Program-made: the position numbers and the translations under genes
Shown: positions 1-36,710 of the stretch, one piece after another
Position numbering within the stretch: the stretch's first letter is position 1
Layout of the letters: each line of letters starts with the position of its first letter
DNA from: Anaerolineae bacterium
GTDB lineage: Bacteria; Chloroflexota; Anaerolineae; J102
DNA length: 36,710 bases
Direction: 5' to 3'
Assembly: GCA_011371305.1 (NCBI GenBank)
Contig: DRQW01000213.1
Span: 1-36,710 of the forward strand
Notes under the pieces: generated by a model
Told to the model about the DNA's origin: nothing
Database searches by the model: none
What the model saw: only the letters and a program-made list of their open reading frames with translations

Positions 1-207
1 ATTGCAAAATTCGAAAGCTGAACCGGTCCAGGACGGTCGGTTCCACGGGCACAGAGGAGGTCTGATGTTGTTCGGAAGACATGGCGCGTTCACCAGTGGG
101 CAGGGGCCAGAAGAGAAGAGGGGGCGTATTCGAAGAACGGCAGCCATGCAGGGGGGTATTGAAAAAGGATATCTCACCCCAAGGGGCGAAGGCGAAAGGA
201 ATGAAAG

Positions 208-241
208 GATGTAGGTGGCAGATAGGGAGGTTTGCAGGTAG
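208..241. repeat. Degenerate module B fragment
   Basis: GATGTAGGTGGCAGATAGGGAGGTTTGCAGGTAG, just downstream of the kinase stop codon. Confidence 0.35.
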
Positions 242-254
242 TAGCCTTGTCGCC

Positions 255-1967
255 TCAAACCTTTGGATTGGTCCAAGGCGTATAATCTTCTAAGATGGAT
301 CCGCCGATGAATTCGCGCAGAATGGAATCGGAAGGCACATGGTCCGCTTCGGCGGGCAAGAACCAGCGCAAAAGTGAAAGCAAACGCTTTGCCTCGATCC
401 ATTCATGGGTCTCGGGTTCGATCTGACGCAGTAAGGGAATGACCAACGGCTGAAGCACCGCGAGCTCATAGGGAAGCGCGGAGTTAAACATGACATCCGC
501 TTCATCCTGGAAGGGGAAAATCCATTTGCGTTCCCCGCGGCGTACACTTTCCCAGCGGGCGATGGTTTCGGCCGCAGAGTACCCGCGGCTGCGCGCGTCC
601 CGCACGATCCGGCGGATGAGCCGGACGTCGGTGGTGGAGATGCGGTTGTAGCGATCTAAGTTGAGCTGGGCCAGATCGCTCACATAGATGCGATAGCAAA
701 CGCGGCGGTCCACCTGCGGCAACAGGTCGGGGTTCAACGCGTGGATGCCTTCGATGATGAGGATGTGGTTGGGTGAGATGCGCACCCGTTGGCCCGGCCG
801 ACGCTGGCCCGTGGCGAAATCAAACTCGGGCAGTATCACCTCCTTCCCCGCGATCAGTTCGTTGATCTGCTGGTTGAGATAGGCGATATCCACCGCGTAC
901 AGGGATTCGAAATCGTAGTCTCCGTTCTCGTCTCGGGGGGTGTGTTCCCGATCGACGAAGTAATTGTCCACGCTGATGGGCATCGGGCGCAGGCCCACGG
1001 CCAGCAAACGCACGGCCAATCGCCGGGCAAATGTGGTCTTTCCCGAAGAAGACGGCCCTGCAATCAGGATGACGCGCACCCGATTCCGTTGCTGCTCGAT
1101 ATCATCTGCGATCTCGCTGATGCGCTGTTCGTGCAGGGCTTCGGAAACCAGGATGGCTTCGGTGAGCCGATCCGATTCGATGAGCTCATTCAGGCCGGCC
1201 ACATTGCGGATGCCCAACCGCCGCAGCCAGTTGCTGTATTGGGTAAAGACCTCGTACAGCGGCGTGGGGGGCTGATAGGGCTGAATGACCGTGGGATGAT
1301 TCTGGCGGGGGAAGCGCAACAGAAACCCGCCATCCGCGGGTTCGATGCGGAAATAGCGCAGGTAGCCCGTGCTCGGGGCCATGTAACCGTGGAAGTAGTC
1401 CTTGGTGCCTAGCAATTCATAGATGATCAGGTCGGGTTTGCGGCGTTGCTTGAGCAGGGCGAGCTTTTCCTCATCGCCGGCCTCTTCAAAGATGCGAATG
1501 GCTTCCTCAATGGGCACGCGTCGGCGCCGGATGGGCAGATTGGCTTCGACGGTTTCAACCATGCGTTGTTCCAACTGGTGGAGCTCGTCGAGCGAAAAGG
1601 GCTCGCGGCCTTCCACCCGGCAATAGTACCCCCCGTTGACCGTGGAATGTTCCACATACACCTGGGCGTTGGGGAAAAGCTGATTAGCCACCGCGATCAT
1701 CATAAAGGTGAGGGAGCGGCGATAGATGCGGGCGCCGTCTGCCGTGTTGAGCCGAATTAAACTGGCCTGGCCATCACGGAAAATCGGCCGCGCGAGTTCG
1801 GTCAATTTGTTGTCCACAATGGCCGCGATCGCGTCGGGGCCGGGATCCTTCGCGGTGGCGGCCAATACGAACTCCTCCAGGGGGGTGCCCACAGGCCCGG
1901 CAAAAACCCGGCCATCCTCGAATGTAATACGCACGTCGCGGCGCGGTTGTGCTGGTTGTACTTTCAT
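255..1967 (-). CDS. Nucleoside (uridine) kinase family protein with N-terminal TGS/ThrRS-like region
   Basis: P-loop GPSSSGKTTFARRLAVRLLAVGL followed by uridine kinase/PRK-like motifs (SVDNYFVDREHTPRDENGDYDFESLYAVD, EGIHALNPDL). N-terminus resembles TGS plus ThrRS second additional domain. Start placed at MKVQPAQPRR (1967) rather than the 2381 ORF start, which reads through a repeat. Confidence 0.85.
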   Translation of the reverse strand: MKVQPAQPRRDVRITFEDGRVFAGPVGTPLEEFVLAATAKDPGPDAIAAIVDNKLTELARPIFRDGQASLIRLNTADGARIYRRSLTFMMIAVANQLFPNAQVYVEHSTVNGGYYCRVEGREPFSLDELHQLEQRMVETVEANLPIRRRRVPIEEAIRIFEEAGDEEKLALLKQRRKPDLIIYELLGTKDYFHGYMAPSTGYLRYFRIEPADGGFLLRFPRQNHPTVIQPYQPPTPLYEVFTQYSNWLRRLGIRNVAGLNELIESDRLTEAILVSEALHEQRISEIADDIEQQRNRVRVILIAGPSSSGKTTFARRLAVRLLAVGLRPMPISVDNYFVDREHTPRDENGDYDFESLYAVDIAYLNQQINELIAGKEVILPEFDFATGQRRPGQRVRISPNHILIIEGIHALNPDLLPQVDRRVCYRIYVSDLAQLNLDRYNRISTTDVRLIRRIVRDARSRGYSAAETIARWESVRRGERKWIFPFQDEADVMFNSALPYELAVLQPLVIPLLRQIEPETHEWIEAKRLLSLLRWFLPAEADHVPSDSILREFIGGSILEDYTPWTNPKV

Positions 1968-2046
1968 GACATCATTTCTCAGGGGATGAATTTGCGGATC
2001 ATCAATCATACGCCAAATCCGACCGGGGTGCAACATCTTCATGGGC

Positions 2047-2254
2047 GCCTGTTCCGAAAATAGTGTTAGTAAGCCTGAACCGGGAAACCAGTAGACCGGT
2101 AGACCGGTAGACCAGTAGACCAGTAGACCGGTAGACCGGGTGGGGGAATGCTCGGCCCGGTTTCCTTGGTTTCCTGGTTTCCTGGTATCCCGGGCTACCG
2201 CCACAATGCACAGGCCACCTGCCACCTGCCACTTGCAAACCTGCATGCTTGCAT
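2047..2254. repeat. Composite intergenic repeat: junction terminus + module A (GTAGACCR)6 hairpin + half module B
   Basis: CTGTTCCGAAAATAGTGTTAGTAA, six tandem octamers GTAGACCR (2091-2138), conserved loop, GGTTTCCT-type arm, then GCCACCTGCCACCTGCCACTTGC. Confidence 0.85.
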
Positions 2255-2333
2255 CTGCCGTGGCATGGGATTTTCCAGCCCGCTGGCAATGGCTTGGGCT
2301 CGTACATTTCATCTTCTGTGAACCAACGCGATT

Positions 2334-2362
2334 TTGGCATGGATGCACCTCAGTGCTATAAT
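2334..2362 (+). promoter_or_regulatory. Sigma70-type promoter for secG
   Basis: TTGGCA (2334-2339), 17-nt spacer, TATAAT (2357-2362), followed by a GGAGG RBS at ~2384. Confidence 0.7.
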
Positions 2363-2396
2363 ACCTTGCTGCTGATTTCATCTGGAGGAAACTACT

Positions 2397-2618
2397 TTGG
2401 CTACCTTTCTTTTAATCGCCCTCATCATCCTTGGCATTGCCCTCACCGCGCTTATCGTCTTTCAAACTCAAAACAGCGGTGCGGGGAGCGTATTTGGCAG
2501 TGATACTACCGTCTATCGCACCCGCCGCGGCCTGGAAAAGACCCTCTTCCAGGCAACCATCGTGCTCAGCATCATCTTCGTCTTGCTGACGATGATCACG
2601 GTGCGGGTCGTGGGTTGA
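2397..2618 (+). CDS. secG: Preprotein translocase subunit SecG
   Basis: 73 aa, two hydrophobic segments, FQTQNSGAGSVFGS motif typical of SecG; TTG start with GGAGG upstream. Confidence 0.85.
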   Translation: MATFLLIALIILGIALTALIVFQTQNSGAGSVFGSDTTVYRTRRGLEKTLFQATIVLSIIFVLLTMITVRVVG

Positions 2619-2668
2619 TCGCGCCAGCGCGCCATCCCAATTACCATCCTTTCCCCCAGGCATAGCCA

Positions 2669-4363
2669 TTGAGTCGTCATGTCCGTTGGCAGGCGGTGAT
2701 GGCCCTTCTGGGCATCCTGTTGGTCATCGCCCTGCTCAGCTATGTAACCTATTCTTACACCTCCCAGGAGACGCCCGCTCGGGGAGGCGTTTTCATCGAA
2801 GGGGTCGCGGGCAATCCCCAATACATCAACCCGATCTTGTGTCAATATAATGAAGTGGATCGGGATCTGTGCGCGCTGATCTTCAACGGCTTGTTGAAGC
2901 TGGATGAGAACGGGGAATGGCAACCCGATCTGGCCGAAAGCTGGGAAGTGGGGCCCAACAGCGATGTTTATACCTTCACCTTGCGCAGCGACATCCGCTG
3001 GCATGATGGATTGCGCATCACGGCAGACGACGTCATCTTCACTGTGCAATTGCTGCAGGACCCCGATCTGCCCGTTTTGCCCGACCTGGCCAACCTCTGG
3101 CGCTCGGTCATCGCGGCCAAAATCGATGACCGCACGGTGGTTTTTCGGCTGTCTCAGCCCTATGCCGCCTTCCCCGACTATGTCACCATCCGCTGGTTCG
3201 GTGTGATTCCCAAACACTATTGGGAACGCTACGACCCTGCGGAGATTCCCAATGCGCAACTCAACACCCAACCCATCGGCAGTGGGCGGTTCAAGCTGGT
3301 GGAAATCGACAGCCAGCACGTGCGGTTGGAGCCCGTCGTCCAGCAGTTCGACGAAGCCCCCTATCTGGACGCACTGGAATTCCGTTTCTTCCCCGATTAC
3401 CCCAGCATTCTGGCCGCGGCCGAAGCGGGCGAAGTCCACGGCATCAGCCGTATCCTCCCCGAATTCCAGCGCCAGGCCGAGGCCATTCCCGACCTCCAGC
3501 TTTTCACCTCGCCCATGCCCGGCTACACCATGGTGCTTTTCAACTTCGATGCAGCCGAAGCACCCTTCCTCGCGGAACAGCCTGTGCGACAGGCCCTGGC
3601 GTATGGGTTAAACCGACAAAAACTGCTGGAAGAGATCATCCCGGGGGTGGGCCAACTGGCCGATAGCCCCATGCTGCCCAACACCTGGGCCTATAACCCC
3701 GACATCCCCCGCTATCCCTACGATCCCGACAAAGCCATGGCCTTGCTGGAAGAAGCAGGCTGGGTGGATGAAAACCAAGATGGCGTGCGGGAAAAGGATG
3801 GCCAGCCCCTCACCTTCACCATCCTCAGCGATGATGCCCCCCATTCCATCGCTGTCACCCAGGCTTTGGTCCAGGATTGGGCACGTATCGGCGTCAAAGC
3901 CATCCCCCAGCCCGTGTCCTTTACGGGCATGGTTACCGATTTCCTGGTGCCCCGTGCTTTCGACGCGGCCCTGGTCTCGCTGGAACTCTACGGTGATCCC
4001 GACCCCTATCCCCTGTGGCACTCCTCTCAGATCAGCCCGAAGGGGCAAAACTTCGGTGGCTGGCAGCATCGTGAAGCAGACATCCTCATGGAACAGGCCC
4101 GTCTCACCAGCGACCGCGGCACCCGCAAACAATTCTACGATGAATTTCAGCGCATCTTCGCCACCGAACTGCCCGCCCTGCTGATCTACTACCCCCTCTA
4201 CACCTATGGCGCCTCCACCGCGGTCCATAACATGGAAGTCGGGCGGCTCAACGAACCCGCGGACCGATTCAATACCTTCGCCCGGTGGTATATCAACACC
4301 CGCAAGACCACCCGCGTGGAACGACGTACATTGGATCTTGACAAACTTTCGGGATCAGAGTAA
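2669..4363 (+). CDS. ABC transporter substrate-binding protein, family 5 (peptide/oligopeptide type)
   Basis: N-terminal hydrophobic segment; SBP_bac_5-like motifs (GLLKLDENGEWQPDLAESWEV, TFTLRSDIRWHDGLRITADDVIFT, AYGLNRQKLLEEI). Confidence 0.85.
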   Translation: MSRHVRWQAVMALLGILLVIALLSYVTYSYTSQETPARGGVFIEGVAGNPQYINPILCQYNEVDRDLCALIFNGLLKLDENGEWQPDLAESWEVGPNSDVYTFTLRSDIRWHDGLRITADDVIFTVQLLQDPDLPVLPDLANLWRSVIAAKIDDRTVVFRLSQPYAAFPDYVTIRWFGVIPKHYWERYDPAEIPNAQLNTQPIGSGRFKLVEIDSQHVRLEPVVQQFDEAPYLDALEFRFFPDYPSILAAAEAGEVHGISRILPEFQRQAEAIPDLQLFTSPMPGYTMVLFNFDAAEAPFLAEQPVRQALAYGLNRQKLLEEIIPGVGQLADSPMLPNTWAYNPDIPRYPYDPDKAMALLEEAGWVDENQDGVREKDGQPLTFTILSDDAPHSIAVTQALVQDWARIGVKAIPQPVSFTGMVTDFLVPRAFDAALVSLELYGDPDPYPLWHSSQISPKGQNFGGWQHREADILMEQARLTSDRGTRKQFYDEFQRIFATELPALLIYYPLYTYGASTAVHNMEVGRLNEPADRFNTFARWYINTRKTTRVERRTLDLDKLSGSE

Positions 4364-4366
4364 AAT
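4338..4366 (+). promoter_or_regulatory. Promoter for tRNA-Leu embedded in the 3' end of the upstream CDS
   Basis: TTGACA (4338-4343), 17-nt spacer, TAAAAT (4361-4366); the upstream stop codon TAA (4361-4363) is the first half of the -10. Confidence 0.65.
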
Positions 4367-4390
4367 GAACTTGCTCAATGGATAAAGATT

Positions 4391-4474
4391 GCCGATGTGG
4401 CGGAACTGGCAGACGCGCTGCGTTCAGGGCGCAGTGGGCATAGGCCCGTGGGGGTTCGAATCCCTCCATCGGCA
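4391..4474 (+). tRNA. tRNA-Leu (anticodon CAG)
   Basis: 7-bp acceptor stem GCCGATG/CATCGGC, long variable arm, anticodon stem-loop CTGCG-TTCAGGG-CGCAG, T-loop GGTTCGAATCC. Confidence 0.95.
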
Positions 4475-4477
4475 CTG

Positions 4478-4505
4478 AAACCCCGTTGCAAAACGGGGTT
4501 TTTTG
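4478..4505 (+). terminator. Rho-independent terminator after tRNA-Leu
   Basis: AAACCCCGTTGCAAAACGGGGTTTTTTG hairpin with T-run. Confidence 0.9.
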
Positions 4506-4523
4506 TTCCCCTTGCCCCTTTGT

Positions 4524-4552
4524 TTGTCAAAATCTTCAGACCGCGCTACAAT
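4524..4552 (+). promoter_or_regulatory. Sigma70-type promoter for the FtsB/DivIC-like gene
   Basis: TTGTCA (4524-4529), 17-nt spacer, TACAAT (4547-4552). Confidence 0.6.
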
Positions 4553-4642
4553 CATGCTAGCGCTGGATGCTTCCTCCCCCGCCCGCCCTCATCTCACCAG
4601 GGTTCGTATGAGGGCAACGCCAACCTTTCCCCCAAATGACCA

Positions 4643-5056
4643 ATGGCCCGGCAATCAGCTCCCCAAAAACAAATCATCACGACCCGCCAGATCGTCATTG
4701 TGCTGGCCATTTTCATGCTCAGCGTATTTGCTTTCAAATACGCCCAAAATGTCCTGCGCATCCGCGCGGCGCAAAACACCCTGGCTGAATTGGGATTGGC
4801 AGTCGAAGACGTGAAAGCGCAACAGGCCGCGGCCGATGCAAGCCTGGTGAACGGCCTCTCGCCAGCCGCGCTCGATGTTTTCGCCAAACAGGAGATGGGA
4901 TGGGTTAAAGATGGCGAGGAGGTGTATGTCAACCTGGCCCCCGCCCAGGCCACGGACGATGCAAACGATCTCTCTCCGGAGGAGGAACACACGCCGGAAC
5001 AGGGGGAAGCGAACACGCCGAACTGGCGATTGTGGCTGGCTTTGGTTTGGGATTAG
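4643..5056 (+). CDS. Septum formation initiator (FtsB/DivIC/FtsL-like) membrane protein
   Basis: Short cytoplasmic N-terminus, single TM (IVIVLAIFMLSVFAF), coiled coil, then DVFAKQEMGWVKDGEEVYVNL, reminiscent of the DivIC ARxELGxVKPGE motif. Confidence 0.65.
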   Translation: MARQSAPQKQIITTRQIVIVLAIFMLSVFAFKYAQNVLRIRAAQNTLAELGLAVEDVKAQQAAADASLVNGLSPAALDVFAKQEMGWVKDGEEVYVNLAPAQATDDANDLSPEEEHTPEQGEANTPNWRLWLALVWD

Positions 5057-5065
5057 AAACGATGG

Positions 5066-5683
5066 TCAGTTCCCTTGGGGGCTCAGCCAGTGCGCGATGG
5101 CCTGGAGATAGTTCATGGGTTGCAGGCCCGAAAGGCGCGAGGCAAGCCCTTCGTAGGCCCGGGCCAGCACCGCAAGGCGTTCGTGCTCCAAACTCACGGT
5201 TTCCTGCACCCGGGGCTGACGGAGGCGCGTCCATTCCACCAGCACCTCGTCGCCCGAAGGCAGTCGCCACCGGCTGAGACGGCGTTGTTTCATGACGAGG
5301 ACCTGATGCACCGGGGGATGGGCGCGGGCGAGAAGGGCCAGAAAGGCGTCTCGGTCCACAGGATGCGTGGGAAGCTCGGGCAAGCGCACGTCCAGCAGGA
5401 TTTCTACCTGCCGCAGGTGCTCGGGCGCCATGGGAAAGGGCAAAACTTCGTCCGGGTCCTCCAACCAGCGTTCAAACATGCCCTCGCGGGCGAGAAAACG
5501 CTTGAATTTCAGCGCGTTGTAGCGTAGTTTGACGTTGTGGCGACAGGTTGGTGTCCACAAATAGGTGTCGTGCAATTCGTTGTCGGTGGTTGGGAGATAG
5601 GATGGCAGGGTGTGGAACCAGGCCCGGAAGGTGGCCGTAGTCTGGCCGAAGCCTCGCCATTCCCAATGATCGCCAAAAGGCAT
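5066..5683 (-). CDS. Uncharacterised protein, possibly CYTH-like
   Basis: 205-aa ORF starting 2 nt after the folP stop. HWEWRGFG...DTYLWTPTCRHNVKLRYNALKFKRFL has the alternating charged-strand pattern of CYTH-like tunnels. Confidence 0.6.
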   Translation of the reverse strand: MPFGDHWEWRGFGQTTATFRAWFHTLPSYLPTTDNELHDTYLWTPTCRHNVKLRYNALKFKRFLAREGMFERWLEDPDEVLPFPMAPEHLRQVEILLDVRLPELPTHPVDRDAFLALLARAHPPVHQVLVMKQRRLSRWRLPSGDEVLVEWTRLRQPRVQETVSLEHERLAVLARAYEGLASRLSGLQPMNYLQAIAHWLSPQGN

Positions 5684-5685
5684 CG

Positions 5686-6591
5686 CTACCCCTCCTGGCG
5701 TCGTACGATGGCATCGGTCATGCGCGCGACCCGGACATTGATGCGCACATCATGGACGCGCACAATATCCGCGCCCCGATCAATGCCGATGGCGGTGATG
5801 GCCGCGGTGCCTTCGGCCCGTTCATCGGGGGGCAGGTCCAGGGTATAACCGATGAACGACTTTCGACTCGCGCCCAACAGCAAAGGATATCCCATCGCCT
5901 TGATGGCATCCAGCCGGTGGATGAGCTCCAGATTTTGGTCCACGGTCTTGCCAAACCCCAAACCTGGGTCCAGGATAATCCGATCATCCGCAATCCCCGC
6001 GCGATGTGCGATGTCCAGGCAGATTCCCAGCTCCCGTTTCACATCTTCGATGAGGTCCTGATAATCCACGCCCACATAGCGTCCGCCCAGCCTGGGATCG
6101 ATGGTTGCGTGCCTGGGATTGGAGCGGTTGTGCATGAGGATCACGGGCGCGTTCGCGTCGGCCACCACCCTGGCCATGGCCGGGTCCAGCCGCAACCCCC
6201 ACACATCATTGACGATATCCGCGCCCGCGGCCAGGGCGGCCTCGGCCACCACCGCTTTGCTGGTATCGATGGAGATGATCGCGTCGGTCTCGGCCCGCAG
6301 CGCGCGCACCACCGGGATCACCCGTCGCAATTCCTCTTCCGCGGGCACGGGCTGTGCTCCTGGCCGGGTGCTTTCCCCACCCACATCGAGGATATCCGCG
6401 CCTTCGGCCAGCATTTGCCGGGCCCGGGCCAGGGCCGCGGCCACCCGGTCCCCTTCCTGCAAAAGCCCATCCCCCGAGAAACTATCGGGTGTGACATTGA
6501 GGATGCCCATGATGTAGGTGCGGCGACCCCAATGGAAGGTGACATCACGTATGGTGAGGGTTTTTGAGATGGTAGGGATATGTGACGACAT
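5686..6591 (-). CDS. folP: Dihydropteroate synthase
   Basis: MGILNVTPDSFSGDG, DILDVGGESTRPGA, ISIDTSKAVVAEAAL, ILDPGLGFGKT, LLGASRKSFIG motifs. Start at MSSHIPT. Confidence 0.95.
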   Translation of the reverse strand: MSSHIPTISKTLTIRDVTFHWGRRTYIMGILNVTPDSFSGDGLLQEGDRVAAALARARQMLAEGADILDVGGESTRPGAQPVPAEEELRRVIPVVRALRAETDAIISIDTSKAVVAEAALAAGADIVNDVWGLRLDPAMARVVADANAPVILMHNRSNPRHATIDPRLGGRYVGVDYQDLIEDVKRELGICLDIAHRAGIADDRIILDPGLGFGKTVDQNLELIHRLDAIKAMGYPLLLGASRKSFIGYTLDLPPDERAEGTAAITAIGIDRGADIVRVHDVRINVRVARMTDAIVRRQEG

Positions 6592-6651
6592 GAGCTTATC
6601 CTGTAAACGGTGGGATCGTATCAAAGCTGGCGGCATGAGTGATGCTTCGTT

Positions 6652-6784
6652 GATACCGATGAAAATGCCTCGCTATGTAGCCCAGGAAACCAGGAAACCA
6701 GGGAAACCGGGCCGATTCGCTCCTCCACCCGGTCTACTGGTCTACCCGGTTTCCCGGTCTACCGAAATCTATTTTCAAAGCAGG
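6652..6784. repeat. Module A repeat bounded by GATACCGATGAAAAT and ATTTTCAAAGCAGG
   Basis: GGAAACCA tandem arm, loop CCGGGCCGATTCGCTCCTCCACCCGG, GGTCTACY arm, ATTTTC terminus overlapping the end of rsmE. Confidence 0.85.
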
Positions 6785-7501
6785 CCGATCCAACTCGCCC
6801 AGGGCAGCCATGACCAGCGCGACCATGACGATGGCCGCGGTTTCGGTACGAAGGATGCGTGGCCCCAGAGTGACCGCGACCACGCCCGCGGCTTGCGCCT
6901 CGGCCACTTCGTCGGGGTCAAAGCCACCCTCAGGGCCGATGAACAGGGTCACGGGCCAGGTAACCCGGCCCAGGGCCTGCCCCACGGGCATCTGCGCCAG
7001 GGTGGAAGGCATCAGGGCAAAGCCGCGGGCCTGGGCCAGGGCTTGGGCCAGGGGAATGGGATCGAGGAGGCGGGGCAGGCGGCCGCGGCCACTTTGCTCC
7101 GCGGCCTCGCGGATGATACGGCGCCATCGCTCCCAACGGCCCGCGCCCGGGGTGCGGCGGACCGTGCGGCGGGTGATGATGGGCTGGAAGGTGGTGACAC
7201 CCAGTTCCACACCCTTTTGCAACACCCATTCGAATCGCTCGCCCTTGCTGATGGCCGGGCAGAGCATCAGTTCGCCCGCGGGCTCACCCGTCGCGGGCAT
7301 GCGCGCACGAATGCGACCGATGGCCCGTTGCTTTCCTACCTCCACCAAAGTGACCCGAAACGCCCGGCCTTTTCCATCCAATGCCATCACCTCCTGGCCG
7401 GGCTGCAGCCGCAAGACCACGCGCAATTGTCGCGCGAGGTCGGGCGGGAAGTACACAACATCCCCACGAAAAGCATCGGGCGGGAGGAAAAATCGGTGCA
7501 T
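6734..7501 (-). CDS. rsmE: 16S rRNA (uracil1498-N3)-methyltransferase RsmE
   Basis: MHRFFLPPDAF start, SKGERFEWVLQKGVELGVTTFQPI, LFIGPEGGFDPDEV, LGPRILRTETAAI motifs. Last ~16 codons lie inside a repeat element. Confidence 0.93.
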   Translation of the reverse strand: MHRFFLPPDAFRGDVVYFPPDLARQLRVVLRLQPGQEVMALDGKGRAFRVTLVEVGKQRAIGRIRARMPATGEPAGELMLCPAISKGERFEWVLQKGVELGVTTFQPIITRRTVRRTPGAGRWERWRRIIREAAEQSGRGRLPRLLDPIPLAQALAQARGFALMPSTLAQMPVGQALGRVTWPVTLFIGPEGGFDPDEVAEAQAAGVVAVTLGPRILRTETAAIVMVALVMAALGELDRPALKIDFGRPGNRVDQ

Positions 7502-7519
7502 GGGATGAGGTTTCAGTGG

Positions 7520-7645
7520 CGGTTCGCCGATAATGTTCGCAGCTACGGACGAAAATGAGGACACGGATTCACACGGCCTGTGGTCACAGATTTTTCGAAT
7601 TATCCGTGTTTTTCTGTGTTCATCCGTGTTCTATTTTCGGAACAG
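7520..7645. repeat. Module C repeat bounded by GAAAAT and ATTTTCGGAACAG
   Basis: Near-identical by eye to 21443-21539 (shared run TCCGTGTTTTTCTGTGTTCATCCGTGTTCTATTTTC). Confidence 0.85.
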
Positions 7646-7650
7646 CGCGT

Positions 7651-8559
7651 TTATCTGTGGGCGGGCCGGGCCGCCAGCGCAACCCAATCCCCCTGGGTCA
7701 TCGTCTCGATAACCTCCAGGCCCGCCGCTTTCAGAGCCAGGTCCACCACCTCGCGGCGTTGCTGGATGATGCCCGAAAGGATGAGGACGCCGTCGGGTGC
7801 GAGGCGCTGCGCCAGGTCTTCATGGAGCAGCATGTGGGCGATGACATCGGCCAGGATATTGACCAGCACCAGGTCATACCGGCCTGTGTCGATCACCGAT
7901 GCCACCAGCAGGGTGATCTTGTTTCGCACCTCGTTCAGGCGGGCGTTGACCTCAGCCGTGCGCACAGCTTCCGGGTCGATATCTGTGGCAATGACCCGGC
8001 TCGCGCCCAGCTTCACCGCGGCGATGGCCAGGATGCCCGATCCCGTGCCGACATCCAGGACCACGGAACGGGGCCGAAGGTAGCGTTCCAACAGGCGTAG
8101 AGCCAGTTGGGTGGATGGATGGGTGCCCGTGCCAAAGGCCATGCCCGGGTCCAGGCGCACGACCACATCACCCGGCTGGGTGGCTGGCTCCTCCCACGAC
8201 GGGGTGACGACGATGTGGTCACCGATGCGCAGGGGGCGATAATGCCGCTTCCAGGCCTCGGCCCAGTCCTCCGTGGCCAGTCGTCGTACCCGAGGCTCGC
8301 CGTAGAAATCCGCGAACGCGTGCGGCGGACGTTCGCGCATCAGCTTTTCCAGCAGATGGGCGTTTTCGGGGGTATCGGTCAGATAGCCCCGCACGATGGT
8401 CTGGGCCTGATGGCTTTCGCCATAGGGGCCAAACCCGCTCACCTCCACCACGACGCCGCCATGAAACAGGGGGTTCAGCCACGCCACCGCGGCCTGCACC
8501 GGCTCCGATTCGGGGTCGGCCGTGGCGACAGGGAGGGTGAATTCCAGGAGGTCGGGCAT
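7651..8559 (-). CDS. prmA: Ribosomal protein L11 methyltransferase
   Basis: LDPGMAFGTGTHPSTQLALRLLE, VLDVGTGSGILAIAAVKLGA, LVNILADVI motifs typical of PrmA. Confidence 0.95.
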   Translation of the reverse strand: MPDLLEFTLPVATADPESEPVQAAVAWLNPLFHGGVVVEVSGFGPYGESHQAQTIVRGYLTDTPENAHLLEKLMRERPPHAFADFYGEPRVRRLATEDWAEAWKRHYRPLRIGDHIVVTPSWEEPATQPGDVVVRLDPGMAFGTGTHPSTQLALRLLERYLRPRSVVLDVGTGSGILAIAAVKLGASRVIATDIDPEAVRTAEVNARLNEVRNKITLLVASVIDTGRYDLVLVNILADVIAHMLLHEDLAQRLAPDGVLILSGIIQQRREVVDLALKAAGLEVIETMTQGDWVALAARPAHR

Positions 8560-8591
8560 CGAAGCAATTATCCGTATCTAGCCGGCGCTTT

Positions 8592-9740
8592 TTAGAGCCC
8601 CAGGGCCTCGCGCATGCGCTCGAAGAAACCACCGTGCTCGTTGCGGTGCTCCACGGGCATGGGTTCCAGGGTCTCGGCCAGGCGATAGAATAACTCTTTC
8701 TGCTCCTCGGTCAGTTCCGATTGCTTGGGGATGTGCACATCCACGGTGATGAGCATATCGCCACGGCCACCGCCCCGCAGATGGGGCACGCCCAGCCCCC
8801 GCAAGCGCAAGACCTTGCCCGGCTGTGTGCCCGGGGGGATTTTCACCAGCTTGGGGCCGTCCAGGGTGGGGATCTCCACTTCGGCGCCCAGGACGGCCTG
8901 GGCGATGTTGATGGGCAGTTCCAGCAGGATGTCGTCATCCACCCGCTGGAATAGCTTGTGGGGCTTGACCGAGATGAACACATACAGGTTGCCGGGCTGG
9001 CCGCCCCGCTTGCCTGGTTCGCCCTCGCCCTGCAGCCGGATGCGTGTGCCATCCTGCACCCCGGCGGGGATCTTCACCCGCAGGCGGCGGGTCACTTCCA
9101 CCTCGCCCGAGCCGTGGCATTCCCGACAAGGGGTGGTCACCACCTCGCCCGTGCCTTTGCAACGGGGACAGGTGCTCACATTCACAAACGTACCGAAGAT
9201 GGTTTGCTGGCGTTGGCGCACCTGGCCCATGCCATTGCATGTGGGGCAGCGCATGGGCTGGGTGCCCGGCTCCGCGCCCGTGCCCTGACAACGGGGGCAG
9301 GTCTCATGGCGGGTGACCTCGATCTCCTTTTCGGTGCCCATCACCGCTTCTTCGAATTCAATGGTCAGATCGACGCGGATATCCGCGCCGCGCGCGGGCC
9401 CCTGACGACGCCCACCACGACCGAAACCGAAGCCGGTGCCGAAGATCTCCTCGAAGATATCGCCGATATCGGTGAAACCGCCAAAGCCCGGGCCATAGCC
9501 GCCCGCGGCCCCTGTGCCCGAAACACCGGCATGGCCATAGCGGTCGTAACGGGCGCGCTTTTGGGGATCGCCCAGCACTTCGTAGGCCTCATTGATTTCC
9601 TTGATACGGGCGTCCGCGTCCGGGCCTTTGTAGATGTCGGGATGATACTGCTTGACCAGTCGGCGATAGGCGCGTTTGATTTCATCGGCCGAAGCCGTGC
9701 GAGAAACGCCTAAGACCTCATAATAATCTCGTTTTGCCAT
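8592..9740 (-). CDS. dnaJ: Chaperone protein DnaJ
   Basis: J-domain with HPD ([14 protein letters not shown]), G/F region, four CxxCxGxG zinc repeats, C-terminal substrate-binding domain. Confidence 0.97.
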
Positions 9741-9812
9741 AGTCCGAGCGGTTTCCTCGATGCGGGATGTCGATTATCATCTTAGTGAGACGCTAAAACG
9801 CGTGGGTAGGTT

Positions 9813-10016
9813 TCAGGGGGTTTCCTCATCCTCGCCCCAGCTGATGATCCACACACTCAGCGCGGCCAGGCCGATGGTGGCCAGGGCCAGAGCCAGCCAT
9901 TGGGTGGGGGTGAAGCCCACATGCCTGGCCGAGAAATAAAGGATAATCAGCATGCCCACCGCGAGCAATAGGAATGAAGCCAGGTTGGGATGGTTGCGCC
10001 AGAATGTTTTGATCAT
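9813..10016 (-). CDS. Small two-TM membrane protein
   Basis: MIKTFWRNHPNLASFLLLAVGMLIILYFSARHVGFTPTQWLALALATIGLAALSVWIISWGEDEETP; plausible membrane protein, start re-assigned from the longer ORF. Confidence 0.6.
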   Translation of the reverse strand: MIKTFWRNHPNLASFLLLAVGMLIILYFSARHVGFTPTQWLALALATIGLAALSVWIISWGEDEETP

Positions 10017-10127
10017 GGGGCATCGCAAATACATGGAGGGGCGGGAATCTGTCAGCGCTTTCCAATCCTTTGAAGAGGGTAGGGACGCGGATGATACGAG
10101 CCAGAGGTCGCGGAGATGGATGACAGG

Positions 10128-10292
10128 CTCACGCAAAGACGCAAAGTCGCTAAGCAAGTTTGCAAGTGGCAAGTGGCAGGTGGCCTGCGCAACGTGACTT
10201 GCCGCCTGCTACCTGCCACTTGCTACCTGCCACCTGCTACCTGCATACCTGATTCCCTTGGCGTCTTGGCGTGAGATCAATTTTCAAAGCAA
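10128..10292. repeat. Module E (ACGCAAAG) enclosing module B (TGGCARG heptamers), ATTTTCAAAGCA terminus
   Basis: CTCACGCAAAGACGCAAAG pairs with CTTGGCGTCTTGGCGTGAG; nested B hairpin with loop CTGCGCAACGTGACTT. Confidence 0.85.
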
Positions 10293-10302
10293 CCAACCGC
10301 AA

Positions 10303-10917
10303 TCATTTGACACCACGGGAGGCCAGGAGCTCCTGCCACGCGGCAACAACCTGCTCCCGCAGTTGCTCCATGTCCCCATCGTTGTGGATGACCACATCGG
10401 CTTCGCGCACTTTGTGGGCCTGGGGACTTTGGGCTGCCATCCGTCGTAACGCTTCATCCTTGTCCAGCCCTTTTTGTCTCACCAAGCGATTGAGCTGGGT
10501 CTCACGCGAGGCAGTCACTACCCAAATGACGTCGGAGAGATGGCGCAGACGGCTTTCCAGCAATTTGATGGCTTCCACAGCCACCACAGGTTCGGTGGCT
10601 TCGGCGATGATCTCTTCCACCCGCTGCTCCACTGCCGGGTGCACAATGCGCTCCAGGCGACGAAGCTGGTCGTGATCGGTGAAGACGATGTCCGCGAGTT
10701 TTGCGCGATCGATGCAGCCTTCTTTGTCCAAAATCCCTTTGCCAAACGCGGCGACCACGGCGTCGTAGGCACAACCGCCGGGGGCCATGGCCTGATGCGC
10801 CACTTTGTCTGCATCAATGGTGCGGGCACCTAATTCCTGCAGGATGGATAACACAGCGCTCTTGCCAACGCCAATATTACCTGTAAGACCGATGACGATG
10901 GGACGAGGGGAGTTCAT
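10303..10917 (-). CDS. coaE: Dephospho-CoA kinase
   Basis: VIGLTGNIGVGKSAVLSILQELGARTIDADKVAHQ and HP motif; VVAVEAIKLLES typical of CoaE. Confidence 0.95.
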   Translation of the reverse strand: MNSPRPIVIGLTGNIGVGKSAVLSILQELGARTIDADKVAHQAMAPGGCAYDAVVAAFGKGILDKEGCIDRAKLADIVFTDHDQLRRLERIVHPAVEQRVEEIIAEATEPVVAVEAIKLLESRLRHLSDVIWVVTASRETQLNRLVRQKGLDKDEALRRMAAQSPQAHKVREADVVIHNDGDMEQLREQVVAAWQELLASRGVK

Positions 10918-10984
10918 AAGGGTTCATCCTCCTGGATAGGGTTGGAGAGAAATGACTGAGAAAGGGAAGGGGGATTCCAATCAA

Positions 10985-12967
10985 TCATACCAAAGCAGCC
11001 CAGCTTTCGATAAGTTCCTCCAGTTCTCGTTCGAGGGCCTGGTAGCGTTCGCCCAGTTTCTGCACTTCTTCGATGCGCTGGGCCTGGCTCGCGCGTTCCA
11101 GAGCCCGGGTGAGCTCTTCGAGCTCTTGTTCTTTGGCATGGATGCGTTCCTCAATGGCTTGAGCCTCTTGCTGGCGTTTTTCCTGTGCTTTGCGCTGACG
11201 CCGCGCTTCCCGGGCCTGTTCACGCGCGGCCTGTTGGGAACGGGCCTTGGGTTGGGTGCTGGCCTGGGCGTGCAATCGCTGTTCTTTCTCAGCCAGATAA
11301 GCAGAATAGTTGCCTTCGTAGGCTTGGAGTCGTCTGATCTGGGGGTCGATCACCCATACCTGGGTGGCGATGGCGTCGATCAGGTAACGGTCGTGAGAGA
11401 CCAGCAGCACCGTGCCGTTAAAGTCCCGCAGCATGGCCTCCAGCACTTCCTGGGATTCGATATCCAGATGGTTGGTGGGCTCGTCCAGCACCAGGAAGTT
11501 GACCTCCTGGCGGCTGAGCCGGGCCAGGGCCAGACGGCTGCGCTGGCCACCGCTGAGGGTGTCGATGGTTTTGAACACCTCGTCGCCGGTGAAGAGGAAG
11601 CGGGCCAGGTAGGCGCGTGCCTCGCCGATGCTCAGCCTGGGGTCCGCGTCCATCAGCGCGTCCAGGACGGTCATGTCGGGGGCCAGGGTCTCTTGGGCCT
11701 GGGCCAGATATCCGATCCGCACGCTGGCGCCGATGCGTAACCGGCCTTCCAGGGGCGGGATCTGCCCCAGCAGGGTGCGGATGAAGGTGGTCTTGCCCGA
11801 GCCGTTGGGCCCCACCAATCCCGCGCGCTCCCCCCGTTTGAGCAACAAGTCGTCGGCCCGGAAGAGGAGCAGGTCGTCGGGGCCAGGGGGCGCGGGGGCT
11901 TCGTACACATAGCCGCCCGACCGTTCACGACGGATGGGAGGGTGTGGCTGGCTGCGATAGCCAATGGCCAGGTTCTCTGTAGATAACACCAATTCCCCGC
12001 TGCGGATGCGGCTGATCATTTGCAAACGCATGGTTTGCCGTTGCCGCGGGGCCATCAGGCGTTGCCGTTGCAACAGCCGCTCCAGGCGCTTTCGGCGTCC
12101 CCGAGCTTGTTTGCTCTTTTGGCCAGCGATGTTGCGCCGGATGAATTCTGTTTCTTTGGCGATGAATGCCTGCTGGGCTTCATATTCCTTCTTCATGCGC
12201 TCCAGCATGGCTTCTCGCTGGATGAGATACTGGCTGTAATTCCCGCGGTAGGTGCTCAATCGCCCCCACATCATCTCCCAAATGCGATTCATGACTTTAT
12301 CCAGAAAATAACGATCGTGGGAGACGACTACCATCGCGCCATGCCAGGTGAGCAAGGTGTTTTCCAGCCATTCGATGGCGGTGAGGTCGAGATGGTTTGT
12401 GGGCTCATCCAGGAGCAGGAGTTCGGGCTGGCGCAGGAGGATTTTGGCCAGTAGTGCGCGCGTGCGCTGGCCGCCGCTCAGTTGGGCCAGGGGCTGGTCG
12501 AACATCTCCGGCCGAAAACCCAGGCCCGTCAGGGTCTGGCGAATACGGGTGGGGTATTCGTAGCCGCCCTGGAGTTCGAATGCCTGTTGACGGCGGGCGT
12601 ACTGCTCCAGCGCTGCCTGGGCCACCTGGGGATCCGGATCGGCCATGCGCGCTTCCAGGGCCGCGAGTTTGCGTTCCTCGGCCAGCAGGTCACTGAACAC
12701 CTCCAGCATGTCCTCCCACAGGGTTTTGTCCCCCGGAGGTGGTGGGTCCTGCGGCAGATAGCCGATGGTGAGGCCGCGCTTGCGATACACCTCCCCCGCG
12801 GTGGGCTCCAATTCGCCCGCGAGGATGCGCAGCAGCGTGGTTTTGCCCTCACCGTTGGGGCCGATGAGGCCGATGCGATCCCCGCGCGAGATGACACAAT
12901 TCACCCCCTGGAACACGTCCAGCGGGCCAAAGGACATGGCCAGATTCCGGGCGGTGAGCAAACTCAT
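10985..12967 (-). CDS. ABC-F family ATP-binding protein (Uup/YdiF-like)
   Basis: Two Walker A motifs (GPNGEGKTTLL, GPNGSGKTTFI), two LSGGQR signatures, LDEPTNHLD twice, charged linker and C-terminal coiled coil. Confidence 0.95.
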   Translation of the reverse strand: MSLLTARNLAMSFGPLDVFQGVNCVISRGDRIGLIGPNGEGKTTLLRILAGELEPTAGEVYRKRGLTIGYLPQDPPPPGDKTLWEDMLEVFSDLLAEERKLAALEARMADPDPQVAQAALEQYARRQQAFELQGGYEYPTRIRQTLTGLGFRPEMFDQPLAQLSGGQRTRALLAKILLRQPELLLLDEPTNHLDLTAIEWLENTLLTWHGAMVVVSHDRYFLDKVMNRIWEMMWGRLSTYRGNYSQYLIQREAMLERMKKEYEAQQAFIAKETEFIRRNIAGQKSKQARGRRKRLERLLQRQRLMAPRQRQTMRLQMISRIRSGELVLSTENLAIGYRSQPHPPIRRERSGGYVYEAPAPPGPDDLLLFRADDLLLKRGERAGLVGPNGSGKTTFIRTLLGQIPPLEGRLRIGASVRIGYLAQAQETLAPDMTVLDALMDADPRLSIGEARAYLARFLFTGDEVFKTIDTLSGGQRSRLALARLSRQEVNFLVLDEPTNHLDIESQEVLEAMLRDFNGTVLLVSHDRYLIDAIATQVWVIDPQIRRLQAYEGNYSAYLAEKEQRLHAQASTQPKARSQQAAREQAREARRQRKAQEKRQQEAQAIEERIHAKEQELEELTRALERASQAQRIEEVQKLGERYQALERELEELIESWAALV

Positions 12968-13006
12968 AGCATGTCATTATACAACCAATTGAAGCTGGAG
13001 GGGAGT

Positions 13007-13035
13007 TTGTATTTTGATGAAATCTAGGGTATAGT
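13007..13035 (+). promoter_or_regulatory. Sigma70-type promoter for slyD-like gene
   Basis: TTGTAT (13007-13012), 17-nt spacer, TATAGT (13030-13035). Confidence 0.55.
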
Positions 13036-13092
13036 GAGTTGAACCGCCTGGACTTTCGGGCGAAAAAACCATTTTCAAAAAAGGAATGACCC

Positions 13093-13593
13093 ATGAGTGA
13101 AGAAAGAACCGTTCAAACCGACGATGTCGTGTCCATCGAATATACCTTGACCGACGACCAGGGCAACATCATTGACTCCTCCGAGGGCATGGAGCCCCTG
13201 GAATATCTCCACGGCCACAACAACCTGATCCCGGGGCTGGAAAAAGAGATCACTGGCATGCGGGTGGGCGAAGAAAAACATGTGACCGTGCCTCCCGAGG
13301 AGGCGTATGGGCCCCGGCATGAAAATGCCACCCAGATCATCCCCAAAGAAGCCTTCCCGCCCGATATGGAAGTAGAACCAGGCATGGGCCTGCAGATGCG
13401 CGATACCCAAACCGGCCAGATCTACGAGGTTTACGTGACCGAGATCCGGCCCGAGGGTGTGGTTGTGGACTTCAATCATCCTCTGGCGGGCGAGACCCTG
13501 CACTTTGACGTGAAGGTTGTGGGCATTCGTTCTGCCACGCCCGATGAGATCGCGCACGGGCATGTGCATGGCGAAGGCGGCCACCACCATTAA
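13093..13593 (+). CDS. slyD: FKBP-type peptidyl-prolyl isomerase (SlyD-like) with His-rich tail
   Basis: LTDDQGNIIDSSEGMEPLEYLHGHNNLIPGLEKEITGMRVGE and VPPEEAYG motifs; C-terminal HGHVHGEGGHHH. Confidence 0.9.
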   Translation: MSEERTVQTDDVVSIEYTLTDDQGNIIDSSEGMEPLEYLHGHNNLIPGLEKEITGMRVGEEKHVTVPPEEAYGPRHENATQIIPKEAFPPDMEVEPGMGLQMRDTQTGQIYEVYVTEIRPEGVVVDFNHPLAGETLHFDVKVVGIRSATPDEIAHGHVHGEGGHHH

Positions 13594-13598
13594 GCAAG

Positions 13599-13632
13599 AA
13601 AAAGGGGCGATGGAATCGCCCCTTTTGTTTTC
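13599..13632. terminator. Bidirectional terminator between slyD and the M20 peptidase gene
   Basis: AAAAAGGGGCGATGGAATCGCCCCTTTTGTTTT: GC hairpin with A-run/T-run on both sides between convergent genes. Confidence 0.85.
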
Positions 13633-14952
13633 TCATCCCCGCGGCATGCGCTGAATGGCCCGATAGATGGCCTCGGCTCCGAATTCGATGGCTTCAACCG
13701 GGACGCGTTCGTTGGCGGCATGGATGGTAGAGGCGAAGTCGAAGTCGGGGGGCAGCTTGAGGGGGAGGAATCCATAGGTCTGAATGCCCAGGCGGGCGAA
13801 AAAGCGGGCGTCGGTGACGCCGACCTGCAGATAGGGCAGGGGAATGCCTTCGGGGTCCAGTTCCTTCAGTACCCTGGCCAGGTCATCGAACCAGCCCATA
13901 TCGGGCGCGTCCGGGCCGGGATCGTGGCGCAGCACCTCCAGTGTCACATCTTCACCTACAATAGCCCGGAGTTCCCGTAACATGTCCTCGGGCGTCTGGC
14001 CGGGGAGCAGGCGCCCATCCAGCTCCACCGACACTTCGGCCGGGATGACGTTGATCTTATCGCTGCCGTGGAGGATGGTAGGGCTCACGGTGTTGTGCAG
14101 CATCGCGTCGAACAATCGCGCGCGATCCCCCATCATGTCGAGGATGTTGTCGGTGAGATGGGGTTGGAGCAACTGGCGCATGGTCATGCCGGTAGGCCCG
14201 CCCAAAGCCTCGGCCATGGTCTCGAACATCTGCCTGGGCACAGGCGTGATGTGCGCGGGCAGGCGATGGCGGTCGAGTTTGAGCAGCAATTCCCCCAGTT
14301 TTGCTATCGCGCCCCCGCGGATGGGACGGGAACCATGCCCGGCAGGCCCGCGCACGGTGGCTTTCATCCAACAGATCTGCTTTTCCGTGACCTGGATGGG
14401 ATAAAAGCGTTTGCCCTCCACATACAGGGTAAAGCCTCCAAACTCCCCAATGGCATAGCGAACGCCCTGGAACAGGTCGGGGTGTTCTTCCACCAGAAAC
14501 TTCGCGCCCATATCGCTCCCCGCTTCCTCATCGCTGAGGATCGCGAGCAGGATGTCGCCGGGCGGGGTGAGGCCCTCGGCCTGGGTTCGCAATACCGCGG
14601 CCAGCATCATGGCCACGCCGCCTTTCATATCCAACGCGCCCCGTCCCCACACATAACCATCCACCAGCCTCCCTTCAAAGGGGGGCACCTGCCACGCCTG
14701 CCCCTGGGTGGTGACCACGTCCACATGGCCCTGCAAAAGCAATGGCGGCGCTTCCCCGCGGCCCGGCAGGCGGGCGATGAGATTAGGGCGGTTGGGCGCT
14801 TTGCTCAGGATCTGGGTGGAGATGCCCGCCTTGGTGAGCAAGCCGTTGATATAGGCCATGATCTCGGCCTCGTTACCTGGGGGATTGGTGGTGTCGAATT
14901 GAATGAGCCGCTGTAAAAGCTCGGCCGGGCGTTTGTAGGTGGCGTCGTTCAT
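13633..14952 (-). CDS. M20 family metallopeptidase (ArgE/DapE/ACY1-like)
   Basis: LLLQGHVDVV, GRGALDMKGGVAMMLAA, ILSDEEAGSDMGAKFLV motifs; GHGSRPI dimerisation-domain motif. Confidence 0.9.
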   Translation of the reverse strand: MNDATYKRPAELLQRLIQFDTTNPPGNEAEIMAYINGLLTKAGISTQILSKAPNRPNLIARLPGRGEAPPLLLQGHVDVVTTQGQAWQVPPFEGRLVDGYVWGRGALDMKGGVAMMLAAVLRTQAEGLTPPGDILLAILSDEEAGSDMGAKFLVEEHPDLFQGVRYAIGEFGGFTLYVEGKRFYPIQVTEKQICWMKATVRGPAGHGSRPIRGGAIAKLGELLLKLDRHRLPAHITPVPRQMFETMAEALGGPTGMTMRQLLQPHLTDNILDMMGDRARLFDAMLHNTVSPTILHGSDKINVIPAEVSVELDGRLLPGQTPEDMLRELRAIVGEDVTLEVLRHDPGPDAPDMGWFDDLARVLKELDPEGIPLPYLQVGVTDARFFARLGIQTYGFLPLKLPPDFDFASTIHAANERVPVEAIEFGAEAIYRAIQRMPRG

Positions 14953-14989
14953 GATGTTTTTTCCTTTGTGGTGGTGTTTTGGATATCGC

Positions 14990-15140
14990 GCTCACGCCAA
15001 GGCATCAACGCAAAGGGAATCAGGTATGCAGGTGGCAAGGGGCAGGTAGCAGGTGGCAGGTGGTAAGTCACGTTGCGCAGGCCACCTGCCCCTTGCTACT
15101 TGCAAACTTGCATACTTGCAAACCTGCTTCGTTGCGAAGC
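14990..15140. repeat. Module E/B nested repeat
   Basis: CTCACGCCAAGGCATCAACGCAAAG, B arms, loop AAGTCACGTTGCGCAG (reverse complement of the loop at 10186-10200). Confidence 0.75.
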
Positions 15141-15150
15141 GTCCGCGTCA

Positions 15151-15369
15151 TCAGCGTTCCCGTTGCGATTCCGCTTTGCGCGGGGCGTAGTGGGGACACC
15201 AAGCCTCAGGGGGGATGGGGCGGTTGCCATACGGGCTTGCGGGGTTGCGGCAGAACGCATGGTGTTTGCTCACCTGGCCGTCACCACTGCTCCAGAAGCG
15301 ATCCAGATGCGCGCAGGTGTGGCAGGTGTGTCCACGCAGATGGTTCCAGAAAATCGTCCATCGATTCAT
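15151..15369 (-). CDS. Small cysteine/histidine-rich protein
   Basis: 72 aa with CHTCAHLDRF...GQVSKHHAFCRNPASPYGNRPIPPEAWCPHYAPR; ATG overlaps the upstream TGA by 4 bp (TCAT at 15366-15369 on + strand), implying translational coupling. Confidence 0.6.
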   Translation of the reverse strand: MNRWTIFWNHLRGHTCHTCAHLDRFWSSGDGQVSKHHAFCRNPASPYGNRPIPPEAWCPHYAPRKAESQRER

Positions 15370-16382
15370 CGCGCGTCATCCTGCTCCTTGTGCGGGGGAT
15401 TATCATCCCTATGCCTGGGTTTTTGATGCGAGGGCAGGCCCAGGATGACGTCCTCGCCGGCGGTGAGGCGGGCGAGTTTGAGTCGGGCCTTTTTCAGTGC
15501 CCGTTTCAGGGGTTTGCCGCTGTACACGCTGGCAAAGGTGGAAACCGCGGCCTGTTCATCCAGGTCGAGATGGTATTGCTCCCGCAATTCCTCCCGATGT
15601 CGGCAAAGCCACAGATAGAGGTCGGTCACGGTGCGGTCGGGGAATTCATCCAGCAGGCCGCTTTCCTCGATGGCCCGGGCCAGGGGCAGATAGACGTTTT
15701 CGTACCAGCTTCGCGCGGCTTCCTCGTAGGGCACTTCCTCGCCCCGGGCTTCGCCCATGTACCAGCGATGCACGTCGATATGTTCGTAGAGATCGCGATA
15801 GCGGCCCGGTTCGGTCAGCCGGATGGGCGCGTCGGGGTAGTGTTTGTCCAACCCGGTGCGTCGCAGGAACTGCAGGCGACTGGCCTCCACCAGCCACTGG
15901 CGTAACTCCTCCGCGGTCTTGGCCTCCACGGGGATGGAGGTTTCCACCGGGGTGACGTAAGCCTCGATGGTCTTTTCGCCGTGGGCGCGGGCCACCGAGA
16001 CGCGGTGATTGCCATCCCGGACGAAATAGAATTCCCCAACCTTGATCAAATCCACAGGGGGCAAACCTTCCAGGGTCTCGCGAGCCGCGTCCACTCGGGC
16101 CCAACGTTCTTCCAGGGCTTCGTTTTTGGGCAGAAACGCGCTGTTGAAATCGCGATAGCGCCCGACACTCCCCACGATCTTGTCCAGGGGAACTTCCTCC
16201 AGGGTAGGGCGAAAGCCTACCTCGCGGGCTTGGAGGATTTTGCGCACTTCATCATAGCTTAAGAGCTCGGTGCTTTCCCCGCGGATGCGCTTGATCCAGT
16301 CCTGGAGAAAAGCCTGCATGTGCGCGTCGCGAAATCGTTGATGGGCTTTGTTGATCTGTTCGCTGGTGGGTTCTGGGGTCAT
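15366..16382 (-). CDS. ParB/Srx-like domain protein, putative transcriptional regulator
   Basis: RPTLEEVPLDKIVGSVGRYRDFN...LPPVDLIKVGEFYFVRDGNHRVSVARAHG resembles a ParB-like (R/K)DGxHR core; C-terminal domain uncharacterised. Confidence 0.65.
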   Translation of the reverse strand: MTPEPTSEQINKAHQRFRDAHMQAFLQDWIKRIRGESTELLSYDEVRKILQAREVGFRPTLEEVPLDKIVGSVGRYRDFNSAFLPKNEALEERWARVDAARETLEGLPPVDLIKVGEFYFVRDGNHRVSVARAHGEKTIEAYVTPVETSIPVEAKTAEELRQWLVEASRLQFLRRTGLDKHYPDAPIRLTEPGRYRDLYEHIDVHRWYMGEARGEEVPYEEAARSWYENVYLPLARAIEESGLLDEFPDRTVTDLYLWLCRHREELREQYHLDLDEQAAVSTFASVYSGKPLKRALKKARLKLARLTAGEDVILGLPSHQKPRHRDDNPPHKEQDDAR

Positions 16383-16389
16383 ATTCGGG

Positions 16390-16420
16390 TAAAGAGAAAA
16401 CGACGGCGGGTGCCGTCGTC
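16390..16420 (-). terminator. Rho-independent terminator after the gamma-glutamyltransferase gene
   Basis: On the minus strand GACGACGGCACCCGCCGTCGTTTTCTCTTT: 8-bp stem followed by a T-rich tract. Confidence 0.75.
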
Positions 16421-16448
16421 GAGATGGATGAAGGGGGCTGGCTGAAGT

Positions 16449-18038
16449 CTAGATCACTCGGACGACTGCGCCGGCACGACGGGCATCGCCCGCGCCCTCG
16501 AAATAGCCGGCGGGGCTGAGCCCAACCGAATGGGCGCCACCGAAAAACATGTGCCGGCTCGGCCAGAGGGTGATATCATACCCCCATTCCCGTAATTTTT
16601 CAACTGTCTCACGCGGAAAACCCGGTTCCATCTGCAGGCCGTTCCGTTCGAAGTGGATGCGCGGGGCGTCAACCGCGTGGGTCAGGTCCATATGCATATC
16701 GGTGTAGTTGAGAAAGACCTGCAAGATGGCGGACCGGATGCGATTGGCGCCACCTGATCCGACCGCGAGCACGGGCTTGTTGTCTTTCAGGACCAGGGTG
16801 GGGGCCATCATGGAACCGATGCGCTTGCCGGGTTCGCCTTGTAAGAAGCCATTGGGATGGAGATCGGCTTCGCCCAGGATGTTGTTGAGGATGATGCCCG
16901 TGCCCGGGACGATGAACCCAGGGCCTTCGCCCGCGGTGGTGGTGAGGGCGATGAGGTTGCCCTGGCCGTCCAGGACGCTGAGATGGCTGGTGTTGCTGTG
17001 TTCCCGGGGTGGCACGGGCACTTCGGGGTGGTGGCGGGCATGGGAGCGCAATCGTCGGGCCAGTTCGGCCGCGTGTTCCTCGATGTGAGGTCGGGCGAGG
17101 AAAAAGCCCGCGTCGCCCGTGATTTCAAAAGTGGGCCGGGCCAGGTCGGTTTGTCGCATGACCTCGGTCAGCAATTCCAGGTGGGAGGGGCTGCCGAAGG
17201 GGATGCGAGGTAAGGCGTACTCTTCCAGCAATGCCAGGGAGAACGCAATGAGCACGCCCCCTCGGGAGGGTGGGGGATTGGTCAGGAATTCGTATTGGCG
17301 ATAGTGCTGATGCAGGGGTTCCCGCACGATGACCTGATACTCGGCCAGGTCTTGGGGGGTGAGCAGGCCGCCGTGCGCGCGCTGGTCCGCCAGAATGGCC
17401 TGGGCGATGTCCCCGCGATAGAACAGATCGGGGCCTTCCCGGCCCAATGCCTCCAGGAAATCGGCCAGATCGGGGTTTTTATAGAGGGTGTCAGGTCGTA
17501 GAAAGGCGTTGGGCGCGCCGAACAGGCGGGCGAGGGTTTCGTCCGCGGAGAAGATGCCGTGGAGGATCTCGCCCACATAGGCGCCGAAATCGCCCAGGGG
17601 CACGCCGTTGCGGGCGAGTTGGATGGCGGGTTGAAGTACCTCGGCCAGGGGGAAGGTGCCCAGGTCCTCTTGCAGACGACACAGCCCGGCGATGAGCCCT
17701 GGCGTGGCTACACTGGCCCGACCGATGTGGAAGATCTGATGGGTGGGGCCGTAATCTACTGTGATGGGATAGAAGTCGGGCGGGCTGGGCCATGCCTCCC
17801 GGGCCATGCCCTTGCCCGGGAAATCCACAAAAAAGTCGTAGAGCCAGGCATGGGCGTCGCGTTGTCGGAAGACCAGGGCGAAGCCGCCCCCGCCCGGAGC
17901 CACCAGGGTGGGCTCGGCCATAAAGCTGGCAAAACACGCGGCCACCGCGGCATCGACCGCGTTGCCACCGGCCCGCAACATCTCCGCGCCCGCTTCCGCG
18001 GTATGCACACTGCCTGCTGCAATAATGCCTTGGGTCAT
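16449..18038 (-). CDS. ggt: Gamma-glutamyltransferase family protein
   Basis: SVHTAEAGAEMLRAGGNAVDAAVAACF; catalytic region NTSHLSVLDGQGNLIALTTTAGEGPGFIVPGTGIILNN; no obvious signal peptide. Confidence 0.9.
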   Translation of the reverse strand: MTQGIIAAGSVHTAEAGAEMLRAGGNAVDAAVAACFASFMAEPTLVAPGGGGFALVFRQRDAHAWLYDFFVDFPGKGMAREAWPSPPDFYPITVDYGPTHQIFHIGRASVATPGLIAGLCRLQEDLGTFPLAEVLQPAIQLARNGVPLGDFGAYVGEILHGIFSADETLARLFGAPNAFLRPDTLYKNPDLADFLEALGREGPDLFYRGDIAQAILADQRAHGGLLTPQDLAEYQVIVREPLHQHYRQYEFLTNPPPSRGGVLIAFSLALLEEYALPRIPFGSPSHLELLTEVMRQTDLARPTFEITGDAGFFLARPHIEEHAAELARRLRSHARHHPEVPVPPREHSNTSHLSVLDGQGNLIALTTTAGEGPGFIVPGTGIILNNILGEADLHPNGFLQGEPGKRIGSMMAPTLVLKDNKPVLAVGSGGANRIRSAILQVFLNYTDMHMDLTHAVDAPRIHFERNGLQMEPGFPRETVEKLREWGYDITLWPSRHMFFGGAHSVGLSPAGYFEGAGDARRAGAVVRVI

Positions 18039-18045
18039 GAATGGT

Positions 18046-19206
18046 TCACCGACTGTTGAATTCGAATGCTTTCCACTGGGCGTTGAGATAGTGATAGGGA
18101 TCGTGATGAAATGCGTCGAGATCGACTTCGATATCGGGAAAGTCCAGCAACGCGGCCTCCGCGCTCAGGGCCTGGACGAGTTCTTTTTCGCTGCCATCGG
18201 CCCGAAGCAGGCCGGTGTGGCGTCGCCAATTGGGGCGATCGTAGGGGGGCAGGTGCCAGAGAGCTTCGGGGATATCGGCCCACCGCCAGAGCCACAGGGA
18301 GGGGAGATGCATCTGACGGGCGAGGGTGATGACCTGGGCCAGGTGCTCCGCGGCCTCGGCTTCGCTGGCATAATACACACCGTCCCGCGAGAAGGCATGC
18401 TGGCCCGGGCCCGCGGTGGGCAATCCCGCGAGGAATAGGGGGATGGGGGTTTGGGTCAGGGCCAGGGTCAGCTTGAGGGCAAAGGCGATCCACGTGATGC
18501 TCAAAGGGAGATGACGGCGGTCGCTGGCGAAGGTGGCGATGCTCAGCCCCGGATGTCCACCCGCTTCCAGGATATCGCGGGGGGTGATGCCCTGCCGATT
18601 TTCCAACGCATCAAAGGCGATAAGGAAGAAGGTTTGCTGATGGGGAGCCAGGTTGGTCGTGGCGGCCAGGGTGGTCTCCAGCCAGTGTTGGACCTCATCT
18701 CGCGTGTGGGCGGCGGAAAGGCGCCCAAAGCCCGGCAAAAGCTCCCAACCCATGAGCGCGGGGTGTTCTGCATAAAACGCGACCAGCTCGTTCAGGAGGA
18801 CGCGTTGGGCAGTGCGCATGCGCTCATCGGTGAAAGGTGACCGCATCCTCCCCCAGGTTAGCCAACTGTCGTTGACCAGCAAGGGCCAATGGGGTGGCAA
18901 AGGCGTGGGCATGACGCCCCAATCGGGCCACCACAGCGCGCCATCCCAAAAACCTGTCCACAGGCCAGCCATGACCTGCAAGCCCGCATCCTCGGCCATC
19001 TGCAAGAATTGGCCGAAACGGTCGAAAACCTTGGGCGCGATGCGCGCCACTCCCGGTTGAAAATCCGCCCAGAAGAGGGGGATGCGTATGCCGCGGAAGC
19101 CCAGGGAGGCGATGTGGGCCAGGTCCTCTCGGATCTCCGCGACGTCGAAGGTCTGCCAGAGACGGGGGCCGGTCTTGCGGGGGAGATAGCCGATACCAAG
19201 CAACAT
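18046..19206 (-). CDS. Putative glycoside hydrolase-like TIM-barrel protein
   Basis: MLLGIGYLPRKTGPRLWQTFDVAEIREDLAHIASLGFRGIRIPLFWADFQPG... resembles GH5/GH42-type barrel N-termini; followed after 7 nt by ggt. Start chosen at MLLGIGY. Confidence 0.6.
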   Translation of the reverse strand: MLLGIGYLPRKTGPRLWQTFDVAEIREDLAHIASLGFRGIRIPLFWADFQPGVARIAPKVFDRFGQFLQMAEDAGLQVMAGLWTGFWDGALWWPDWGVMPTPLPPHWPLLVNDSWLTWGRMRSPFTDERMRTAQRVLLNELVAFYAEHPALMGWELLPGFGRLSAAHTRDEVQHWLETTLAATTNLAPHQQTFFLIAFDALENRQGITPRDILEAGGHPGLSIATFASDRRHLPLSITWIAFALKLTLALTQTPIPLFLAGLPTAGPGQHAFSRDGVYYASEAEAAEHLAQVITLARQMHLPSLWLWRWADIPEALWHLPPYDRPNWRRHTGLLRADGSEKELVQALSAEAALLDFPDIEVDLDAFHHDPYHYLNAQWKAFEFNSR

Positions 19207-19424
19207 GGAGGGGTGTGGGAAATGCGCGCGACGTGGGCGAGTCGAGAGTTTATGATACCCATTGTTTTTCAGATCGCCAAACCCCATGCCGGGGAAACCA
19301 GAATCGCGCCGCGCAGAGGATATCCTGATGAGCTGAGAAGAGAGCCCCGTTGGTACAAAATGTCCGCCATCAAAGGTCAGGATCAACGCATCGCACGTTA
19401 AAACTCGCCGCAGATAACGTGGAT

Positions 19425-19750
19425 GAAGCGGATTTCCGCGGATTTTTCAAAAGGATGCCATCTTTTTCCCTAAAAATCCGTGTTGATCCGTCGCATCATC
19501 ATCATCCATGGCGAATTGAAACGCACGTTACCCACAAAAATCACGCTAAATTGGTGATAACTTCATAACAGTCCGACGGCGGGCCACCCCGCGCCGATAC
19601 GGATGAAAATGGCGGGCTGTGCAGCCCCGTAAACCAGTAAACCAGGAAACCCGGAAACCAGGGAAACCGGGCCAATCTGCTTACCTTCCCGGTCTACTGG
19701 TCTACCGGTTTCCCGGTTTTCCGGTTTCCCAAATGCTATTTTCGGAACAG
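19425..19750. repeat. Composite repeat: degenerate C, D hairpin, module A, ATTTTCGGAACAG terminus
   Basis: D: GTCCGACGGCGGGCCACCCCGCGCCGATACGGATGAAAAT; A with GGAAACC/GGTCTACC arms; ends CTATTTTCGGAACAG 3 nt from a stop codon. Confidence 0.8.
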
Positions 19751-19753
19751 GCT

Positions 19754-20845
19754 CTAGGGGGATGTCTTTTCATAGATCCACGGCTCCGCCGGCCGCAGCA
19801 GGCCCACCATGATATTCTCCCGGACCTGGTTCACCTCAGCCCTAAGCCCCTGACTGACCCGGGTTTCAAATCGATGATAGGGTGCGAGGGCGACGCCATC
19901 GTTGTGGAGATCGGCCACATAGTCTTCCCCGCCCCGGAAGGAGCCACCTGCAACCGCGGCCACGGTTTGGAAGACGGCCTGGTCTGTGTTCTTCATGACC
20001 GAGGTGAGAACGACGTTGCCGTATTCAGGAAAGGTCTCGTACCAATCCACGATGGTGCCGATGAACATGCGATTTTCCTCTTGCGCGGCCCGGGCGCTGC
20101 CTTTGGCGGCATCCTTGGCCACCGCGAAAATGACATCGCATCCCTGGGCGAAGAATTTTTTCGCAATCTGGTAACCTTCCTCCTCCGAGGTGCTATCTTC
20201 CAGAAACACCCCCGACTTCGCATACACATCCCAGCCGAGGATATCCAGATCGACGCCGTTTTGGCGTCGGTAATAATCGGCCCCATTGACAAACCCGGTC
20301 ATAAAATCGGTGACCACGGGCGTATCGGCCGCGCCATAGGTGCACACCACCCCGGTCTTGCTCATGCCACCGGCCAGATACCCGGCCATATAACTCACCC
20401 CCACCACATCGAAGACAATGCCCCGCACATTGGGCCCGTTGGAAGAAGCATCCACCATCGCGAACATCGTATCGGGGTGTGCCTTCGCGGCCGCGGCCGT
20501 TGCGTCCGCCATCTCCTGGCCGATGGTGATGATTAAATCGGTATCTTGGGCCAACAAAGCTTCGATCCCCGAGGCGAAATCAGCCTCGGTGGCACTCTCG
20601 GCATAACGCGCGTCGATGGGGAACAAATTCCCCGCCCGCTCAATACCCTTCCAGGCCAGTCGGGTGAAGAATTTCTCCTCGATGCCACCAATAGCCGTGA
20701 CCAATCCCACGGAAAAAGGTTCAGGATTGAGGGCTTGGGGAACCGGGGTGGGCGTGAATTGCGGTTGGGCTTCGGAGGAACTGCAAGCTGCCAGCACGAT
20801 GGCCAGCAAGCCAGCCAGGATGATCAGCGTCGATTTCTTAAGCAT
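19754..20845 (-). CDS. BMP family ABC transporter substrate-binding lipoprotein
   Basis: Lipobox LLAIVLAACSSSEA; VGLVTAIGGIEEKFFTRLAWKGIERA, GIVFDVVGVSYMAGYLAGGMSKTG typical of the BmpA/Med family. Confidence 0.88.
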   Translation of the reverse strand: MLKKSTLIILAGLLAIVLAACSSSEAQPQFTPTPVPQALNPEPFSVGLVTAIGGIEEKFFTRLAWKGIERAGNLFPIDARYAESATEADFASGIEALLAQDTDLIITIGQEMADATAAAAKAHPDTMFAMVDASSNGPNVRGIVFDVVGVSYMAGYLAGGMSKTGVVCTYGAADTPVVTDFMTGFVNGADYYRRQNGVDLDILGWDVYAKSGVFLEDSTSEEEGYQIAKKFFAQGCDVIFAVAKDAAKGSARAAQEENRMFIGTIVDWYETFPEYGNVVLTSVMKNTDQAVFQTVAAVAGGSFRGGEDYVADLHNDGVALAPYHRFETRVSQGLRAEVNQVRENIMVGLLRPAEPWIYEKTSP

Positions 20846-20926
20846 ACATGCCTCCTCGAGCTTACGGGCGTCATTGCCCTACAGGATAGAGAAATCCAAA
20901 GGAATTCATCTTACAAACTACGCTCA

Positions 20927-20956
20927 AGTATAGGCGAGTTGGGCATAGAAAAGCAA
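20927..20956 (-). promoter_or_regulatory. Sigma70-type promoter for the BMP-family gene
   Basis: Minus strand TTGCTT (20951-20956), 18-nt spacer, TATACT (20927-20932). Confidence 0.55.
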
Positions 20957-21075
20957 CCGTGATAGGGGTTTGGGGTATGCATTGGCTTGATTTTGGTTGG
21001 ATTTGATGCATCCCGCGGGCAGTCCCTCTTGTCGGGACCATTACGATTTTTTGCCAGGAGTGTATTGCCATTATA

Positions 21076-21539
21076 CTGTTCTGAAAATAACGTTAGTAAA
21101 CCGGGAAACCGGTAGACCAGTAGACCGGGAGGGTGAGCAAATCGGCCCGGTTTCCCTGGTTTCCTGGTTTACTGGTGTACAGGAATACCGGACTACCGCC
21201 CACGATTTTCGTCCGTATCGACGGCGGGCGAACCCGCGGCGGATACCGATGAAAATCTCACGCAGAGGCTCAAAGACTGCCCAAGCAAGTTTGCAAGTTT
21301 GCAAGTAGCAGGTGGTAGGTGGACTGCGCAGCTTGACTTGCCACTTGCCACCTGCACACCTTCTTCCCTTTGCGTCTTAGCGACTTTGCGTGAGATCGAT
21401 TTTCAAAGCAGGCGCCACGAGCCATGGCTCGCCGATACCGATGAAAGACGAGGACACGGATTGACACGGCTATCGGTCACAGTTTTTTTGAATTATCCGT
21501 GTTTTTCTGTGTTCATCCGTGTTCTATTTTCATAGCAGG
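21076..21539. repeat. Composite array A-D-E/B-D-C joined at GAAAAT/ATTTTC junctions
   Basis: Junctions at ~21082-21087, 21205-21210, 21251-21256, 21399-21404, 21443 (GAAAGA variant), 21526-21531. Confidence 0.88.
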
Positions 21540-21596
21540 TTACAAACCAATCCGGCAGAGGCGCCGGTCCGCCAACCCGGTCCCCTGGAATGGATT

Positions 21597-22442
21597 ATGA
21601 ACAAAAACTGGACATCACTTTTTCTCCTCCCTTTCATCATGCTCCTGCTTGCGGCCTGTGGCGGCGAGGCATATCAGGCTCCGCCCGCGGACGCGGCGGT
21701 GAATGTCGCGGTGAGCATCCTGCCCCAACAGTATTTTGTGCAAAAAATCGGGGGAGAACATGTTTCGGTGTTGGTCATGGCTGGCCCGGGGGTCAATCCC
21801 CTCACCTATGAGCCGCCCAAGGGCCAGTTTGACGCCTTGAAGGAACGCGATATCTACTTCCTCATGGGCATCCCGCCCGAGGGCACATGGCTGGATGGGG
21901 TCCAAAAAGCCGCGCCCGACATCGAACTGGTGGATATCAGCCGGGGAGTGCCCAAAATCGATGCTGATCCTCACATCTGGCTTTCGCCGCAACGGGTCAA
22001 AACCCAGGCGGAAACCATTGCCCAAGCCCTCATGGCCGCGGATCCCGCCCACAAGGCGGATTACGAAGCTAATCTCGCGATATTTTTGGCCGAGTTGGAC
22101 AAGTTGGATGAAGACATCCGTCAGGTGATCGCCCGGAATCGCGTTACGGGCAAGACGTTTATCGTGAGTCATCCAGCGTGGGGTTATTTCGCGGCCGATT
22201 ATGGCCTGCAGATGGTCGCGATTCCCGAAAACGCCACCGACGCCCAATTGCAGGAATTGGCCTCCCTGGCCACCAGCAAGGGTATCGACGTCATCTTCTA
22301 TCAGCGTGGTTTCGATGAGGAAACGCCCGCCAGGTTGGCAGAAATGATAGCCGGCCGGGTTGTCCCCCTGGAACCCCTGAACCCCAATTGGGAGGCCAAC
22401 CTGCGCAGCGTGGCGTTGATGTTGGCCAAAACCGCGCGCTAG
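21597..22442 (+). CDS. Metal ABC transporter substrate-binding lipoprotein (ZnuA/TroA family)
   Basis: Lipobox LLLAACGGEA; NVAVSILPQQYFVQKIGGEHVSV, DADPHIWLSPQRVKTQAETIAQAL, VSHPAWGYFAADYGL. Start at MNKNWTS. Confidence 0.88.
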   Translation: MNKNWTSLFLLPFIMLLLAACGGEAYQAPPADAAVNVAVSILPQQYFVQKIGGEHVSVLVMAGPGVNPLTYEPPKGQFDALKERDIYFLMGIPPEGTWLDGVQKAAPDIELVDISRGVPKIDADPHIWLSPQRVKTQAETIAQALMAADPAHKADYEANLAIFLAELDKLDEDIRQVIARNRVTGKTFIVSHPAWGYFAADYGLQMVAIPENATDAQLQELASLATSKGIDVIFYQRGFDEETPARLAEMIAGRVVPLEPLNPNWEANLRSVALMLAKTAR

Positions 22443-22488
22443 TTGTCTTCGTAACCCTCCCCGGGTTTGGCGTGGTTTTCTCTGTGGT

Positions 22489-23643
22489 TTACCTGTCCTC
22501 CCCGCGTTCCTGGCCGTGTAGCGCCTCCAGGATATCCGGGCCATAGGTTTGCAATCGCCATGGGCCCAAAAGCCCCAGAGCCCGAAGGTCCTCCATGTTG
22601 CCGGGGTTAGCTTTGGCAATGGCCATGAGCTTGCGGTTGGTCATGACCACGTCGGGGTCCACGCCGCGAGCCTGGGCCTTTTGGGTGCGCCATTGGCGTA
22701 GCGCTTCATAGCGGGCCAGGGCCGCATCGTCGGGACGTTGTCCGTCGTGGCGGTTGGGGAAAGGGGGAGGCGGGGCCTGCCGTCCTCGTTGAATGATGTG
22801 GAGTAGTTTGCGGGCTAGATGGCCCGGAAATCGCCGCGGGAAGCCAGGCAGCGCCCGGAGTTGTTCTTCGGTTTGGGGCATTTCGCGGGCCAGGGTCATG
22901 AGCAAATCGTTGCGCAAGATGCGATAAGGGGGGACATTGCGCTGGCTTGCGCGTTGTTCACGCCAGTCGAACAAAGCCTTAAGCACAGCTTGCTGTTGAG
23001 GTTCCAGGTCCCGCGCGCCCGACAGGCGCCAAAAGCTCGGCGCCGCTTTCGCCTCCCAACGGATCGCCCGTAGTTCATCGAAGACTTCCTGGGCTTCCTG
23101 CCATCGCCCGGATTCCCGCAGCTCGCGCGCGATGGCATCCCGCAAAGGGAGGAGGAAGTGGGTATCCAGCCGGGCGTAAGCCAGTTGTTCGGGCGAGAGG
23201 GGCCGCTTGCCCCAATCGGTGCGCTGCATGCGCTTATCCAGGGTGATGCCGAACCGTTTTTTGAGGATGGAAGCCAGACCGGGATTCGACCAGCCCAGGA
23301 TGCGCGCGCCCCACAGGGTATCGAACACCCGACCAAAGGTCCAGCCAAAATCTCGGTGCAGCAACAGGATGTCATTTTCGGCCGCGTGCATGGTGACTTC
23401 GACATCTGTTCGGGCGACAAGATCTCCCAGGGGTTCCAGCTCCCGCAACGCGAGGGGATCGATGATCACATCCCGTTCGTCTGTGGAGATTTGGATCAGG
23501 CAAACCTGATAGTGATAGGCATACATGCTGTTGGATTCGGTGTCCAGGGCAAAGCGCCCGGCTTCCTCCAGTTCGGCCAGGAGGAGTTTGAGTTGATGGG
23601 GCTGGGTAATGACCAGGGGCGGGGGGAGTTGTTGCGTTGGCAT
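22489..23643 (-). CDS. rnd: Ribonuclease D family 3'-5' exonuclease with HRDC domain
   Basis: DEDD exonuclease signatures (FALDTESNSMYAYHYQVCLIQIS, MHAAENDILLL, YARLDTHFLLPLRDAI) and two HRDC-like helical regions. Start at MPTQQLPP. Confidence 0.9.
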   Translation of the reverse strand: MPTQQLPPPLVITQPHQLKLLLAELEEAGRFALDTESNSMYAYHYQVCLIQISTDERDVIIDPLALRELEPLGDLVARTDVEVTMHAAENDILLLHRDFGWTFGRVFDTLWGARILGWSNPGLASILKKRFGITLDKRMQRTDWGKRPLSPEQLAYARLDTHFLLPLRDAIARELRESGRWQEAQEVFDELRAIRWEAKAAPSFWRLSGARDLEPQQQAVLKALFDWREQRASQRNVPPYRILRNDLLMTLAREMPQTEEQLRALPGFPRRFPGHLARKLLHIIQRGRQAPPPPFPNRHDGQRPDDAALARYEALRQWRTQKAQARGVDPDVVMTNRKLMAIAKANPGNMEDLRALGLLGPWRLQTYGPDILEALHGQERGEDR

Positions 23644-23671
23644 GGGTTCATTATCTCCACTTCGGTGTTGC

Positions 23672-23700
23672 TTGTCCATTCTCTTGCCTGAAGGTACAAT
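23672..23700 (+). promoter_or_regulatory. Promoter giving a predicted leaderless transcript
   Basis: TTGTCC (23672-23677), 17-nt spacer, TACAAT (23695-23700); ATG at 23707. Confidence 0.5.
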
Positions 23701-23706
23701 GCCTTT

Positions 23707-24024
23707 ATGGCTGAATTTCAGGGTTATAAGCTGATTATCACCTACAATTACCTGCCCGGGCGTGAAATGGCCTACCGGCGGTTCATGATCAACCAATGGC
23801 TGCCCGCGATGCAATCCTTGGGCCTGGAGCCGCTGGAGATCTTTCACACCATGTGGGGCGATTATCCTGTTCGGCAGATCTCCCTCTACGCGCCCGATCT
23901 GGCGACGCTGCGTCGGGCGCTGGGCAGTCGGGAGTGGGAGATGTGGTTGCAGCGATTGGATCATTACGTAAGTGAACTGCGCTATTGCATCCTGCCTGCC
24001 CGGCCCTGGTTTCAATTTTGCTGA
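23707..24024 (+). CDS. Small uncharacterised protein, possibly dimeric alpha/beta-barrel type
   Basis: 105 aa: MAEFQGYKLIITYNYLPGREMAYRRFMINQWLPAMQSLGLEPLEIFHTMWGDYPVRQISLYAP...; divergent from rnd with its own promoter. Confidence 0.65.
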   Translation: MAEFQGYKLIITYNYLPGREMAYRRFMINQWLPAMQSLGLEPLEIFHTMWGDYPVRQISLYAPDLATLRRALGSREWEMWLQRLDHYVSELRYCILPARPWFQFC

Positions 24025-24057
24025 TGGCCATTGCTGAAAGACCGGAATGTCAGCGGG

Positions 24058-24241
24058 CGTGAAACGTGATGCGTGATGCGTGAAACGTGAGGACTTACGC
24101 ATCACGGAATCGGCTTCCCGCGCCAACCTGGCCGCGAGGCGTTTTCATCGGTATCGCCGCGGGCTCGCCCGCCATCGGACTGCTTTGAAAACCCAACACG
24201 GATGAACACGGAAGACAGGGGTAATTGAAAAAAGGCTGTTT
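24058..24241. repeat. Composite repeat: module F (GTGATGC/GTGAAAC heptamers), D hairpin, partial C
   Basis: GCGTGAAACGTGATGCGTGATGCGTGAAACGTGA; GTTTTCATCGGTATCGCCGCGGGCTCGCCCGCCATCGGACTGCTTTGAAAAC; ACACGGATGAACACGG. Confidence 0.75.
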
Positions 24242-24262
24242 TCTAGGGCAAGGGAGGGCTCA

Positions 24263-24304
24263 CGAAAAACGCCCCCGAAAGGCCATCACAGACTTCGGGG
24301 GCGT
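24263..24304 (-). terminator. Rho-independent terminator of the subtilase gene
   Basis: Minus strand ACGCCCCCGAA-loop-TTCGGGGGCGTTTTTCG. Confidence 0.85.
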
Positions 24305-24327
24305 GGGGTTGGGGGTATGGTGGGGGG

Positions 24328-27213
24328 TCAGGGGGTGCCGGGCACGAGCTGGAAGTCAAATTCACCCACCCGATTGGATGGATCCGAGGTGCCGTTGTTG
24401 AGATAACCGCGCAGGACGTAGAAATAGTTTTGGGTGTGATCACCCAGCGCGCCTGCATCCAGGTAAGTCATCTCGCCCGCGGTCGCGGGTTCGGTGCTGA
24501 GGAGCAAGCCTTCACCCGCGGCCGGATCGAAATATGGCGAGGTGGCCCGCCAAACCTCATAGGCACTGTTGGGGTCCACATGCTGCCAGCGTAGCAGCAC
24601 GTCACTGGCCCCGCTCTTCTCGATAGCTACTGGGTTCGGTGCGGCCGCGGGGTCACAGATGGGTGGCTGGCCGCTGAAAGGAGAGAATAGGATGGTCATG
24701 GTGTCGGTCACGGTGCCGGTGTATCGCACGCCGCTGCTTCCATCGGAATTCTCGACGCCCACGGTGGCGTCATCGGGCATGGTCAGGCTTTGGTATTGGA
24801 TGAGAATGGTGTCGTCGTTGTTGTTCAGGATGATCTCGAAGGTTTCCGGATTGCCGTTGGGCCAGTGCTGCACCTGGTGATATTCGATAACGAAACGGCC
24901 ATCCCCCAGGTCTTTGGTGTAGATGGTGCCTTGATTGTTCTCGGGGTTCAAATCCAGGCCCAGGGCGTAAATCGTGTTGTTAGGTGGGCCTTCGAAGGGT
25001 ACGATGCCATGGAGCCGATCATAGCCTTGGCCAAAGGAGATGAACCCGTTGGAGCCCACATACACGCTGCTGTAGTTGTTGCCATAGAAGGTGAAGCTGA
25101 AGGGCAATGAAACCTGGGTGTTGTCGTCATCGGCCAGGGTGAGCGCAGTGCCGTCGGTGGCATCGATCCAGCTATACTCGGCCGAGCAGGTATCGCCGCC
25201 ATCGCCCAGCAGATAATCGGGCGCGGGATCGAGGCTGAAGTTCTGGGTGGTGGGCCCGGAGACGTTGACTGTGGTGGTGGCCTTGGCGTAGCCTCGGGCG
25301 CTGACCTCGATGGTGCGGTTGCCGTGGGGCACATCATTCAGCACATAGTCCCCCGTGGCGTTGGTCGTATCGGTGATCCAGGTGGTGAAATCCTCCACCA
25401 ATTCGACGGAAGCGCCCTCGATGGCGGGCGAGGAGGCGCTGTTTTCTTCCACCACACCCGAGGCTGGGTCCGTGGGGAGGGCCGTGAGCTGGATGTCCTG
25501 GGTGGTGGTCATATCCTGGGTGACGGAAATGCTCATCGGGTTAGACGCGTTGTAGCCGAATGCCTCAGCCTGGATGTCGTAGGTGCCACTGCCGATGATG
25601 AAGGTATACGCGCCTGTCGCGTCGGTGCGCTGCGTGAAGGTGTAGCCATTGCGGGTGATAGAGACCTTCGCGTTGGGGATGGGATCGCCCGTGCTCGCGT
25701 CGGTGACCGTGCCGCTGATAGTCCCGGCGTTCATAGCCATCTCCACCGCGGCCAGCAGGTCAATGCGGCCCCAGCCGAAGGTATTGTTGGGAATTTCGGA
25801 ACCATCCACGCCCCCGCAGGTCTGGGTGCTGGTGAGTTTCACCGCGGTGGCCCGCAAGATCTCTTCGATCATGGCCACCTGGCCGGTGAGATCGGGCTCG
25901 GCCGAGATCAGCACGGCGACAGATCCTGCTACATGGGGCCCGGCCATGGATGTACCCGACATAATGGTGTAGCTGTTCCCCGGATAAGCGGAACCGATGT
26001 TCACGCCGGGCGCGCTCACCTCGGGCCCGGGCCGGCCGGTGAAGGGGTTGGGCCCGCGGCTGCTGAAGCTGGCGATACCATCGCTGGAATCGGTGGCGCC
26101 CACATTGAAAGCCCCCACATTATCCCCTGGCGATCCCAGGGTGCCGCACTCGCTCCCTTCGTTCCCCGCGGAAAAGACAGGCACGATGCCCGCCGCGCGC
26201 CAGGACTGGATGGCATCGTAGTAATACGTGCGACCCCCCGGACCACCCCAGGAGTTGTTCACCACATGAGGTCGTTTCGAGGGGTCGGGGTTGTTGCCAT
26301 TCAGATCGGTGGGTTCCAGCATCCATTCCATGGCCGCCAGCAGGGTCTCGCTATCTGGGCAGCAGCCCAGCGCGTGAATCCACTTGGCACCGGGCGCGAC
26401 ACCAATATCACCGTAGAAGGGATCGCCGGAGTCGCCGCCCGCTGCGGTGCCCGTGGTGTGCGTGCCGTGGCCATGGGTGTCGCAAGGGGCGGTCCCTCCA
26501 TTCCCGCAGAGATCCGAGGGATCATACCAGTTGTAGTTGTGATCCACGGTGGAACCGTTCCAACCGCGATATTGACCCTTCAACGCATCATGATCCCATT
26601 CCACGCCAGTATCCACCACCCCCACAACCGTGCCCTGGCCCGTAAATCCATACAGGTTCCACACCTGGTCCGCGCCGATCTTCTCAATGCCCCAGCTGAG
26701 ATCAAGCTGATTCGCGTCCATGGCGCTGATCTCTTGTGGCGGCTCCGGGGGATAGACCTTGAATTCGGGGACGATGCGATCCACGTCCGGGTGGCGGGCG
26801 ATGGCCTCCGCGGCTTGCTTATCCCCTTTCACATAGATGACATTGGTAATCCAAAAAGGCCGGAAATAGGTCACCCGGCCCGGGATCGCCCCCCGTTGGA
26901 GCTTGTCGAGCAGGTCGGCCTGGGATAGCCGCGCGGTTTCGCGCAGCCGCTCGGCCACAAACCGCCCGCGCGCGGCCCAATCCCGGATGCGTTCCGCGCC
27001 CGAAAGATCCGCTTTCGCCTTCATGACCACCACGAAGGTGATTTCCTCATCGGGCGAAGCCTGAAAACGCTGATAAAGCCCCTCTTCGATGTTGTCCGCA
27101 TAAGCCTTTTCCCCGAAGCCACGCATACCAAAGCCCAACGCCATCGTGAAAACGATCATCACAACAGCCATCATAAAAAGGAAACGAAGACCGAAACGGA
27201 ACCGCTTCATCAT
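24328..27213 (-). CDS. Secreted S8 (subtilisin-like) serine protease with carboxypeptidase-regulatory-like and FnIII-like domains
   Basis: Catalytic motifs VVDTGVEWDH, HGHGTHTTGTAAG, SGTSMAGPHVAG; CarboxypepD_reg-like repeats (GTISGTVTDASTGDPIPNAKVSI); N-terminal hydrophobic segment. Confidence 0.93.
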   Translation of the reverse strand: MMKRFRFGLRFLFMMAVVMIVFTMALGFGMRGFGEKAYADNIEEGLYQRFQASPDEEITFVVVMKAKADLSGAERIRDWAARGRFVAERLRETARLSQADLLDKLQRGAIPGRVTYFRPFWITNVIYVKGDKQAAEAIARHPDVDRIVPEFKVYPPEPPQEISAMDANQLDLSWGIEKIGADQVWNLYGFTGQGTVVGVVDTGVEWDHDALKGQYRGWNGSTVDHNYNWYDPSDLCGNGGTAPCDTHGHGTHTTGTAAGGDSGDPFYGDIGVAPGAKWIHALGCCPDSETLLAAMEWMLEPTDLNGNNPDPSKRPHVVNNSWGGPGGRTYYYDAIQSWRAAGIVPVFSAGNEGSECGTLGSPGDNVGAFNVGATDSSDGIASFSSRGPNPFTGRPGPEVSAPGVNIGSAYPGNSYTIMSGTSMAGPHVAGSVAVLISAEPDLTGQVAMIEEILRATAVKLTSTQTCGGVDGSEIPNNTFGWGRIDLLAAVEMAMNAGTISGTVTDASTGDPIPNAKVSITRNGYTFTQRTDATGAYTFIIGSGTYDIQAEAFGYNASNPMSISVTQDMTTTQDIQLTALPTDPASGVVEENSASSPAIEGASVELVEDFTTWITDTTNATGDYVLNDVPHGNRTIEVSARGYAKATTTVNVSGPTTQNFSLDPAPDYLLGDGGDTCSAEYSWIDATDGTALTLADDDNTQVSLPFSFTFYGNNYSSVYVGSNGFISFGQGYDRLHGIVPFEGPPNNTIYALGLDLNPENNQGTIYTKDLGDGRFVIEYHQVQHWPNGNPETFEIILNNNDDTILIQYQSLTMPDDATVGVENSDGSSGVRYTGTVTDTMTILFSPFSGQPPICDPAAAPNPVAIEKSGASDVLLRWQHVDPNSAYEVWRATSPYFDPAAGEGLLLSTEPATAGEMTYLDAGALGDHTQNYFYVLRGYLNNGTSDPSNRVGEFDFQLVPGTP

Positions 27214-27262
27214 GTTACTCCTTTCGAATGGGAAACGACGAGATACCGATACCGTGCTTTCT

Positions 27263-27291
27263 ATCATAGAGGATAGTGGGAATTCAGGCAA
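27263..27291 (-). promoter_or_regulatory. Sigma70-type promoter for the S8 protease
   Basis: Minus strand TTGCCT (27286-27291), 17-nt spacer, TATGAT (27263-27268). Confidence 0.6.
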
Positions 27292-27339
27292 ACATCAGGC
27301 AAGCTGGACTCCAAAAGCCAAGAAGCCTCCATCAAACGC

Positions 27340-27391
27340 TTGACACGAACATGTGTTTTGGTTATACTGGGGACAGAAAAAATGTTCTGTC
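27340..27391 (+). promoter_or_regulatory. lexA promoter with SOS-box-like operator and second dyad
   Basis: TTGACA (27340-27345), 17-nt spacer, TATACT (27363-27368). Spacer contains CGAACATGTGTTTT (27346-27359), close to the Gram-positive-type SOS box CGAACRNRYGTTYC. Downstream dyad GACAGAA-N6-TTCTGTC (27372-27391). Confidence 0.8.
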
Positions 27392-27408
27392 GCTCAGGAG
27401 AGATCATC

Positions 27409-28062
27409 ATGCCCCGACGTCCATCCAAAGAACTTCGCCCTCGCCAAAAGGCGATGTTGGAATTCATCCGCAAATTTATCGAGGAACACGACTATCCACC
27501 CACCATTCGCGAGATCGGCGCAGCTGTTGGCATCTCCTCCACCTCGGTCGTCAACTACAACCTCAACCAGCTGGAGGAAAAGGGCTATATCGTCCGCAAT
27601 CGCGAGGTATCCAGGGGCTTGCGGCTGGTCAAAGCCACGCCCGGCCGCACTCAGACTGTGCCCTTCTATGGCGAGATCGCCGCGGGGGCGCCCCTGCCCG
27701 TGCCCGAGGACCCCACCAGCATTGTGGACTATGTATCGGTCCCGATGGACATGCTACCGAGCAGCGGCGATGTGTTCGCATTGCGCGTCAAGGGTCAATC
27801 CATGATCGATGCGTTGGTTGATGATGGCGATATTGTGTTAGTGCGAAGCCAGCCCACCGTTGAAACGCGCGAGATGGCCGTGGTGGAAATTCTGGAACCG
27901 CCCGAGGAAGCAGGGGCCACCCTCAAGTATTTCTATCATCACGGCGACCACATCGAACTCCGCCCGGCCAACCCCGATCCCGCATATCAGCCCCTCATCG
28001 TCGCTCCGGATCAGGTGCGGGTGCATGGGAAAGTGATCGGTGTCATCCGCCGCTACCAATAA
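27409..28062 (+). CDS. lexA: LexA repressor
   Basis: MPRRPSKELRPRQKAMLEFIRKFIEEHDYPPTIREIGAAVGISSTSVVNYNLNQLEEKGYI wHTH; G-Q-S-M-I-D-A active-site Ser and C-terminal peptidase S24 region. Confidence 0.95.
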   Translation: MPRRPSKELRPRQKAMLEFIRKFIEEHDYPPTIREIGAAVGISSTSVVNYNLNQLEEKGYIVRNREVSRGLRLVKATPGRTQTVPFYGEIAAGAPLPVPEDPTSIVDYVSVPMDMLPSSGDVFALRVKGQSMIDALVDDGDIVLVRSQPTVETREMAVVEILEPPEEAGATLKYFYHHGDHIELRPANPDPAYQPLIVAPDQVRVHGKVIGVIRRYQ

Positions 28063-28084
28063 CGCCCCAGTCCCACCCATCCGC

Positions 28085-28107
28085 ATCACGCATGACGTTT
28101 CACATCC
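28085..28107. repeat. Half module F fragment
   Basis: ATCACGCATGACGTTTCACATCC, complement-type arm of the 24058 module. Confidence 0.4.
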
Positions 28108-28135
28108 GTTGGCGCCTTGCCCAACGTGGGCTTGA

Positions 28136-29518
<1,383 letters not shown>

Positions 29519-29532
29519 GCTGACCTCCGGGC

Positions 29533-30153
29533 CTATTCTCCCTCGGTCGCGGCCAATCGGTCCAGCACGCGGCGGAAGGTGGGCCAAACCCGCGGCCAGT
29601 CGTCCGTTTCCGCGGCCAGGGTAACGACAACCAGGCGGGTTTCACCTTCATAGCGGGCGGGGAAGGCAAGGTCGATGGCCCGCACGGCCACCAGGGGCGT
29701 GGCGCCGGGGGTCTTCTCGGTAAATGCGTATTCCAGGAGCAGCGCGGGGCGGCCATCGGGCAAGACCAGGTCGCGGCGCTCCAGCTCCACATAGTCGTCC
29801 AGGTCCTTGGCTCGCATCTCGGGCCAGGATGCCTCCAGCTGGCCGGTGGGGAGGGGCAGGATGCGAACCTCTTCGCGCGCGGGAAAGGCCTCCGGGCTGG
29901 TGGGGTCCAATACCCGCAGTGCGACCTCCCGGTCGGGTTGCAGTGTCCAGGCCGGGGGATAAGGTATCCGCATCTCCTTGGCATCCAGGGCCAGATAGCG
30001 GAACTGGTGTTGCATCCAGTCCTTGAACATCCACCCCCCGAACAATAACATCCCCGCGACCAGCAAGACAAGCAGGTTGTGAAGCCGGGCTTCCCACTTG
30101 CTTGGCGGCTGATAGGCGCTGAGATCCACGAATCGGCCATCGAACGGGGTCAT
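29533..30153 (-). CDS. Single-pass membrane-anchored protein of unknown function
   Basis: TM segment NLLVLLVAGMLLFGGWMF then ~150-aa extracytoplasmic domain; 4-bp ATGA overlap with upstream gene. Confidence 0.7.
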   Translation of the reverse strand: MTPFDGRFVDLSAYQPPSKWEARLHNLLVLLVAGMLLFGGWMFKDWMQHQFRYLALDAKEMRIPYPPAWTLQPDREVALRVLDPTSPEAFPAREEVRILPLPTGQLEASWPEMRAKDLDDYVELERRDLVLPDGRPALLLEYAFTEKTPGATPLVAVRAIDLAFPARYEGETRLVVVTLAAETDDWPRVWPTFRRVLDRLAATEGE

Positions 30154-31235
30154 GAGCCCTTCTCCTGTTCGGCGATGAGGGCCTCCCAGCTTCGTTTCAG
30201 GCTGGCCAGCTCATCTTCGTCGTGGGCTGGTGGTTGGGTGGGAGATGGCGGGGGTGGGGGAGGTGGTGTCTGGGAAGCAGCCAACACGCCCGCCTGGGCC
30301 ATGTCCACCACATCGGCCAGCAAGGAAGGAGGCCGTTCCCTTTCCTGCGCGATCTCGATATGCGCGGCCATGCGGATGAACGCCTGGTTGTGACGGTGAA
30401 TGCGCCAGGCCATGAGCGCGAAGTTGAGCAGGGCCAGTCCCGCCGCCGCCAGGAGCCCCGTATCGGGAGGGAGGATGAAGGCCAGGGCATTGCTGAGGTG
30501 GCCCAACGCATCGAACAGAGTATGGAGGGACACGGCTATCAGGAACATGATGGGGAGGTAATAGCCGGGAGCGCGGGCATAGCGGGCTCGGGCCAGGGCA
30601 TAGCCCAGCCAGCCGCCCAGCGTGGCATAGCTCAGCGCCCATGCCCCCGCGGCCATGCCATGGTCCGGTGTGAATTGGGACACGGGCCAGATGGCGATCA
30701 GGCTCACCATCGTGGCAACGCCCAACCCGGTTGCCACGCCAAACAACGGGCCATCGGCCAGGCGTTGGATGGTTTCGCCCGGAAAGACCCCCAGGCGCAG
30801 GATCAGGTAAATGAGCAGTGCTTCCAGCGGCGCCACGATGAGGAAATTCGCCAAGAGTTCGACCCACCAGCCCAGGACAGACCAGGTGGTGATCTGAAAC
30901 ACCCGGACCAGGAGGGGTTGGACGGTCACCACATAAAGCACGGCCGCAATCAACCACAGGAGCGTTGTAACCCGGCGCGTCCCTTCATCATTTTTGATTT
31001 GCAACAATAAGAAAAGCAGCAGCCAGAGCAGCCCCGGACCGATGGCCACCATCAGCCCGCCCCATCCTGGCTCAAACACCTCGGGCCAACGCCACCATGC
31101 CCTCGTGCCCAACACCCCCGCGGCCGCGACCAACACCACGAACAGCACGGTCGCGATCCAAAAGCTGCGGCGGTTGCGGGCGACGCGGCGTAGCGCGTCG
31201 GGCTGGATATCGAAGACAGAGATGTCGGAAGCCAC
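30150..31235 (-). CDS. Multi-pass membrane protein, PrsW-like (possibly degenerate)
   Basis: ~8 hydrophobic segments; ANFLIVAPLEALLIYL and LIAVSLHTLFDALGH resemble PrsW-family positions. Confidence 0.6.
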   Translation of the reverse strand: MASDISVFDIQPDALRRVARNRRSFWIATVLFVVLVAAAGVLGTRAWWRWPEVFEPGWGGLMVAIGPGLLWLLLFLLLQIKNDEGTRRVTTLLWLIAAVLYVVTVQPLLVRVFQITTWSVLGWWVELLANFLIVAPLEALLIYLILRLGVFPGETIQRLADGPLFGVATGLGVATMVSLIAIWPVSQFTPDHGMAAGAWALSYATLGGWLGYALARARYARAPGYYLPIMFLIAVSLHTLFDALGHLSNALAFILPPDTGLLAAAGLALLNFALMAWRIHRHNQAFIRMAAHIEIAQERERPPSLLADVVDMAQAGVLAASQTPPPPPPPSPTQPPAHDEDELASLKRSWEALIAEQEKGS

Positions 31236-31317
31236 GTGATTCAGCCGTGTGTTTGAGATCAGAATTCGGATCGGGAGCAGATTGAGATGCGCTGAGCCAA
31301 CGTTGGCCGGGGTGGCG

Positions 31318-31390
31318 ACGGGCGTGAAACGTGAGGGCGTTTCGCCTTGCGTTGTACACCGTTGTTATCCGTGTCCACCTATCCGTGTTA
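31318..31390. repeat. Partial module F and C fragments
   Basis: GACGGGCGTGAAACGTGAGGGCGTTTCGCC then TTATCCGTGTCCACCTATCCGTGTTAA. Confidence 0.55.
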
Positions 31391-31451
31391 AGCCAACGGC
31401 GCGAGGTTGGCATAAAGTATAGCAACCTTTTCCAAAAGGGGCCAATCCACA

Positions 31452-31494
31452 ACATTCGCCTTGGCGAATGTAACTTTTCGGCATCCCATATAAT
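31452..31494 (+). promoter_or_regulatory. Thioredoxin-gene promoter region with perfect dyad
   Basis: Dyad ACATTCGCC-TT-GGCGAATGT (31452-31471) 17 nt upstream of TATAAT (31489-31494). Confidence 0.6.
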
Positions 31495-31544
31495 CGAATA
31501 AGGACGAAAACCCATCCATTCATCCAAACCTTGGAGATCGCCCT

Positions 31545-31958
31545 ATGTCTGGTTTGTTTGATAAGCTTTTTGGTGGAAAAGACCAAAAATCCCAATCTAC
31601 GCCCGCGAGCGCACAGGCCGAGGTCAATCGGCCCAAACCGATTCATGTGACGGACGCGGATTTCGACGAAATCATCATGCAAGCGGATAAGCTGGCCATT
31701 GTGGATCTATGGGCCGAATGGTGCAATCCGTGTCATCTCATCGCACCCATCATCGAAGATCTGGCGGTGGAATATGAAGGCCGCGTCATCGTGGCCAAAC
31801 TGGATGTGGACCACAATCCCAACACGCCCGCCCGTTTCGGCATCATGGGTATCCCCACCGTGCTGTTCATCAAAAACGGTCAGGAAGTGGATCGTATCGT
31901 AGGCGCCCAGAGTTACGTGGCGTTTGCCAACAAGGTTGAGAAGTGGCTGGATGCCTGA
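31545..31958 (+). CDS. trxA: Thioredoxin-family protein with WCNPC active site
   Basis: IVDLWAEWCNPCHLIAPIIEDLAVEYEGRVIVAKLDVDHNP...FGIMGIPTVLFIKNGQEVDRIVG; N-terminal ~45-aa extension. Confidence 0.92.
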   Translation: MSGLFDKLFGGKDQKSQSTPASAQAEVNRPKPIHVTDADFDEIIMQADKLAIVDLWAEWCNPCHLIAPIIEDLAVEYEGRVIVAKLDVDHNPNTPARFGIMGIPTVLFIKNGQEVDRIVGAQSYVAFANKVEKWLDA

Positions 31959-31978
31959 GGCTGGTTTTGACCGGAAGG

Positions 31979-32015
31979 AGACCCCGGCCAGCTATGGCTG
32001 ACCGGGGTCTTTTTG
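31979..32015 (+). terminator. Rho-independent terminator after thioredoxin gene
   Basis: AGACCCCGGCCAGCTATGGCTGACCGGGGTCTTTTTG. Confidence 0.9.
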
Positions 32016-32029
32016 TGTCATCGGATGGA

Positions 32030-35000
32030 TCATTGCCCTGGGACCAGAGGGAAATCGAACTCGCCTGTGCGGTCTTCCACGGCTGAATGATTTCCGGCGC
32101 TGTCTTCTGCTACAATGAAGTAGAAATCGTTGGCCGTGGTGGCGCCCAGGTTGCTGGCATGGTCGGTGTAGGAGACAGGATCGCCCACGTTCGCGGGCGC
32201 GGGCACGGTGCTTAGCATCTGGGTGGCCGGGTCACCCGGCTGGGCATAGGGGGCATCGGTCGCCCGCCAGACCTGATACCCGGTAATGAAACTATCGTTG
32301 TGGGTCCAGCTCAGTTGGATGGAGGAGCCCACGATGGCGATATCGTGGGATACGGCGCGGGGCTTGCCCCGCAGGCCGAAGGTGGAGTAGTTGCTCACAT
32401 TGTCCACTTCCACGAATTCATAGCTCCCTGCCGAGCCGCGCACCTCCCCGCCGTTGTCCTGCACATCCCAGCCGCTGCCGTTCCAGTGCCACACCTGCAT
32501 GTTAGCCGGGTCATAGGCGTTGCGTTCGCTGTTCAGATACCAAAAGCGGATGGTAGCAGTGGCGTTGGTGGCTGGCGCGATATCGAAACAGCGGTGGATG
32601 AGTGTGTCTTCGCTGTTACAGCCAGCGGTCTGATTTCCCATAATCTCCACGGCCACCTCGCCCATGTCACTGGCGGGGGTGATGGCCACGCCGCGATAGA
32701 CGTTTGTGGTTCCGGCGCTGTTCTGAATACGCAGGATGGATGTGGTTGTGCCCGCGGGCGTGAGCTTGGTTTGTCGCAGTGTGCCGTTGTTGATGAGGAT
32801 GCCATCGACCGTGGCGTCGTACCCGGCCAGATCCAGGGCGGCGCCCGCGTCCACTGTCAGATCATGCACCACGGTCAAATCGTGATCGAAAAGCAAAGCC
32901 CTGTCGGTACTGCTCACCTGCAGGTTGTAGAAGGCGAGATCGCTCAGGGCTTCCAGCTTCACATTGTCGACGATGGCATATGGTCCGGACGTTTTCTGCG
33001 CTCGGATGCCGAAATAGTAGGTGCCGGCCGCGGGCACGGTAAAGGTGTCGGTTTGGGTGACGTAAGTGTTGGTCGATGAACTCGCGGTACTGATGAGGGT
33101 GCTCATGTTGCCCGAAGCCTGGGCGTCGCCATAATAGATTTTGAAATCCACGGGCCCGCCACTACGCGCCCGATAATCGAAGGAGAAGCGATAGGTGATG
33201 CCCGGTTCGAGCTGAAAGCCTGTGGTGAACAGCCAGCCGTCGGTGGAATCCCACCAGAGGATGGCGGAGCCGTCGTAGCCGTCCAACTCGCCGCCGAACC
33301 AACCGGAACCATCCACGGTTTCTCGGGTCCAGCCGTCGGGCAGCCAAGCCGTGCTACAACCACACCCCTTGCCATCCGCTTTGCTGAATCGCTCATCCAT
33401 CAAAATGGTACTGCTCACCGGCTTGGTCAGGTCCTGAGCTGTCCCGTCCAGGATGACCGTGCTGGTTCCATAATCGAAACGTCCGTGGTCTTGCCAATTG
33501 CCCGCCACATACAGTGTGTGCGCGCCGCCGGAGAAAATCGCTTGGGTCTGGATGGTGAGATCACCATTGACGTCCAGGTCGCTCCCCAGGGTCACCCGTT
33601 GGCTGCCGGTGCCGTCCCCGATGGTCAGGTAGTGGAAATAGGAGCCGGGAGTGGCTGTGAGGTTTTGGGGGAGGGATCCGGCCAGCATGACTTCCCCCGC
33701 GTTGCCGTGGAACACCCCCGAACCCTGGGCTTCCCACTGGCCGTACACGGTGAGCACCCCCGCGGATTGGGTCAGAGAGGCCCCATCTTCGATGAGGATA
33801 TCCCGGGCCACCGCGTCGGCACTGATGACCGGCGCGGTAGCTGTGGCGGGGATGCGCACATCGTCGAACGCCCGCGGCACGCGATGCACCGTGGTCAGGG
33901 CATTGTAGGGGCCTTCTTTTATCTCCCAGTTGGATGCGTTGTGCCAGTCGCTATCCGCGGCACCCGTCCACACGATCTCGCTCTTGCGAAAGCCCGCGAC
34001 CGTAGGCGCGGAATTGTTCAGGGTGCGGTGGTTATCGGCCTGGCAGCGTTGGGCCGGTACGGTTCCCGCAGTACAGTTGGTGGGGCCGGTGTCATCCACA
34101 CCCGTAGGCTGGCCATCAAATTCGATATCGGGATTGGAAAAGTTGGGGATGAGAGGACAGCTCGCGCCTTGGTCGGAGCATTCGGAGCTGTAGGCCATGA
34201 TGGTGTGGAAGGCGTAATCCGCGGGGACGTAGCCGTGGGCATAGGGGAAGGGCGTGGTGGCGTCATCCACATACCAGTCGTGTCGTGCGCCCATGTTGTG
34301 CCCGAATTCGTGCGCGACGATCGTCTGGCCCCAATCCAGGCAGCTTTCCATGGTGGCGAATCCATAATCCTCGAAGTCGGGGCTGATGGGGTCCTGAAGC
34401 CAGGCCAACCCCCGACAAACGTTCGGATCGTTATCCGCATTCTCCACCACGAACATGGTCAGGTCCGCATGATACTCATTTCGAACGGGATGCACATTGT
34501 CGATGACACCGTCGTTGGGATCGGTGATGTTGTTCAGGTCCCAGTTCAGGCGGTTACCCCCATGCTGGTCTGGGTCCTCTTCGTTGTATTGGACTTCCAT
34601 CGTATGGACGAGCCAGAGGCGTTGGTTGATGTCGCTGTTGATGTAGCTTTGATTGGTCCATGCCACCGCGGCCTCGATCTCGCTGAGGATGGTGGCGTCC
34701 GCGGCGTCGTCGGTATAGACGAACATGACATCAATCACCGACCCGTCATCCGCGGCCGAAACTGCGGTCGAGCCAGCGCGTTTTTTAGCCGCGGTCATCT
34801 CGGGCACGAGATAGTCGTGTAACATGCCCGCGATGGGTGGCAGGGCGTAAGTCGGGTCCATTTGTTGCACGGCGTGCACCCCCGCCGCCAGATGAATGAC
34901 GCGATAGGACCCCACCGGGGTGGTAATAATTCCCGTCAATTTTTCTTCCCGTAGCACCAGCACAACCACAGTACCCTCCATCCCCACCACGCGCCCGATC

Positions 35001-35308
35001 CAGCTCACACTACCTGACGCGTTATGCTCCACACGCAGCCGCTGGACGGAGAACTGCGCGTCGGGAAAGAGGTTCAAGGTCAGCCGGGCCTCCTGCAACC
35101 GCCCGTAATCGATGGTGACCAACCGGCTGCGGAGGATGTGTTTGCCCTGAGGTTGATTGAGGCCTGTGGATGAGGCATCGATGAACAGGCCGGGGGAGGG
35201 TGGCAGCGTGGGGGATGCCGCCGCGGTGGCCCCGCTACCGATCAGCAGGACCGCGCTGAGCAGCACGGCGAAGCACAGGATGATGCCGGTGAACTTGCTT
35301 TGTTCCAT
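32030..35308 (-). CDS. Secreted metzincin-type zinc metalloprotease, multidomain
   Basis: HEFGHNMGARHDWY zinc motif (HExxHxxGxxH) and Met-turn-like TIMAYSSEC; N-terminal signal sequence; C-terminal domain shared with the S8 protease. Confidence 0.88.
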   Translation of the reverse strand: MEQSKFTGIILCFAVLLSAVLLIGSGATAAASPTLPPSPGLFIDASSTGLNQPQGKHILRSRLVTIDYGRLQEARLTLNLFPDAQFSVQRLRVEHNASGSVSWIGRVVGMEGTVVVLVLREEKLTGIITTPVGSYRVIHLAAGVHAVQQMDPTYALPPIAGMLHDYLVPEMTAAKKRAGSTAVSAADDGSVIDVMFVYTDDAADATILSEIEAAVAWTNQSYINSDINQRLWLVHTMEVQYNEEDPDQHGGNRLNWDLNNITDPNDGVIDNVHPVRNEYHADLTMFVVENADNDPNVCRGLAWLQDPISPDFEDYGFATMESCLDWGQTIVAHEFGHNMGARHDWYVDDATTPFPYAHGYVPADYAFHTIMAYSSECSDQGASCPLIPNFSNPDIEFDGQPTGVDDTGPTNCTAGTVPAQRCQADNHRTLNNSAPTVAGFRKSEIVWTGAADSDWHNASNWEIKEGPYNALTTVHRVPRAFDDVRIPATATAPVISADAVARDILIEDGASLTQSAGVLTVYGQWEAQGSGVFHGNAGEVMLAGSLPQNLTATPGSYFHYLTIGDGTGSQRVTLGSDLDVNGDLTIQTQAIFSGGAHTLYVAGNWQDHGRFDYGTSTVILDGTAQDLTKPVSSTILMDERFSKADGKGCGCSTAWLPDGWTRETVDGSGWFGGELDGYDGSAILWWDSTDGWLFTTGFQLEPGITYRFSFDYRARSGGPVDFKIYYGDAQASGNMSTLISTASSSTNTYVTQTDTFTVPAAGTYYFGIRAQKTSGPYAIVDNVKLEALSDLAFYNLQVSSTDRALLFDHDLTVVHDLTVDAGAALDLAGYDATVDGILINNGTLRQTKLTPAGTTTSILRIQNSAGTTNVYRGVAITPASDMGEVAVEIMGNQTAGCNSEDTLIHRCFDIAPATNATATIRFWYLNSERNAYDPANMQVWHWNGSGWDVQDNGGEVRGSAGSYEFVEVDNVSNYSTFGLRGKPRAVSHDIAIVGSSIQLSWTHNDSFITGYQVWRATDAPYAQPGDPATQMLSTVPAPANVGDPVSYTDHASNLGATTANDFYFIVAEDSAGNHSAVEDRTGEFDFPLVPGQ

Positions 35309-35340
35309 GGACGCCCTCTTCAGGAATGAGAAGATGCAAA

Positions 35341-35373
35341 TGCCTTCATAAAAAGGACGTCCTGATGAAGGCA
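35341..35373. other. Inverted repeat between truC-like gene and metalloprotease gene
   Basis: TGCCTTCAT (35341-35349) / ATGAAGGCA (35365-35373) with AGGACGTCCT palindrome in the loop. Confidence 0.6.
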
Positions 35374-35375
35374 AT

Positions 35376-36101
35376 CTAAATGGGTTGCATTCCGAGATTT
35401 CGAGAATTTGGCTGTTCTATCGAACAGTCTGGAAAAAGTTGATAGATCACCTGAAGCAAGTTGGATGGCAAAGGCGCGATCAGGTGTAATCGCTCGCCCG
35501 TGAAAGGATGGGTGATGTCCAGGGTCCAGGCATGAAGGAAGAGGCGATGCAGGTTGTAGCGCTCCCGGAAGTAGCGGTTGATGCGGCCTTTGCCGTAGGT
35601 GGTATCGCCGATGATCTGGTGGGCGATGCGGCTGAGATGGCGACGGATCTGATGCCGTCGCCCGGTTTCGATCCGGGCGATGACCAGGGTCACATGTTCG
35701 TCGGCGTTATAGCACAGGGGTTGGATGTGGGTGATGGCCGGGCGCGGGGTTTTCCCGTCCTTCAGGGGGCGTTCGATGGTCCGTGGCGCTTCGATCTGGC
35801 CACGAGCCAGGGCCAGATAGGTTTTATGGGTGTCGGGGTGGCGAAGCTGGGCGTGCCAGGCTCGGGCCGCTTCGCTGCTGAGCGCATAAAGCAAGACCCC
35901 ACTGGTGGGGCGGTCCAGCCGATGGATGGGAAAGGTGCGGCGGCCGAGTTGTTGCGCCACTATCTGGCGCAGCGAAGTCTCTTTGGGGCCGGCCCATTTG
36001 CTGTTGTGCACCAGCAGGCCCGCGGGCTTGTTCACCGCGACCGCGGTGTCGTCCATCCATAGGATTGGGATAAGATGCGTACCGGGATTAGGCTGGGACA
36101 T
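35376..36101 (-). CDS. truC: RluA-family pseudouridine synthase, TruC-like
   Basis: VNKPAGLLVHNSKWAGPKETSLRQIV...FPIHRLDRPTSGVLLYALSSEAARAW...KTYLALARG; RRHQIRRHLSRIAHQIIGDTTYG. Start at MSQPNPG. Confidence 0.85.
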   Translation of the reverse strand: MSQPNPGTHLIPILWMDDTAVAVNKPAGLLVHNSKWAGPKETSLRQIVAQQLGRRTFPIHRLDRPTSGVLLYALSSEAARAWHAQLRHPDTHKTYLALARGQIEAPRTIERPLKDGKTPRPAITHIQPLCYNADEHVTLVIARIETGRRHQIRRHLSRIAHQIIGDTTYGKGRINRYFRERYNLHRLFLHAWTLDITHPFTGERLHLIAPLPSNLLQVIYQLFPDCSIEQPNSRNLGMQPI

Positions 36102-36227
36102 CGGGCATCGCCTATACTGTGAGCGGTGTTCTAACACTTCGCTGGCTTTATTCTAATATCATTCTTAGCAAAAGCGTGTAAAAAATCGTTAGAAAAACCA
36201 CACAAACTCTCACAAAAGGAGTGACCT

Positions 36228-36710
36228 ATGGCTTTGAAAATCAACGAAGAAGAACTGGTGTTGGATTTGATCGGCGATGATGAACGTGGTTATGATTTCA
36301 TCACCGAGGACGAGATCTTGGCGCTGAAGTCCTTTGTTTCTGAACAGGGGATGCTGACCTTGTATTTGGATACGCGGCCTGAACGTCTGCAAGTGGAACC
36401 GCTGGTGTTGCGATATAAAAATCTGGTAGCCCCCTGGCGTGAACGCATCACCGATCGCAATGAGCTGTTGCTGTTCGATGCGGTGACCGCGAACCTTGCG
36501 CATGTGCTGGAACACAGCCTCAGTCGGGCGCCCATGGGGCGTGGTCTGGTGATCTTCGCTGCCCCCACCAAATTCTCGCCCAAGCGGGACCGCGAGGTGA
36601 AATACGAAAAATTCCTCATCTATCACCTGCCCGAACCCCCGGTGGATTTCCTTGGCTGGGGTAAGCTGCCCGTGCTGACGCCCTTGTTGGTGCAGCTAGA
36701 TGAACATGAA
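36228..36710 (+). CDS. baeRF/VLRF1-like (eRF1-related) protein, truncated at window end
   Basis: Own translation MALKINEEELVLDLIGDDERGYDFITEDEILALKSFVSEQGMLTLYLDTRPERLQ...RGLVIFAAPT...GKLPVLTPLLVQLDEHE; AAAAGGAG RBS; no stop before window edge, so absent from the supplied ORF track. Confidence 0.65.
   Translation, partial: MALKINEEELVLDLIGDDERGYDFITEDEILALKSFVSEQGMLTLYLDTRPERLQVEPLVLRYKNLVAPWRERITDRNELLLFDAVTANLAHVLEHSLSRAPMGRGLVIFAAPTKFSPKRDREVKYEKFLIYHLPEPPVDFLGWGKLPVLTPLLVQLDEHE

What the first reader, a model, noticed from the sequence alone, without database searches (positions are those of the whole stretch)
21076..21539. Composite repeat array built from interchangeable hairpin modules joined at GAAAAT/ATTTTC junctions
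Seen directly: order A(21076-21210)-D(21205-21256)-E/B(21251-21404)-D(21399-21446)-C(21443-21539). Adjacent modules share the 6-bp joint, so each module is bounded by GAAAAT...ATTTTC as a short terminal inverted repeat. The same modules occur alone or in other combinations at 2047, 6652, 7520, 10128, 14990, 19425, 24058 and 31318. This looks like a modular repeat system spreading by insertion at, or recombination through, a common junction. Heptamer-based STRR repeats of heterocystous cyanobacteria and REP/BIME elements are the nearest known analogies, but the shared-joint architecture is not one I can assign to a named family. No mobilising enzyme is visible here, so any mobility would be in trans.
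Basis: partly seen in the sequence, partly recalled or inferred. Interest (0 to 1): 0.85.

Follow-up and report, generated by a model that had tools for sequence, protein, structure and literature searches.

The report
Mix-and-match mobile hairpin repeats
This uncultured Anaerolineae bacterium carries well over a hundred copies of a tiny genome repeat made of a fixed hairpin start and end plus one of several interchangeable folded inserts; it inserts right after a short AACAG/AGCAG target and stacks into arrays, and the enzyme that moves it was not found.

Summary
The modules are dispersed across the whole MAG: the joint GATACCGATGAAAAT occurs 124 times with at most 1 mismatch, against 0 control hits, and it recurs in all nine species searched in the genus. 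The architecture needs correcting. The repeating unit is [left hairpin D]-GATACCGATGAAAAT-[payload]-CTATTTTCNNARCAG. GAAAAT/ATTTTC closes the payload stem and is where modules reassort. The insertion boundary lies 7 nt further out, directly after ARCAG.

Five blocks in three species sit inside a separate MITE (H) at the same nucleotide, CATAACAG|(G/A)(C/T)TC, carrying different payloads; one lies in this window (19572-19750). Left and right ARCAG copies are uncorrelated (no target duplication), and each inserted unit recreates the target, which explains the arrays. Near-identical payloads occur with different D hairpins (96% vs 71% identity), which shows reassortment. Copies are up to 97% identical to those of a species whose genes are only 67-82% identical, so the units are recently mobile. 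Orthologous sites are empty or hold other units.

Best reading: a new composite variant of non-autonomous miniature elements with IS200/IS605-like target logic. The mover is unidentified. Y1 transposases exist in the genus, but those examined are flanked by another hairpin family.

The parts
21076..21210 (-). Unit 1, payload A (octamer palindrome) on the minus strand; its right end NNARCAG is read here as CTGTTCTGAAAAT (21076-21088), its left joint at 21205-21210
   Evidence: hairpin z -2.9
21205..21256 (.). D hairpin shared by unit 1 (-) and unit 2 (+); both ends are GATACNGAYGAAAAT joints
   Evidence: stem covariation across copies of D
21251..21411 (+). Unit 2 payload E/B (octamer stem E with heptamer stem B nested in it), ending in right end ATTTTCAAAGCAG (21399-21411)
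   Evidence: hairpin z -4.0
21412..21448 (+). D hairpin of unit 3 (GCGCCACGAGCCATGGCTCGCC) and its imperfect joint GATACCGATGAAAGA
21449..21538 (+). Unit 3 payload C (ATCCGTGT decamer palindrome) and right end ATTTTCATAGCAG (21526-21538)
   Evidence: hairpin z -2.3
19572..19750 (+). Complete unit (Db hairpin + payload A' + CTATTTTCGGAACAG) inserted inside the right TIR of MITE H: CTTCATAACAG|unit|GCTCTAG
19342..19571 (+). MITE H (separate family, TIR about CTAGAGSCTGTTATGNACTT); its right tail GCTCTAG is displaced to 19751-19757
6628..6783 (+). Single unit D + A' + CTATTTTCAAAGCAG between a pterin-binding-enzyme gene and an RNA methyltransferase gene; no unit there in G003, a K/F-type unit in G007
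7517..7645 (+). Single unit with degenerate D and payload C; no unit there in G003, G008 or G002
10128..10287 (+). E/B module with right joint only; a K/F-type unit sits at the orthologous site in G007
14990..15127 (.). E/B-type module without either joint; the site is empty in G003 (23 bp versus 222 bp)
2049..2276 (-). A-type unit with right end CTGTTCCGAAAATAG fused to half of a B module
24143..24194 (-). D hairpin with fragments of F-type (GTGATGCGTGA) and C-type payload on its sides

Best explanation
The array is a stack of non-autonomous miniature mobile units of about 130-240 bp. Each unit has a constant frame and one exchangeable cargo. The frame is a left hairpin D beginning directly after the target, the joint GATACCGATGAAAAT, and a right end CTATTTTCNNARCAG. 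The cargo is a long palindrome built from short degenerate oligomer repeats (A, E/B, C, K with F or G nested in it, I), closed by GAAAAT...ATTTTC. Shown: a unit integrates directly 3' of a pre-existing ARCAG with no target duplication, and its own 3' terminal ARCAG becomes a new target, so units stack head to tail. Shown: D, cargo and right end reassort at the joints. Inferred: movement goes through a single-stranded or circular intermediate recognised by its hairpins and cut after ARCAG, by an enzyme acting in trans with IS200/IS605-like (HUH) target logic. Inferred: reassortment happens by recombination or template switching between folded copies at GAAAAT/ATTTTC. The enzyme was not identified, and no host function is claimed.
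For: Copy number and genus-wide spread. Fixed unit boundaries against unique flanks. Pre-existing target: empty MITE H copies read GATAAGTTCATAACAG|GCTCTAG, and filled ones CATAACAG|unit(s)|(G/A)(C/T)TC(T/A)A in this window, L028, L387 (G007), L390 and L388 (G004), with different payloads at the same nucleotide. Target consensus in 109 lone left flanks (selected for CAG): A at -5 81%, R at -4 88%. No target duplication: the R base left and right agrees in 20 of 43 lone units versus 18.4 by shuffle, p 0.35. D stem covaries: A-T 52 / C-G 26 of 104 at columns 9-18, 80% paired versus 48% expected. Combinatorial modules; payload 96% identical with D only 71% identical. Recent spread: unit at L191:3547-3758 is 92-97% identical to many G004 copies, while orthologous gene segments of the same stretch are 67-82%. 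Empty orthologous regions: G003 at 6652, 7520, 14990 and the array itself; G002 and G008 at L191:3404.
Against: No enzyme was found in this incomplete MAG, and the Y1 genes inspected in relatives are not flanked by these units. An IS200-type guide tetranucleotide complementary to ARCAG is not visible beside the hairpins (reading). D alone does not fold better than shuffles. In a fraction of lone units the left flank lacks CAG. Intergenic divergence between species blurs exact junctions except in the H insertions.
Confidence: 0.62

Rival explanations
1. The units are a REP/REPIN family moved by a genus RAYT (Y1_Tnp).
For: Y1_Tnp is present in 7 of 9 genus members, absent only from the two least complete MAGs. 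Hairpins, intergenic position and high copy number fit.
Against: The Y1 genes inspected are flanked by another hairpin family (GAGTTCACTCGG / GTCGCCGGAGGGCGACC); units lie near only a few of 19 loci, roughly what their density predicts. No GTAG/GTGG foot is seen, and the units are 130-240 bp with long cargo.
Confidence: 0.15
2. The units are MITEs of a DDE transposase, perhaps the one that moves MITE H, whose TIR core CTGTTATGAA resembles the unit's right end.
For: The unit's right end read in reverse, CTGYTATGAAAATAG, resembles the H TIR CTGTTATGNACTT; units insert within that TIR.
Against: The left end of the unit has no matching inverted repeat (D starts GCACC, TCCGAC or GCGCC); no target duplication.
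Confidence: 0.15
3. The units are gene-less cassettes inserted by a site-specific recombinase (tyrosine or IS110-type) at a short core, an integron-like array.
For: Direct-repeat core CAG at both junctions and head-to-tail arrays in which each unit ends with the site.
Against: Left and right cores differ beyond CAG; units are dispersed over the genome rather than held at one platform; no recombinase was sought or linked.
Confidence: 0.1
4. No transposition: the mosaic arises by replication template switching and recombination among palindromes through GAAAAT/ATTTTC microhomology.
For: Reassortment of D, payload and right end; nested and half modules.
Against: Clean insertions at one nucleotide of MITE H in five places with different payloads; more than 100 dispersed sites with a target consensus.
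Confidence: 0.12
5. Assembly or binning artefact.
For: The MAG is fragmented (213 contigs), and many contigs end inside units.
Against: Units lie inside contigs with syntenic genes on both sides and recur in eight other genomes of the genus.
Confidence: 0.02

Closest known systems
REPINs / REP-BIME elements with RAYT (TnpA-REP)
   Same: Short hairpin-forming, intergenic, high-copy, non-autonomous, clustered (PMC3116915, PMC6006769)
   Different: Asymmetric D frame plus a large exchangeable palindromic cargo; ARCAG rather than a GTAG/GTGG foot; not flanking the genus Y1 genes inspected
IS200/IS605 ends and their non-autonomous derivatives
   Same: Insertion 3' of a short fixed target flanking the left end; the right end terminates with the same kind of short sequence; subterminal hairpins (rules as in PMC6006769)
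   Different: No tnpA linked, no visible guide sequence complementary to ARCAG, cargo hairpins of changing type
BrickBuilt MITE of Porphyromonas gingivalis (minisatellite inside a MITE, PMC4596501)
   Same: Constant leader and tail around short tandem repeats, intergenic, lineage-restricted
   Different: One repeat type only; here several unrelated oligomer palindromes share one frame, and modules reassort
STRR / small dispersed repeats of Nostoc (from memory)
   Same: Degenerate heptamer-like tandem repeats and nesting of small repeats
   Different: Here the oligomers form inverted arms inside a defined frame with a defined insertion target
Integron cassette arrays (from memory)
   Same: Head-to-tail stacking in which each unit ends with the next acceptor site
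   Different: No genes, no attI platform, dispersed, no shared core beyond CAG

Membership tests
REPIN / RAYT system | GTAG/GTGG-type tetranucleotide at the foot of the hairpin | tested here: not met
   The sequence flanking and starting D is ARCAG followed by GCACC or TCCGAC
REPIN / RAYT system | Copies flank the cognate Y1 transposase gene | tested here: not met
   Y1 loci of the genus carry a different flanking hairpin family; this MAG has no Y1_Tnp but is 72% complete
IS200/IS605-derived non-autonomous element | Insertion 3' of a short fixed target without target duplication | tested here: met
IS200/IS605-derived non-autonomous element | Right end terminates in a short sequence like the target | tested here: met
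   ...ATTTTCNNARCAG at right ends
IS200/IS605-derived non-autonomous element | Subterminal hairpins at both ends | tested here: inconclusive
   Payload hairpins significant; D supported by covariation but not by folding energy
IS200/IS605-derived non-autonomous element | Guide tetranucleotide pairing with the cleavage site | tested here: inconclusive
   No CTGY guide seen by eye beside D or the payload foot; non-canonical pairing not testable
IS200/IS605-derived non-autonomous element | Moved by a TnpA Y1 enzyme | not testable with these tools
   No biochemical link possible
DDE-transposase MITE | Terminal inverted repeats | tested here: not met
   Left end D and right end CTATTTTCNNARCAG are not inverted copies
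DDE-transposase MITE | Target site duplication | tested here: not met
   In lone units left/right motif positions are uncorrelated except weakly at one position (-6, p 0.04)
Integron cassette | Integron integrase and attI platform | not tested
   Not sought; units are dispersed genome-wide

The most novel reading that the evidence does not exclude
A cassette-type miniature element: a constant hairpin frame that inserts after ARCAG, apparently via single-stranded DNA and an unknown enzyme, and that repeatedly exchanges unrelated palindromic cargos at fixed GAAAAT/ATTTTC joints, forming self-extending arrays shared between species.
Probability: 0.35. Interest if true: 0.78.

Novelty: new variant of a known kind. 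Interest (0 to 1): 0.6.

Why it matters
Where composite bacterial repeat arrays come from is usually obscure. Here the anatomy gives a testable rule: insert after ARCAG, recreate ARCAG, reassort at GAAAAT/ATTTTC. The rule explains the arrays, and an internal control, repeated insertion at one nucleotide of another MITE, supports it. The system could lead to an unrecognised trans-acting mobilising enzyme in Anaerolineae. It also shows how short oligomer palindromes, of a type also seen outside the frame in viral-collection contigs, can be carried by a mobile frame.

Tried and rejected
Rfam scan of the window: only a tRNA. Target-duplication model: rejected by left/right motif comparison. Y1_Tnp in own genome: none; in relatives: present but flanked by other hairpins. 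Of two scripts for extracting Y1 proteins one failed and one picked several wrong frames, so any Y1 subfamily correlation with copy number is only anecdotal. Modules C and E/B in plasmids: no match. The C oligomer pattern was absent from 201 sampled genomes, but that exact pattern also misses the C copy in this window, so the result is weak; in viral contigs the related oligomer occurs in 19 stretches outside any D frame. A second phylum could not be searched. Exact empty-site junctions by all-against-all joining of flanks were mostly blurred by divergence or hit other units; the H insertions were the clean case. A sigma-70 scan around the array found nothing above chance. Joint hits outside Chloroflexota (9 records) are about what chance predicts for that degenerate 19-mer (my estimate about 7).

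Full report
WHAT WAS CHECKED. The array at 21076-21539 reads A-D-E/B-D-C as described. It lies between divergent genes for a PnrA-like (Bmp) substrate-binding protein and a ZnuA-like protein. The window is contig C213 of a 2.17-Mb, 213-contig, 72%-complete MAG. Related named genomes holding the same joint are Anaerolineae (Chloroflexota) MAGs; contig lengths identify G007 as JALXCB01.

GENOME-WIDE COPIES. C, E/B and A give 21, 51 and 42 matches in the MAG. The joint GATACCGATGAAAAT gives 124 places at one mismatch (control 0) and 234 at two (reversed-pattern control 1). All nine genus members have it (12 to 209 copies); two other genera of the family have 35 and 17; otherwise it is at background in the class.

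ANATOMY. Lining up all joints shows one unit: unique DNA ending in ARCAG, then D (22 or 24 nt to GATAC in most copies), then GATACCGATGAAAAT, payload, and CTATTTTCNNARCAG, then unique DNA or the next D. 81 of 117 joints have the right end within 300 bp. D comes in distinct sequence classes whose stem is maintained by paired changes: at columns 9-18, A-T in 52 and C-G in 26 of 104 distinct copies, 80% paired against 48% expected; in the 24-nt class columns 10-19 pair in 75% against 59%. Payloads fold as hairpins; in A and E/B the fold is closed by GAAAAT/ATTTTC. Payloads are nested: B inside E; F or G inside K.

INSERTION SITE. In 109 lone left flanks (selected for CAG) the preceding bases are A at -5 in 81% and R at -4 in 88%. 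The left copy could be target or element; MITE H decides. H (window about 19342-19571, many copies in G004 and G007) normally ends ...GATAAGTTCATAACAGGCTCTAG. In this window the unit 19572-19750 lies between CTTCATAACAG and GCTCTAG. The same arrangement occurs at L028 (same MAG), L387 (G007), L390 (two units) and L388 (a longer block) in G004, with payloads A', K/G, K/F, I-type plus K/F, and K/F plus other modules; two more have the left side only before the contig ends. So ARCAG pre-exists on the left and the unit brings its own on the right. Left and right copies are not correlated at the variable R position (20 of 43 versus 18.4 expected, p 0.35), which argues against a target duplication. 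Because the unit ends in the target, further units can insert directly behind it; 34 of 66 classified units in this MAG have another unit's right end on their left.

REASSORTMENT. Each common payload class occurs with both D classes and with several right-end variants. Two E-type units have payloads 96% identical but D hairpins 71% identical; several other pairs show the same. The joints are therefore places of exchange. Mechanism of exchange: inference.

MOBILITY. The unit at L191:3547-3758 matches many G004 copies at 92-97%, while orthologous gene segments of the same stretch are 67-82% identical. This is recent spread across species; bin contamination is an alternative but the copies lie inside gene-bearing contigs. 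At orthologous intergenic sites units are missing in some species (G003 at 6652, 7520, 14990 and at the array itself; G002 and G008 at L191:3404) or differ in payload: 6652 A' versus K/F, 10128 E/B versus K/F, 19425 A' versus I, L191:7212 three different payloads in three species. Because D also differs at L191:7212, repeated insertion at the same target is at least as likely as payload swapping in place.

ENZYME. No Y1_Tnp in this MAG; 7 of 9 genus members have one or more, but the Y1 genes read are embedded in another hairpin family, and D units near them are few. The target logic (fixed short target on the left, same sequence at the right terminus, no duplication, hairpins) is that described for IS200/IS605 elements (PMC6006769), but membership is not shown: no guide sequence was recognised and no enzyme is linked.

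PLACE AMONG KNOWN THINGS. Nearest are REPINs (PMC3116915), IS200/IS605 ends, and the BrickBuilt MITE with an internal minisatellite (PMC4596501). None of the papers consulted describes a fixed frame with interchangeable palindromic cargo; they were read in part (abstracts and passages), and the literature search was limited to open-licence papers and eight completed queries.

Noticed in passing
window 19342-19571 plus 19751-19757; many copies in G004 and G007: MITE H, about 230 bp with TIR near CTAGAGSCTGTTATGNACTT; repeatedly used as a landing site by the D units. Its transposase was not sought.
   Followed up: partly
L329, L322, L333, L335 (around Y1_Tnp genes): Y1 (RAYT-like) genes of the genus sit among another hairpin family (GAGTTCACTCGG, GTCGCCGGAGGGCGACC), probably a separate REP system; tandem duplicate in G004.
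   Followed up: partly
L161:2016-2727, L166:1834-2889 versus window 8559-8599: G007 and G008 carry inserts of 0.7-1.0 kb at the same intergenic site, apparently holding toxin-antitoxin-like genes (reading by eye), absent from this window.
   Followed up: no
window 21056-21076: The array's outer edge abuts a TATACT-like box upstream of znuA; compared with G003 (L170) the array may lie in the znuA leader. Not confirmed by the promoter scan.
   Followed up: partly
L347-L365, L339-L346 (viral-collection contigs): Tandem ATCCGTGTTNATC and GCARGTGG oligomers like payloads C and B occur in unrelated contigs without the D frame.
   Followed up: partly
G000 loci L027, L028, L040, L066, L078, L097, L194: Unit right ends often lie directly against ribosome-binding-site-like GAGG and start codons.
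   Followed up: no
L161, L163 (G007): Another repeat with GGGTGCGTCC...GGGACGCACCC termini is frequent in G007.
   Followed up: no
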